This document shows positions 1-64,000 of a DNA stretch of 64,000 nt, in pieces. The position numbers and the translations under genes were made by a program. Every line of letters starts with the position of its first letter. Positions within the stretch are counted from its first letter, which is position 1. This DNA is from Bosea sp. (in: a-proteobacteria) (GTDB taxonomy: Bacteria; Pseudomonadota; Alphaproteobacteria; Rhizobiales; Beijerinckiaceae), in NCBI GenBank assembly GCA_023910605.1, contig JAAVVV010000001.1, positions 2,222,698 through 2,286,697 of the forward strand, in the 5' to 3' direction. The notes under the pieces are model-generated. The model ran no database searches and had not been told where the DNA came from. It was given only the letters and a program-made list of their open reading frames with translations.

Positions 1-2
1 GC

Positions 3-212
3 GGCACCTGTTCCATGGCCCGTTCGAGCAACCCGAACTCTGCCAACTCGCAGTTCTTCATCTGCTTCGAGCCTTCGGCCTGGCTCGACAAGCAGTACAC
101 CGTCTGGGGCCAGGTGGTTGAAGGCATGGACAATGTGGACCGCATCAAGCGCGGCGAGCCTGTCCGCGATCCCGATTCGATCGTCTCCATGAAGGTCATG
201 GCCGACGCCTGA
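3..212 (+). CDS. Peptidyl-prolyl cis-trans isomerase, cyclophilin type (3' part only)
   Basis: This is the C-terminal 69 codons of a cyclophilin-type prolyl isomerase, which speeds cis-trans isomerisation of proline peptide bonds during protein folding. The start lies before the window. The frame is open from base 3 and contains the cyclophilin core signature SMARSSNPNSANSQFFICF, followed by the WLD..YTVWGQVVEGMD block that closes the beta barrel, and ends with TGA at 210-212. The short tail after VVEGMDNVDRI suggests a compact bacterial PpiB-like enzyme. It lies 57 bp before queA on the same strand. Whether the protein is cytoplasmic or exported cannot be judged without the N terminus. Confidence 0.93.
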   Translation, partial: GTCSMARSSNPNSANSQFFICFEPSAWLDKQYTVWGQVVEGMDNVDRIKRGEPVRDPDSIVSMKVMADA

Positions 213-269
213 CGCATCTGGGGAAGGCGAGGGTCGTCCCGCCGCCCCGGCCTGGCCAGGATCTTTCCC

Positions 270-1370
270 GTGGATGTCTCGCTCTTCGACTTCGAGCTTC
301 CCGAGAGCGCCATCGCGCTTCGTCCCGTCACGCCGCGCGATGCGGCGCGGATGCTTGTGGTGCGGCCGGGCGAAGCCCCGGCCTTCGAGGACAGGCATGC
401 CCATGACCTGCCAGCATTGCTGCGCCCCGGCGACGTTCTCGTCCTCAACGATACGCGCGTCATCCCCTCACGCCTTCACGGCATTCGCCTGAAGGAGGGG
501 GCGGGAGCGCGGGTCGAGATCATGTTGCACAAGCGCGAGGCCGCCGATCGCTGGCTGGCATTCGCGCGGCCCGCCAAGAAGCTGGCGCTTGGCGATGTCA
601 TCCGGTTCGGCCACACGGGCGCCGGCGCCGCCTGTCAGGCGGTCCGTGTCGATGCCATCGTCAAGGCCAGGGGCGAGGGCGGCGAGGTCGAACTGTGCTT
701 CGAGGTGTCAGGCCCTCACCTTGACGAGGCGATAGCCCGGCTCGGCGAACTGCCGCTGCCGCCGTACATCGCCGGCAAGCGACGCACCGATGCGCAGGAC
801 AATGCCGATTACCAGACAGTCTATGCGCGGGAAGACGGTGCAGTGGCAGCGCCGACGGCCGGGCTTCACTTCACCGACGATCTGTTCGCCCGCCTTGCCC
901 GGAAGGAGATAAGCCGCGAGTTCGTGACGCTGCATGTCGGTGCGGGCACGTTTCTGCCTGTCAAGGCCGAGGACACGCGCGAGCATCGCATGCACGCTGA
1001 ATGGGGCACGATCAGCCCAGCCACCGCCGCGCGCCTGAATGCTGCCCGAGCACGCGGCGGTCGCATCATTGCTGTTGGCACGACATCGCTGCGCCTGCTC
1101 GAAAGCGCCGCGCAAGCGGATGGCTCCATCGCGGCCTTCAGCGCCGACACGTCCATCTTCATCACGCCGGGCCACCGCTTCCGCGGCGTCGATGCGCTGA
1201 TGACCAATTTCCACCTGCCGAAGTCCACGCTCTTCATGCTGGTGAGCGCCTTCAGCGGTCTTGGCGCCATGCGCGCGGCCTACGCCCACGCCATAGCCAG
1301 CGGCTATCGCTTTTATTCCTATGGGGATGCGAGCCTGCTCTTTCCTGCTGGCGACGCGGCGGCGGGTTGA
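270..1370 (+). CDS. queA: S-adenosylmethionine:tRNA ribosyltransferase-isomerase QueA
   Basis: QueA transfers and isomerises the ribose part of S-adenosylmethionine onto 7-aminomethyl-7-deazaguanine at the wobble position of tRNAs, giving epoxyqueuosine. The 366-residue product has the expected family length. It shows the N-terminal [15 protein letters not shown] and [14 protein letters not shown] blocks, the central YQTVYA...[11 protein letters not shown] block at about residues 181-201, and LHVGAGTF and the C-terminal [15 protein letters not shown] block. The start is a GTG at 270; no better in-frame ATG precedes the conserved FDFELPE segment. The gene sits between a cyclophilin gene and a TPR protein gene. 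The tgt gene that often follows queA is not present here. Confidence 0.96.
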
Positions 1371-1439
1371 AGGCGCTCGCCATCCCCGCGCGCCTGTGCT
1401 AACCCCGCGCAACCTTTGACGAACCCCCGACCGCTGGCC

Positions 1440-2102
1440 ATGACCGACAATTTTCTGCGCGAGATCGACGAGGAGGTGCGCCGCGACAAGGCGGCCGACC
1501 TTTGGAAGAAATATGGCAATCTTGTCATCGCGCTGCTCGTCCTGGTCGTGGTCGCGGTGGGCGCCTGGCGGTTCTGGCAGTATCGCCAGGAACTGGCCTC
1601 GCAGGCCGTGAGCGACCGGCTTGAGGTGGCATTGAAGGCCTCGCGCGAAAGCCGCGGTGACGAGGCCGAGAAGGCGTTCGCCGAAATGACCCGCCTGGGC
1701 GGCGAGGGCTACAGGCTGGTCGCCCGCTTCCGTCTGGCGGCCGAGGCCGCGCGGCGCGAGCCGGCCGATGGCGCCGCTGCATTCGATGCGCTCGCCAATG
1801 ATGCAGCGCTTGACCCCATTTTCCGCGATCTCGCCCGGCTGCGCTCAAGCATGATCAAGCTCGACACCGCATCCTATGCCGAGATCAAGGCCGCGCTGGA
1901 GCCGCTGGCCGGTGCGACCAGCGTGTGGCGACATACAGCACGCGAACTTCTGGGCCTTTCCGCATTGAAGGCTCAGGTCTGGGAGGAGGCCGGCCGCTGG
2001 TTCGACCAGATCGTGGTCGATGCCCAGGCCCCGCAAGGCCTGCGCCAACGCGCGGATCTCTATCTGGCCATCGTGCGCGCCGGCCCGGTCAACGTGAAGT
2101 GA
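1440..2102 (+). CDS. Membrane-anchored TPR_21/YfgM-like protein upstream of der
   Basis: The 220-residue product has a short cytoplasmic N terminus ([22 protein letters not shown]), one hydrophobic segment at about residues 27-44 rich in Leu, Val and Ala, and a helical C-terminal part that looks like tetratricopeptide repeats. This is the layout of the YfgM/TPR_21 family, whose Escherichia coli member sits in the inner membrane beside the Sec translocon and periplasmic chaperones. The ATG at 1440 is preferred over an in-frame TTG at 1416 because family members begin with the [12 protein letters not shown]-type segment. It is 22 bp upstream of der, the same neighbourhood as in many proteobacteria. 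The specific role in this organism is inferred, not shown. Confidence 0.8.
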
Positions 2103-2124
2103 GCGCCCCTGGGGCGATGAAAGC

Positions 2125-3543
2125 ATGACCGCGACTGTCGCCATCATTGGCCGGCCCAATGTCGGCAAATCCACACTGTTCAACCGGCTTGTCGGCCGCA
2201 AGCTCGCGCTCGTCGACGACACGCCGGGCGTGACCCGCGACCGACGCGAAGGCGCGGCCACGCTGGGGCCGCTGCGCTTCACGCTCGTGGACACCGCCGG
2301 CCTTGAGGATGCGCAGGAGGGCACGCTCGCCCACCGCATGCGTGCCCAGACGGAGATCGCGATCGGGGACGCGGACGTGATCCTGTTCGTGATCGACGCC
2401 CGCGCCGGCGTCACGCCGACCGACCGGCCTTTCGCCGAGCTGGTGCGCCGCTCGGGCAAGCCCGTTATCCTGCTCGCCAACAAGGCCGAGGGCAGCAAAG
2501 GCACAGCCGGCACCTACGAGGCCTATGAGTTGGGCCTTGGCGAGCCGATCCCCTTCTCGGCCGAGCATGGCGAAGGCACCGCCGATCTGGCGCAGGCACT
2601 GATCCCGCTCATCGGCATCGACGACGAGGACAATGATTTCGAGGACGAGGATGGCGGCTTCGACCCCGCTGTCGAGGAAGCCGATCTCGAAATCACCGCC
2701 GCACCGCCGGAAAAGCCCTTGCGCGTGGCGATTGTCGGGCGACCCAACGCCGGAAAGTCCACGCTGATCAACGCCATGATCGGCGAGGAGCGGCTGCTTA
2801 CGGGCCCGGAGGCGGGCATCACCCGCGATTCCATTTCCGTCGATTGGGAGTGGCGCAACCGCCGCGTGAAGCTGTTCGACACCGCCGGCATGCGCAAGCG
2901 CGCCCGCGTGGTCGAGAAGCTCGAGAAGCTCTCGGTGTCCGATGGCCTGCGCGCCATCCGCTTCGCCGAGGTGGTCGTGGTGCTGCTGGACGCCACGATT
3001 CCGTTCGAGAAGCAGGATCTCACCATCGCCGATCTTTGCGAGCGCGAAGGCCGCGCCGTGGTCATCGGCCTCAACAAATGGGACCTTGTGGCCGACCAGC
3101 CGGGCCTGCTCAAGAGCCTGCGCGAAGAATGCGACCGCATGCTGGCCCAGCTGCGGGGCGTGCAGTGCGTGCCGCTCTCCGGGCTGAGCGGCCAGGGTCT
3201 CGATCGGCTGATGGAAGCGGTGATGAAGGCCGCTGATGTGTGGAACACGCGCATCTCCACGGCGCGGCTCAACAAGTGGCTGGCCGATGTGCTCTCGCAC
3301 CATCCGCCGCCAGCCGTTTCGGGCCGCCGCATCAAGATCCGCTACATGACGCAGGCGAAGTCACGGCCGCCGACATTCGTGCTTTTCGGAAACCAGCTCC
3401 ATGACCTGCCGAAGGCGTATTCGCGCTATCTGATCAATGGCTTGCGCGAGGCCTTCAAACTACCCGGCGTGCCCATCCGCATCAATGTGCGGACCAGCGA
3501 GAACCCCTATTCCGATGGCCGGGGCGGCGGCGGCGACCGTTGA
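2125..3543 (+). CDS. der: Ribosome biogenesis GTPase Der (EngA)
   Basis: Der is an essential double-GTPase that acts in late assembly of the 50S ribosomal subunit. The 472-residue protein carries two G domains. The first has the P loop GRPNVGKST at residues 9-17, the DTAG switch, and NKAE as the G4 motif. The second has GRPNAGKST at residues 205-213, [11 protein letters not shown], and NKWD. A C-terminal KH-like domain follows, with the typical [21 protein letters not shown] segment. An acidic linker ([13 protein letters not shown]) joins the two G domains. It follows the TPR protein closely and ends facing a convergent SDR gene, with a hairpin overlapping its stop codon. Confidence 0.98.
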
Positions 3544-3559
3544 GGCTGCGCCGCAGCCT
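3543..3559 (+). terminator. Short hairpin at the der stop codon, between convergent genes
   Basis: AGGCTGC (3543-3549), a GCC loop and GCAGCCT (3553-3559) form a perfect 7-bp stem that begins inside the der stop codon and sits just before the end of the convergent SDR gene. A run of T is short (TTC TC), so termination in either direction is plausible but not strong. Confidence 0.4.
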
Positions 3560-3561
3560 TC

Positions 3562-4293
3562 TCAAGCCGGCGCTTGCGGCGTCTTCACGCTGCCGGTGGG
3601 AAAATCATAGATCTTGCCGCTCTGGCTCCAGCCCGGCGACAGCATGGGCACGATCTGGACCGCAAGCTCTTCAGGCGTGCGCAGCGTCATCGGATCTTCG
3701 CCCGGCACGGCCTCGGCACGCAACTTGGTGCGCAGCGGGCCGGGATTGACCAGCATCACCTTGACGGAGGTTGTCGCAGTCTCGGCGGCATAGGTTCGCG
3801 CCAGCGCTTCGAGCGCAGCCTTGGACACCGAATAGGGACCCCAATAGGCGGTGCACTTGTGCGCCGCGCCACTGCTGACGAAGGCGGCGCGGCCGGCGTC
3901 GGAGGCACGCAGCAGCCCATCCATCGCCTTGATGAGCCGCCAGTTGGCCGTGACGTTCAGATCCATCACGCCTTGCCATTCCTTGGGCGAGACATGCCCG
4001 AGCGGAGCGAGAGGGCCGAGCATTCCAGCATTGCCGAACAGGATGTCGAGACGTCCCCAACGTTCCTCGATCGCGCCAGCGAGGCGGTCGAGGGCATCGA
4101 AGTCGTTCAAGGAGAGGGGTACAAGTGTGGCGCCGGCGCCCAGCTCGCGGATCTCGTCGTCCAGTTCCTCAAGCGCGCCCTGCGTGCGGGCCAGCGCCAC
4201 GATGTGGGCGCCTTGCCGGGCCAGTTCGAGGGCCACGGCGCGGCCGATTCCCCGGGAAGCGCCCGTGACGAGGGCGACGCGATTGCTGAGCAT
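3562..4293 (-). CDS. SDR family NAD(P)-dependent oxidoreductase
   Basis: The 243-residue protein is a classical short-chain dehydrogenase/reductase. It has the Rossmann cofactor motif TGASRGIGRAVA near residues 10-21, the structural GNAGML block, a catalytic Ser in FVSSGAA, and the YSVSK pair (Tyr-x3-Lys). The substrate is unknown. The family includes many 3-ketoacyl and sugar reductases, and nothing here singles one out. It is the last gene in the leftward run after purF, 24 bp from the purF stop, so it may be co-transcribed with purF. The start ATG lies directly before the conserved LVTGAS segment. Confidence 0.88.
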   Translation of the reverse strand: MLSNRVALVTGASRGIGRAVALELARQGAHIVALARTQGALEELDDEIRELGAGATLVPLSLNDFDALDRLAGAIEERWGRLDILFGNAGMLGPLAPLGHVSPKEWQGVMDLNVTANWRLIKAMDGLLRASDAGRAAFVSSGAAHKCTAYWGPYSVSKAALEALARTYAAETATTSVKVMLVNPGPLRTKLRAEAVPGEDPMTLRTPEELAVQIVPMLSPGWSQSGKIYDFPTGSVKTPQAPA

Positions 4294-4317
4294 GATTTTC
4301 AGTCCGTGGGCAGGATG

Positions 4318-5832
4318 TCAGCCGGCTTCTGCCAGCAGGGAGAGCTGCTGCTTCGCGCTCTCGCCGGCCTGATCTGTCAGGCCGGTGGGGTAATCGCCGG
4401 TGAAGCAATGGTCGGTGTATTGCGGGCGCGCCGCGTCACGGCCCGCCCGGTGGCCCATGGCGCGGTAGATGCCGTTCACGGAGAGGAAGGCGAGCGTGTC
4501 GCAGCCGATGAAGGCCCGCATCTCCTCGAGTGAATGCGTGGCAGCCAGCAGCTTGTCCTTCTGCGGCGTGTCGATGCCGTAATAATCGGGATGCGTGATC
4601 GGCGGCGAGGAAATGCGGAAATGCACCTCACGCGCCCCCGCTTCGCGCATCATCTTCACGATCTTCACCGAAGTCGTGCCGCGCACGATGGAATCGTCGA
4701 TCAGAACGATGCTCTTGCCGTCGACCACTGAACGGTTGGCGCTGTGCTTCATCCGAACGCCAAGCTCGCGCACGGACTGCGTAGGCTGGATGAAGGTGCG
4801 GCCAACATAGTGATTGCGGATGATGCCAAGCTCGAAGGGAATGCCGCTGGCCTGTGCATAGCCGAGCGCGGCGGGCACGCCGGAATCCGGCACCGGAATG
4901 ACCACATCCGCGCGCGCTGCGGCTTCGGCCGCCAGTTCGGCCCCCATGCGCTTGCGGCGCTCATAGACGCTCACGCCCTTCATCAGGGAATCGGGCCGGG
5001 CGAAGTAGATCGCCTCGAAGATGCAGGGGCGCTCGGGCACTGGCGGAAACGGCTTGTGGCTTTCGAGCCCATCTTCCGAGATCACCACGACCTCGCCATT
5101 CTCCACCTCGCGCACAAACTGGGCACCGATGATGTCGAGCGCGCAGGTTTCGGACGCAAGGATGAAGCGGCCGTCGAGCTCGCCGATCACAAGCGGGCGG
5201 ATGCCGAGCGGATCGCGCGCGCCGACCAGCTTCTTGTTGGTGAGTCCTACGAGCGAATAGGCGCCTTCGAGCTGGCGCAGGGCATCGATGAAGCGGTCGA
5301 TGAAGCGCCCCTTGCGGCTGCGCGCCACGAGGTGAAGCACCACTTCGGTGTCGGAGGTGGACTGGTAGATGGCGCCATCGCGGATGAGCTGGCGGCGCAG
5401 CGACAGCCCGTTTGTCAGGTTGCCGTTGTGCGCGACAGCGAAGCCGCCCTGATCGAGCTCGGCGAAAAGCGGCTGTACATTGCGCAGGATCGTCTCGCCG
5501 GTGGTGGAGTAGCGCACATGGCCGATGCCAGCGTAGCCGGGAAGCCGATCCATGACATGACGGTCCGAGAATGTGTCGCCGACCAGGCCAAGGCGTCGTT
5601 CCGAATGAAACCGGCCGCCGTCGAAGCTGACGATGCCGGCTGCTTCCTGGCCGCGATGCTGAAGGGCATGAAGCCCCAGCGCCGTGATCGCGGCGGCGTC
5701 AGGATGGCCGAAGATGCCGAAGACGCCGCATTCCTCACGCAGTGTGTCGCCATCAAGATCGGAAGCGGAAGTGTGAGCGGGGAGGGCGCCGGCGCGGAGA
5801 TCGTGAAGTCCCGTAAGCGGCATGTCCGTCAT
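4318..5832 (-). CDS. purF: Amidophosphoribosyltransferase PurF
   Basis: PurF makes 5-phosphoribosylamine from PRPP and glutamine, the first step of purine synthesis. From the ATG at 5832 the protein is 504 residues, with a short propeptide ending in REE before Cys35, the N-terminal nucleophile of the glutaminase domain (CGVFGIFG). Other landmarks are GHVRYSTTG, HNGNL and the PRPP loop VLIDDSIVRGTTS. Further upstream in-frame starts would only add residues with no family match and overlap the next gene. The C-terminal region keeps IGCDTLAFLS, but the later cysteine pair of the iron-sulphur type is incomplete (DHCFTGDYP), so a cluster is doubtful. The usual partner cvpA is nearby but separated by a GFA gene. 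Confidence 0.97.
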   Translation of the reverse strand: MTDMPLTGLHDLRAGALPAHTSASDLDGDTLREECGVFGIFGHPDAAAITALGLHALQHRGQEAAGIVSFDGGRFHSERRLGLVGDTFSDRHVMDRLPGYAGIGHVRYSTTGETILRNVQPLFAELDQGGFAVAHNGNLTNGLSLRRQLIRDGAIYQSTSDTEVVLHLVARSRKGRFIDRFIDALRQLEGAYSLVGLTNKKLVGARDPLGIRPLVIGELDGRFILASETCALDIIGAQFVREVENGEVVVISEDGLESHKPFPPVPERPCIFEAIYFARPDSLMKGVSVYERRKRMGAELAAEAAARADVVIPVPDSGVPAALGYAQASGIPFELGIIRNHYVGRTFIQPTQSVRELGVRMKHSANRSVVDGKSIVLIDDSIVRGTTSVKIVKMMREAGAREVHFRISSPPITHPDYYGIDTPQKDKLLAATHSLEEMRAFIGCDTLAFLSVNGIYRAMGHRAGRDAARPQYTDHCFTGDYPTGLTDQAGESAKQQLSLLAEAG

Positions 5833-5891
5833 CCCCGACTGTGATCCTGGATCGTTGCAGCTCAAATGACACAAATGCCGCGTTTGACAAA

Positions 5892-6335
5892 TCAAGATTT
5901 ATGCACCGGCAGCGTCCGGGGGGAGGTGGTTGGCGCGTCACATTCAATACGCCACCATTTCGGCCGTGAACCACGATTGGAGTGATATGCTGGCCTCAAT
6001 TCAGGCCTGTTTGGGTTGTCGAAGGCCCCCAGGAGAAGAGCGACCACGGGATTGTCGTCTATTGCCCCTACGCTGCTGCCGCATGTCGAGCAGAAGGCTC
6101 GGCTGGAGAAATCAGATGAGCGCCATGTTGCAGGCATACCCGCTGACCCAGTCCATGTGACAGCTTCCTTCGGAAACTCGACCCAGGCAGCTGTCAGGCT
6201 GCCGGTATGTTGCTGGCACATTCGGCATGAACAGGTATGCGGCTTTTCAGGTTCGCCTACGGCTTCGAACCTGACTGAACCGCACAGGCACCCACCAAGG
6301 TATCGCTTCGGTTTCCGCGACGCTTTTTTCATCAA
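5892..6335 (-). CDS. GFA (CENP-V/glutathione-dependent formaldehyde-activating) family protein
   Basis: The 147-residue protein has the zinc-binding cysteine pattern of the GFA/CENP-V family: GGCLCGSVRF near the N terminus, HTCSCRMCQQHTG around residues 33-45, and FCSTCGSSVG around residues 82-91. The founding members were linked to glutathione and formaldehyde, but most family members have no known substrate, so the function here is open. It lies between cvpA and purF on the same strand, where the two are commonly adjacent. Its upstream flank (6336-6400) is AT-richer than the surroundings, which hints at later insertion. A leading Lys/Arg-rich stretch (MMKKASRKPKR) is not part of the fold. 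Confidence 0.85.
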   Translation of the reverse strand: MMKKASRKPKRYLGGCLCGSVRFEAVGEPEKPHTCSCRMCQQHTGSLTAAWVEFPKEAVTWTGSAGMPATWRSSDFSSRAFCSTCGSSVGAIDDNPVVALLLGAFDNPNRPELRPAYHSNRGSRPKWWRIECDAPTTSPRTLPVHKS

Positions 6336-6432
6336 CCTAAAAATCTGTTGTTTTTATGGAAAGCGTCGCAAGAACCCCTGCAACATAAAGGCGTGCTCGC
6401 GTTGATCCGCTTGTATGCAAATCAGGACTTCG

Positions 6433-7098
6433 TCACGGCCGCGTCTGCCGCGCATTATCCACGGTTCGCTGGAGAGCGGCGCGGTCCACCGAACCGGCAG
6501 GCGCCTCGGTGCGGCGCTGCGGCTGCGGTGCCACCTGGCCAGGGGGGCGAGGCTCCTCGGCGGGCGCCTCGGTCGGCGCGCCGGTGCGCGGCGCAAGGTT
6601 CTTGATGAAGCGGGTGTCGATGTCCTGCGGCAGCATCGACAGCAGCGTCTTGCCCGATGATTCGAGCAGCGGCTTTGACTTGGCGTTGCGCACCCATTCA
6701 GGTTGGCGCGTCTCCGGCACCAGCATCGTCCAGAGCAGGTAGCCCACAACCGCCAGCAGCAGCCCACGCGCGGCGCCGAAGGCCAGCCCGAGCGTGCGGT
6801 CGAGCGCGCCGATTCGCGAATCGAGGACGAAATCGGAAATGCGGGCCGTGATGAGCGCGACGATCACCAGCGTTACGAGGAAGATCGCTGCGATCGCGAT
6901 GACGAGCGCGACCGTTTCCTGCTTCACATGCTGCTGCACGAAGGGAAGCAGAGCCGGGTGCAGGCTGAAGGCCGCGATGGCGGCGGCGACCCAGGAGGCG
7001 ATCGAGAGCACTTCACGCGTGAAGCCGCGCACAGCCGCCAGCAGGGCGGAGAGCACGACGGCGCCGAGCACAATCATATCAAGGATGGTCAGGGCCAT
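6433..7098 (-). CDS. CvpA family membrane protein
   Basis: The 221-residue protein begins with the CvpA-type segment LDMIVLGAVVLSALLAAVRGFTREVLSIASW and has about four hydrophobic segments in the first 150 residues, then a Pro/Glu/Arg-rich, probably disordered tail. CvpA proteins are inner-membrane proteins first noted for colicin V production in Escherichia coli, and are linked to envelope homeostasis. The gene is 103 bp from the radA stop on the same strand. The radA-cvpA-purF order is common in rhizobial genomes, although here a GFA gene separates cvpA from purF. Confidence 0.88.
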   Translation of the reverse strand: MALTILDMIVLGAVVLSALLAAVRGFTREVLSIASWVAAAIAAFSLHPALLPFVQQHVKQETVALVIAIAAIFLVTLVIVALITARISDFVLDSRIGALDRTLGLAFGAARGLLLAVVGYLLWTMLVPETRQPEWVRNAKSKPLLESSGKTLLSMLPQDIDTRFIKNLAPRTGAPTEAPAEEPRPPGQVAPQPQRRTEAPAGSVDRAALQRTVDNARQTRP

Positions 7099-7201
7099 GG
7101 ACGAGTTCGCCGGGTTCAGAGAGGGATGTCAATTTCAGATGACGCGGGCATTGCGGCGCGCTCCGTATAACCGGCATTTCCGCCGCCGTCACGTCTCGGC
7201 C

Positions 7202-8614
7202 TCACCTTTCCTCATCCTGCACGGGCCGCGCCTTGCGCGGCGCGCGGGCAGCAATGCCGGCAACGAGATCGGCGACATGGCCTGTCGCGCTGAGCCGCAT
7301 GCCGCGCAGGTCTGACGAATCGGCAGCGGCAGGCGCGACGATGGCGGCGAAGCCAAGCTTGCCAGCCTCCTTGATCCGCGCGCCCGCAAGGGCGACGGGC
7401 CGGATCGCACCCGAAAGCGCGATCTCGCCAAAGAAGACGGCATCGGGCGGCAGCACAGCGCCCGTCATGGAGGAAACAAGCGCCGCCGCGACGGCGAGGT
7501 CCGCCGCCGGCTCCTGCACCCTGAGCCCGCCCGCGACATTGAGATAGACATCGTGTCCGGAGAGCCGCAGCCCACCATGGGTTTCGAGCACGGCCAGCAC
7601 CATGGCGAGGCGGCTTGGGTCCCACCCCACCACCGCGCGGCGCGGCGTGCCAAGCGCCGTCGGGGCGACGAGCGCCTGGATCTCGACAAGGACCGGCCGC
7701 GTTCCTTCCATCCCCGCGAAGACGGCGGCGCCCGGAGCCGAGAGGTCGCGCCCGGCGAGAAAAAGCGCGGACGGGTTGGCGACCTCGGCAAGGCCGCGCC
7801 CGGTCATCTCGAAGACGCCGATCTCATCGGTGGGGCCGAAGCGGTTCTTCTGCGCCCGCAGCACGCGGAAGGCATGGCCGCCTTCGCCCTCGAAGGAAAC
7901 AACTGCGTCGACCATGTGCTCCACGACACGCGGGCCCGCGATCTGCCCATCCTTGGTGACATGGCCGACAAGGATGAGGCAGGCGCCGGAAGTCTTGGCG
8001 AAACGGATCAGGGCCTGGGCGGAGCCGCGAACCTGCGTCACCGTGCCGGGCGCGGAGTCGACCTCGCCCGTCCACATGGTCTGGATCGAATCGATCACGA
8101 CCAGCGCAGGAGCCGCGCTTTGCGAAAGCGTGGCGATGATGTCCTCGACATTGGTTTCGGAGGCCAGTTCCACGGCGGTGTCCGCAAGGCCGAGGCGCTC
8201 GGCCCGCAGCCGCACCTGCGCCACGGCCTCCTCGCCCGAGACATAGACGACCCGGTGCCCGGCCTTGGCCAGGAGCCCGCAAGCCTGTGTAAGCAGGGTG
8301 GACTTGCCGATTCCAGGATCGCCGCCGATCAGCAACACCGAGCCGCGCACGAAGCCGCCGCCGGTCACGCGGTCGAGTTCGGCCATGCCGGAGAGGGTTC
8401 TGGGCGCCTCATGGACCTCGCCCTTGAGGCTGTCGAGGGCAAAGACGCGGCCCTTGGCCCGGCCCGAGAGCGAACGTCCGCCGCCGGGCAGGGGCGGGGC
8501 CGCGCCCTCCTCGACGATCGTGCTCCATTCCCCGCAGGAATCGCAGCGGCCCTGCCAGCGCTGGTAGACCGCGCCGCAGTTCTGGCAATGGAAGGACGAG
8601 CCCCGGCGCGCCAT
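7202..8614 (-). CDS. radA: DNA repair protein RadA
   Basis: RadA is a RecA-like ATPase that promotes branch migration during recombinational repair. The 470-residue product has an N-terminal zinc finger (Cys10, Cys13, Cys24, Cys27), the Walker A loop GDPGIGKST at residues 98-106, the RadA-specific KNRFGPTDEIGVFEM block, and a C-terminal Lon-protease-like domain containing DLAVAAALVSS and FFGEIALSG. Its start overlaps the alr stop by one base, so the two are probably translated from one message. Length and domain order are normal. Confidence 0.97.
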   Translation of the reverse strand: MARRGSSFHCQNCGAVYQRWQGRCDSCGEWSTIVEEGAAPPLPGGGRSLSGRAKGRVFALDSLKGEVHEAPRTLSGMAELDRVTGGGFVRGSVLLIGGDPGIGKSTLLTQACGLLAKAGHRVVYVSGEEAVAQVRLRAERLGLADTAVELASETNVEDIIATLSQSAAPALVVIDSIQTMWTGEVDSAPGTVTQVRGSAQALIRFAKTSGACLILVGHVTKDGQIAGPRVVEHMVDAVVSFEGEGGHAFRVLRAQKNRFGPTDEIGVFEMTGRGLAEVANPSALFLAGRDLSAPGAAVFAGMEGTRPVLVEIQALVAPTALGTPRRAVVGWDPSRLAMVLAVLETHGGLRLSGHDVYLNVAGGLRVQEPAADLAVAAALVSSMTGAVLPPDAVFFGEIALSGAIRPVALAGARIKEAGKLGFAAIVAPAAADSSDLRGMRLSATGHVADLVAGIAARAPRKARPVQDEER

Positions 8615-9717
8615 CAGCCGCCCAGATAGGCGCGGTGATAGCGGCGGCCGAGATTGGTCAGCATCTCATAGCCGATGGTCTTGGCGCTGGCGCCGGCCTC
8701 GTCCAGATCGATCCCGTCGCCGATCAGCACGACCTCGCTGCCGCGCTCCGCGCTGCCTGCCGGCGCATCGCTGACATCCACGATGATCAGGTCCATTGAG
8801 ACGGTTCCGGCAAAGGGGCATTTCACGCCCCCTACCATGGCATGGCCGCCTGGCAGCAGGTCGGTGTAGCTGGCGTTGCGCGGCCAGCCATCGGCATAGC
8901 CGAGCCCGATCGTGGCCAGCTTGCGTCGGCCCTTGGCGTGCCAGCGGCCATTATAGCCCACGGCCGTGCCGTCAGGCGCCACGCGGGTCTGGAGGATGCG
9001 GGAGGTCAGGCGCACCACGGGCTTCATCGGATTGGGCTCGCCCGGCGTCGGGTTGCCGCCATAGAGCGCATAACCCGGCCGCGTCAGTTGATAGGTCGGG
9101 GCGGTTTCAAGGAAATGGCCGGAGGAGTTGAGCAAGGACTTGCGCGTGTCGGGAAAAAGCTCCGCAACGCGCGAGAAGGCGTTGACCTGCCGGATATTGG
9201 CGGGATCCGAGGGCGCTTCCGACGAGGTCAGATGGGTCATTGCCAGGCTGACGCCCAGTTCCGCGAACCCGCCATCGCTCCTGATCCGGACAGCCTCGTC
9301 GAGGCTGAACCCAAGCCGGTTCATGCCGGTGTCGACATGGACTGCGCAGAACTGGCCACGCCCATGGTCAAGCCATTCGCGAAGGTCCTCCGCGCAGCCG
9401 AGCACGGGCCGGGCCGTTATCGCGTGATAGACGGGCGCGGTTCCCGGCAGCAGGCCGTTCAGCACATAGATGGTCGCCTCGTGAGAGGCGGCGCGCGCGC
9501 GCCGTGCCTCATCGAGATGCGCCACGAAGAAGGTGTGGCAGCCGGCCGAGTGCAGCGCGGGCACAACCTGCTCTATGCCGCAGCCATAGGCATCCGCCTT
9601 CACCACGGCCCCGCACTCCGCCGAACCGGCGCGGCGCGCGAGGAGCCGCCAATTGTCCGCGATCGCAGAGAGGTCGATCGTGAGAGTGGATGCGCGTTCC
9701 GCCGAGGTGTCGCTCAT
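8614..9717 (-). CDS. alr: Alanine racemase
   Basis: This PLP-dependent enzyme interconverts L- and D-alanine and supplies D-alanine for peptidoglycan. The 367-residue protein carries the PLP-binding block AVVKADAYGCG with Lys40 as the Schiff-base lysine, the HVDTGMNRLGF strand and loop, and the C-terminal barrel containing SMDLIIVDVSD with the ...VGYNGRW region before it. It lies between dnaB (1 bp downstream of the dnaB stop) and radA (1-bp overlap). The dnaB-alr-radA order is common in alphaproteobacteria. Confidence 0.96.
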   Translation of the reverse strand: MSDTSAERASTLTIDLSAIADNWRLLARRAGSAECGAVVKADAYGCGIEQVVPALHSAGCHTFFVAHLDEARRARAASHEATIYVLNGLLPGTAPVYHAITARPVLGCAEDLREWLDHGRGQFCAVHVDTGMNRLGFSLDEAVRIRSDGGFAELGVSLAMTHLTSSEAPSDPANIRQVNAFSRVAELFPDTRKSLLNSSGHFLETAPTYQLTRPGYALYGGNPTPGEPNPMKPVVRLTSRILQTRVAPDGTAVGYNGRWHAKGRRKLATIGLGYADGWPRNASYTDLLPGGHAMVGGVKCPFAGTVSMDLIIVDVSDAPAGSAERGSEVVLIGDGIDLDEAGASAKTIGYEMLTNLGRRYHRAYLGG

Positions 9718-9718
9718 A

Positions 9719-11221
9719 TCATTCCAGCCGTTCCGGGAGATGATCGGATGCGGCCAGATCAGAGAAGCGGGTGACTTCGGCGTCGAACTGGAGCTGCACC
9801 GTGCCCGTCGGGCCGTGGCGCTGCTTGCCGATGATCAATTCCGCCTTTCCGTGGATCGAGTCCATCTCGGCCTGCCATTTGAAATGGTCTTCCGTGCCGG
9901 GTTTGGGCTCCCTGTTCTTGACGTAATACTCTTCACGAAACACGAACATGACGACGTCGGCGTCCTGCTCGATCGAGCCGGACTCGCGCAGGTCCTGCAA
10001 CTGCGGGCGTTTGTCGTCGCGCGACTCGACCCCGCGCGAGAGCTGGGACAGCGCGATCACCGGAACATTCAGCTCCTTGGCCAGCGCTTTCAGCCCTGTG
10101 GTGATTTCGGTCACTTCCTGCACGCGGTTGTCACCCTTCCTGGCGGAGCCGGACAGAAGCTGCAGATAGTCGATGAACAGGATGTCGAGTCCGCGCTGCC
10201 GCTTCAGCCTGCGCGCGCGCGCCACGAGCTGCGCGATGGAGATGCCGCCGGTCTGGTCGATGTATAGCTGCATCTTCTCGATTTCGGCCGCGACATCCGA
10301 GAGCCGATAGAACTCGTTCTCGGTGATCTTGCCCTGACGGATCTTGTAGGACGAGATCTCCGACTGCTCGGCCACGATGCGCGTGGCAAGCTGCTCTGCC
10401 GACATTTCAAGCGAGAAGAAGCCGACTATGGCACCGTTGACGGTCTTCATCGTGCCATCAGGCTGGCGCTCGCCCTTGTAGGCCTTGGCCATGTTGAAGG
10501 CGATGTTGGTGGCCAGCGATGTCTTTCCCATCGCGGGGCGGCCGGCGATGATGATGAGGTCGGAATTCTGGAACCCGCCCATGCGCTGATCGAGGTCGCG
10601 CAGGCCCGTGGCGATGCCGGACAGCCCGCCATCGCGCTCATAGGCGCGTGCGGCCATGTCGATCGCCGTGGTGACCGCCTGCGAGAAGGGCTGGAAGCCA
10701 CCCTCGTAGCGTCCCTTCTCGGCGAGGGCGAAGAGCTTGCGCTCCGCTTCCTCGATCTGCTCGCGGGGAGAAGCATCGACGGGGGAGTCATAGGCGACGT
10801 TGACCATGTCCTCACCGACCGTGATCAGGCTGCGGCGAATGGCGAGATCATAGATCGTCTGGCCATAATCCTGCGCGTTGATCACGGTCGTGGCCTCGGC
10901 GGTGAGCCGGGCGAGGTATTGCGACACCTTGAGCCCGCCAAGGTCGTCATCCTGCATGAAGGTCTTGAGCGTGATCGCGTTCGCGATCTTCCCGGCCCGG
11001 ATCAGGCTTGCGGTGGTCTCGTAGATCTTGAGATGGACCTGCTCGAAGAAATGCTCGGGCAGCAGGAAGTCCGACACGCGGTAGAATGCGTCATTGTTGA
11101 CCAGGATCGCGCCCAGCAGCGCCTGTTCGGCCTCGACGTTGTGCGGCGCGACGCGGTAGCTGGCCTCCTGGCCCGCATCCAGCTTCGCCGCCAATGCGGT
11201 CACGCTCGCCATCTCATGCAC
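9719..11221 (-). CDS. dnaB: Replicative DNA helicase DnaB
   Basis: DnaB is the hexameric helicase that unwinds DNA at the replication fork. The 500-residue protein has the N-terminal DnaB domain (PHNVEAEQALLGAIL), a linker region, and the RecA-like C-terminal domain with LDQRMGGFQNSDLIIIAGRP, the Walker A loop AGRPAMGKTS, FFSLEMSAEQLA, LFIDYLQLL (Walker B) and LSQLSRGVESR. No intein interrupts the ATPase motifs. It follows rplI on the minus strand, with a strong hairpin in the 160-bp gap, and leads into alr. Confidence 0.98.
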   Translation of the reverse strand: MHEMASVTALAAKLDAGQEASYRVAPHNVEAEQALLGAILVNNDAFYRVSDFLLPEHFFEQVHLKIYETTASLIRAGKIANAITLKTFMQDDDLGGLKVSQYLARLTAEATTVINAQDYGQTIYDLAIRRSLITVGEDMVNVAYDSPVDASPREQIEEAERKLFALAEKGRYEGGFQPFSQAVTTAIDMAARAYERDGGLSGIATGLRDLDQRMGGFQNSDLIIIAGRPAMGKTSLATNIAFNMAKAYKGERQPDGTMKTVNGAIVGFFSLEMSAEQLATRIVAEQSEISSYKIRQGKITENEFYRLSDVAAEIEKMQLYIDQTGGISIAQLVARARRLKRQRGLDILFIDYLQLLSGSARKGDNRVQEVTEITTGLKALAKELNVPVIALSQLSRGVESRDDKRPQLQDLRESGSIEQDADVVMFVFREEYYVKNREPKPGTEDHFKWQAEMDSIHGKAELIIGKQRHGPTGTVQLQFDAEVTRFSDLAASDHLPERLE

Positions 11222-11311
11222 CTGTCATCACGCTCCACAGCAATGGAGCACATCAAAGGCCCCGCGAAGGGGCCACGTCACGAATCACAGATATTCACAG
11301 GCGCCAACGTC

Positions 11312-11337
11312 AAGGAGCTGCCCGTGGGCAGCTCCTT
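11312..11337 (-). terminator. Strong hairpin between rplI and dnaB
   Basis: AAGGAGCTGCCC (11312-11323), a GT centre and GGGCAGCTCCTT (11326-11337) make a 12-bp perfect inverted repeat 45 bp downstream of the rplI stop. On the minus strand the stem ends in CCTTGACG, a weak T-run. It probably ends or attenuates the ribosomal protein message before dnaB. It could also act as a processing site. Confidence 0.6.
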
Positions 11338-11381
11338 TAGCACAACAGGGCTTGCGGGAAGCCCGAAATCTGGCGTCGGCC

Positions 11382-11948
11382 TCACATTTCGGCGTTGGGC
11401 CCAGCTTCGGCAAGGGCAGCGCCCACTTCAAGGCCGAGATCATCCAGGTTGAACTCCTCGCGCACGGTCGCGGTCTCGCCGCGGGCCTGGCGCTCGGCTT
11501 CCTCGGCGGAGCGGGCGACGTTGATTGTGATCTTGGCCTCGACTTCCGGGTGCAGCACCACGGGCAGGGTGTAGAGCCCGAGGGTCTTGATCGGCGAATT
11601 GATCGTGATCTGGCTCTTGTCGACGGTGAAGCCGCCTTCGCCCAGCGCGGCCGCGATGTCGCGCACCGAAACCGATCCGTAGAGCGTGCCCGACTCGCCG
11701 GCCTGGCGGATCAGCACATAGCTGGAGCCGTCGAGGCGCTCAGCCACGCTGGCGGCTTCACTGCGGGCCTCGAGGTTGCGCGCTTCGAGCTGGGCGCGCT
11801 GATCGGCGAAGCGCTTCTTGTTGGCTTCCGTGGCGCGCAGGGCCTTGCCGCGCGGCAGCAGGAAATTGCGGCCGTAGCCGTCGCGCACGCGGACGACTTC
11901 GCCCATCTGGCCAAGCTTGGCGACGCGTTCGAGCAGGATGACTTCCAT
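11382..11948 (-). CDS. rplI: 50S ribosomal protein L9
   Basis: L9 binds 23S rRNA at the base of the L1 stalk. From the ATG at 11948 the product is 188 residues. It starts [19 protein letters not shown] and contains the conserved [16 protein letters not shown]-type segment (here [15 protein letters not shown]), the long connecting helix, and a C-terminal domain with [11 protein letters not shown]. An acidic tail after the C-terminal domain is longer than in Escherichia coli L9 (149 residues) and is usual in rhizobia. The open frame continues upstream into the DUF2232 gene in another reading frame, but the family start fixes the ATG at 11948. Confidence 0.97.
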
Positions 11949-11971
11949 TGTGATTCTCCTTGGGGTTCGTG

Positions 11972-12925
11972 TCAGATCGGGGTGGGAGGTTGCGGCCGGG
12001 AGCGGCGCTCGCGCAGCCGCAACAGGCAATCGATGAAACCGAAGATGGCGATCAGCGGCAGCAGCACGGTCGCGCCGACCAGCAGGCCGAGATAGAGCGA
12101 CACCAGGATGCCCGCGCGCATCGGCCTGCCGATGGACAGCTCGTGGATGCCGGCGAACCCGTTGATCATGAAGGCGGCGGCCATGGCTCCGAGAATGGCC
12201 ATGCCGAAAAAGCCGATGAAGCCCGGCAGCATCGAGAAGGCCAGCGCCGCGCCAGTGACGAACAGCGCCTCGCGCGGCAGGTTGGTTGCGGCCAGCATGG
12301 GCCAGGGACGCGGCAGGCGCCCCGAAACGTTCACGGCCTTGGCCGCCATCCAGAGATTGACTGTGAGCATCGGCACGAAGGATGCGCCCGCAAGGAACGG
12401 AGCCCAGGTCGCGAGCATCGACGCCATGTCGGCGACGCTGATTCCGGCTGGAAGGGTGGGCGGCGGAAGGCCCGGCACAGAGCCGGACAGCACGCTGGTG
12501 ATCGAGCGCTCCATCGCGGTGCGATAGGCTTCGTGGTCTCCCGCGATGGCGATGGCCCCGACCAGGGTCACAAGCGCCGCCGTGCCCGCAATCCACAGAA
12601 GAAGGCGGCCGAGCGGATACCATTCGGTGACGCCGCGCTCATCGGTGCGGCCAAGCAAGGTCAGATAGGCGATGCCCCATGCGGGCAGCGCAATCCCGAT
12701 CGCAAAGGCGAGGCCGCCCTGGAAACGCAGCGCGACCGCCAACGCCAGCCCGCCGGCCATGGCGGCAACAAACCCCGCGCGATGATGCCATCCGAGCGCT
12801 GCGACGAAGACAGGGAGGGGGGCGGCATAGGACAGCAGCAGCGCCAGCGGCGATCCTGAGATCACCACCGCGAACAGGAGCGCGGAAACGATGCCCGCGC
12901 CGATGCCGGCGACCAGATAGCTCAT
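11972..12925 (-). CDS. DUF2232 multi-pass membrane protein
   Basis: The 317-residue product is strongly hydrophobic, with about eight membrane segments, and resembles the DUF2232 proteins encoded between rpsR and rplI in many alphaproteobacteria. The ATG at 12925 ([17 protein letters not shown]) is preferred; an upstream in-frame ATG at 12955 adds ten charged residues. The family has no established role. Position within a ribosomal protein operon is conserved but does not itself show a ribosomal function. It ends 23 bp before rplI. Confidence 0.8.
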
Positions 12926-12991
12926 CGTGGTCCTGCTGTCCCGCCGCTCGGGCATCGGCCCGGCGAGGTGAGAAGCGCTTGCTTCAACGAA

Positions 12992-13014
12992 CCCGGCGGA
13001 GTTGCACCGCCGGG
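12992..13014 (-). terminator. Hairpin downstream of rpsR (distal)
   Basis: CCCGGCGG (12992-12999) and CCGCCGGG (13007-13014) form a perfect 8-bp GC-rich stem with a 7-base loop. On the minus strand it is followed by TTCGTTG. It is the second of two hairpins between rpsR and the DUF2232 gene, and may lower readthrough into the membrane protein and rplI. Confidence 0.45.
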
Positions 13015-13028
13015 CGACGTGGTTGGCT

Positions 13029-13054
13029 GGCTGCGGCGTGAGAAGGCCGCAGCC
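13029..13054 (-). terminator. Hairpin downstream of rpsR (proximal)
   Basis: GGCTGCGGC (13029-13037) and GCCGCAGCC (13046-13054) form a perfect 9-bp stem with an 8-base loop, beginning about 10 bp after the rpsR stop. No clear T-run follows on the minus strand, so attenuation or RNA end protection is as likely as full termination. Confidence 0.4.
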
Positions 13055-13063
13055 GGTTCAGCC

Positions 13064-13300
13064 TCAGCTGATCACATAGGGCAGGAGGCCAAGGAAGCGG
13101 GCGCGCTTGATGGCCGTGGCCAGCTCGCGCTGCTTCTTGGCGCATACGGCCGTGATGCGGGAGGGAACGATCTTGCCGCGTTCGGAGATGTAACGCGAAA
13201 GCAGCTTCACATCCTTGTAGTCGATCTTGGGAGCGCCTTCGCCCGAGAACGGGCAGGACTTGCGGCGGCGGAAAAACGGACGGCGTGCGCCAGCGGTCAT
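13064..13300 (-). CDS. rpsR: 30S ribosomal protein S18
   Basis: S18 binds the platform of the 30S subunit next to S6. The 78-residue product has the conserved [19 protein letters not shown] segment and the C-terminal block [29 protein letters not shown]. It lies 2 bp downstream of rpsF, so the partners S6 and S18 are made together. Two hairpins follow it before the DUF2232 gene. Confidence 0.98.
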
Positions 13301-13302
13301 GC

Positions 13303-13713
13303 TCAGAACTCCTCGGCTGCTTCTTCTTCGTCACGGCGGCGCGGCGGACGCTCGTCGCCAAACCGCTCGCGGTCACGGCGCTCGTCGCGCTCACGCTTCT
13401 GCAGCATGGCGGACGGCCCTTCCTCGTGCTCTTCCACGCGGATCGTGATGAAGCGGAGCACGTCTTCGCTCAGGCGCATCTGGCGCTCCATCTCTGCCAC
13501 CGCGGCGGGCGGGCTGGAGATGTTGAGGAGCGAATAATGAGCCTTGCGGTTCTTCTTGATGCGGTAGGCAAGGGACTTGACGCCCCAGTACTCGACCTTG
13601 CCGACGGTGCCGCCGCCAGCTTCGATGATGCCCTTGTACTGATCGATCAGGGCTTCCACGGCCTGCGCGCTCACGTCCTGGCGCGCCATGAAGATGTGTT
13701 CGTAAAGTGCCAT
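13303..13713 (-). CDS. rpsF: 30S ribosomal protein S6
   Basis: S6 forms a complex with S18 on the 30S platform. From the ATG at 13713 the product is 136 residues, starting [15 protein letters not shown] and containing [21 protein letters not shown] and [19 protein letters not shown] charged, probably disordered tail rich in Arg, Asp and Glu ends the protein. The frame is open for 36 codons upstream, but these do not match the family. A purine-rich AGAAGGAAGG precedes the chosen start. It is the first gene of a leftward ribosomal and replication operon. Confidence 0.97.
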
Positions 13714-14364
13714 CGGCCTTCCTTCTGTTTCAGCGCTGTGCCCCGGCGCAAAGCCCTTCGAGCCAAATCCCATGCGGCGTGCCGCGCGGAAGGCCCGATT
13801 TGCTGTCGAAGGCGGAGACACGGGGCGTCGGGGCTCAGCCCCATCGTTCCGTCAAGCAAACTGACGGCGCGCGCCCGTTCAGCCCCCAGCCGAGGCAAAC
13901 AGAGCTCGCGTTTAGGCCATGCCTGCGCCGAAGGCAAGGCTTTTGGCGCTGGGGATGCGGATGTCGCGCCGGACGTCCGTGGCTTCCGGCGTGGCGGGAA
14001 CGCTTCCTCCAGCCCCTCGTTCTCCAAGCGCCGGGTCTTCGTCTGATGACCGCGAAGGCTCTGACCCGCATGGCAAGCAGAGAGCCGATGGCACGACATG
14101 CCCCCGCCCGCAACTGCGCGGCCCTGCCAGCAGGCCTTGTCCTTCCGGCTCTGTGCTTCGGCCCCGGCGGCGCATGCGCAGTCATCCGATCCGCGTCCGC
14201 CCGCGCCGCTGGAGCAGCCATCCCAGGGCCCCGGCGAGACCCGCAGCGAGCGCCCCGACGCCCTTGAGCGCGCCGGACCGGACCGAATGCCGCGAGGCCG
14301 ATCTTGACGGCTGACTGTTTTCAATGCGACTGCCGCGCGGCAATTCACCCGTCGTGAGGCCAGG
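13714..14364. other. 651-bp divergent gap between rpsF and fabD
   Basis: No convincing gene was found here. Several open frames exist on both strands, as expected from high GC content, and none matches a family I recognise. The most gene-like is a 53-codon minus-strand frame from a TTG at 14343 to a stop at 14182, with one hydrophobic stretch (ALKGVGALAAGLAGALGWLL) followed by Arg-rich residues. Its start codon is poor, so it is not called. The gap must hold the leftward rpsF promoter and the rightward fabD promoter, but no clear -35/-10 pair stands out. Confidence 0.4.
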
Positions 14365-15321
14365 ATGAGCGCAGCATTGTTGTTTCCCGGGCAGGGCAGC
14401 CAGGCCGTGGGCATGGGCAAGGCTCTGGCGGAGGCTTTTCCCATTGCACGCGCTGTCTTCGCCGAGGTCGACGCTGCGCTAGGCCAGTCGCTTTCGACCC
14501 TCATGTGGGATGGTCCTGCCGACGATCTGACCCTCACGGCGAATGCCCAGCCGGCGCTTATGGCTGTTTCGGTGGCTTTGGTGCGGGTGATCGAGGCCGA
14601 GGCCGGTCTCGACATGCGCCGGGACGTGGCATTCGTCGCCGGCCATTCGCTTGGCGAGTATGCCGCGCTGGCCGCCGCTGGAACCTTCTCGGTCGCCGAT
14701 GCCGCCCGCCTTCTTCGGATTCGCGGGGATGCGATGCAGAAAGCGGTTCCGGCCGGGCAGGGCGCCATGGCGGCGCTGATCGGAACCGAACTCGACGCGG
14801 CCCGCGCCATTGCGCAGGATGCCGCCCAGGGCGATGTCTGCGAGGTCGCCAATGATAATGGTGGCGGACAGGTCGTGCTGTCAGGATCGAAGGCTGCCGT
14901 CGAGCGGGCCATGGCGCTGGCAGGCGAACGCGGCGTGCGCCGTGCCGTTCTGCTTCCTGTCTCCGCGCCCTTCCATTGCTCTTTGATGCAGCCCGCCGCA
15001 GATGCGATGCGTGAGGCGCTGGCGCGGGTGATGATGAGCGCGCCGGCCATCCCCGTGATGGCCAATGTCGGCGCCGCCCCTCTCGCCGAGCCCGCCGCGA
15101 TCCGTGACAGCCTTGTGGCCCAGGTCACCGGAACCGTGCGCTGGCGCGAATGCGTGGCCGCCATGGCCGCTGCCGGCGTCACTGCCTTTCACGAGGTGGG
15201 CTCAGGCAAGGTGCTCACCGGCCTCGGCAAGCGCATCGCTCCCGATGCCAGCTTCACGGCAGTGAACGGGCCTGATGACATCGCGGCCTTTGCGGCTGCT
15301 TTCGCCGCCGCACGCGGCTGA
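14365..15321 (+). CDS. fabD: Malonyl-CoA:ACP transacylase FabD
   Basis: FabD moves malonyl groups from CoA to acyl carrier protein, feeding fatty acid elongation. The 318-residue protein starts MSAALLFPGQGSQAVGMG and carries GHSLGEYAA with Ser95 as nucleophile, plus the downstream SAPFHCSLM block with the catalytic His. Length and motifs are normal. It heads the fabD-fabG-acpP-fabF cluster and is 17 bp upstream of fabG. Confidence 0.98.
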   Translation: MSAALLFPGQGSQAVGMGKALAEAFPIARAVFAEVDAALGQSLSTLMWDGPADDLTLTANAQPALMAVSVALVRVIEAEAGLDMRRDVAFVAGHSLGEYAALAAAGTFSVADAARLLRIRGDAMQKAVPAGQGAMAALIGTELDAARAIAQDAAQGDVCEVANDNGGGQVVLSGSKAAVERAMALAGERGVRRAVLLPVSAPFHCSLMQPAADAMREALARVMMSAPAIPVMANVGAAPLAEPAAIRDSLVAQVTGTVRWRECVAAMAAAGVTAFHEVGSGKVLTGLGKRIAPDASFTAVNGPDDIAAFAAAFAAARG

Positions 15322-15338
15322 ACCGGAAGGGTATCACC

Positions 15339-16076
15339 ATGTTCTCCTTGGCTGGCAAGACCGCCCTCGTCACAGGCGCCACAGGCGGCATAGGTGGGGC
15401 GATCGCCCGCGCCTTTGCGGCCCAGGGCGCACGCGTGGCCGTTTCCGGCACGCGCGCCGAGGTGCTGGAGCGGCTCGTGGCCGAGCTTGGCGACGGGGCT
15501 GTGGCGTTGCCATGCAATCTGTCAGACCCGGCGGCCGTGGACTCGCTCGTGCCGGCTGCCGAGGCGGCGCTGGGCCAGCTCGATATTCTGGTCAACAATG
15601 CCGGGATCACGCGCGACAACCTCTTCCTGCGCATGAAGGATGAGGAGTGGGACCAGGTCATCGCGGTGAACCTGACCGCCTCGTTCCGGCTTATGCGCGG
15701 GGCCGTCAAGGGCATGATGCGCCGCCGCCAGGGGCGGATCATTTCCATCGGCTCGGTGGTCGGCACCACGGGCAATCCGGGGCAGGGCAACTATGCCGCC
15801 TCCAAGGCAGGTCTGATCGGCATGTCGAAGGCGCTCGGCGCCGAGGTCGCCAGCCGCGGCATCACGGTCAATGTCATCGCGCCGGGCTTCATCGAGTCGC
15901 CCATGACGGACGCTCTGAATGACAAGCAGCGCGAGGCCATTCTCGCCAATGTGCCGATGGGCAGGCTTGGCCTGGGCGCCGACATTGCTGCCGCCGCCGT
16001 TTTTCTGGCCAGTCCGGAGGCCTCGTACATGACCGGGCAGACCCTGCACGTGAATGGTGGAATAGCAATGATCTGA
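15339..16076 (+). CDS. fabG: 3-oxoacyl-ACP reductase FabG
   Basis: FabG reduces 3-oxoacyl-ACP to 3-hydroxyacyl-ACP with NADPH. The 245-residue SDR protein has TGATGGIGG at residues 12-20, [14 protein letters not shown], Ser in SIGSVVG, and the YAASK pair with Tyr152 and Lys156. It ends with the typical tail [13 protein letters not shown]. It lies between fabD and acpP, which makes the assignment firmer than for a lone SDR gene. A purine-rich GGAAGGG precedes the ATG. Confidence 0.97.
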
Positions 16077-16311
16077 GCCGCTTGCGCGGTCTTGCTCCAG
16101 CTCTGCCTGCCGCTTCTTAAAACGGCTCGCCAGCGTCCAGCCGGCATGCTATTCACCGCTGGGAAGGGCGCAGGGGCTTGACGTTTGCCGTCGTGTTGGG
16201 CTTCTGCACCACGGTCGTCACCGCCGCGCCCGCTGGCTTAGCGTGTTCGAGCGGCATATCACATCAGGCGCCAAACGAAATGGCGTGAAAGCAAACGAAG
16301 AGGACGTGTCC

Positions 16312-16551
16312 ATGAGCGATGTCGCGGAGCGTGTGAAGAAGATTGTTGTCGAGCACCTTGGCGTGGACGCGGACAAGGTCGTCGCCGGCGCCAATTTCAT
16401 CGACGATCTGGGCGCCGACTCGCTCGACACGGTCGAGTTGGTCATGGCATTCGAGGAAGAGTTCAACGTCGAGATTCCCGACGACGCTGCCGAGACGATC
16501 GTCACGGTCGGCGACGCGGTGAAGTTCCTCGAAAAGAACGCCGCTGCCTGA
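16312..16551 (+). CDS. acpP: Acyl carrier protein
   Basis: The 79-residue acidic protein starts [18 protein letters not shown] and has the phosphopantetheine site [10 protein letters not shown] with Ser37. It carries growing acyl chains for fatty acid and lipid A synthesis. The ATG at 16312 is the family start; the frame is open 23 codons further upstream without family match. A 235-bp gap separates it from fabG, so an own promoter for strong expression is likely, although no clear consensus pair is visible. Confidence 0.98.
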
Positions 16552-16605
16552 TCCGCCTCCGCGGGCCAGTTTCCTCCGGCCATAGACTGATACGGAGTAC
16601 AAGCG

Positions 16606-17871
16606 ATGCGGCGCGTCGTTGTGACGGGGCTGGGCACGGTGTCTCCGCTTGCCTGCGGCGTGGAGGAGACCTGGCGCCGGCTGATCGCTGGCGACAGCGC
16701 CGCCGCGCCGATCACGGGTTTCGACGCCAGCGACCTTCCGTGCCGCATTGCCTGCGTTCCCCCGCGCGGTGACGGCTCGGCCGGCACATACAATCCAGAC
16801 GACTGGATGGAGTCCAAGGAGCAGCGCAAGGTCGACGAGTTCATCGTCTACGCCATGGCGGCGGCGACGCAGGCGCTCGCCGATGCCGGGTGGAAGCCCC
16901 GGACCTATGAGGAACAGACCACCACAGGCGTCATGATCGGCTCAGGCATCGGCGGCATCGGCGGCATTTTCGATGGCTCGATCATCCTGCACGAGAAGGG
17001 CCCCCGGCGTCTCTCGCCGTTTTTCATTCCTGGCCGTCTAGCCAATCTCGCATCGGGCTACGTCTCGATCCAGCACGGTCTCAAGGGCCCCAACCATGCC
17101 GTAGCGACCGCCTGCTCGACCGGCGCCCATGCCATCGGCGACGCGGCCCGCATCGTGGCTCTGGGCGATGCCGAGGTCATGGTCGCCGGCGGCACCGAGT
17201 CGGGCGTGAACCGCATCGGCATTTCCGGCTTCTGCGCCTGCCGTGCGCTGTCCACCTCCTACAATGATACGCCCGAAAAGGCTTCGCGCCCCTACGACAG
17301 GGACCGTGACGGCTTCGTCATGGGCGAGGGCGCCGGTGTTGTGGTGGTCGAGGCGCTTGATCATGCGCTTGCGCGTGGCGCGCGAATCTATGCCGAGGTT
17401 GTCGGCTACGGCATGTCGGGCGACGCTTTTCACATCACGTCGCCCAGCGAAGATGGCGACGGCGCCTATCGCTGCATGCGCGCGGCGCTCAAGCGCGCCG
17501 GCATCGAGCCCTCCGAGGTCGACTACATCAACGCCCATGGCACCTCGACCCCGCTTGGCGACGAGATCGAGTTGCGCGCCATCGAGCGCCTTCTGGGGGA
17601 GCACGCCGTCAATATCTCGATGTCGTCGACCAAATCGGCCGTCGGGCATCTGCTTGGCGCGGCGGGCGCGCTGGAGGCGATCTTCTCGATCCTCGCCATT
17701 CGCGACAACATCGCGCCGCCCACGCTCAATCTTGACAATCCCTCCATCGAAACGAAAATCGACCTTGTGCCGCACAAGGCCCGCAAGCGCTCCATCGACG
17801 TCGCCCTGTCCAATTCCTTCGGGTTTGGTGGGACGAACGCTTCGCTGGTCTTCCGGCGCTATGGGCTTTGA
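16606..17871 (+). CDS. fabF: Beta-ketoacyl-ACP synthase II FabF
   Basis: FabF condenses malonyl-ACP with acyl-ACP in chain elongation. The 421-residue thiolase-fold enzyme starts RRVVVTGLGTVSPL and shows the active-site Cys170 in TACSTGAH, then the two histidines in NAHGTSTPLGD and KSAVGHLLGAAGA, and ends with NSFGFGGTNASLVF. It is 54 bp after acpP and 106 bp before mltG. Length and catalytic triad are normal. Confidence 0.98.
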   Translation: MRRVVVTGLGTVSPLACGVEETWRRLIAGDSAAAPITGFDASDLPCRIACVPPRGDGSAGTYNPDDWMESKEQRKVDEFIVYAMAAATQALADAGWKPRTYEEQTTTGVMIGSGIGGIGGIFDGSIILHEKGPRRLSPFFIPGRLANLASGYVSIQHGLKGPNHAVATACSTGAHAIGDAARIVALGDAEVMVAGGTESGVNRIGISGFCACRALSTSYNDTPEKASRPYDRDRDGFVMGEGAGVVVVEALDHALARGARIYAEVVGYGMSGDAFHITSPSEDGDGAYRCMRAALKRAGIEPSEVDYINAHGTSTPLGDEIELRAIERLLGEHAVNISMSSTKSAVGHLLGAAGALEAIFSILAIRDNIAPPTLNLDNPSIETKIDLVPHKARKRSIDVALSNSFGFGGTNASLVFRRYGL

Positions 17872-17977
17872 CGCATGGCGTATCTGGCCCGTCGGCCTGA
17901 TTTGGTCGCATTCGGACCGGAGACACAGTGCCGAGAGCCACACGCGGAGCCAATCCCAGCGCGGGTCAGTCGGGGAC

Positions 17978-19474
17978 ATGAGCGCCATGAATGATAAGCC
18001 GTCCGGATTGGGCGATCAGCAACGGGCGTCCCCGCGCAGCCCGTCCGAGGCGATGAAGCCGAGCGCGCCGCCTCCGCCTCCGCCGCGCAAGATCAAGCGC
18101 CGCCGCGGCGGCCTGATCGGGTTTCTCAGCGCCATGTTCACGATCGCAGTGATCGGCGCCGTCGTGATCGGCGGCGCCTTCATCGTCGTGACGCGGCAGG
18201 CCGGCGAGCCCGGACCGCTGGCGGCGGACAGGGCGCTGATCATCCCGCCCGGCAGCGGGCTGTCTGAAGTTGCCGAGCAACTCGACCGCGAAGGCGTCAT
18301 CCGCAATCCGCTGATGTTCGGTCTGGCGGGCTATCTCAACGGCGCCTGGTCGCAGCTGCGCGCAGGCGAATACCTCTTCAAGGCCGGCATCAGCCAGCGC
18401 GAGGCGCTCGACGTGCTGACGAGCGGCAAGCCCGTGCTGCACTCCGTCCTGATACCCGAGGGGCTTACCAGCGAGCAAATCGTGGCGCGGCTCAAGGAGA
18501 ACGACCTGCTCACCGGCGAGGTCGCGCAGATCCCGCGCGAGGGATCGCTCCTGCCGGACACATACCGCGTCGAGCGCGGCTGGAGCCGTCAACGGGTGAT
18601 CCAGACGATGACGGACAAGCAGCGCGAGGAATTGAACCGCATCTGGGCGCGCCGTGTGGCGGACCTGCCCCTCAGGACCCCGCAGGAACTTGTGACGCTT
18701 GCCTCGATCGTCGAGAAAGAAACGGGCCGTGCCGACGAGCGGCCGCGTGTGGCGGGCGTGTTCGTCAACCGCCTCAACCGGCGCATGAAGCTGCAATCCG
18801 ATCCCACCATTGTCTACGGGCTGGTGGGCGGCAAGGGCACGCTCGGGCGCGGCATCCTGCGCACCGAGATTACGCAGCCGACGCCGTTCAATACCTATGT
18901 GATCGATGGCCTGCCGCCGGGGCCGATCGCCAATCCTGGCCGCGCGGCGATGGAGGCTGTGGCCAACCCGTCGCGGACGCGAGATTTGTTCTTCGTCGCC
19001 GATGGCACAGGCGGCCACGCCTTCGCCGAATCGCTCGATCAGCACAACCGCAATGTTGTGCGCTGGCGCCAGATCGAGGCGTCGCGCCGCGAGGCAGGCC
19101 GGCCCTCCGCCGAAGCCAGCGTGGACCGCACGGAGCCGCCGCCGGTCCAGGCCCCGGCCCAGTCTCCTGCCGCCACGCCCGGACAGCCCGAGCGCCGCAC
19201 GGAGGCGCTTGACGCGCTCGATCCGCGTTCCACCGCTTTCGAGGATCAGACGCAGCCTTCCGATCTCGAGACCTTTCCGGTGCCGGCCGGTCGCCGCGCC
19301 GGCATGAACCAGCCTGCGCCTCAGTCGGGCCGTTCGACCGAGGCTGGGCAGGGCGCAGCGCCAGGCCAACGGGCCCGCGCTTTTGACGCATCGGAGGGCA
19401 CTGCTCGCGATCCCTTGCTCAATCGCACCTTCGATCTCAACACGCCGAAGGCCATTCCTCCGCTGCGGCCTTGA
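17978..19474 (+). CDS. mltG: Endolytic murein transglycosylase MltG
   Basis: MltG cuts nascent peptidoglycan glycan strands in the inner membrane and so limits their length. From the ATG at 17978 the product is 498 residues: a Pro-rich cytoplasmic N terminus, a basic patch KIKRRRGG, one membrane segment at about residues 46-71, a LysM-like region, and the YceG domain with LPDTYRVERG, the catalytic-Glu block LASIVEKETG, and LQSDPTIVYGL. The last 120 or so residues are Pro/Ala/Gln-rich and probably disordered, longer than in Escherichia coli. The open frame extends far upstream inside fabF in another frame, which is ignored. The fabF-mltG pairing is usual. Confidence 0.96.
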   Translation: MSAMNDKPSGLGDQQRASPRSPSEAMKPSAPPPPPPRKIKRRRGGLIGFLSAMFTIAVIGAVVIGGAFIVVTRQAGEPGPLAADRALIIPPGSGLSEVAEQLDREGVIRNPLMFGLAGYLNGAWSQLRAGEYLFKAGISQREALDVLTSGKPVLHSVLIPEGLTSEQIVARLKENDLLTGEVAQIPREGSLLPDTYRVERGWSRQRVIQTMTDKQREELNRIWARRVADLPLRTPQELVTLASIVEKETGRADERPRVAGVFVNRLNRRMKLQSDPTIVYGLVGGKGTLGRGILRTEITQPTPFNTYVIDGLPPGPIANPGRAAMEAVANPSRTRDLFFVADGTGGHAFAESLDQHNRNVVRWRQIEASRREAGRPSAEASVDRTEPPPVQAPAQSPAATPGQPERRTEALDALDPRSTAFEDQTQPSDLETFPVPAGRRAGMNQPAPQSGRSTEAGQGAAPGQRARAFDASEGTARDPLLNRTFDLNTPKAIPPLRP

Positions 19475-19534
19475 AGGCTGTTCTGGATTAGCGCTTTTCG
19501 CTCCCCGAAAAGCGCACTACGGTTCGCAGCCTTC
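19473..19534 (+). terminator. Two-level stem-loop between mltG and yicC
   Basis: The inner stem is GCGCTTTTCG (19491-19500) with CGAAAAGCGC (19506-19515) around a CTCCC loop, 10 bp and perfect. An outer stem, GAAGGCTG (19473-19480) with CAGCCTTC (19527-19534), begins at the mltG stop codon. There is no T-run directly after the inner stem, so this may be a processing or repeat-type element and not a simple terminator. Confidence 0.5.
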
Positions 19535-19560
19535 ACACGACGATTCCGGACCATTCCCCG

Positions 19561-20448
19561 ATGATTTCGAGCATGACAGGCTTCGCGCGCGAAGCTGGTT
19601 CTCATGGAGCTGTCAGCTTCGCCTGGGAAATGAAGTCGGTGAACGGCCGCAACCTCGATATCCGGGTGCGCGTGCCGCCGGGCTTCGAGGCTGTGGGCGA
19701 GGAGGCCCGCAAGCTGGTGTCTGCCGTCGTCACGCGCGGCGCCGTCCAGGTCGGCCTCATGGTGCAGCGGGCCGAAGCGCGGCGCCCCGCTGTCCGGATC
19801 AACGCAGACGTGCTGACCTCGCTCGCCGAGGCGCTGGCCAGCCTGCCGACCTCGCTGCCGTTCCAGCCCGCCACGCTCGATGGTCTCTTGCAGGTCCGCG
19901 GCGTGGTAGAGGTAGAGGAACCCGACGAACAGGCGCTGGGCGCTGATGTTCAGCCGCATCTGGTGGCGGCCGCCGGCCGCGCAGCCGAGGCGCTGGCGTC
20001 CTCACGGCGGCAGGAGGGGCGTACGCTGCGCGACGTTCTGGCGGCGCAATTGTCCCGGATGAGCGAACTCGTGGCCATCGTCGAGAGCCATCCCGCCCGC
20101 AGCGCGGCAGCCATTCGCGCGCGCCTGGAGGCGCAGGTCTCGGCGCTGATGAATGGGCGCGAGAACACGCTTGACCCCGACAGGCTGTATCAGGAGGCAG
20201 CGCTTCTGGCCACGCGGGCGGATGTGCGCGAGGAGCTTGACCGGCTGGGCGCGCATGTCGATACCTCGCGCGAGCTGCTCGATCAGGGCGGCGCCGTTGG
20301 CCGCAAGCTCGACTTCCTCGCGCAGGAGTTCGGGCGTGAAGCCAGCACGCTTTGCGCCAAGGCCAATCATGTGGAGCTGTCGCGCGTCGGCCTGGAGTTG
20401 CGCGCGATCGTGGACCAGTTCCGCGAACAGGCGCAGAACGTGGAGTGA
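19561..20448 (+). CDS. YicC/YloC family endoribonuclease
   Basis: The 295-residue protein starts MISSMTGFAREAG and carries the family blocks EMKSVNGRNLDIRVR and, near the C terminus, DRLGAHVDTSRELLDQGGAVGRKLDFLAQEFGREASTLCAKA. YicC proteins in Escherichia coli and Bacillus are metal-dependent endoribonucleases. It lies directly before gmk (5 bp), a pairing found across many bacteria and one that supports the call. The central region is a long helix-rich stretch. Confidence 0.92.
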   Translation: MISSMTGFAREAGSHGAVSFAWEMKSVNGRNLDIRVRVPPGFEAVGEEARKLVSAVVTRGAVQVGLMVQRAEARRPAVRINADVLTSLAEALASLPTSLPFQPATLDGLLQVRGVVEVEEPDEQALGADVQPHLVAAAGRAAEALASSRRQEGRTLRDVLAAQLSRMSELVAIVESHPARSAAAIRARLEAQVSALMNGRENTLDPDRLYQEAALLATRADVREELDRLGAHVDTSRELLDQGGAVGRKLDFLAQEFGREASTLCAKANHVELSRVGLELRAIVDQFREQAQNVE

Positions 20449-20453
20449 AGCTG

Positions 20454-21092
20454 ATGGCACCAATCCAGCGCCGCGGCCTGATGCTGATCCTGTCCTCGCC
20501 GTCGGGCGCGGGCAAATCCACCCTGACGCGCCAGCTGGTTGCGGATGAGCCCGACGTTCGGCTGTCGATCTCGGTCACGACCCGGCCGCGCCGACCATCA
20601 GAGATCGACGGCAAGCATTATCACTTCATCACCGTGGATGACTTCAAGGCGATGCGCGATCGCGGCGAGTTGCTCGAGAGCGCGGAGGTCCACGGCAATT
20701 TCTACGGCACGCCGCGCCGCGCCGCCGAGGCGACCCTCGCCGAGGGGCGCGACATCCTGTTCGACATCGATTGGCAGGGAACGCGGCAGATCATGGCGCG
20801 GATGCGCCGCGACGTGGTGGCGGTTTTCATCCTGCCGCCCTCGATGGCCGAGCTGAAGACAAGGCTGGAACGCCGTGCGGAGGACTCGCCCGAGACAATC
20901 GGGCGAAGGCTGCGCAACGCGCGTGACGAGATCGCGCAATGGGGCATCTACGACTATCTCATCGTCAATGACGATCTCGGAAAGGCGTTCAACAGCGTCA
21001 AGGCGGTGCTCGCCGCCGAACGCATGAAGCGCGACCGGCTTGTGGGGCTGCCCGGCTATGTGGACGCGCTGCTCGCCGGAAACGGGACCTGA
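20454..21092 (+). CDS. gmk: Guanylate kinase
   Basis: Gmk phosphorylates GMP to GDP. From the ATG at 20454 the protein is 212 residues, with the P loop PSGAGKST at residues 16-23, [19 protein letters not shown] for GMP binding, and [11 protein letters not shown]. Frames open further upstream lie within yicC and are ignored. Its last 37 bases overlap the convergent rsmA gene, so the two stops lie inside each other's coding sequence. It closes the rightward fab-mltG-yicC cluster. Confidence 0.97.
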
Positions 21093-21958
21093 TCGGCTGC
21101 ATCGCCGCCCCGCAGCCGTGACGCGACATTGGCCAGCGCCACGAAGCCCGCGACATCGATCGTCTCCGCCCTTGCCGTTTCGCTGATGCCCGACTGCGCG
21201 AACAGGGGCGGCAGCTCGACGCCCAACCCTTTCAGCGACTGCCGGAGCATCTTCCGGCGTTGGCCGAAGGCCGCCATCGTGACGCGCTGCAACTCGGCGA
21301 GATCGCAGGCCAGCGGCGCGGCGCGCGGCACGAGATGGACCACGCTCGACATGATCTTCGGCGGCGGCACGAAGGCGGAGGCTGCGACATCGAACAGGAT
21401 CCGCGCTTGCGTCCGCCAGCCGCACAGCACGCTCAATCGCCCGTAATTGGAGGGGTCCGACGGCGCGGCGACGATCCGCTCCGCCACCTCGCGCTGGAAC
21501 ATGAGCGTGAGCGAATCGAACCAGGGCGGCCAGGGCCCGCGCGTCAGCCACGCGATGAGGAGCGCGGTTCCGACATTGTAGGGCAGGTTGGCGACAATGC
21601 TGGCAGGCTCGCCGCGCAGGCGGGCAGGCATGTCCTCACGCATCGCGTCGCCATGGATGATCTCGAGGCGGCCGGGCCACCGCGCTGCGATTTCGGCCAG
21701 CGCAGGCAGACATCGCTCGTCGCGCTCGATGGCGATCACGCGCCCCGCGCCTTCCAGCAGCAGCGCGCGGGTGAGCCCGCCGGGTCCGGGCCCGATCTCC
21801 ACCACCGTGCGCCCTTCGATCGGGCCGCCGGCGCGTGCGATGCGGCGCGTCAGGTTGAGATCGAAGAGGAAATTCTGCCCGAGCGCCCGTTTGGCGAGCA
21901 ACCCGTGATGGTTGACCACATCGCGCAGGGGTGGGAGCCCGTCGGCGGCAAGCGTCAA
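21056..21958 (-). CDS. rsmA: 16S rRNA dimethyladenosine transferase RsmA (KsgA)
   Basis: RsmA dimethylates two adjacent adenosines near the 3' end of 16S rRNA. The 300-residue protein has the SAM-binding block [16 protein letters not shown], the catalytic NLPYNVGT motif, and [10 protein letters not shown], then a helical C-terminal domain. The start is a TTG at 21958 that overlaps the pdxA stop (TTGA), which fits translational coupling. No ATG is placed well before the conserved ALGQNFLFD segment. The 3' end overlaps gmk by 37 bp on the other strand. Confidence 0.96.
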
Positions 21959-22998
21959 GGCGCCGCCCCCTCGCCCAGCCGCCGCGCCAGCCTCAGCGCC
22001 GCGAGCAAACTGTCCGGACGAGCGATGCCGCGGCCCGCTATGTCGAAGGCCGTTCCGTGATCCGGCGACGTGCGGACGAAGGGCAGGCCAAGCGTGACGT
22101 TCACGCCATCGTCGAAGGCCAGCGTCTTGGCCGGGATCAGGCCCTGATCGTGATACATGGTGAGCGCAGCGTCATAGCTGGCGCGTGCGCGCGCATGAAA
22201 CATCGTGTCAGCTGGCAGCGGTCCGCGTGCTTCAATGCCAAGGGCGCCGAGCGCGGCCACCGCAGGAGCAATGATGGCGTCATCCTCCCGGCCCATCGCT
22301 CCACCTTCGCCAGCATGAGGGTTGAGCCCCGCAACAGCGAGGCGCGGGGTCGCAATGCCGAAACGGGCCTTGAGTTCACGCGCGACGATCACGCCGGTTT
22401 CGACGATCAGTGCAGTTGAGATCAGGCCAGGAACAGCGCTGATCGGCACATGTATCGTAACCGGCACCACGGCGAGCTGCTCGCTCCAGATCATCATGAC
22501 CGGGCGCGGAGCTGCCTGGCCAGGCTCTCCTGCCAGCGCTGCGAGAAATTCGGTATGACCTGGATGGACGAATCCGGCGGCGTACAGAACCGATTTTGCG
22601 ATCGGGTTGGTGACGATGCCGGCGGCTTTGCCCATCTGCGTCAAACGGACCGCCATCTCGATGGCGCGAATGGTTCCTGCTGCGGTGGCGGGTTGAGGCT
22701 GTCCCGGCTCCGCTTCTGCATCAAGGCCGTGGTCGATCACCGGCAGTCCGGACCTGAAGCAGTCCTCAGCCTCTTCGGGCGCAGCAATGCGGGCAATGGG
22801 CGAGCCGAAGCCCATCATTGCTGCACTTCGACCAAGAGCGTGTGCAGAGCCGATCATTGCGAAAGGTGGCAGCCCCAACCTTTCCCGCTCGCTCCATAGC
22901 GTGAAGGCCAGTTCCGGGCCGATGCCGGCAGGGTCGCCCTGCGTCAGCAGCAGGGGTAGGCGGCGGGTCATCACGGTTGCGTCGCGCGTTGCGATCAC
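21955..22998 (-). CDS. pdxA: 4-hydroxythreonine-4-phosphate dehydrogenase PdxA
   Basis: PdxA oxidises 4-hydroxythreonine-4-phosphate in the DXP-dependent route to pyridoxal phosphate. The 347-residue protein has [15 protein letters not shown] at the N terminus, PGHTEFLA, the [10 protein letters not shown] block, and the C-terminal [12 protein letters not shown] and [14 protein letters not shown] blocks with metal-binding histidines. The GTG at 22998 overlaps the lptD stop as GTGA. An in-frame ATG at 22971 (MTRRLPLLL) is an equally good start by family length. The gene is joined directly to lptD with no surA between them. Confidence 0.96.
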
Positions 22999-25541
22999 TT
23001 GGCGCTTGGGATGCCGTCAGCATTCCCGCCGATCTGGTCGCCAAGGGCCTGACGGTGCGTGAATGCCCCAAGTGTACGCAGTTCAACCCGGAAGAGAATG
23101 CCCTGGTTCGTCCGCTCGCGCGTGCCTTCTGTCGTGTCCTTGAACGAGCTGAAGTAGCTCACATCGAAGATTGTGCACTCGTCCTGGTAGCGCGCGCCAA
23201 CCACTAGCGAACTCGGAGAGAAGCGCGGCGTGTTCAATTTCTGAGCTGGCAGCGGAAGCACCCGATCCGTCAGATACTTGTCGAGATCGTAGAGCACGCT
23301 GCCGCGCACGCTCCAGAACTGGCCAAGCTTCAGGCCGCTGCTCAATGAGATGCCCTCTCGGCGGAACGGCTGGGCGCGCTCGGGCTGGGCATCATAGCGC
23401 GCATAGGTGACAGACGCCCAGACCGGATCGATCTGCACAGTGGCAGCCACCTCGATCGCGCGCGCTGCAAAGGTTCGTTCGTCGAAGCGGCCCTTGGCGG
23501 TGACGGTGCCGTAAGGATTGGGCGAGAACTGCACCCGCGCGACATAGTCGGAATTGCGCGATTCAAGCCCGCTGTTGGCGCCGGAGTTGGTCATGTCCTG
23601 CGCCGCGAAGGAGTTGCGGCCCGACAGATGATAGGACTGGCCGACAAGGGCGTTGGCATAGGCGCCATTCGCGAAGGTGCCCGAATAGTTGAGACCATAG
23701 CTCATCCGGATGCCGCCTTCGGTGCGGTCATAGCCCGAGAACCGGTTCCACTGAAACAGGTTGGTGTCGTCGAAGACGAGGCTCTGCGCGTCCTCGTTCG
23801 GGGTGCGGCCGATCCTGGATTCGCTTGGCCGCGCAATGATCTGGGCCACGGGCGAGATCACATGATTGCCCGAGCCGATCGACATCACCAGCGGATAGGC
23901 ATAACTCAGCCCGATCGCTGGCATGAAGCGCGTGGCTGTGCCTTCCTGCGCGCCAAAGGCGCTCTGGAAACTGTTGTTGAAGCCGCCGGCATTCAACGTG
24001 GTGTAGAAGGCGTCGGCGCGCAACTGCGCGAACGGCGTCCAGACCTGGCCGATCGGGTCGATCATCTGGCGGCGCCATGAAATGCCGATCGAGGCGCGCG
24101 TGGCGGAACCGCCTATGCCGCGCAGCAGGCACTCGGAGCGATTGTAGAGGAAGCAGCCTTCATAAAAGGAAGCGGCAGGTGTCGTTCCCGTTGCCGGTCG
24201 GTTGACGAGATAACTCGATGCCGCGAACGGCGTTTTGCCTGACGGCATATCCGTTCCAGGTGTTGGAATCGTCTGGAATGCCGCCTGCTCACGGCTCAGG
24301 CTCGTCACATTGGCGTCGACCATGATCTCGCCGCCGAGCGCGCCGGGACCCTCGAAGCGCTTGTTGTAGTCGATCACCGGATGGACGACAGGCTGCTGCC
24401 GCTGCCAGTCGGTGTAGCTGAGCGGGCGGAAATGATAGGCACGCGCATCGAACCAGGCATTGGCGCTCTGGCCGTTGAGATAGACGGTCGAGGTCACTTC
24501 ACGGAAGAAGGTCGAGGTCAGCCCGTCAGTGCGCACGCGATAGTTGCGGTAGAAGTAGCGGTCGGTCGAGCCGGACACATCCCAGCCAAAGCGCCAGTTG
24601 CGATTGATGTCGAAGCTGCCGAACGTCTCGATGGAGCCGCGGAAGCGACGGTCACCTGCTCCGACGGGAGGCGCAGCGTAAACGCCGGGGTCGTTCTGGA
24701 AGATGCCTGCGGCGCGGATAGCGTAGGAGCCGTTGACCAGCCGGTGCCGCCACTCAGCCTGGCCAAGGAAGCCCTGCCGCGAAAAGAAGGTCGGCGTGAG
24801 GGTGAGATCGTAGTTGGGCGCCAGGTTCCAGAAGAACGGCACGCCGACGCCGACGCCAAGCTGCGTGCTGGAGAAGATGGTCGGGGAAAGAAACCCGGAC
24901 TGCCGCTTCACGGTCGAGTCAGGCGACCAGAAATAGGGAATATACGCGATGGGCACACCCGCGAGCTCCAGCGTCGAGCCCTCGAAATAGATCGTCTTCT
25001 CGTCACCCTTGTGGATGATCCTCTGCGAGCGCACCTGCCAAAGCGGCGGCCTTTCAGGATTGTCCTTGCACGGCTCGCAGGCCGTGTAGGTCCCGGTCTC
25101 GAAGCTGACAGTGTCGCCGGCCGACCGCTCGGCGCGCGGCGCGGCGAAGCGGCTGCGGTCGGGATTCTCGGTGCGCAGCGAATTGATGAAGCCGTCGCGG
25201 AAATCATCGGTGAGATCAAAGCGCGAGCCTGTTATGAGTTGGCCATTCGCTTCGGTAAGGCGGGCATTGCCTTCGGCGAAGACCCGCTTGGTCGCTCGGT
25301 TGTAAACAACGCGATCCGCCTCAAGCGTGCGACCCTGATAGAAGATCTGGACGTCGCCAACAGCTTCAACGGTGTTCTTGTCGTTGTTGTAAACCAGCTG
25401 CCTGGCTTCGATAAGCATGCGCTCGCGCGAAGGCTGGCCTTGCGCGGATGGGCCCTGTGCGCTGGCCGCGCCGAGAGACAGCACGAGAGTGAGCCCCGTG
25501 CCGGCAGCAAGACGGTGGATGCGCCTTGTCCGCGAAGTCAT
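22995..25541 (-). CDS. lptD: LPS-assembly protein LptD
   Basis: LptD is the outer-membrane barrel that, with LptE, inserts lipopolysaccharide into the outer leaflet. From the ATG at 25541 the product is 848 residues: a signal peptide with a clear AASAQG cleavage region near residue 29, an N-terminal OstA/LptA jellyroll (about residues 50-130, with NTVEAVGDVQIFYQGRTLEAD), and a long beta barrel. Two cysteine pairs (CEPC near residue 155 and CFLYNRSEC near residue 470) could form the interdomain disulfides seen in LptD. A GTG start at 25565 is possible. It follows lptG and overlaps pdxA at the stop. Confidence 0.95.
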   Translation of the reverse strand: MTSRTRRIHRLAAGTGLTLVLSLGAASAQGPSAQGQPSRERMLIEARQLVYNNDKNTVEAVGDVQIFYQGRTLEADRVVYNRATKRVFAEGNARLTEANGQLITGSRFDLTDDFRDGFINSLRTENPDRSRFAAPRAERSAGDTVSFETGTYTACEPCKDNPERPPLWQVRSQRIIHKGDEKTIYFEGSTLELAGVPIAYIPYFWSPDSTVKRQSGFLSPTIFSSTQLGVGVGVPFFWNLAPNYDLTLTPTFFSRQGFLGQAEWRHRLVNGSYAIRAAGIFQNDPGVYAAPPVGAGDRRFRGSIETFGSFDINRNWRFGWDVSGSTDRYFYRNYRVRTDGLTSTFFREVTSTVYLNGQSANAWFDARAYHFRPLSYTDWQRQQPVVHPVIDYNKRFEGPGALGGEIMVDANVTSLSREQAAFQTIPTPGTDMPSGKTPFAASSYLVNRPATGTTPAASFYEGCFLYNRSECLLRGIGGSATRASIGISWRRQMIDPIGQVWTPFAQLRADAFYTTLNAGGFNNSFQSAFGAQEGTATRFMPAIGLSYAYPLVMSIGSGNHVISPVAQIIARPSESRIGRTPNEDAQSLVFDDTNLFQWNRFSGYDRTEGGIRMSYGLNYSGTFANGAYANALVGQSYHLSGRNSFAAQDMTNSGANSGLESRNSDYVARVQFSPNPYGTVTAKGRFDERTFAARAIEVAATVQIDPVWASVTYARYDAQPERAQPFRREGISLSSGLKLGQFWSVRGSVLYDLDKYLTDRVLPLPAQKLNTPRFSPSSLVVGARYQDECTIFDVSYFSSFKDTTEGTRERTNQGILFRVELRTLGAFTHRQALGDQIGGNADGIPSAK

Positions 25542-25574
25542 GATCTCAACCACCTGCCCACGCACTCTCGTCCA

Positions 25575-26663
25575 CTAGCCGTCTTCCAGATGAAGAAGGG
25601 CCAGCACGCCGAGCAAACTCCCCAAAATGGCCGGCAACCAGGCAGCCATGGCGGGACCGATAATCCCGTTGGCCCCCAGATCCTCGGTCAACTCCGTGGC
25701 GACGTAAAGCACGAACCCAGCGATAACGCCACCCAGGACCATTCGAGCTACGCCACCAAATCGGAAAAATCTTAAGGAAACGGTCGCAGCCACCAGAATC
25801 ATCGCAAGCAGCAGAACGGGACGAGCGGTCAACGCGGCTTCCTGCAGCCGATACCGGGTGGCGTCGAGGCCCGCGCGTTCAGTCCGGTCGATCACCTCTG
25901 GCAGATCCCAATAGGAGACCTGGTCGGCCGGGGTGAAGCTACGACGGATCTGCTCGACCTCGAGATTGGTGGCCAGCACGGACGATTCATAAGTGCGCGG
26001 CTCGTCCATGATGGAAATCACCCGAACAGAGCTGAGTTCCCAGTAACCGCTGCGCAATACTGCGCGCGCCGCCTCAACCCGCTCGATGAAGAGCCCCTCG
26101 GGGTCGTAGTTGTAGAAAGTAACCTGATTGAGCTGCAGGCCCTGTTCAGTGGCGGAGATCGCGCGAATGACGGATTGCCCATCAACGCTTTTCTGCCGAA
26201 GCCAGATGACCTTGTCGGTCGTCTCGCGCCCGCTTTTTGCAAAGATCGCAGCCTCCATCTCGCCCGCCTTTTGCCGGAAGCTGGCGGCCATTGGGTTGAA
26301 CAGCAGCACCGATGCGATGCCAAGCGCCGCGCCCACCGCGAGTCCCGGCTGCAGGAATTGCCAGGCTGACACACCCGCCGCGCGGGCCACGACAAGTTCA
26401 AGCTTGCGGCTGAGCCCCAGAAGCGCGCCCATCGCCCCGAACAACACGGCGAAGGGCAGCACCTGCTCTGCAATGGATGGCGCCCGGTAGAAAGCCAAAG
26501 TCGCCATGGCTACGGCCGAGGCATCCCGCGCATCGCCGGCCCGGCGCATCAACTCCACGAAATCGAGCGTGAAAATCAGCAGATAAATCGTGAAGAAAAC
26601 GCCTGCGATCAGCTTGATGAAGCGCAGCGCGATATAGATGCCCAGCGTGCGGCCGATGATCAT
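25575..26663 (-). CDS. lptG: LPS export ABC transporter permease LptG
   Basis: LptG is one of the two inner-membrane permeases that extract lipopolysaccharide with the ATPase LptB. The 362-residue protein has three hydrophobic segments near the N terminus (IKLIAGVFFTIYLLIFTLDFVELMRR, with the LptF/G signature), a periplasmic jellyroll, and three C-terminal membrane segments. Its start overlaps the lptF stop as ATGA. It is immediately followed by lptD, so both ends of the LPS bridge are made from one message. Confidence 0.95.
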   Translation of the reverse strand: MIIGRTLGIYIALRFIKLIAGVFFTIYLLIFTLDFVELMRRAGDARDASAVAMATLAFYRAPSIAEQVLPFAVLFGAMGALLGLSRKLELVVARAAGVSAWQFLQPGLAVGAALGIASVLLFNPMAASFRQKAGEMEAAIFAKSGRETTDKVIWLRQKSVDGQSVIRAISATEQGLQLNQVTFYNYDPEGLFIERVEAARAVLRSGYWELSSVRVISIMDEPRTYESSVLATNLEVEQIRRSFTPADQVSYWDLPEVIDRTERAGLDATRYRLQEAALTARPVLLLAMILVAATVSLRFFRFGGVARMVLGGVIAGFVLYVATELTEDLGANGIIGPAMAAWLPAILGSLLGVLALLHLEDG

Positions 26664-27829
26664 GCCGGCCTCGCAAACCGTGTCCGCACCGCGCTCGCAA
26701 GCCCGTCCAACCAGGCGGCCAGGCGCGCTGTTGCGGGAGCGAATGTGGGCCGCGCGAAGATCAGCAGGAGGCAGGCCACGATCGCGAGCAGCGGCAGCGC
26801 ATAGGCGACATAGACCGCACCGGGCGCGCGGACCATCAGGCTCGACAGGGCGAAGCCGGCGATGCGCACGGCCATGACGGACAGGGCCGCGGCGGCCATG
26901 GCCGAGCCGCGCCCCTGGCGCGTGGTCCGCGGCTCGCCCAGCGCCGCGAATCCGATCAGGATGAAACAGATCACATAGATAGGCGCGAGGAACCGATCAT
27001 GCAGCTCCGCCCGGAAGCGCCCTTCGATCAGGCGATAATAGGCTTCGTTCGGATCCGGAAAGAGCAGGGCCTGCGTCGTCCGCTCGCGCGGTTTGAGGAT
27101 GACATCAGCCCCATCCTGTCCGAACGAAGACAGGTCCACGCCATAGCGGTCGAAGGTCACGATCGAGTTGTCTTCCGCCTTCGCGCTCTGACGCTGGATC
27201 GATCCCTTCTCGAGCACGAGGAAGGGCTTGCCCTCGATGTCGAGCGTCTGCCCGCGCTCGGCGATGTAGACCGAGGATTTTCCGGGCTCGCGGCTGTCGA
27301 GAAAGAAGATCCCGAGCAGGGCAGCGCCCGAGCGCTCGCGGTAATGGAAGGTGATGCCCTGGTCGAGCGAGGTGAACTGCCCCTCCTTCACCACATTGGC
27401 GATGAAGTCGCTCCTGATCTGCGTGATCATGTCGCGCAGCTCGCGGAAGCTTGCCGGCATCACCTGGAGCGTCATGACCGCCACCAGCGCGGCCGAGATC
27501 ACGGCCATGAGCGCAAACGGCTTGAGCAGCCGCCCCGGCGGCACGCCCGAGGCGCTCATGACGATCAGCTCTGAATCGCTGTTGAGCTTGTTGAGCGTGT
27601 AGAGCGTGGCCGCGAAGGCTGCGACGGGGGCGATCACGATCACAAGAGCGGGCAAGGAGAGGGCGGTGAACCTGAGGAACACCAGAATCGTCTGACCCTT
27701 GCCAGTCACGAGGCTGAGCTCGCGCAGGGCGGAAGTGATCCAGATGACGCAGGTGAGGCCCACGAGACAGGCTATCGCGGCGACCAGCATCGTCCTGAGC
27801 AGATAGCGGTCGAGCAATCCCAAACGCAT
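26660..27829 (-). CDS. lptF: LPS export ABC transporter permease LptF
   Basis: LptF pairs with LptG in the inner-membrane LPS extractor. The 389-residue protein has three N-terminal and three C-terminal membrane segments around a periplasmic domain of about 170 residues. The segment LNSDSELIVMSASGVPPGRLLKPF is the coupling-helix region typical of the family. It is the first gene of the leftward lptF-lptG-lptD-pdxA-rsmA run and is divergent from pepA. Confidence 0.95.
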   Translation of the reverse strand: MRLGLLDRYLLRTMLVAAIACLVGLTCVIWITSALRELSLVTGKGQTILVFLRFTALSLPALVIVIAPVAAFAATLYTLNKLNSDSELIVMSASGVPPGRLLKPFALMAVISAALVAVMTLQVMPASFRELRDMITQIRSDFIANVVKEGQFTSLDQGITFHYRERSGAALLGIFFLDSREPGKSSVYIAERGQTLDIEGKPFLVLEKGSIQRQSAKAEDNSIVTFDRYGVDLSSFGQDGADVILKPRERTTQALLFPDPNEAYYRLIEGRFRAELHDRFLAPIYVICFILIGFAALGEPRTTRQGRGSAMAAAALSVMAVRIAGFALSSLMVRAPGAVYVAYALPLLAIVACLLLIFARPTFAPATARLAAWLDGLASAVRTRFARPA

Positions 27830-27922
27830 CGGTGCCGTTGTCTCCTCAGGTCGCCAGCTGGGGGCGGGCGATGTTCAGCGCGCAAAACACGGCGAGTTTG
27901 TGGCGTGGCTGACCGCGCCGGC

Positions 27923-27950
27923 TTGTGACGATCGAGGTTTGCGTTACAAC
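27923..27950 (+). promoter_or_regulatory. Possible sigma-70-type promoter for pepA
   Basis: TTGTGA (27923-27928) and TACAAC (27945-27950) are 16 bp apart in the 220-bp divergent gap between lptF and pepA and point toward pepA. Each box matches the consensus at four of six positions. This is a weak sequence-only call. Confidence 0.3.
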
Positions 27951-28049
27951 ATCCTCGCACGCCGGGTCAAAAGTCGGCAATCCGTTCCCGGAGCCGCATT
28001 CCTGCCGCTGCACCCTGCAGCGGATTGCATCCACCAAGCATGAGGCACA

Positions 28050-29534
28050 ATGATGGTTGACCGTCTCAAAATCGAACTCAGGCCCCTCGCGCCTCCGTCA
28101 TCGGGCGATGTCGCCATCCTTGTCTTCGATGATCTCGCCATGCCGGCAGACGTGCCGCAGGCCGTTGCCGAGGCTGCCGCCCGGGTTGCCGCGATCGAGC
28201 AGTTCAAGGGAAAGGCGCTGAGCACGATCCAGACCATGGCCCCGGCAGGCAGCGGCTTCGACCGCATCGTGCTCGTCGGCCTCGGCGCGCGCGACGATTC
28301 CGCCAAGATCGACTGGCCGGCCATCGGCGGCGTCATCGCTGGCAAGATCGCCGCGCGCAGGCCTCTTGCGGCGCTTCTTGCCAGCTCGGCCGGTCCTCTC
28401 TCGCCGGCCCAGGCGGGGGATGTCGCGCTGGGCGCCAGGCTGCGCAGCTACAGCTTCGACCGCTACAAGACCAAGAAGCCCGACGCCGAACCCAATGTCG
28501 GGGGCGAACTGGCGCTGCACGTCGCCGACACGCTGAAGGCCCGCAAGGCCATGAAGGTGAGGGACGCGGTGGCTGAAGGTGTGTGCCTCGCCCGCGATCT
28601 CGTGAACGAGGCGCCCAACGTCCTTGGCCCCGAGGAGTTCGCGGAGCAGGCCGAGGCTTTGTCGAAGCTCGGCGTCGAGGTGGAGGTCCTGGGCGAGAAG
28701 CAACTCAAGAAGATCGGCATGCGCGCCCTGCTCGGCGTAGGGCAGGGTTCCCACCGCGAAAGCAAGGTCGCCATCATGCGCTGGAACGGCGGCAAGGAGG
28801 GCGCCCAGCCCGTCGCCTTCGTTGGAAAGGGCGTGGTCTTCGACACCGGCGGCATCTCGATCAAGCCGGCCGCCGGCATGGAGGACATGAAAGGCGACAT
28901 GGCCGGCGCCGGCTGCGTGGTCGGGCTGATGCACGCGCTTGCCAGCCGCAAGGCCAAGGCGAATGTCATCGGCGCCATCGGTCTGGTCGAGAACATGCCC
29001 GACGGCAAGGCGCAGCGGCCGGGCGACATCGTGCGCTCGCTCTCTGGCCAGACGATCGAGATCATCAACACCGATGCCGAGGGCCGGCTCGTTCTCGCCG
29101 ACGTGCTCTGGTACGTGCAGGACAAGTACAAGCCCCAGTTCATGGTGAACCTTGCCACCCTCACCGGCGCGATTCTGGTGGCGCTGGGCAAGGAAAATGC
29201 CGGTCTTTTCTCCAATGACGACAAGCTGGCGGAGCGCCTGTTCGAGGCCGGAAAGGCCACGGGCGAAACGGTCTGGCGCATGCCCATGTCGGCGGCCTAC
29301 GACAAGATCATCGATTCCAAGTTCGCGGATGTGAAGAACTCCGCCGGCCGCGACGCCGGCTCGATCACCGCGGCGCACTTCCTCAAGCGCTTCGTCAACG
29401 ACACGCCCTGGGCGCATCTCGATATCGCCGGCACGGCCATGGGTTCGCCGCAGACCGAGATCAGCAAGGGCTGGGCCTCGGGCTGGGGCGTGCGCCTGCT
29501 CGACCGGCTGGTCGCGGACCACTACGAGGGGTGA
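28050..29534 (+). CDS. pepA: Leucyl aminopeptidase (M17)
   Basis: PepA removes N-terminal residues from peptides, using two metal ions. The 494-residue protein has the M17 domain order: an N-terminal macro-like domain, then the catalytic domain with [24 protein letters not shown], and the signature [12 protein letters not shown]. Lys in VGKGV and Asp/Glu in the later blocks are the expected metal and catalytic residues. Two ATG codons at 28050 and 28053 are equivalent starts. It leads into holC, as in many proteobacteria. Confidence 0.97.
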
Positions 29535-29562
29535 TGCCGGCTGCGGGGCTGACGAGGTCGTG

Positions 29563-30012
29563 ATGGACGTGACCTTCTATCATCTGGAGCGGCAGCCACT
29601 CGAAAAGGTGCTGCCGCTTCTGCTCGAGAAGGCGCTTGAGCGGGGCTGGAAGGCGGTGGTCGAGGTCTCGAGCGCCGAGCGTCAGGCTGCGATCGACGAT
29701 CTTTTGTGGACCTATGCCGAACGCAGCTTCCTGCCCCATGGCCGCGACGAGGAGCCCGACTGCGAGACCCAGCCCATCCTCGTCACGACCTCCCGCGCAA
29801 ATGCGAACGGCGCCGATGTGCGCTTCCTGGTGGACGGCGCCCGCTTTACGCCGGAACTGGAAGGCTATAGCCGCATTGCGTTGCTGTTCGATGGTGGCGA
29901 TCCGGCCGCGCTCGAAGCGGCGCGGGCCGACTGGAAGGTGGCGCGAGCCACCGGCCTTGCCGCGAGCTACTGGCAGCAAGGCCCCGATGGCCGCTGGGAG
30001 AAGAAAGCATGA
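29563..30012 (+). CDS. holC: DNA polymerase III chi subunit HolC
   Basis: HolC links the clamp loader to single-stranded-DNA-binding protein. The 149-residue product starts MDVTFYHLERQPLEKVLPLLLEKALERGW and has the LLWTYAERSFLPHG block that follows it in HolC proteins. A GTG at 29560 is one codon further upstream. The pepA-holC order is conserved and strengthens the call. The stop overlaps the start of the small lipoprotein gene. Confidence 0.93.
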   Translation: MDVTFYHLERQPLEKVLPLLLEKALERGWKAVVEVSSAERQAAIDDLLWTYAERSFLPHGRDEEPDCETQPILVTTSRANANGADVRFLVDGARFTPELEGYSRIALLFDGGDPAALEAARADWKVARATGLAASYWQQGPDGRWEKKA

Positions 30013-30407
30013 TGGTGCGCGTGCAAGGAACGGTTCTGGCTCTGGGAGTGGCGCTCGCGTTTGGCGGCTGCTCGGTGGACCTGGGCGGCTTCGCCTTCGT
30101 CAATGACCAGACGGCCTCGATGCGGGTCACAACCGGGGAGCCGCTGCTCCAGCCCGATGGCTCGTGCGGAACCGGAGCCACGCTTGATCCCTCCCGCCTG
30201 CGCCAGGCGCCCGCCGCCATCGCGGAAGGCATCGCCGAGTGCGATCTTGTGCGGCTCAAGGGCGGCGCGCCCACCGATGTGCTGATCGGCGAAAGCGGCA
30301 AGGGCCAGCGCGAGGTGCAGGTTCTCTACAGCGAGCCGGGCGGGCGGGAGATCTATCTCTTCACCGACAACAGGCTGACCCGCATCGTCAGGCCCGGGCA
30401 GGGCTGA
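30009..30407 (+). CDS. Small putative lipoprotein, function unknown
   Basis: The 132-residue product has a hydrophobic N terminus (VLALGVALAFGGC) ending in a cysteine that fits a lipobox, so export and lipid attachment are likely. The rest is soluble and has no motif I recognise. Its start overlaps the holC stop, which suggests co-translation with holC, and it ends immediately before the convergent ABC-F gene. No function is proposed. Confidence 0.7.
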   Translation: MMVRVQGTVLALGVALAFGGCSVDLGGFAFVNDQTASMRVTTGEPLLQPDGSCGTGATLDPSRLRQAPAAIAEGIAECDLVRLKGGAPTDVLIGESGKGQREVQVLYSEPGGREIYLFTDNRLTRIVRPGQG

Positions 30408-32273
30408 TCACGCCTCGCCGAGTTCGGTGCTCACGACAAGCCACTCATCCTCGATCCGCGCGATCTTGTCGGCCAGCGCCGCGCGGTCGGCCGAGAGCCG
30501 GCCGGCCTTCTCGGGCTCCTTCGCGAACAGTTCCGGGTTGCTCAGGGCCTGATCGATGCGCGTGCGCAGACTGTCGAGCCGCGCTATTTCGGCCTCGATC
30601 TCCTTGAGCCGCTTCTCGAACTTGCCGCGCGCGGGTTTGCGCGCATCGCTCCCCTGAGAGGCGGCGGCTGCGCCTTGAGCCGAGGCGCCATCGCGCCGCA
30701 CCGGCCGGCCAGGCCCGGCCAGGACACGGGCGCGGTACTCGTCGAGGTCGCCATCGAACGGCTTGATGGTGCCGCCTTCGACCAGCCAGAGCCGGTCCGC
30801 ACAGGCCTCGATCAGGAAGCGGTCATGGCTGACCAGCATCACCGCGCCGGGATAATCGTTGATCGCCTCCATCAGCGCGGCGCGGCTGTCGATGTCGAGG
30901 TGGTTCGTCGGCTCGTCGAGAATCAGCAGATGAGGCCCCTTGAAGGTGGCGATGCCGAGCATGAGCCGGGCTTTCTCGCCGCCTGAGAGCTGCGCCACCC
31001 TGGTGTCGGCCTTGGAGGCGGGAAAGCCCATTTGGGCTGCCCGCGCCCGGATGCGGGCCTCGGTTGCATCAGGCATCAGCGGCGCTATGTGCTGCACGGG
31101 GGTCTCGCCAAGCCGGAGCTCATCGACCTGATGCTGCGCGAAGTAGGCCACCTCGACACGGCTTGAGCGGCGCACCTCGCCGGCCATCGGCGCGAGCTTC
31201 GTCGCAAGCAGTTTGCAGAAGGTGGATTTGCCGTTTCCATTCGGGCCCAGCAGTGCGATGCGGTCATCCGGCTGGATGGACAGGTTGAGCCCCTTGAGGA
31301 TCGCCTTGTCGCCATAGCCGACCGCCGCGCCATCGAAGGTGTAGAGCGGGGGCGACATCTCGCGCGTCGGCTCGGGGAAGTGGAAGGGCAGGACCTGGCT
31401 GTCCACGATGGCGGCGATCGGCGCGAGCTTCTCGAGCCGCTTCACGCGGGACTGGGCCTGCTTTGCCTTGGAAGCCTTGGCCTTGAAGCGGTCGACGAAG
31501 GCCTGCAGGTGCTTGCGCTCCGCCTCCTGCTTGTCCTTGAGCTTGCCCAGCAGCGCCATCTTCTCGGTCCGCTGCCGATCGAACGAGGAATAGCCGCCGC
31601 GGTAAAGCGTGAGTTTGGACTGGTCGAGATGCAGGATGTGGTCGACGCAGGTGTCAAGCAACTCCCGGTCGTGGCTGATCACCAGCACCGTGTGCGGATA
31701 GCGGCCCAGATAGTCATAGAGCCACAAGGTGCCCTCGAGATCGAGGTAATTGGTGGGCTCGTCGAGCAGGAGCAGGTCCGGCTCGGTGAACAGCACTGCC
31801 GCCAGCGCGACCCGCATTCGCCAGCCGCCGGAAAACGACGAGCAAGGCCGCTTCTGCTGCTCGGCGTCAAAGCCCAGGCCATGCAGGATCGAGGCGGCCC
31901 GGGCCTCGGCGGAATAGGCGCCGATGTCGACCAGCCGCATTTCGATGTCGGCCCGCCGCATCGGGTCCTGCGTGGTCTGCGCCTCGGCCATCAGCGCGCA
32001 GCGCTCCAGATCGGCGGCGAGCACCACCTCGATCAGGCTTTCGGGACCGCCGGGCGCTTCCTGCGACACGGCTCCGATGCGCACATTCTTCGGCATGCCG
32101 ACATGGCCGCTCTCTGTCGCAAGCTCTCCCATGATGATGCGGAACAGCGTGGTCTTGCCGGTGCCGTTGCGGCCGACGAGCCCGACCTTGGCGTTCGGCG
32201 GCAACGCGACGCTCGCCTGGTCGATGAGCAGGCGAGGGCCGAGGCGATAAGTGAGGTCGTTGAGATGGAGCAT
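30408..32273 (-). CDS. ABC-F family ATP-binding protein
   Basis: The 621-residue protein, from the ATG at 32273, has two ABC ATPase domains and no membrane segment. The first has the Walker A GRNGTGKTT and the second GPNGNGKST. Signature motifs are FSGGWRMRVALA and LSGGEKARLML, followed by LLLDEPTNYLD and LILDEPTNHLD. The domains are joined by a charged linker, and a C-terminal coiled coil rich in Glu, Lys and Arg follows. This is the ABC-F layout of translation factors such as Uup or EttA, which act on ribosomes; which subgroup applies is not settled by reading. It converges on the lipoprotein gene. Confidence 0.93.
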   Translation of the reverse strand: MLHLNDLTYRLGPRLLIDQASVALPPNAKVGLVGRNGTGKTTLFRIIMGELATESGHVGMPKNVRIGAVSQEAPGGPESLIEVVLAADLERCALMAEAQTTQDPMRRADIEMRLVDIGAYSAEARAASILHGLGFDAEQQKRPCSSFSGGWRMRVALAAVLFTEPDLLLLDEPTNYLDLEGTLWLYDYLGRYPHTVLVISHDRELLDTCVDHILHLDQSKLTLYRGGYSSFDRQRTEKMALLGKLKDKQEAERKHLQAFVDRFKAKASKAKQAQSRVKRLEKLAPIAAIVDSQVLPFHFPEPTREMSPPLYTFDGAAVGYGDKAILKGLNLSIQPDDRIALLGPNGNGKSTFCKLLATKLAPMAGEVRRSSRVEVAYFAQHQVDELRLGETPVQHIAPLMPDATEARIRARAAQMGFPASKADTRVAQLSGGEKARLMLGIATFKGPHLLILDEPTNHLDIDSRAALMEAINDYPGAVMLVSHDRFLIEACADRLWLVEGGTIKPFDGDLDEYRARVLAGPGRPVRRDGASAQGAAAASQGSDARKPARGKFEKRLKEIEAEIARLDSLRTRIDQALSNPELFAKEPEKAGRLSADRAALADKIARIEDEWLVVSTELGEA

Positions 32274-32427
32274 GGCCGGGCCTTGTGGCTGACCAACGCG
32301 CAAAAAGCCAGCGCGGCGATCCGGCCAGCGCGAAGTTTCAGGCAAGCGGCGCCGCGGCCGGCGACGCGCGGACGATTTTCACGGCTGCGGCCTCGCCTTT
32401 GAAGCGCTGCCGGGATATCTGCCGCGG

Positions 32428-33060
32428 ATGATCTATGATTTCACCGCAGCCGCGCTGGTGACGCTTCTCGTCACGCTCGATCCGCCCGGGCTCGCCCCGA
32501 TCTTCCTGTCTGTGACACGCGGCATGTCGGATGCCCAGCGGCGAGTGGTGGCCATCAGGGCGTCCGTGATCGCCTTCGTGCTTCTCGCCTTCTTCGCGCT
32601 GGCGGGCGACGCGCTTCTCAGGGTTCTCGGCGTGTCGCTGCCAGCCTTCCGGATTGCGGGCGGGCTGCTGCTGTTCTGGATTGCCTTCGAGATGGTGTTC
32701 GAGCGCCGCAACGAGCGCAAGCAGAACACTGCGGATGTCGCCATCACCAGGGACCACATCCAGAACGTCGCGGCCTTTCCGCTGGCGATCCCGCTGATGG
32801 CGGGCCCCGGAGCCCTGACGGCCATGATGCTGCTGGCGGGACGCGCCGGCGGCGATCCCTGGACACTGTCACTGCTGGTCGGCATCGCGGCGCTGGTAGT
32901 GCTGTCCTGCACCTTGACCTTCTTCCTCGCCACGCCGATCTCGCGCCTGCTCGGGGTGACGGGCAATGTCGTGCTGACGCGGCTGCTCGGCGTGATCCTG
33001 GCCGCCATGGCGGTGCAGTTCGTTGTCGACGGGATAAAGGCGGTCGTCCGTACCTTCTGA
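32428..33060 (+). CDS. MarC family integral membrane protein
   Basis: The 210-residue protein has about six hydrophobic segments and the MarC/NAAT hallmarks DPPGLAPIFLSVTRGM near the N terminus and FPLAIPLMAGPGALTAMMLLAG in the second half. The family was once linked to multiple antibiotic resistance in Escherichia coli, but that role is not supported, and substrates are mostly unknown. It is divergent from the ABC-F gene and convergent with the M20 peptidase remnant. Confidence 0.9.
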   Translation: MIYDFTAAALVTLLVTLDPPGLAPIFLSVTRGMSDAQRRVVAIRASVIAFVLLAFFALAGDALLRVLGVSLPAFRIAGGLLLFWIAFEMVFERRNERKQNTADVAITRDHIQNVAAFPLAIPLMAGPGALTAMMLLAGRAGGDPWTLSLLVGIAALVVLSCTLTFFLATPISRLLGVTGNVVLTRLLGVILAAMAVQFVVDGIKAVVRTF

Positions 33061-33067
33061 GGCGCCG

Positions 33068-34186
33068 TCAGAGCGTGAGCAGCAGCCGCCGCATCAGTTC
33101 CTGACGCGGTGCGATCGATGAGATCAGCCCATGTTCGGAAAGCGTATGGGCGCCTTCGCCGTCGATGCCGAGCCCGTCCAGCGTCGGCACGTTGAGCGCA
33201 GCCGAGAAGTTGCCGTCCGAACCGCCGCCTGTCATGGGGCAATCCTCAAGTGTGAACCCGATCTCGGCGGCCAGCCCCCGAGCATGCTAGAACAGCGCAG
33301 CCACGGGCGGCGTCTTCTCGTAAGGAGGGCGGTTCATGCCGCCGAAGACCTTGACCTTCACATCGGGATCATGAGGCCTGAGATTCAGCAGCCGTTGCTC
33401 GAACTCGGTCCCGTCCGCCGCCGTGCGGACCCTGAGATCGACCGTGAACCAGGCATGCTGCGGGATGACGTTGGGCGCGGTGCCGCCGGTGACGAGCGCC
33501 ACGGTCGCGGTCACGCCGCGCGCATAATCGGTCATGGCCTCGATAGCGAGGATCTGGCGGGCCGCCTCGCGGATGGCGCTGCGCCCGTCCTGGTGCCGGG
33601 CCCCTGAATGGGCAGGCCGCCCCTCGATGGTCACCTCGAAGCGGCCGACCCCCTTGCGCGCCGTCACGATGCGGCCGCCATCGCGCGCCGGCTCGGTGAC
33701 AAGGACATGGCTTGATCGCGCGGATTCGGCCTCGATCAGGGCGCGCGTGGTTGGGCTGCCGATTTCCTCGTCCGGCGTGAACAGGAATCGGATCGGCTTT
33801 CGCGCCATCGGAGCCGCCTGTTTGAACGCCTGAAGCGCCAGCCAGGCGCCGCCCTTCATGTCGTAGACGCCAGGTCCATACAGCCTGTCGCCTTCGATCC
33901 GCACGGGCAGGTCGCCGCTGGTCGTGCCTACGGGATGGACCGTGTCCAGATGCGACATCACGAGCGGGCCCGGCGCGCCCGTGTCAGGGCCCGCGCCGAG
34001 CAACAGCGTATCGCCCAGGCCATCGCGGCCGGCAATCCGCTTGACGGAGATGGGCAGGCCGGCGACCTCTGCCGCGACCAGATCCATCATGGCGTTGACC
34101 CCCGGCACATGGCGGGTCGGGCTTTCAACCGCCACCCACGACACCAGGCTGTCGATGGATGCCACGCTGGCCGGATGTGTTGCCAT
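33068..34186 (-). pseudogene. M20 family metallopeptidase split by an in-frame amber codon
   Basis: The frame starts at ATG 34186 and reads as an M20 (carboxypeptidase G2-like) enzyme: SHLDTVHPVG (first metal His), GVYDMKGG (bridging Asp), FLFTPDEEIGS (catalytic and metal Glu), VTEPARDGG, and the dimerisation-domain block GRPAHSGARHQDG. Codon 300 is TAG (complement at 33287-33289) right after VAALF. The same frame then continues without a break for 72 codons to TGA (33068-33070) and encodes a family-like C terminus with [21 protein letters not shown] and [11 protein letters not shown], including the last metal-binding His. Truncated protein of 299 residues would lack that ligand. A G-to-T change of a Glu codon is the simplest origin. 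It lies 11 bp after ssb on the same strand. Confidence 0.85.
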
Positions 34187-34197
34187 GGAGGCGAGCC

Positions 34198-34710
34198 TCA
34201 GAACGGGATGTCGTCGTCGAGCGTCGAGGCGCGGCCGGCCGGAGCGGCTGGCCGGCGCTCCATCGGGCTGGAACGGCCGAAGTTGCCGCCGCCCGACCGG
34301 TCCTCGATCATGCCGCCGTCGCGCCCGCCGCCCATGTCGGCGCCTTCGCCGCGTCCGCGGCTGTCGAGCAACGTCAGTTCGCCCCGGAAACGCTGCAGAA
34401 CGATCTCCGTCCGGCGGCGCTTCTGGCCCGACTGCTGGTCGTCCCATTCGCGCGTCTGGAGCTGGCCCTCGACATACACCTTGGAGCCCTTCTTCAGATA
34501 GTTCTCGGCGACCTTGCCGAGGTTCTCGTTGAAGATGACCACGTCATGCCACTCGGTCCGGTCCTTGCGTTCGCCGCTGGCCTTGTCCCGCCAGCTTTCC
34601 GTCGTGGCCAGCGAGAAGGACACAACCGGGTCGCCACTGTTCGTGCGGCGGACTTCCGGGTCCTTGCCCAGATTGCCCACCAGAATCACCTTGTTCACGC
34701 TGCCTGACAT
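34198..34710 (-). CDS. ssb: Single-stranded DNA-binding protein
   Basis: SSB coats single-stranded DNA in replication and repair. The 170-residue protein has an N-terminal OB fold ([53 protein letters not shown]), a Gly/Arg-rich linker, and the C-terminal acidic tip DDDIPF that binds partner proteins. It is divergent from uvrA, and a LexA box lies in the gap between the two genes. Confidence 0.97.
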
Positions 34711-34805
34711 GTCGCCGCTCCCACGCTCACCTTTGCTGGCGCCGCAGCGCCTGATCCAATCACCCGGCGCTCCGCGCCCTCGTCAGCGCAGATAAGCCGA
34801 GCCCC

Positions 34806-34836
34806 TTGCACAAATCAAGATGTTCTTGATATGTTC
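34806..34836 (+). promoter_or_regulatory. LexA (SOS) box overlapping a likely uvrA promoter
   Basis: GTTC (34822-34825) and GTTC (34833-34836) are separated by exactly seven bases, the direct-repeat form bound by alphaproteobacterial LexA. TTGCAC at 34806-34811 and TATGTT at 34830-34835 are 18 bp apart and could form the -35 and -10 boxes, so LexA would cover the -10 box. The site lies 112 bp from the ssb start and 172 bp before the uvrA start, so it may control either or both genes. Confidence 0.7.
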
Positions 34837-35007
34837 GTGCAACTCACCTGGGGAGAACACGGCAGCTTGGCATTGCTGCGATCCCTTGCGCGCTTCGCCA
34901 GCCGCGCACGCAGGCCGGCCATGCGGCAAGCTGCCCGCCTGAGACGCTGGCTTCGAGCGAAAAGCACCCTAGATAGATGTGGTTCCCACAATCCAGCAGA
35001 GCAGCAG

Positions 35008-37940
<2,933 letters not shown>

Positions 37941-37944
<4 letters not shown>

Positions 37945-38789
37945 GCGCGATCAACCTTCTCGACCTGATCAGCCTCGCCGGCTGCGCCGACAGGCCCAAC
38001 GAGGACCGCGCTGGCCTCGCAGGACGCCATGCCTGGGTGATCGACGGCGCGACAGGTCTTGGCGAGCCGTTGATGGGCGGGGCCAGCGACGCGGCCTGGC
38101 TCGCGCAGCGTTGCCATGAGGCCTTCACACGTCATGCCGATGTCGAGGACCCGGCGGAACTTCTCTCCCGTTCGGCTGATGATCTGGTGGCGAGCTTCGA
38201 AGCGGAACGGCGTCGGTCGCTCGATGCGTCGTGGGAGCTGCCCTGCGGCGCGTTCATGCTGGCGAGCTGGCGCGATGGTGGGCTTGACCTGTCATGGTCG
38301 GCAGATTGCCGCGCCATCGTCGAGACGGATGGCGGCATTCTGCTGAGCTTTGGCGCCAGCGCGCTCAGCGAGGAAGCCGAGGCTGCGCTCGTCGCGCGGC
38401 TGGGGCAGGGGGGCGATCCCGCCCGGCGCTATCGCGAGCCAGCGGCGCTCGAAGCCTTGCGTGAGCAGCGGGGCGTCGCGCTGGCGCCCGCCCGCTCGAT
38501 CATTCTTTGCCCCGATCGCGGCTTTCTGGAGCATCTGGGGCGCGCCCGCATCAGCGCAAGGCGTCTGCGTCTGCTGCTGATGACCGACGGCTTCGCCGCA
38601 GCCGAACTGCGCTACGGTCTGCATGACGGACCGCGTGCCTTGATGGCCGCCGCTGCCGCGGGCGGTTTGCAGCCAATCGCCGCGGCACTTCGCCGATTCG
38701 AGGCCGAGGTCGACCCGGACTGCGTGCTCAGGCCGCGCTGGAAGCGCAGCGACGACGCCACGGCCCTGCGCCTCGAAATCTCCGCCTAA
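37941..38789 (+). CDS. PP2C-like serine/threonine phosphatase domain protein
   Basis: The 282-residue protein has the spaced acidic motifs of the PP2C fold: NEDRAG near residue 20, [10 protein letters not shown] near residue 31, LLMTDGF in the second half, and [11 protein letters not shown] at the C terminus. These Asp residues bind metal in PP2C phosphatases. The match is recognisable but divergent, so activity is likely but not certain, and the target is unknown. The start overlaps the uvrA stop as ATGA, so it may be translated with uvrA and share its damage response. No membrane segment is seen. Confidence 0.75.
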
Positions 38790-38934
38790 ATCATTGTCGG
38801 TCAAAGCATAATTTGGCTGTGACGATCGCCCTGTTTCGCTGGCGTCGCCGGCTTGAATCGGCTAACGACGACTCTCTTCTCTCAAGATGATTTTCCGGAG
38901 GACCAGCCCCGGGAACCGACTACGGAACGGTGCA

Positions 38935-41676
<2,742 letters not shown>

Positions 41677-41764
41677 GCCTGAGAGGCCCGGTATGCGCCA
41701 TAATGGTTAGGGATGCTGAAGGATTTGCACGCTAGGGTTGCTTTATGCAATCGGAGATTTGCGG

Positions 41765-42253
41765 ATGCACGCCCTTGCCGTGGCAATCCTCGCAGGCGTG
41801 GTTTCAATCGGGATCGTTCAGGCCGCCAAGGCGCCCAGCGAACGCTGGACCCTGACGACGATCGCGGGAACCGCGACCCTTGCGTTTGTCACCGAACCGG
41901 AAGGCCGCCCTCTCATCATATTCGTCTGCGGCGCGCGGATGCCGGGCGTCGCACAGGTCATCGTGCCCATGCCAGAGGATGATCTCGGCGACAGGCGGCT
42001 GCGGCTTGATCTGGAAGTCGGAAAGGCCAGCGTCATGGCCGCCGCCCTGCGCACCAGCGGGGTCCTGAGCGATCGCCCTGCCATCACGAGCGAGATCACT
42101 GCGCAGGAAATGACCGCGCTTCTGCTGTCGCCATCGGACTCGCTGAGTTGGCGCGTGGAAACGTCGAGCAGCGCCGGGCGTCCCCGTCTGACTGCGCCTC
42201 TGCCGCATCCGATCAGCCGTCAGCGCACCGAGTTCCTGCGCTTCTGCGCCTGA
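41765..42253 (+). CDS. Secreted hypothetical protein
   Basis: The 162-residue product starts with a short signal-like segment ([20 protein letters not shown]), so export to the periplasm is likely. The remainder has no motif I recognise. It has alternating hydrophobic residues that suggest a small beta-rich fold. An in-frame start 9 codons upstream (41738) is less likely because it would bury the signal sequence. It follows gyrA on the same strand and faces the xylose-type transporter genes, and no function is proposed. Confidence 0.6.
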
Positions 42254-42265
42254 GGCGAAGCCTCG

Positions 42266-43048
42266 TCAGTTCTGGTTCGCGCCGGGCCCCGGCCTGGCGC
42301 CGGGCGGGCATTTGCCGAGGATGATCATGCCGAGCACCTCGTCCTCCGTGACGTCCCCTACGGCTGCGGTGCCCACGAGTTGCCCGTTCTTCATCACGGC
42401 CACCCGGTCGGCCAGGTCGAAGACGTCATGGATGTCATGGCTGATGAGGAAAATGCCGATGCCTTGCTTCTTCAACTCCTTGACGAGGTCGCCGACCTGC
42501 CTGGTCTCGGCCGGGCCGAGCGCTGCGGTGGGTTCGTCCATGATGAGGATGCGCGCGTCGAAATAGATGGCGCGGGCGATCGCAACCGACTGCCGCTGGC
42601 CGCCGGACAGCGCGCGGACAGGCTCCTTGAAGCGACGGAAGTGCGGGTTGAGCCGCGCCATCACCTTGCGCGTCTCGTCCTCCATGGCCGCGTCATCGAG
42701 CATGCCCCAGCCCGTCACGAGTTCGCGGCCCAGAAAGATGTTGGCGGCAGCGTCGACATTGTCGGCCAGCGCCAGCGTCTGGTAGATCGTTTCGATGCCG
42801 TAGCGCTTGGCGTCGCGCGGTGAGGCGATGTCGGCCTTCTCGCCGCGGATGCGGATATCCCCGGCATCGGGGCGATAGGCGCCCGACAGGATCTTGATCA
42901 AGGTCGACTTGCCGGCGCCGTTATGGCCCAGGAGCGCGACAACCTCGCCGGCATGAAGATCAACATCGACATTGTCCACGGCCTTTATCCCGCCAAAGGC
43001 GATGGAAATGCCCTGCATGGCGACGAGAGGAGTCTGGCTGCTCATCAT
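42266..43048 (-). CDS. Xylose-type sugar ABC transporter ATP-binding protein
   Basis: The 260-residue protein is a single ABC ATPase domain with GHNGAGKST (Walker A), a Q-loop in [26 protein letters not shown] (signature) and [12 protein letters not shown] (Walker B). It starts at ATG 43048 or 43045. Most monosaccharide importers of this class use a tandem 500-residue ATPase (XylG, RbsA); a single domain is found in the FrcA-like subgroup of rhizobia. It ends the leftward run of binding protein, permease and ATPase, and lies 4 bp from the permease gene. Confidence 0.9.
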
Positions 43049-43052
43049 GGCC

Positions 43053-44306
43053 TCACTTGACGCGCTTGTTGTAGACCGTGTCGAGCCACACGGCCGTGAC
43101 GAGGACGAGGCCGACCACGATGTTCTGCAGGGGCGCATCGACGCCGAGCAGCACCATTCCCGACTGCAATGATTGCATCACCAGCGCGCCCAGCATGGCC
43201 CCCACAATGGTGCCAAGCCCGCCTGCCAGCGAGGTTCCGCCGATCACCGCCGCAGCGATCACGTAAAGCTCGTCGAGCGTGCCGGCCGCATTGGTGGCGG
43301 CGTTGAGGCGTGCCGTGGAGATGCAGGCGGCGATGCCCACCAGCGCCCCCATCAGCGCATAAACCAGCATCAGGAGCCGCCGGGTGTTGACGCCTGACAG
43401 TTCGGCCGCCTCCGGGTTTCCGCCGATCGCGAAGACATAGCGCCCGAAGCGCATCCGCGTCGCCAGGATGGTGACCGCGACCCCGACGGCGACGGCGACA
43501 AGCACCGGAATGGCGAGCCCATGCGCGATGAACACGCCGCCGGCAGGCCAGACGCCGCCGCCGGCCTCGACCATTCGCCGCGCGACGCCGGCGGGCAGCG
43601 GATAGCTGTTCGCGACCCAGACAGCGCCGAGAACGGAGAAGCTCAGCAGGCCCGCCACCAGAAGCTCCGCCCACAAGGGCCTGAGATGAAAGCCGAAACG
43701 CTTGCGCCGCCGCCGGATCACGAAGCTGAAGGCAATGATCAGAATGCAGGCGCCCACGCCGATGGTCCAGGAGAGCGACGCGCCGATCGCCCCCTCGATG
43801 CCGCCACCAATAGGCCTGAACCGCGAATCCATGGGCGCGATGGTCTGGCCTTGCGTCACCCACCACGCCGCGCCCCGCCAGATCAGCAGGCCGCCAAGCG
43901 TGACGATGAAGGATGGCACGCCGAGATAGGCGATGATGGAGCCCTGCAGCCCACCGATCAGGGCGCCCGTGGTGATGGCAACCAGCACGGCCACGATCCA
44001 GGTTGCGGGATGTTCGAGTCCCCACAGCGCGGGCAGGTATTGCGCCTGCAACACGCCGATGATCATGCCGATGAAGCCAAGCATCGCGCCGACCGACAGG
44101 TCGATGTTGCGCGTGACGATGACCAGCACCATCCCGCAGGCCATGACCGCGATCGAGGCTGTCTGGACCGAGAGGTTCCACAGATTGCGCGGGGTAAGGA
44201 AGGCGCCGCCCGAGGCTATATGAAATCCTGTCCAGATAACCAGAAGCGCGACAAGCATGCCGACCAATCGCGGCGGTATCTCAAGAGTTTGCAGCCAGCG
44301 GCTCAT
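43053..44306 (-). CDS. Xylose-type sugar ABC transporter permease
   Basis: The 417-residue protein has about ten hydrophobic segments and the monosaccharide-permease features [12 protein letters not shown] and [17 protein letters not shown]. The C-terminal half includes [19 protein letters not shown], the cytoplasmic loop that contacts the ATPase, and [17 protein letters not shown]. It resembles XylH. A terminator-like hairpin separates it from the binding-protein gene, so it may be expressed at a lower level than the binding protein. Confidence 0.92.
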
Positions 44307-44414
44307 GTAGGGCCTGTTCGCGTGGGTTGGTGTCTGGCGGCCGCAGGGGACGACGATGGCAGGCGCCGCGCCGGCGCCACCCCCATCATTGCTTCATCTT
44401 GGCCAGATGAGGGA

Positions 44415-44446
44415 CAAAAGCCAAAGGGCGGCCACGAGGGCCGCCC
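44415..44446 (-). terminator. Terminator-like hairpin after the sugar-binding protein gene
   Basis: GGGCGGCC (44426-44433) and GGCCGCCC (44439-44446) make an 8-bp perfect stem with an ACGAG loop. On the minus strand it is followed by the T-rich TTTGGCTTTTGT. It lies 12 bp after the binding-protein stop and before the permease, a common arrangement that keeps binding protein in excess. Confidence 0.65.
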
Positions 44447-44457
44447 CGGCTTGTCGC

Positions 44458-45507
44458 TCAGTTGCAGGCGGGCACCCGGCCGGCAGGCACGCCCTGACAG
44501 ACTGCGGCTTTCGGAGCCCATCCCGCATCGATCACGACATTGAGGGTGGCCTGCGTGATCGGCACTGGCTTGAGGAACATCGCGGTCATGCTGGCCTTGT
44601 TCGGGCCCTGGTTCCACGCGGTCGAGCCCGCGATTTCATTCAGCTTCTTGCCGCCCGCAAGCTGGATCGCGATCTCTGCGGCATTCCGGCCAAGCTCGCG
44701 TGCATCCTTCCAGATCGTCACGGTCTGCTGGCCGAGCGCCACGCGGTTGAGAGCCGCCCGGTCGGCGTCCTGTCCCGAGACCGGGACCGAGCCAGCCATT
44801 CCCTGGGCAGCCAGCGCCGCGATGGCGCCGCCGGCCGTGCCGTCATTGGCGGCGACCACGGCGTCGACCTTGTTGTTGTTGCGCGTGAGGAACTGCTCCA
44901 TGTTGCGCTGGGCATTGGCGGGCAGCCAGCCATCGGTGAAGGCCTCGCCGACATTCTTGATCCTGCCGGCGTCGATCGCAGGCTTGAGCACTTCCATCGA
45001 GCCCTGGAACAGGAAGTTGGCGTTCGGGTCCGAGCCCGAGCCCTTGATGAAGACATAGTTGCCTTCCGGCTTCGCCTTCTGGATATCGCGGGCCATCATC
45101 CGGCCGACCTCGACATTGTCGAAGGTGAGATAGAACACCTGCGGAATTTCGATCAGGCGGTCATAGCCGACGACGGCGACGCCCTCGTTGATGGCCTTCT
45201 CGACCGCCGGGCGGACGGCCGCCGCGTCCTGCGCCAGCACGATCAGCGCCTTGGCGCCGCGCGCGATCAGGCTTTCGATGTCGGTCAGCTGCTTGCCCGG
45301 CGAGGACTGCGCATCGGCCGAGAGGTATGTGCCGCCTGCCTTCTCGATGGCGGCCTTGATGGCGGCTTCGTCCGTCTTCCAGCGTTCTTCCTGAAAGTTG
45401 GACCAGCTCACGCCAACCACGGGGCCCCTTGTCTGGGCAAAGGCGGCGGAACTGCTGAAGAGGCCGGCAGCAAAAGCCCCGGCCAGCAGGATGAGATGAC
45501 GATTCAT
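44458..45507 (-). CDS. xylF: Xylose-type sugar ABC transporter substrate-binding protein (XylF-like)
   Basis: The 349-residue protein has a signal peptide ending in SSSAAFAQ near residue 25 and the periplasmic binding protein fold type I. Conserved segments include [61 protein letters not shown]-like [11 protein letters not shown], and [14 protein letters not shown]. This pattern matches XylF, the D-xylose binding protein, more than ribose-type proteins. It is the first gene of the leftward import operon. No regulator or xylose-catabolic gene lies next to it in this window. Confidence 0.88.
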
Positions 45508-45678
45508 TGCGTTTCTTCCCGTTGTTTTTGTCGCTGTCGCGCGAGCGCTCGCCAGCGTATCTCAGTTGTTGTAGCTCTGGTAGAAGACGGGATTTCACTG
45601 GCCTCGTCAACCAGCCGCAGAGCGCTTGAACAAGCCCTTGCGAGGCAATACCAGTGTTAGCCATGAAAGGACCTGACC

Positions 45679-46350
45679 GTGCCGCATGATCTTGTCATTT
45701 ATGATTGTGACGGCACGCTGATCGACACGGAGACGATCTACGCCGAAATCAACCTCAGCGCCTATCACCGCATCGGGCTGACGCACTGGACGATGGATTC
45801 CTATGTCGACGCCATGGTGGGTATCCCCGTCGCCGCCGGCCGCAAGATCATCGAGGCCGATTATGGCGGGCCTCTTCCGCCTGATTTCGAAGAGGCGATC
45901 GAGCGCGAGGTCAAGCGCCGCTTCCTCGATGAACTCCAGACGCTGCCCGGCGTGCGCGAGGCGGTGAATGCGATCGACGGGCCGCGCTGCGTGGCATCCT
46001 CCACCAGCCTGCAGCCGCTCAAGCGCAACCTCGCCACGGCCGGCCTGATCGACCTGTTCGATCCGCATGTCTTCTCGGCGAGCCAGGTCTCGCGCGGCAA
46101 GCCGCATCCGGATGTGTTTCTGTTCGCGGCCGAAACCATGGGCGCTCGCCCAGAGCGCTGTCTTGTCATCGAGGATTCCGTGCCAGGCGTGCTCGCGGCG
46201 CGCTCGGCCGGAATGCCGGTGATCGGCTTCACCGGCGTCGCCCATGACAAGGAACGCATCGCGTCGCGTCTGAAGGAGGCCGGCGCTCTCGCCGTGATCG
46301 GGCACATGAACGAGTGGCCCGCCATGGTGCGAGCCATTCGCGAGGGCTGA
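45679..46350 (+). CDS. HAD-superfamily hydrolase (phosphatase)
   Basis: The 223-residue protein has the HAD motif I YDCDGTLIDTE with Asp9 as nucleophile and Asp11, motif II VASSTS, a Lys in RGKPHPDVF, and the acidic motif IEDSVPGVLAARSAGM. A helical cap between motifs I and II fits subfamily IA, as in phosphoglycolate phosphatase and sugar phosphatases. Substrate is unknown. The start is a GTG at 45679. It is divergent from the xylose-type binding-protein gene and 45 bp upstream of coaD. Confidence 0.9.
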   Translation: MPHDLVIYDCDGTLIDTETIYAEINLSAYHRIGLTHWTMDSYVDAMVGIPVAAGRKIIEADYGGPLPPDFEEAIEREVKRRFLDELQTLPGVREAVNAIDGPRCVASSTSLQPLKRNLATAGLIDLFDPHVFSASQVSRGKPHPDVFLFAAETMGARPERCLVIEDSVPGVLAARSAGMPVIGFTGVAHDKERIASRLKEAGALAVIGHMNEWPAMVRAIREG

Positions 46351-46395
46351 GATGGGCCCTTTGCAAAGCGGCCCAAGCTCGATTACCGATGGATC

Positions 46396-46896
46396 ATGAC
46401 CCTCACAGCCTTCTATACCGGCTCTTTCGACCCCGTCACCAACGGCCATCTCGATGTTGTCCGGCAAGCCTGCCGCATGGCGGACCGGCTCGTGATCGCC
46501 ATCGGCGTCCACCCCGGCAAGGCTCCGCTCTTCACCTCCGATGAGCGCGCCGAACTGCTGCGCGCCACCTGCGGTCCCATCGCCCGGATCGAGCAGGCAC
46601 GGCTCGAGGTTGTGACATTCGCCGGACTGGCCGTGGAAGCCGCCCGCGAAGCCGGCGCCACCATGATGGTCCGCGGCCTGCGCGACGGCACGGATCTCGA
46701 CTACGAAATGCAGATGGCCGGCATGAATGGCGCCATGGCGCCGGACATCCTTACCGTCTTTCTGCCAGCCTCGCCGGCGTTCCGGCCGATCACGGCCACG
46801 CTCGTTCGCCAGATCGCCGCCCTGGGGGGGGACGTCTCGGCCTTCGTCCCGGAGTCCGTGGCGGCAAGCCTCAAGGCGCGTTTCGCCCGGAGCTGA
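46396..46896 (+). CDS. coaD: Phosphopantetheine adenylyltransferase CoaD
   Basis: CoaD transfers AMP to 4'-phosphopantetheine in coenzyme A synthesis. The 166-residue protein starts with [21 protein letters not shown], which holds the nucleotidyltransferase TNGH motif, and continues with [21 protein letters not shown] and a C-terminal [10 protein letters not shown] block. Length is normal for the bacterial enzyme. Confidence 0.97.
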
Positions 46897-47030
46897 AGCT
46901 GGCGCGGGCGGGACAGGCGGCATTCAGGCTTGCATTTTCGCTGTTTGGATGGTGTCAGTCGGTTGTCGACGTCAAGCGCTGACTCGCGGGCGGGCCGTTC
47001 GACCCGCACGCGCCCTTGAACAGGTTTCCT

Positions 47031-48380
47031 ATGCGCCTTTCCCGTTATTTCCTTCCCATTTTGCGTGACACGCCCAAGGAGGCGGAGATTCTCTCGCATC
47101 GGCTGATGCTGCGGGCGGGGCTGATCCGCCAGCAGGCAGCCGGCAGCTATGCCTGGCTTCCGCTCGGGCTCAAGGTGCTCAACAACATCAATGCGGTGAT
47201 CCGGGAAGAGCAGAATCGCTCCGGCGCGATCGAACTGCTGATGCCTACGATTCAGTCTGCGGATCTGTGGCGCGAGAGCGGACGCTATGATGATTACGGC
47301 AAGGAGATGCTGCGCCTCAAGGACCGGCATGACCGCGACATGCTCTTCGGGCCGACCAACGAGGAGATGGTCACCGAGATCTTCCGGTCCTACGTCAAAT
47401 CCTACAAGGAATTGCCGCTGAACCTCTACCACATCCAGTGGAAGTTCCGCGACGAGGTGAGGCCCCGCTTCGGCACCATGCGCAGCCGGGAATTCCTGAT
47501 GAAGGACGCATACTCGTTTGACGTTGACAAGGCCTCGGCGGTCCACAGCTACAACAAGATGTTCGTGGCCTATCTGCGGACATTCGACCGCCTGGGCCTC
47601 AAGGCGATCCCCATGCAGGCCGACACCGGCCCGATCGGCGGCGATCTGAGTCACGAGTTCATCATTCTCGCTGCAACGGGCGAGAGCGAGGTGTTCTGCC
47701 ACAAGGATTTCCTCGATTTCGCGGTGCCTGGCGTCGAAACGAACTTTGACGACATCGCCGGCGTTCAGGGCATCGTCGACCGCTGGACCTCGCTCTATGC
47801 CGCCACATCGGAGAAGCATGAAGAGGCAGCCTATGCCGGAATTCCCGAGGCATCGCGCGTTTCTGCACGCGGCATCGAGGTCGGCCATATTTTCTACTTC
47901 GGCACCAAGTACTCGGCACCGATGGGCGCCACCGTCGCAGGCCCTGACGGCAAGGAGACTCACGTGCACATGGGATCTTACGGCATCGGACCGTCACGGC
48001 TCGTGCCCGCCATCATCGAGGCCAGCCATGACGATGCGGGCATCATCTGGCCGGACGCCATCGCGCCCTTCGCTGTGTCGCTGCTCAACCTCAAATCCGG
48101 CGACGCAGCAACCGACGGCGCCTGCGGCGAGCTTTATGCCGGGCTCGGCAATGCCGGCGTCGAGGTTCTGCATGATGACCGCGACGAGCGGCCAGGCGCG
48201 AAGTTCGTCGTCAATGACCTGATCGGCTCGCCCTGGCAGCTGATCGTCGGCCCCAAGGGCCTGGCCGAAGGCAAGGTCGAGCTCAAGCGCCGCGCGACAG
48301 GCGAGCGCGAGCTGCTCTCGCCTGCGGCCGCGCTCGACAGGCTGGTGCAGGTCGCCCAGAAAACACGGCAAGTCCGATGA
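47031..48380 (+). CDS. proS: Prolyl-tRNA synthetase, short alphaproteobacterial form
   Basis: ProS charges tRNA-Pro. From the ATG at 47031 ([13 protein letters not shown]) the protein is 449 residues, much shorter than Escherichia coli ProS (572) because it lacks the editing insertion between motifs 2 and 3. Class II motifs are visible: [41 protein letters not shown], and the motif 3 region SYGIGPSRL. The short form is usual in alphaproteobacteria. It is followed by lolC with a 4-bp overlap. Confidence 0.96.
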
Positions 48381-49648
48381 TTGACGCTCCCGCAGACACG
48401 AAGCCTTTTTCGCGCTTCGAATGGATGCTTGCGTCACGCTACCTGCGCACGCGGCGACGCGAGGGCTTCGTTTCGGTCATCGCGGGCTTTTCCTTTCTCG
48501 GCATCATGCTCGGTGTGGCGACGCTGATCATCGTGCTGTCGGTGATGAACGGCTTCCGGAAGGAATTGCTGGACAAGATCGTGGGCGTGAACGGCCACAT
48601 CTTCCTCACCCCCATAGAGCGCCCGCTCGATGATTATCGCGAGGTCGCCCAGAAGCTGACAGCAATCCGCGGCGTCACCCATGCCATCCCGATGGTCGAG
48701 GGGCAGGCCCTGGCCTCCTCGCAATATGGCAACAGCGGCGTGCTGATCCGCGGCATGCGCGAGAGCGACATCAAGACCATCGGCTTCATCGCACGAAAAC
48801 TGAAGCAGGGCACGCTTGAAGGATTCGATGGCGCGAATGGCGTGGCCATAGGGCAGCGTCTCGCGGAAACACTCTCGATCCGCGCTGGCGACAGCCTCAC
48901 CATCATCAGCCCGCGTGGGGCGGCCACGCCTTTCGGCACGGCGCCGCGCATCAAGGCCTATCCCGTCGTGGCGGTCTTCGAGATCGGCATGTCCGAGTTC
49001 GACGGCACCTTCGTCTTCATGCCGCTGGGCGAGGCGCAGGCCTATTTCAACCGCGACGACGATGTGAATGTCATCGAGGTCTTCATCGAGAACGCCGACC
49101 GGACGCAGCAGGTGAGGGACGCGATCGAGGCGAACGCGCCCCGGCCCCTCGTGCTGACCGATTGGCGGCAGCGCAACCGCACCTTCTTCTCCGCGCTTGA
49201 GGTGGAGCGGAACGTGATGTTCCTCATCCTGATGCTGATCGTACTTGTGGCCGCGCTCAACATCGTCTCGGGCCTCATCATGCTGGTGAAGGACAAGAGC
49301 TCGGACATCGCCATCCTGCGCACCATGGGCGCGACAAGCGGCTCGATCTTGCGGGTCTTCCTCATCACCGGCGCGTCGATAGGCGTGGTCGGGACTTTGG
49401 CCGGCTTCGCGCTCGGGCTGTTCATCTGCGCCAACATCCAGTCGATCCAGAATTTCGTGAGCCGCATCAGCGGCACCCAGCTCTGGGACCCCACAGTGCG
49501 GTTCCTGACAGAGATCCCTGCCCAGACCAATCCGGCAGAGGTCGCGGCGGTGGTCGCCATGGCGCTTGTGCTGTCTCTGCTGGCCACGCTCTATCCGGCC
49601 TGGCGTGCGGCCCGGCTCGATCCCGTCGAGGCCCTTCGCTATGGCTGA
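48377..49648 (+). CDS. Lipoprotein-releasing ABC transporter permease (LolC/LolE)
   Basis: The 423-residue permease of the Lol system releases outer-membrane lipoproteins from the inner membrane. It has one hydrophobic segment near the N terminus ([30 protein letters not shown]), a large periplasmic MacB-like domain, and three C-terminal membrane segments ([27 protein letters not shown]). A single permease gene is present, so it may act as a homodimer (LolF type), as in many alphaproteobacteria. It overlaps proS by 4 bp and lolD by 8 bp. Confidence 0.94.
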
Positions 49649-50342
49649 CGCTCCTGCACCGGCAACGCCTGCGCTGTTCCTCTCGCAGGTCGACCGCGCC
49701 TATCCGCAGAGCGGTGGCATGCTCGAGATCCTGAAGCAGGCGGATTTTGCAATCTGGCCCGGGGAACTGGTGGCGCTTGTCGCGCCTTCCGGCACCGGCA
49801 AGTCCACGCTGTTGCATGTCGCGGGTCTGCTCGAGCATCCCGATGCGGGCGAGGTCTATGTCGGCGGCGTTGCGACAGCGAAGCTTGACGACGCCGACCG
49901 CACGCGGCTGCGCCGCACCGAGATCGGCTTCGTGTATCAGTTCCATCATCTGTTGCCTGAGTTTTCGGCCCTCGAGAATGTCGTGATGCCCCAGCTCATC
50001 CGCGGGCTCGGCAAGGCGGAGTCGGAGAAGCGCGCCGCAGATCTGCTCGACTTCCTCGGCCTGGGTGAGCGGCTGCGCAACCGCCCCGGAGAATTGTCCG
50101 GCGGCGAGCAGCAGCGCGTCGCCATAGCCCGCGCCGTCGCCAACGCGCCGCGCCTGCTTCTTGCTGACGAGCCCACCGGCAATCTCGACCCAGGCACCTC
50201 CAAGCACGTCTTCCGAACCCTGACCTCTCTGGTGCGCGCCTCGGGCCTCGCCGCCGTGATCGCCACGCACAATCTGGAACTCGCCGCCCAGATGGACCGC
50301 CGCGTGACCATAAAGGGCGGCCAGGTCGTCACGCTGGATTGA
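49641..50342 (+). CDS. lolD: Lipoprotein-releasing ABC transporter ATPase LolD
   Basis: LolD powers lipoprotein release. From the ATG at 49641 (inside the last codons of the permease gene) the 233-residue protein has Walker [10 protein letters not shown], a Q-loop in [13 protein letters not shown], the signature [14 protein letters not shown], and Walker [13 protein letters not shown]. The overlap with the permease gene points to coupled translation. Family and neighbours agree. Confidence 0.96.
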
Positions 50343-50399
50343 AGCTGCCGCTCCGTTAGCATTCTGGTAACCGTCGGCGTGGAGCCGCCCAACAACGGC

Positions 50400-50428
50400 T
50401 TGATCAAAGAACAAAACAAATACATAAT
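50400..50428 (+). promoter_or_regulatory. Likely sigma-70 promoter for the 34-residue microprotein and perhaps dnaE
   Basis: TTGATC (50400-50405) and CATAAT (50423-50428) are 17 bp apart in an AT-rich patch within GC-rich DNA. CATAAT matches the -10 consensus at five of six positions. A purine-rich AGGAGA lies 16-21 bp downstream, before the small gene. Confidence 0.45.
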
Positions 50429-50455
50429 GGAACATATCAAAAACAGGAGATCTCC

Positions 50456-50560
50456 ATGGCCCGTCTCTTCGTCACCAGCCTCGCCGAAATGGCGTTCCTC
50501 ACCACCTTCATCGCCATGATCCTGACCTGGGCAGCCATCTTCGCGGCGCCCGGCGTCTGA
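50456..50560 (+). CDS. 34-residue single-pass membrane microprotein between lolD and dnaE
   Basis: ATG at 50456 opens a 34-codon frame closed by TGA at 50558. A strong ribosome-binding site, CAGGAGA at 50444-50450, sits 5 bp before the ATG. The product starts MARLFVTSLAEM and continues with a hydrophobic stretch (AFLTTFIAMILTWAAIFAAP), so one membrane segment is likely. Promoter-like boxes lie directly upstream. I do not recognise a family. It was chosen because start, spacing, hydrophobicity and promoter agree, not from length. Confidence 0.65.
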   Translation: MARLFVTSLAEMAFLTTFIAMILTWAAIFAAPGV

Positions 50561-50660
50561 TCCTGCTTCTGGCGCCAAGGGTGTGAACAGAAGGCGGAAG
50601 AGGGCGGGTTGCGCTCGACCTTGCTGGCGGCAGGGGTGATAACCGGGCGAGGAGTGTCCG

Positions 50661-53600
50661 ATGCACGCGATTCCGCCCGAGCCCGGTTTTGTCCACCTGC
50701 ACGTTCATTCGAGCTACTCGCTGCTCGAAGGCGCCATGACGATCCCCGTGCTGGCCAAGCTCGCGGCGGCGGACCACCAGCCCGCTCTGGCCCTCACCGA
50801 CACCAACAACCTGTTTGGCGCGCTCGAGTTTTCCGAGAAGCTGGCCGGCTCCGGCATCCAGCCGCTGGTCGGCGTGCAACTGTGCCTTGATTGCGCGGAT
50901 GTGGCCACCGACAGCCGCAAGCCCATGCAGCCCTCCCATCCGCATGTCGTGCTGCTGGCCGCGAGCGAAAAGGGGTATGAGAACCTGCTGGCGCTGATCT
51001 CCGCCGCCTACATGCTGCCTGATCTCGGCGCGCCGCCTGTCGTCGGCATGGCCCGGTTCGGCGCCCATGCGGAGGGCGTGATCTGCCTCACGGGCGGCGC
51101 GGGCGGGCCTGTCGACACGGCCTTGCGCGAGGGCAGGCGGGAACTGGCCGTGGCTCGGTTGCGCACGCTGCTGAGCGCCTTTGGCGACAGGCTTTATGTC
51201 GAGGTGCAGCGGCCCGCTTCCGGCGGCGCGCTGCCCACCGAGGCCGCGCTGCTGCGGCTCGCCTATGGGCTGGAGCTGCCCATTGTCGCCACCAACGAGC
51301 CCTTCTTCGCCAAGCCGCAGGACCATGAGGCGCATGATGCGCTGCTTGCCATCGCGGCGGGGCGGCTGATGTCCGATGACGACCGCCGGCGCGTCAGCGA
51401 CGGCCAGTATTTCGCGACCCGGGCCGAGATGGCGCGCCGCTTCGCCGATCTGCCCGAGGCGCTGGCCACCACGGTGGAGGTGGCGCGGCGCTGCGCCTGG
51501 CGCCCCACTGTGCGCAAGCCGATCCTGCCGCGCTATGAGACCGGGAGCGGGCGCGACGAGCCGGCCGAGCTGCGCGAGCAGGCGGAGGCCGGATTGCGCA
51601 TCCGCCTGGCCGCCCATGGTCCGAGCCCCGGCTTCACGGTGGATGATTACGAGAAGCGGCTCGCCTTCGAGCTGGGCGTCATCGAGCGGATGAAGTTCCC
51701 CGGCTACTTCCTCATCGTGGCGGACTTCATCAAGCATGCGAAGGCGCAGGACATTCCGGTCGGCCCCGGCCGCGGCTCGGGCGCGGGCTCGCTGGTGGCC
51801 TATGCGCTGACGATCACGGATGTGGACCCGCTGCGCTTCGGGCTGCTTTTCGAGCGCTTCCTCAACCCTGACCGCGTTTCGATGCCGGATTTCGACATCG
51901 ACTTCTGCCAGGACAGACGCGAGGAGGTGATCGACTATGTGCGCCGTCGCTATGGCGCGGAGCGTGTGGCGCAGATCATCACCTTCGGCACGCTTCTGGC
52001 GCGCGGGGTGATGCGCGATGTCGGCCGCGTGCTGGAGATGCCCTACGGCCAGGTGGACAAGCTGACCAAGCTGGTGCCGCAGGCGCCGGGCAAGATCACG
52101 CCGCTGGCCGAGGCCATCTCCGGCGAGCCCAGGCTACAGATGGCGGCCAGGGACGAGCCCATCGTGGGCCGCATGCTGGAGATCGCGCAGAAGCTGGAGG
52201 GGCTGCACCGCCATGCCTCGACCCATGCCGCCGGCGTGGTGATCGGCGACCGGCCGCTCGACAGGCTGGTGCCGCTTTACCGCGATCCGCGCACGGGCGC
52301 GCGCGTCACGCAATACAACATGAAGTGGGTGGAGCAGGCCGGGCTGGTGAAGTTCGACTTCCTCGGCCTCAAGACCCTTACCGTGCTGACCACCGCGGTG
52401 CGGCTGCTCAAGCAGCGCGGCATCGAGATCAGGCTCGACGCGCTGCCCTTCGACGACGCGAAGACCTACGAGATGCTGGCGCGCGGCGAGACGGTGGGCG
52501 TGTTCCAGGTGGAAAGCGCCGGCATGAGGAAGGCGCTGGTCGAGATGAAGGCCGACCGGGTGGAGGATCTGATCGCGCTGGTGGCGCTTTATCGCCCCGG
52601 CCCCATGGACAACATCCCCACCTATTGCCGCCGCAAGCTGGGGCTGGAAAAGCCCAGCTACCTGCACCCCAAGCTTGAGCCCTATCTGGCCGAGACGCAT
52701 GGCATCATCGTCTATCAGGAGCAGGTGATGCAGGTGGCGCAGGCGCTCTCGGGCTACAGCCTGGGCGAGGCGGACCTGCTGCGCCGCGCCATGGGCAAGA
52801 AGGTCAAGGCCGAGATGGACGCCCAGCGCGACCGCTTCACCCGCGGCGCCACCGAGCGCGGCCTGTCCGAGAGCCTGGCCTCGGAGATCTTCGACCTTCT
52901 GGCCAAGTTCGCCGATTACGGCTTCAACAAGAGCCACGCGGCGGCCTATGCGGTCGTCTCCTACCAGACGGCCTATCTCAAGGCGAATTACCCGGTCGAG
53001 TTCATGGCCGCCTCGATGACGCTGGACATGTCGAACACCGACAAGCTGGCCGAATTCCGCCGCGATGCGGAGCGCCTCGGCATCAGGGTCGAGCCGCCCT
53101 CGATCAATCGCTCGGGCGTGGCGTTCGATGTCGCGGAGGGGCGCATCTTCCATGCGCTCGCCGCCATTCGCGGGGTGGGGGAGGAGGCGGTGAGGTCCAT
53201 CGTGGCCTGCCGCGCGGAGCAGGGGCCTTTTTCCGACCTCGCGGATTTCGCCCGCCGGCTGGACAGCCGCCGCGTCAACAAGCGCACCATCGAGGCGCTG
53301 ATCGCGGCCGGCGCCTTCGACGGGCTGGAGCCCGACCGCGCCCGCGCCGCCGCCGCCATCGATGGCATGGTGGCGCTGGCGCAGCGCACGCGCGAGGCGC
53401 ACGAGGGCGGGCAGGATGAGCTGTTCGGCTCAGGCGGGTCGGACAGCCTCGTCATCCCCGCGCACACGCCGTGGACCACCTCCGAGAAGCTGAGCCGCGA
53501 GCATGCGGCGGTGGGCTTTTTCCTGTCGGGCCATCCGCTGGATGATTACGCGCTGGTGCTGGAGCGGCTGCGCGTGCGCCGCTTCACCGAGTTCGCCGCC

Positions 53601-54101
53601 ACGGTGCGCCTGACGGGCGCCTCGATGGGGCGCATCGCGGCCTCCGTCATCGACCGCTCGGAGCGCCGCACCAGGACCGGCAACAAGATGGGCATCGTCC
53701 AGCTCTCGGATCAGAGCGGCCATTTCGAGGCCGTGCTCTTCGCCGAGGGGCTGCAACGCTTCCGGGATCTGCTGGAGCCGGGGCAGGTGGTGCTGCTCAT
53801 GGTCTCGGCCACGCTGGATGGCGACGAGGTCAAGCCGCGCATCGAGAGCGTGGAGCCGCTGGACGCCGCCGCCGCCCGCCAGAAGCAGGACATGCGCATC
53901 TTCGTGCGCGACGACAAGCCCGTGGCAGCCCTCACCGAGCGGCTGAAGGCCCAGGGCGACGCCCGCATCTCCGTCGTCGTCATCGTCGGCCAGGGCGACG
54001 AGGAAATCGAGGTCGAGCTGCCGGGCAAACGCTTGGTCAACCCGCAGATTGCGGGGGCCTTGCGCGCCGTGCCTGGGGTGGTGAGTGTGGAGTTGTGTTG
54101 A
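50661..54101 (+). CDS. dnaE: DNA polymerase III alpha subunit DnaE
   Basis: DnaE is the catalytic subunit of the replicative polymerase. The 1146-residue protein has an N-terminal PHP domain (FVHLHVHSSYSLLEGA, with both histidines kept), the polymerase core with PGRGSGAGSLVAYAL, the catalytic block MPDFDIDFCQDRREEV, FAFDYGFNKSHAAAYA-like ADYGFNKSHAAAYAVVSYQTAYLK, a tandem helix-hairpin-helix region (IRGVGEEAVRSIVACR) and a C-terminal OB fold. A GAGGAG ribosome-binding site lies 8 bp before the ATG. This is the replicative DnaE1 type by length. A strong hairpin follows its stop. Confidence 0.98.
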   Translation: MHAIPPEPGFVHLHVHSSYSLLEGAMTIPVLAKLAAADHQPALALTDTNNLFGALEFSEKLAGSGIQPLVGVQLCLDCADVATDSRKPMQPSHPHVVLLAASEKGYENLLALISAAYMLPDLGAPPVVGMARFGAHAEGVICLTGGAGGPVDTALREGRRELAVARLRTLLSAFGDRLYVEVQRPASGGALPTEAALLRLAYGLELPIVATNEPFFAKPQDHEAHDALLAIAAGRLMSDDDRRRVSDGQYFATRAEMARRFADLPEALATTVEVARRCAWRPTVRKPILPRYETGSGRDEPAELREQAEAGLRIRLAAHGPSPGFTVDDYEKRLAFELGVIERMKFPGYFLIVADFIKHAKAQDIPVGPGRGSGAGSLVAYALTITDVDPLRFGLLFERFLNPDRVSMPDFDIDFCQDRREEVIDYVRRRYGAERVAQIITFGTLLARGVMRDVGRVLEMPYGQVDKLTKLVPQAPGKITPLAEAISGEPRLQMAARDEPIVGRMLEIAQKLEGLHRHASTHAAGVVIGDRPLDRLVPLYRDPRTGARVTQYNMKWVEQAGLVKFDFLGLKTLTVLTTAVRLLKQRGIEIRLDALPFDDAKTYEMLARGETVGVFQVESAGMRKALVEMKADRVEDLIALVALYRPGPMDNIPTYCRRKLGLEKPSYLHPKLEPYLAETHGIIVYQEQVMQVAQALSGYSLGEADLLRRAMGKKVKAEMDAQRDRFTRGATERGLSESLASEIFDLLAKFADYGFNKSHAAAYAVVSYQTAYLKANYPVEFMAASMTLDMSNTDKLAEFRRDAERLGIRVEPPSINRSGVAFDVAEGRIFHALAAIRGVGEEAVRSIVACRAEQGPFSDLADFARRLDSRRVNKRTIEALIAAGAFDGLEPDRARAAAAIDGMVALAQRTREAHEGGQDELFGSGGSDSLVIPAHTPWTTSEKLSREHAAVGFFLSGHPLDDYALVLERLRVRRFTEFAATVRLTGASMGRIAASVIDRSERRTRTGNKMGIVQLSDQSGHFEAVLFAEGLQRFRDLLEPGQVVLLMVSATLDGDEVKPRIESVEPLDAAAARQKQDMRIFVRDDKPVAALTERLKAQGDARISVVVIVGQGDEEIEVELPGKRLVNPQIAGALRAVPGVVSVELC

Positions 54102-54164
54102 CGGCGGGATGCTCGGCGAGCGTATTTGCTGTGTGCCCCTCGTGGCTTCGCTACCCCAGATGCT

Positions 54165-54205
54165 CCTCTCCCGTTATGGATGAGCTTGATCCAAAACTGG
54201 AGAGG
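54165..54205 (+). terminator. Long imperfect hairpin downstream of dnaE
   Basis: CCTCTCCCGTTATGGAT (54165-54181) pairs with ATCCAAAACTGGAGAGG (54189-54205) at 15 of 17 positions around the 7-base loop GAGCTTG. It starts 64 bp after the dnaE stop. No T-run follows, so it may be a processing element or interspersed repeat and not a classic terminator. It marks the last GC-rich chromosomal sequence before the AT-rich island. Confidence 0.55.
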
Positions 54206-54337
54206 GCAACAGGGACGTGCCCGAAGACTAGGCGAGGGCATCTAATAATTGAATCATTAGTGAAATAACATACAATAGAATCTACATAATTCAAATTATT
54301 GCGCATCTTTATTGTGCATTAAAGAGCGTGACTATCA

Positions 54338-55309
54338 GAGCCCGTCCCGAAATGAGTTCAACGATTTGAGATGTTTATGGCCGATAGCGTTGGGGGGTTG
54401 AGCGGCCCTGTTGCATGTGATTCCGTGGTTTTGCGCAAGAACTGCGGAGATGACAATGCCATGGACCAAGGCCGCCCGGCAGAGATATGAGCGCACGGGC
54501 TTGCGATATGCAAGCGATACGCGCGATGCTGAATACGCTCTGATCGAACCCCATCTGCCTCGGACACGTTCTTTGGGGCGCCCCCGCGAGGTGGACCTGC
54601 GCGATGTGGTCGATGCCATCCTCTATCTGGCGCGGGGCGGCATCCCATGGCGGCAGCTGCCGACAGATTTTCCGCCGAGTTCGACAGTGCAACGTTACTT
54701 CTACCGCTGGCGCTCCGACGGCACGCTGGCCCAGATCAACCACGTCCTGACCATGCAGGCGCGCGAGCGTGAAGGCCGGCAAGCCAGCCCAACTGCGGGC
54801 GTGATTGACTCCCAGAGCGTCAAAACCACTGAAAGTGGCGGTCCATGCGGCTATGACGGCGGCAAGAAGATCAAGGGCCGCAAGCGCCATATCATCACCG
54901 ACACCTGTGGCTTCCTGATCGGGTTGCTGGTCCATACCGCCGATATCCAGGATCGCGATGGGGCCGTGCCGTTGCTGGCCTCCATCCGCAAGAGCCATCC
55001 CTGGCTGCGCCATGTCTTCGCCGATGGCGGTTATGCGGGCCAGAAGCTCAAGGGCGCGCTCAAGCTCATCGGCCAGTGGAAAATCGAGATCGTCAAGCGC
55101 TCCGATCAGGCCAAAGGCTTCCACGTTCTGCCCAGACGATGGGTGGTCGAGCGCACCTTCGCATGGCTCAATCGTGACAGGCGGCTCGCCAAGGACTTCG
55201 AGGCCACAATCGCAAGCGCACAGGCATGGATCATGGTCGCTAGCATCAGGCTCCTCGTCCGACGCCTCGCAAGCCCATGATATCGCTTAGGTCATTATGA
55301 GTCGGGCTC
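54338..55309 (+). mobile_element. IS5-superfamily insertion sequence (IS-A), complete
   Basis: The element is 972 bp. Terminal inverted repeats begin GAGCCCG at 54338 and end CGGGCTC at 55309, with imperfect matching over about 30 bp. It is flanked by the 3-bp direct repeat TCA (54335-54337 and 55310-55312), the TNA target duplication of the IS1031-type branch of IS5. It encodes one transposase. It inserted 18 bp downstream of the ATPase pseudogene's stop codon. Confidence 0.85.
54450..55280 (+). CDS. IS5 family transposase of IS-A
   Basis: The 276-residue transposase starts at ATG 54450 (MTMPWTKAARQRYERTG); a TTG 13 codons upstream is less likely. It has the N-terminal DUF4096-like segment YALIEPHLP...GRPREVDLRDVVDAILYLARGGIPWRQLP and a DDE domain with VIDSQSVKTTE (first Asp), VFADGGYAGQ (second Asp) and VERTFAWLNRDRRLAKDFE (Glu). 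The frame is intact, so the element could be active. Confidence 0.92.
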   Translation: MTMPWTKAARQRYERTGLRYASDTRDAEYALIEPHLPRTRSLGRPREVDLRDVVDAILYLARGGIPWRQLPTDFPPSSTVQRYFYRWRSDGTLAQINHVLTMQAREREGRQASPTAGVIDSQSVKTTESGGPCGYDGGKKIKGRKRHIITDTCGFLIGLLVHTADIQDRDGAVPLLASIRKSHPWLRHVFADGGYAGQKLKGALKLIGQWKIEIVKRSDQAKGFHVLPRRWVVERTFAWLNRDRRLAKDFEATIASAQAWIMVASIRLLVRRLASP

Positions 55310-55536
55310 TCAAATAAGAAAGTATGTTATTTAGTTTTCGCTTGCGGTTCCTTGCACGAGTTCAAGAGCTGGCCTATAGAGGAATGGTACTCGCCACGTT
55401 ATTTCACCAGAGCGAGTGACTTTTTCAAAGAATCCGACCTCCTCAAGCCTTGCTATAATCTTTACGGTTTCCCCTTCAGAGGTTCGCCATAATGACATCA
55501 GTGACGCGATCGACTGAGTTGATTTCTGATACCTCA

Positions 55537-56441
55537 GAGTCCGTTTGGAAAGTCAGGGATGAGCGTTTCTTCGGATAAGAAGGCCGCCCATGGCGACGTG
55601 GATCATGGCGGTTGAGACGTCGATGCGTTTTTCATAGTCGCGGACGAGGCGGCGCCAGCGCATCATCCATCCGAAGGTCCGCTCGACGACCCAGCGCCGG
55701 GGCAGAACATGGAAGCCCTTCTGCTGCTCGGAGCGCCGGATGATCTCGATGACGAAGTTGAGATAGGCGGCCTTGTCCATCAAGGTCAGGCGGTCGTAGG
55801 CGGCGTCGGCGAAGAGATGCTTCACCCAGGGCCAGCGCTTGCGGATGGCATCGAGGATGGCTTGCGCACCGGCGCTGTCGGAGATGTCGGCGGTCGTCAG
55901 ATTGACCATCAAGAGCCGTCCGTCGGTATCGACCGCGATATGTCGCTTGCGGCCGCGTATCTTCTTGTTGGCGTCGTAACCCCTTGTTTTGGCTTGCGGA
56001 GCCTTGACCGACTGGCTGTCGATCACCGCCGCCGTGGGGCTTGCCTCGCGACCAACCCGCTCCCGGTCGAGCATCAGCTCGACATCGTGGATGGTCTGGA
56101 ACAGGAAGCGCCGCGCCAGTTCGCGGAACCAGCCGTAAACCGTTCGCCAATGGCCGAAATGATGAGGCAGCATCCGCCAGCCGCAGCCCGAGCGCACCAG
56201 ATAGCGCACGGCGTTGATCACCTCGCGGAAGTCCGTCTCCCGAGGCCGTCCCGTCCGTCCGGGTTTGGGCATCAAGGGCGCGATCCGGGCCCACTCCTCG
56301 TCCGTCAGGTCGCAGGGATAGCGCTTCGTCTTCTTGGCGATCTTGGCCATCCGGCCCCGGTTCTCATGTGTCCACATCCGTAATGTGAATCACATTCGCC
56401 AGCCCACCGAAACACCAATCGCCGACTTTCCAAACAGTCTC
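55537..56441 (-). mobile_element. IS5-superfamily insertion sequence (IS-B copy 1), inside the ATPase gene
   Basis: The element is 905 bp. Terminal repeats are GAGTCCGTTTGGAAAGTC at 55537 and, on the other strand, GAGACTGTTTGGAAAGTC ending at 56441, 16 of 18 positions matching. Flanking direct repeats are TCA (55534-55536 and 56442-56444). It is identical to copy 2 except for three substitutions I noticed (56249, 56253 and 56414). It encodes one transposase on the minus strand. Confidence 0.88.
55553..56377 (-). CDS. IS5 family transposase of IS-B copy 1
   Basis: The 274-residue protein starts at ATG 56377 (MWTHENRGRMAKIAKK) or at Met10 (56350). It has LTDEEWARIAPLMPKPGRTGRPRETDFREVINAVRYLVRSGCGWRMLPHHF at the N-terminal side, then a DDE domain with VIDSQSVKAPQAK, LFADAAYDRLTL, and VERTFGWMMRWRRLVRDYEKR. 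The frame is intact. It differs from the copy 2 transposase at one residue, Thr in place of Met in the PGR(T/M)GRP segment. Confidence 0.93.
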   Translation of the reverse strand: MWTHENRGRMAKIAKKTKRYPCDLTDEEWARIAPLMPKPGRTGRPRETDFREVINAVRYLVRSGCGWRMLPHHFGHWRTVYGWFRELARRFLFQTIHDVELMLDRERVGREASPTAAVIDSQSVKAPQAKTRGYDANKKIRGRKRHIAVDTDGRLLMVNLTTADISDSAGAQAILDAIRKRWPWVKHLFADAAYDRLTLMDKAAYLNFVIEIIRRSEQQKGFHVLPRRWVVERTFGWMMRWRRLVRDYEKRIDVSTAMIHVAMGGLLIRRNAHP

Positions 56442-57738
56442 TCATTGCCTCGACATGTTGTTTGATATCTGGATATTCTGCGAAAAGAGTTTGCTCTAGG
56501 CGTACTTTTGATACGTTTGGTAGCGCCTCTTTAAATGCTACTTGGTCAAATAGTTTGCCAGCTGGTAGGGTTTTCTCGCCTCTTTCCAATCGAGCAATCT
56601 GTACGGTCCTTAACTCGTTGAGAAAATGGATAAGCTCCCGTGGAGCATTAGGCTGCGTACCGTCTTTTGTCCGACTCAAAATCCAATCAAAAGTTTTTGG
56701 TTTATTTGGGCCCGAGTCGACTTGTTGTGGAAATATAGATCCTATGAAAGCTTGCTGAGACGCAAAATTTGATAAAATCTCGTCGGGTACAATTTTAAAA
56801 TAATCACATATTGACTTATTGGCCACGGCGCGCCGCACGAACAAATTTACGAGTGTTTCGTTGTTCCATTCAATGTTCAATGATCTTTCAATATGACTCG
56901 CCTCTCTGAAGCCTGAGGCAGATATGCTTTTCCATATGTCGCTACGAAGGAATATTTTTGTCTTTATATTGTTATTTGATTTCGTTTCCAAATAAAACTG
57001 AAATAGCGCCCTCAGAGCAGCGTTCTCTAATTTTTCATTGTTTTGAAATGCAACGTCGAGACGGTCTAGGGTAATCCAGATTGTGTAGCCTGCGTCTTTC
57101 AATGCATCCGACATACTCTTGAATAGATCGTCTACCGATCGAACGCCGACCTTAGATGCGGCAGCCCCAGGCTCCCTCAAGACGATACGGCCGGCAATAC
57201 CGGTTGGCATGCCCGTTATCGGGTCGATCTTTAGCTCGGACTCGATAGCCTGAATCCTCGTCAGGCTCTTAACATAGTCAAATGCATACTTGAGAGCTTT
57301 CGATAGAGAGGGATCTGATGGTATCAGATTTGCCTCTTCAAGAATTGAAATACAATCAAGGCACTTTTTATTACTAATTCCATTGATTTTTATCGCTTGG
57401 CCACAGAGGCTGAGTACGTACAATTTCCAAATGCTAATAAATTCGAACTGATCGACCGGCATGTCGTCGATAAGAATCTTGAATGCAGGTGTCCCTTGTG
57501 GGTTTTCCCCCTGTACAACTAAAATATTCTTTTCTTTGAGCAACTCACCGTTCTGAGATATCAAACTATAGATTGCGCTTTTCCCACTGCCTTTTGGGCC
57601 GTATACAACATCGACAGTGCCGTCGATTACCTGCTTCCATTGGTCTGTTTCAACAAAATAGTTCTTGAGCTGATCAAATTCTTCTTCGGCAGTCCTTTTG
57701 CCGAAACTGGAGTTTTTTAGGGCTTCGAGCGGTTCCAT

Positions 57739-57820
57739 TTGTTGCCTTGCGTTATCTAACTATTTCGCATTTTTATCAGGGTAGTAGGTAAACTTCCAAG
57801 TTCAAGGCTTGTTGCGCTAA
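57739..57820 (-). other. 82-bp leader between the ATPase start and IS-B copy 2
   Basis: This short AT-rich stretch carries what remains of the ATPase gene's upstream region. On the minus strand a TTGAAC box is present but has no well-spaced -10 partner. The IS ends 82 bp before the ATPase start and could have separated the gene from its original promoter or supplied a new one. Confidence 0.4.
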
Positions 57821-58725
57821 GAGTCCGTTTGGAAAGTCAGGGATGAGCGTTTCTTCGGATAAGAAGGCCGCCCATGGCGACGTGGATCATGGCGGTTGAG
57901 ACGTCGATGCGTTTTTCATAGTCGCGGACGAGGCGGCGCCAGCGCATCATCCATCCGAAGGTCCGCTCGACGACCCAGCGCCGGGGCAGAACATGGAAGC
58001 CCTTCTGCTGCTCGGAGCGCCGGATGATCTCGATGACGAAGTTGAGATAGGCGGCCTTGTCCATCAAGGTCAGGCGGTCGTAGGCGGCGTCGGCGAAGAG
58101 ATGCTTCACCCAGGGCCAGCGCTTGCGGATGGCATCGAGGATGGCTTGCGCACCGGCGCTGTCGGAGATGTCGGCGGTCGTCAGATTGACCATCAAGAGC
58201 CGTCCGTCGGTATCGACCGCGATATGTCGCTTGCGGCCGCGTATCTTCTTGTTGGCGTCGTAACCCCTTGTTTTGGCTTGCGGAGCCTTGACCGACTGGC
58301 TGTCGATCACCGCCGCCGTGGGGCTTGCCTCGCGACCAACCCGCTCCCGGTCGAGCATCAGCTCGACATCGTGGATGGTCTGGAACAGGAAGCGCCGCGC
58401 CAGTTCGCGGAACCAGCCGTAAACCGTTCGCCAATGGCCGAAATGATGAGGCAGCATCCGCCAGCCGCAGCCCGAGCGCACCAGATAGCGCACGGCGTTG
58501 ATCACCTCGCGGAAGTCCGTCTCCCGAGGCCGCCCCATCCGTCCGGGTTTGGGCATCAAGGGCGCGATCCGGGCCCACTCCTCGTCCGTCAGGTCGCAGG
58601 GATAGCGCTTCGTCTTCTTGGCGATCTTGGCCATCCGGCCCCGGTTCTCATGTGTCCACATCCGTAATGTGAATCACATTCGCCAGCCCACCGAAACCCC
58701 AATCGCCGACTTTCCAAACAGTCTC
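57821..58725 (-). mobile_element. IS5-superfamily insertion sequence (IS-B copy 2), upstream of rpsB
   Basis: The element is 905 bp, with the same terminal repeats as copy 1 (GAGTCCG at 57821, reverse-complement end at 58725). Flanking direct repeats are TAA (57818-57820 and 58726-58728), again TNA. It lies in the same orientation as copy 1. Different target duplications show that the two copies inserted separately. Its right end lies 206 bp upstream of rpsB. Confidence 0.88.
57837..58661 (-). CDS. IS5 family transposase of IS-B copy 2
   Basis: The 274-residue transposase matches the copy 1 protein except for Met in place of Thr in the PGRMGRPRE segment. The DDE residues (VIDSQSVK, LFADAAYD, VERTFGW) are all present and the frame is intact, so it may be functional. 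It reads leftward, toward the ATPase gene. Start alternatives are as for copy 1. Confidence 0.93.
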   Translation of the reverse strand: MWTHENRGRMAKIAKKTKRYPCDLTDEEWARIAPLMPKPGRMGRPRETDFREVINAVRYLVRSGCGWRMLPHHFGHWRTVYGWFRELARRFLFQTIHDVELMLDRERVGREASPTAAVIDSQSVKAPQAKTRGYDANKKIRGRKRHIAVDTDGRLLMVNLTTADISDSAGAQAILDAIRKRWPWVKHLFADAAYDRLTLMDKAAYLNFVIEIIRRSEQQKGFHVLPRRWVVERTFGWMMRWRRLVRDYEKRIDVSTAMIHVAMGGLLIRRNAHP

Positions 58726-58728
58726 TAA

Positions 58729-58931
58729 GTTGGCTTACTTCAACAGGCATGTCAGCCCCTTGCCCTCTCCCCCAAACCCTGCTAACGCCCCCGGCATCCC
58801 ACATGCGGGCCTTATCGGGCGGAAGCTTATTCCGTCCTTCCGGTGGCGGATCGCGGGCGGGCCTTGATGGCCACGTCCCCCGGTCAGCCGCGCTGGTCCC
58901 GCAGAGGCACTCGTAACCGGAAAGAACGACA
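58729..58931 (+). promoter_or_regulatory. Leader region upstream of rpsB, after IS-B copy 2
   Basis: This 203-bp stretch is the remaining upstream region of rpsB. It holds a possible short hairpin, CGGAAG with CTTCCG, around 58820-58840. An rpsB leader of this length could carry feedback control by S2, but no known motif was recognised. Any promoter further upstream has been moved away by the IS. Confidence 0.35.
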
Positions 58932-59924
<993 letters not shown>

Positions 59925-59968
59925 CGCGCCGGGCCGCACCGCGGCCTGCCCCCTTGTCTCATGAAGCG

Positions 59969-60002
59969 CCGGCGCAGCCCTCGGGGTGCGCCGGTTCTCG
60001 TT
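59969..60002 (+). terminator. Hairpin between rpsB and tsf
   Basis: CCGGCGCA (59969-59976) and TGCGCCGG (59987-59994) form a perfect 8-bp stem with a 10-base loop, followed by TTCTCGTT. It lies 45 bp after the rpsB stop and may attenuate readthrough into tsf. Confidence 0.5.
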
Positions 60003-60051
60003 ATCAAAGCTGCCCGGCCGCTGCGGGCTCCCGTTCGAAAGGTGAAGAGAG

Positions 60052-60975
60052 ATGTCCGTGATTTCGGCTGCTCTGGTGAAGGAACTGCGCGACAAGACCG
60101 ACGCAGGCATGATGGACTGCAAGGCCGCCCTGGTGGAGACCGGCGGCGACATGGAGGCCGCAGTCGACTGGCTGCGCAAGAAGGGCCTCTCCAAGGCCGC
60201 CAAGAAGGCCGGCCGCACCGCCGCCGAAGGCCTCGTGGCCGTGATGACCGAAGGCGCCTCGGGCGTCGTGGTCGAGGTCAACGCCGAGACCGACTTCCTC
60301 GCCAAGAACGAGCAGTTCCAGACGCTGGCGCGCAATGTCGCCGCCGTCGCGCTCAGGATCGGCGATGACGTGGAGGCCGTGAAGGCCGCCGCCTATCCCG
60401 CCGGCGGCACCGTGCAGGACGCCATCGCCAACGCCATCGCCACCATCGGCGAGAACATGGCCCTGCGCCGCGCCAGAAAGCTCAGCGTTTCCTCCGGCGT
60501 CGTCGCCGCCTACCTGCACAACGCAGCCGCCGAGGGCATGGGCCGCATCGGCGTGCTCGTCGCGCTCGAATCCACCGGCAAGACCGACGAGCTGATGGCC
60601 ATGGGCCGCCAGCTCGCCATGCATGTCGCCGCCACCAACCCCGTCGCGCTCGACCTCGCCTCGGTCGATCCCGAGGTGCTGGCCCGCGAAAAGGCGATCC
60701 TCGCCGACAAGAACGCCGGCAAGCCCGCCAACGTCCTCGAAAAGATCGTCGAATCGGGCATGAAGTCCTACGCCAAGGAATACTGCCTGCTCGATCAGGC
60801 CTATATCCACGACACCGGCAAGTCCGTGGGCCAGGCGCTCAAGGACGCTGAAGGCAAGCTCGGCGGGCCTGTGAAGCTCACCGGCTTCGCGCGATTTGCG
60901 CTCGGCGAGGGAATCGCCAAAGAAGAGACCGATTTCGCGGCGGAGGTGGCCGCGGCGGCCGGCGTCAAGGCCTGA
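60052..60975 (+). CDS. tsf: Elongation factor Ts
   Basis: EF-Ts exchanges GDP for GTP on EF-Tu. The 307-residue protein starts with [29 protein letters not shown], the UBA-like N-terminal domain, and continues with the core containing [18 protein letters not shown]. The C-terminal region ends [26 protein letters not shown]. Length is normal. It is followed by two hairpins and pyrH. Confidence 0.98.
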
Positions 60976-61004
60976 TCGCGTCGCACACCGCTCCGGCGGC
61001 AAGA

Positions 61005-61029
61005 GCGGCGCCCGAAGCGCCGCTTTTTT
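61005..61029 (+). terminator. Rho-independent terminator between tsf and pyrH
   Basis: GCGGCGC (61005-61011), a CCGAA loop, GCGCCGC (61017-61023) and six T (61024-61029) form a textbook terminator 29 bp after the tsf stop. It lies inside the otherwise operon-like rpsB-tsf-pyrH-frr run, so pyrH expression likely depends on readthrough or a second promoter. Confidence 0.85.
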
Positions 61030-61031
61030 GC

Positions 61032-61047
61032 GCCCCGCTTGCGGGGC
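61032..61047 (+). repeat. Second hairpin directly after the tsf terminator
   Basis: GCCCCGC (61032-61038) and GCGGGGC (61041-61047) form a 7-bp stem with a 2-base centre, immediately before the pyrH ribosome-binding site (AAGGAGG at about 61054-61060). It could affect translation of pyrH. Confidence 0.45.
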
Positions 61048-61066
61048 TGACCGAAGGAGGCCAGGC

Positions 61067-61780
61067 ATGGCTCGGTTCAAGCGGGTGCTGATCAAGCTTT
61101 CCGGCGAGGCGCTGGCCGCGCCAGACGGCTACTGGCTCTATCCGCCGGTGCTCAACACGCTGGCCGCCGACATCGCCGAAGCCTCCAGGGCCGGCATCGA
61201 GATCGCGCTCGTCATCGGCGGCGGCAACATCATCCGCGGCGCGCGCGTCTCGTCCGCCGGCTGGATCGACCGCGCCACGGCCGATTCCATGGGCATGCTC
61301 GCCACCGCCATGAATTCGATCGCGCTCGAGAATGCCGTCAACGCCGCCGGCTGCACCGCGCGCACCATGTCCGCCGTATCCATGCCCACCATCTGCGAGA
61401 CCTATGCCCGCCAGCCCGCGCTGCACCACATGCAGCGCGGCCATGTCGTGATCATCGCGGGCGGCACCGGCAACCCGTTCTTCACCACCGACACCGCCGC
61501 CGTGCTGCGCGCCGCCGAGCTGAAATGCGAGGCCGTGTTCAAGGCGACCCAGGTTGACGGCGTCTACACCGCCGACCCGAAGAAGGACCCGAACGCCATC
61601 CGCTTCGACCGGCTGACCCATGCCGAGGCCATCGCGAGGGATCTCGGCGTCATGGACACCGCCGCCTTCGCGCTGGCGCGAGACGCCGCGCTCACCATAG
61701 GTGTATTCTCCGTCGCGCAGCCAGGCTCCATATCCGCCGTGCTGCGCGGCGAGGGCAGGGCGACCTACGTGGTGCCCTGA
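61067..61780 (+). CDS. pyrH: UMP kinase PyrH
   Basis: PyrH phosphorylates UMP to UDP. From the ATG at 61067, which has an AAGGAGG 7 bp upstream, the protein is 237 residues. It has FKRVLIKLSGEALA at the N terminus, IALVIGGGNIIRG, MGMLATAMNSIALE, and the ATP-binding GGTGNPFFTTDTAA block. Upstream in-frame codons lie inside tsf and are ignored. It is followed by frr. Confidence 0.97.
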   Translation: MARFKRVLIKLSGEALAAPDGYWLYPPVLNTLAADIAEASRAGIEIALVIGGGNIIRGARVSSAGWIDRATADSMGMLATAMNSIALENAVNAAGCTARTMSAVSMPTICETYARQPALHHMQRGHVVIIAGGTGNPFFTTDTAAVLRAAELKCEAVFKATQVDGVYTADPKKDPNAIRFDRLTHAEAIARDLGVMDTAAFALARDAALTIGVFSVAQPGSISAVLRGEGRATYVVP

Positions 61781-61869
61781 GCTGCCCGCCGCAGCCAGCC
61801 GCCCCTTGACCCGCACCATGCCCTTCCGCATGGTCCTCCCAACGCCGAAACGACCAGAAGGCCCTTGCC

Positions 61870-62433
61870 ATGGCTCCTCCGACCTTCGATCTCGCCGACG
61901 TCAAGCGCCGCATGCAGGGCGCCATCGCGTCGCTGAAGCATGACCTCAACTCGCTGCGCACCGGGCGCGCCTCTCCCAGCGTGCTCGATCCGATCATGGT
62001 CGATGCCTATGGCTCCAAGATGCCGCTCACACAGGTCGCGACCGTCTCGGCCCCCGAGGCGAGGCTCCTGTCGGTGGTGGTCTGGGACCGCGCCATGGCG
62101 AGCGCCGTCGACAAGGCTATCCGCGATTCGGACCTCGGCCTCAATCCGCAGACCGAAGGCCAGACCATCCGCATCCGCATTCCCGAGCTTAACGAGCAGC
62201 GCCGCAAGGAACTGGTGAAGGTCGCCCACAAATATGCCGAGGAGGCCCGCGTCGCAGTGCGCCACGTCCGCCGCGATGGCCTCGAAATCCTGAAAAAGCT
62301 CGAGAAGGACGGCCTCATGTCCGAGGATGACGCCGCCCGCCAGTCCGATCAGGTGCAGAAGGCCACCGACCAGGCCGTGGCTGAAGTCGATCAGGCCCTG
62401 TCCACCAAGGAAAAGGAAATCATGCAGGTCTGA
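61870..62433 (+). CDS. frr: Ribosome recycling factor
   Basis: Frr splits post-termination ribosomes with EF-G. The 187-residue protein contains [24 protein letters not shown] at the N-terminal arm and [25 protein letters not shown] in the three-helix bundle, both family hallmarks. Length is normal, and it is 89 bp after pyrH. Confidence 0.97.
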
Positions 62434-62501
62434 GGGCAGGCGGCGCATGAGGGATTTGATCTTGCCGAGCCTGAAAATTCGACGCAAACGATGAGTCTCT
62501 G

Positions 62502-62530
62502 TTAACCTGCCGCTGCGTTCATGCTATAGA
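62502..62530 (+). promoter_or_regulatory. Possible promoter for uppS-cdsA
   Basis: TTAACC (62502-62507) and TATAGA (62525-62530) are 17 bp apart in the 167-bp gap between frr and uppS. Each box matches the consensus at four of six positions. The uppS start is 71 bp downstream. Confidence 0.35.
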
Positions 62531-62600
62531 ACTGCTTTTTCCGCGCCGGCAGTGACATCTCTGCGGGCCGGATGTTCCCCCAAACCCTTGCCCGTGGACC

Positions 62601-63365
62601 ATGAGCCCTTCCTCCGATCTCGGACGACAAGCGGCGCCTCAGGCGTCGGATGATCCGCCGGGCCCTCGCCATGTCGCCATTATCATGGACGGCAATGGGC
62701 GCTGGGCCCAGGCGCGGGGTCTTGCCCGGACCGAGGGCCACCGCCGCGGCGTGGAGGCCTTGCGCCGCACGGTGCGCGCGGCCAGCGCGCTGGGCATTTC
62801 CTATCTGACCATCTTCAGCTTCTCGACCGAGAACTGGCGCCGTCCGGCGATGGAGGTCAGTTTCCTCATCTCCCTGTTCAAGCGCTTCGTCCGCAATGAT
62901 CTGGCCGAACTTCATGCCTCGAATGTGCGCGTGCGGATGATCGGGGACCGTGCCTCCACGCCGCCCGACATCATCGAGCTGATCGACCAGGCTGAGGCGC
63001 TCACCGCCGGCAACACCGCGCTGACACTCGTGATCGCCTTCAATTACGGCGCACGCGATGAGATCGTGCGGGCCGTGAACCGCCTGATGGACCAGCGCGA
63101 CGCCTCCGGCAGCCGCGCGGCCGTCACCGCGGCGGATTTGTCTGCCAGCCTCGACACAGGCGACATTCCGGATCCTGACCTCGTGATAAGGACTTCCGGA
63201 GAGCTCAGGCTTTCGAACTTCCTGATGTGGCAGGCAGCCTATGCGGAACTTGTCTTCACCCCCGTGCTGTGGCCTGATTTCGATCAGGCCGCGCTCGAGG
63301 TCGCCGTTGCCGAGTACCGTCGGCGCGATCGCCGCTTTGGCGGCCTCGCGCAGAAGGCTGTCTGA
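62601..63365 (+). CDS. uppS: Undecaprenyl diphosphate synthase UppS
   Basis: UppS adds isoprenyl units to farnesyl diphosphate to make the lipid carrier for cell wall sugars. The 254-residue protein has [16 protein letters not shown] with catalytic Asp30, [29 protein letters not shown], and the C-terminal [25 protein letters not shown] block. It is followed by cdsA. Confidence 0.97.
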
Positions 63366-63453
63366 CCAGCGTTTGACGCGGGCCGCGCGCTTGGCTCTAA
63401 GGTGGTGGCAAGCGGCGCTCACAAGCCGCAAGGGTTCAGGTCAGGAAACGCAC

Positions 63454-64000
63454 CATGTCCGGTGATGCCCCGGCGGCCGCGCCGCGCAGCGAACTCAGCT
63501 TGCGGGTCGGGTCCGCTCTCGTCATGGTGGCGGTGGCGTGCGCCACCTTGTGGCTTGGCGGCTGGCCCTTCGCGGTGCTGTGGACGCTGGTAGGCGTTGT
63601 CGCCGTCACCGAATGGCTGAAGATCGTGACGCCCGCAGCCCCGAAGGCCTCGCGCGCGCTGGCCATGGCGGGGGTCGCGGCCACAGGCGTCGCCGCCTTC
63701 TACGGAGCGGAAGCTTTCGGAATCGTGTTGTGCGGGCTGACAGTGCTGGGCATCGCCACGCTGTCGCCGCAGGCCGTGCGCATGGTCGCGGCGGCCGGCG
63801 TCGTCTATGCGGCCGCCATCGCCATGTCGCCGATCATAGTGCGAGCGGAGCCTGCGCTGGGCCTCGCGCTCATTGCCTGGTGCTTTGCGGTGGTCTGGTC
63901 AACCGACGTCGCGGCCTATTTCGCGGGCCGCGCCCTGGGCGGCCCCAAGTTGTTGCCGGCCGTGAGCCCCAAGAAGACCTGGTCAGGCGCCATAGGCGGT
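63454..64000 (+). CDS. cdsA: Phosphatidate cytidylyltransferase CdsA (5' part)
   Basis: CdsA makes CDP-diacylglycerol for phospholipid synthesis. The frame starts at ATG 63454 (MSGDAPAAAPRSELSLRVGSA) and is still open at the window edge, giving 182 codons. It has several hydrophobic segments and the family block WSTDVAAYFAGRALGGPKLLPAVSPKKTWSG near the end. The remaining part lies outside the window. It is 88 bp after uppS, the usual neighbour. Confidence 0.95.

Follow-up and report, generated by a model that had tools for sequence, protein, structure and literature searches.

DS-41 is listed among the validated systems in the accessible text of the DefensePredictor paper, with homologues in Halobacteria (PMC13092281); the name Sll1717 does not occur in the main text of that paper. 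To judge by its name, DS41_1 (NF053860, labelled 'anti-phage protein' at NCBI) would be a protein of the DS-41 system. For the BREX protein BrxC, binding to DNA and self-association under the control of ATP are described in the accessible parts of two studies (PMC13326643, PMC12839542).

The gene compared here with these systems was found between dnaE and rpsB in the window, which is the whole analysed stretch of 64,000 nucleotides from a Bosea sp. genome of 3.76 Mb. It is split into two pieces by an IS element. The 5' piece alone (56443-57738, minus strand, 432 codons) matched NCBIfam NF047389 (P-loop ATPase, Sll1717 family) with 179 bits and E 1.8e-52 over profile positions 1-375 of 454, the cut-off being 75 bits. 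Together with a C terminus homologous to that of intact members, this places the gene in the Sll1717 family, as suggested by the original prediction. With 318 bits the front piece also matched PHROG 14159, a viral protein family of unknown function; in Pfam only ORC-CDC6-like and AAA matches were obtained for it, all below threshold. The family is already named at NCBI, and the window gene adds one member to it. 'Undescribed accessory system', for which the locus had been put forward as a candidate, is therefore too strong for one gene without a shared partner from a named family, on which no paper was found. The literature search, with most subscription papers outside its range, yielded no paper naming Sll1717, NF047389 or PDC-M28. 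The break itself would be an ordinary IS inactivation of recently acquired cargo. The interesting part is the family: conserved, mobile, encoded by a single gene and distantly related to a protein with an anti-phage label. Its fold is clearly predicted and its Walker B motif is odd.

Towards NF053860 the front piece reached 46.5 bits, far below the cut-off of 370. A DS41_1 member above this cut-off, present in 1 of 398 genomes, aligned to the Sll1717 profile over 328 columns (hhalign E 7e-8). Distant homology over the ATPase part is thus shared by DS-41 and the window family. Both have a Walker B motif of the form D-[RK]-h-D, with D-K-V-D in the one DS41_1 member read. In contrast, this DS41_1 (one member, L118) has a Cys-rich end and is followed by a peptidase-like gene, whereas the Sll1717 family has a winged-helix end and no shared partner. 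The gene after DS41_1 (L118:3095-3607, genome G091) codes for a protein of 171 aa with HEVGH and a weak match to peptidase M50B (25.6 bits, cut-off 26).

By fold, BrxC belongs to the same ATPase clade and has a winged helix after the ATPase. According to the accessible text of PMC12839542, it comprises 1200-1300 residues with further domains and acts together with BREX partners, of which nothing was seen for the window gene. No BREX partner genes were shared in 34 homologue loci, and the window copy is flanked by IS elements, dnaE and rpsB. Archaeal Orc1/Cdc6 initiators were among the best structural matches, with ATPase and winged helix in both. However, their identity to the homologue model was 10-13%, and the window family has no shared replication gene nearby. 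ORC proteins have Glu at the second Walker B place; this usual Glu after the first Asp is missing in the window family. What distinguishes the window copy from other members of NF047389 is the IS within its winged-helix domain.

The insert that separates dnaE from rpsB (outer limits 54092-58791) is missing as a whole in two sister genomes. In G034 and G026 (rpsB protein 95% identical) the gap from the dnaE end to the rpsB leader is 78 and 262 bp, compared with 4.7 kb in the window. The contig of a third sister (G031) stops short of the dnaE-rpsB site, which is covered by two sister species. This agrees with the accessory position proposed before. An uninterrupted copy between dnaE and rpsB, to be looked for in sister strains according to the original prediction, was absent from both species, and among 36 other genomes of the genus no full-length homologue was found, though a match of 70 residues was obtained in one of them. 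An ancestral gene at this site was rejected because the sister sites are empty. The GC content is 69% in dnaE and rpsB and 19-47% in the insert outside the IS elements (54236 to 57820), whose AT-rich left end (54236-54337) has 29%. Third-position GC was 0.442 and 0.441 in the two gene pieces versus 0.903 in dnaE and 0.937 in rpsB. The segment 54116-54337 is present once in the genome. Without the IS elements the cargo amounts to about 1.8 kb and one gene. It is a single foreign gene, recently acquired, with foreign composition and a site that is vacant in the sisters. Near the ends of the insert an 11-bp inverted repeat was observed (54199-54209, 58760-58770); it could be coincidental or belong to a common type of intergenic repeat. 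The adjacent rpsB (58932-59924) has a C-terminal extension, about residues 238-327, to which further proteins from many genomes of this genus are also similar.

The minus-strand frame of the ATPase gene starts at 57738. After 432 codons an IS5-family element is entered at 56441, and residue 433 of the front piece is already IS-encoded. Walker A (residues 47-54) and the Walker-B-like LDRLD (224-228) lie in the 5' piece. The 3' piece (55331-55534, minus strand) consists of 67 sense codons and TAA and codes for the larger part of the winged helix, with its wing and helices 2 and 3. A split by an IS at 55537-56441 with one TCA duplication had been predicted, and coordinates and duplication were both confirmed. 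The same holds for the predicted 1500 nt ending with TAA at 55331: the span 57738-55331+1 is 2408, and subtraction of 905 and one TCA leaves 1500 nt, i.e. 499 sense codons and TAA. The 67 sense codons of the back piece are AGG and the 66 codons counted in the original prediction. A length of 490-510 residues was found for 18 of 34 homologous longest ORFs.

For the analysis the two halves were not joined, each being aligned separately to intact homologues. The front half reaches as far as homologue residue 434, with the back half taking over at 435; the last native residue of the front piece and the first of the back piece are adjacent columns in two separate alignments. Thus, no gene sequence was lost. 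The back piece alone, aligned from residue 435, showed 28/64 (E 3e-15) and 29/65 (E 2e-15) identities to two intact homologues, i.e. 44-45% identity. Behind the cut, seven columns are nearly invariant (L446, G468, F469, P484, Y487, R488 and L491 of the reference homologue; at least 90% conserved, 32 rows), and in an ungapped alignment the back piece agreed with all seven. A random open frame was rejected for the back piece, since homology to intact homologues begins at the expected position. The earlier claim of a non-random join and a C terminus alignable with homologues is supported by this homology, but its argument from the open frame is weaker, as 67 codons stay open by chance with a probability of about 0.018 at 43% GC. 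Of the 61 columns with at least 90% conservation (32 rows, own row counted in), the front piece has the most frequent residue at 60.

An AlphaFold model of an intact homologue (G755), calculated from 32 sequences, had a mean pLDDT of 87.7. With the full model, 11 chains of the PDB were found by Foldseek at E<=0.001: six of ORC/Cdc6 (including 7jgr, 2qby, 1w5t, 1w5s and 7tjf), the archaeal Walker ATPase 2qen, BrxC (9zdx and 9zll), Apaf-1 and CED-4. Avs3 was the next match (5.7e-3). The query-length TM-scores of the 11 matches were 0.16-0.37; hence, the kinship is one of domain type and does not extend to the whole arrangement. The last 110 residues, modelled alone, gave the order alpha-beta-alpha-alpha-beta-beta of a winged-helix topology. 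Structural matches of this C domain were mostly DNA-binding winged helices of ArsR/MarR type (best E 3.9e-3, none at 0.001). Both models support the winged-helix-like C terminus described in the original prediction. The protein is predicted to be an ORC/Cdc6-STAND-like P-loop ATPase with a C-terminal winged helix, though with low TM-scores. The cut lies behind the first helix of the C domain and thus removes helices 2 and 3 together with the wing. In sequence searches of the PDB, no chain was found at E<=1 with the single sequence; with the profile, eight chains of P-loop, ABC-transporter or Fic type were obtained. In a viral structure library, the one match that reached E<=0.001 was to an uncharacterised protein of a giant virus. 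The protein has no fused effector domain.

The Walker A motif GPKGSGKS, recognized already in the original prediction, occupies residues 47-54, and K49, G50, G52 and K53 are the same in 32 of 32 rows. Walker B (D225-R226-L227-D228) is present in all 32 rows, save one row at Leu. With regard to the ORC/Cdc6-STAND clade, the acidic residue after the Walker B Asp is missing, and Arg stands there in 32 of 32 rows. STAND ATPases of NACHT type, with the Walker B D-G-h-D-E, are likewise without an acid directly after the first Asp. The Walker B with Arg suggests a slow or altered hydrolysis.

Homologues are scattered widely. In the phylum sample some match was obtained for 25 of 398 genomes, and besides the window only G076 was near full length. 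In the order sample 15 of 397 genomes had some match; three besides the window were near full length, with 43-45% identity. At least 39 homologue loci from many phyla were confirmed in named genomes. The matches listed include members of Acidobacteriota, Gemmatimonadota, Bacteroidota, Chloroflexota, Actinomycetota, Bacillota, Spirochaetota and Pseudomonadota, plus a haloarchaeon, and 28 of the 39 loci show 40-48% identity. Many of the loci are metagenome bins, in which misplaced contigs are possible. The homologue tree was star-like. The window copy had no supported close kin and was not grouped with support with prophage-borne homologues. Phylum labels changed 14 times on the tree versus a shuffled mean of 13.8, which is no extra clustering overall; Pseudomonadota alone were clustered (6 changes, shuffled mean 9.7). 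This pattern would fit transfer but is no proof of it.

Neighbouring genes were investigated at 34 loci, i.e. 32 of the 39 listed loci (without L111-L117) and additionally L071 and L073; the 32-row alignment (A3) also omits L101, L103 and L109. After clustering of 561 neighbour ORFs of at least 80 aa at E 1e-8, no partner gene was shared by more than 4 of the 34 loci. A system of two or more genes was rejected, the largest neighbour cluster being common to four loci and including an integrase. At 1e-8, PADLOC gave matches to 76 families for 94 neighbours and to 55 for 94 control ORFs, figures which count families, the top ones being largely generic methylase or helicase models. An enrichment of the neighbours in defence genes does not emerge from this comparison with the control. 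The 94 neighbours were chosen by eye from 185 nearest ORFs to drop likely spurious ones and represent 27 of the 34 loci. The control is rough, with 94 drawn from 123 ORFs of at least 110 aa on eight stretches of same-phylum genomes; these were not the host genomes of the homologue loci, though three of the eight hold homologues. When 10 defence-looking neighbours were scanned singly, 6 matched PADLOC, but they were picked by eye and hence are no sample.

PADLOC-matched genes stand within three ORFs of some homologues. At L081 a gene matching PDC-S54 with 514 bits (8742-9968) ends about 30 bp upstream of the Sll1717-family ATPase on the same strand. The LRR-ROC-COR-TIR protein of L101 (7235-9919), a Spartobacteria bin, ends 79 bp upstream of the ATPase match, again with both on one strand. 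A type I restriction subunit (L098), an AbiO/Nhi-like protein (L090), a UvrD/GajB-like helicase (L086) and a weak type II restriction match (L091) were found near further homologues. As a separate observation, the Sll1717-family ATPase of L095 (Rhodanobacter) and DS41_1 of L118 are each immediately preceded by a ribonucleotide-reductase gene, and these two genes belong to one family (TSCPD, PHROG 23565; L095:9006-9824 and L118:579-1376, the latter in G091), which looks like a shared insertion hotspot.

The reading we favour, with about even confidence, is that the window protein is an ATP-switched, DNA-binding protein that acts alone against phages or mobile elements. The defence role is suggested by the kinship with DS41_1, by a partnerless, mobile-looking family with prophage copies and by the PADLOC-matched neighbours. 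Against it speak the low score towards NF053860, the peptidase-like gene that follows the one DS41_1 member, neighbours not enriched over the control, the lack of supported grouping of the window copy with prophage-borne homologues, the absence of matches in phage records and viral contigs, the low TM-scores and the lack of a fused effector domain. A single foreign gene would have been inserted at the dnaE-rpsB site in the lineage of the window. Binding of ATP would switch or assemble the Sll1717-family protein, the winged helix would place it on DNA, and the DNA-bound assembly would block replication or expression of an invader (phage or mobile element). A copy of the IS5 family would then have interrupted the gene within the winged-helix domain, so that the ATPase lost most of its DNA-binding end. 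We infer all four components, i.e. DNA binding, ATP switch, defence role and loss of function. As a more tentative extension, the Sll1717 ATPases may represent a widespread, unpublished one-gene class against mobile elements, found in some prophages and as solitary cargo of chromosomes. With an invariant Arg in place of the catalytic Walker B acid, their ORC/STAND fold would serve as an ATP-binding clamp on the DNA of the invader and not as a motor.

Three homologues (L071, L072/L092, L084) lie within prophage gene blocks, recognizable by genes for terminase, tape measure or integrase. The homologue of G736 lies behind the large terminase, at a distance of 35 bp from its longest ORF start or 140 bp from the homologue-aligned start. 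In Aureimonas glaciei the homologue is located two genes behind a terminase of 72% identity, and the homologue of Devosia elaeis adjoins a tape-measure gene. These three homologues in prophage gene blocks, the ORC/Cdc6 proteins as top structural matches and the chains of the plasmid-segregation protein TubR among the C-domain matches would also fit a maintenance factor, i.e. an ORC/Cdc6-like ATPase serving replication start, partition or gene control of a prophage, satellite or plasmid and stranded after decay of the element. We regard this as rather unlikely, since matches were limited to 6 of 72,556 plasmid records, the 50,697 phage records gave none, and no replication gene is common beside the homologues. 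Furthermore, the genes directly beside the prophage copies code for terminase, tail and tape-measure proteins; yet a primase-like gene is located about 4 kb from the homologue of L072. A search of viral contigs for close relatives likewise gave no match, although the family is represented by a PHROG.

STAND-like ATPases that carry a winged helix can act in the regulation of transcription. The resemblance of the C domain to ArsR/MarR regulators and the lack of a shared partner are compatible with a DNA-binding, ATP-switched regulator of a host stress response, which was spread by transfer and has no role against mobile elements. However, no adjacent target operon is common to the 34 loci, and the scatter across phyla is unlike that of such a gene; this explanation is unlikely.

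The frame left behind by the insertion covers 477 codons (56305-57738, minus strand), 432 native ones and 45 of IS sequence. As this frame stays open for 45 codons into the IS, a product devoid of most of the winged helix could still be made. That such a product is active and the gene remodelled and alive is very improbable: the whole ATPase part is kept, but most of the winged helix with 7 strongly conserved columns is gone and a second IS copy lies upstream of the start. The gene has likely been inactivated by the IS.

The interrupting element, IS-B copy 1 (55537-56441, minus strand, 905 bp), carries a DUF4096 / DDE_Tnp_1 transposase (55553-56377) and imperfect terminal repeats with TCA on either side as target duplication. 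Its assignment to the IS5 family is based on the PF13340 and PF01609 transposase, the terminal repeats and the short TCA/TAA target duplications. Eleven full-length copies of IS-B were detected in the genome, of which 10, including copy 1, tie at the top score. The eleventh is IS-B copy 2 (57821-58725, minus strand, TAA target duplication), with 3 differences from copy 1; it has the same orientation and is separated by 82 bp from the start codon of the ATPase gene, which lies downstream of it. A recent insertion, as claimed in the original prediction, fits both the 10 equal-score copies and the conserved columns kept in the front piece. Downstream of the gene, IS-A, also of the IS5 family (54338-55309, plus strand, transposase 54411-55280, TCA target duplication), ends 21 bp past the ATPase stop codon. 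The genome has no second full-length copy of IS-A, and the matches that come next are partial and about 71% identical; IS-A may thus have arrived with the cargo. IS-B copy 2 may also part the ATPase gene from its promoter, and recombination of IS-B copies 1 and 2 could delete the 5' piece.
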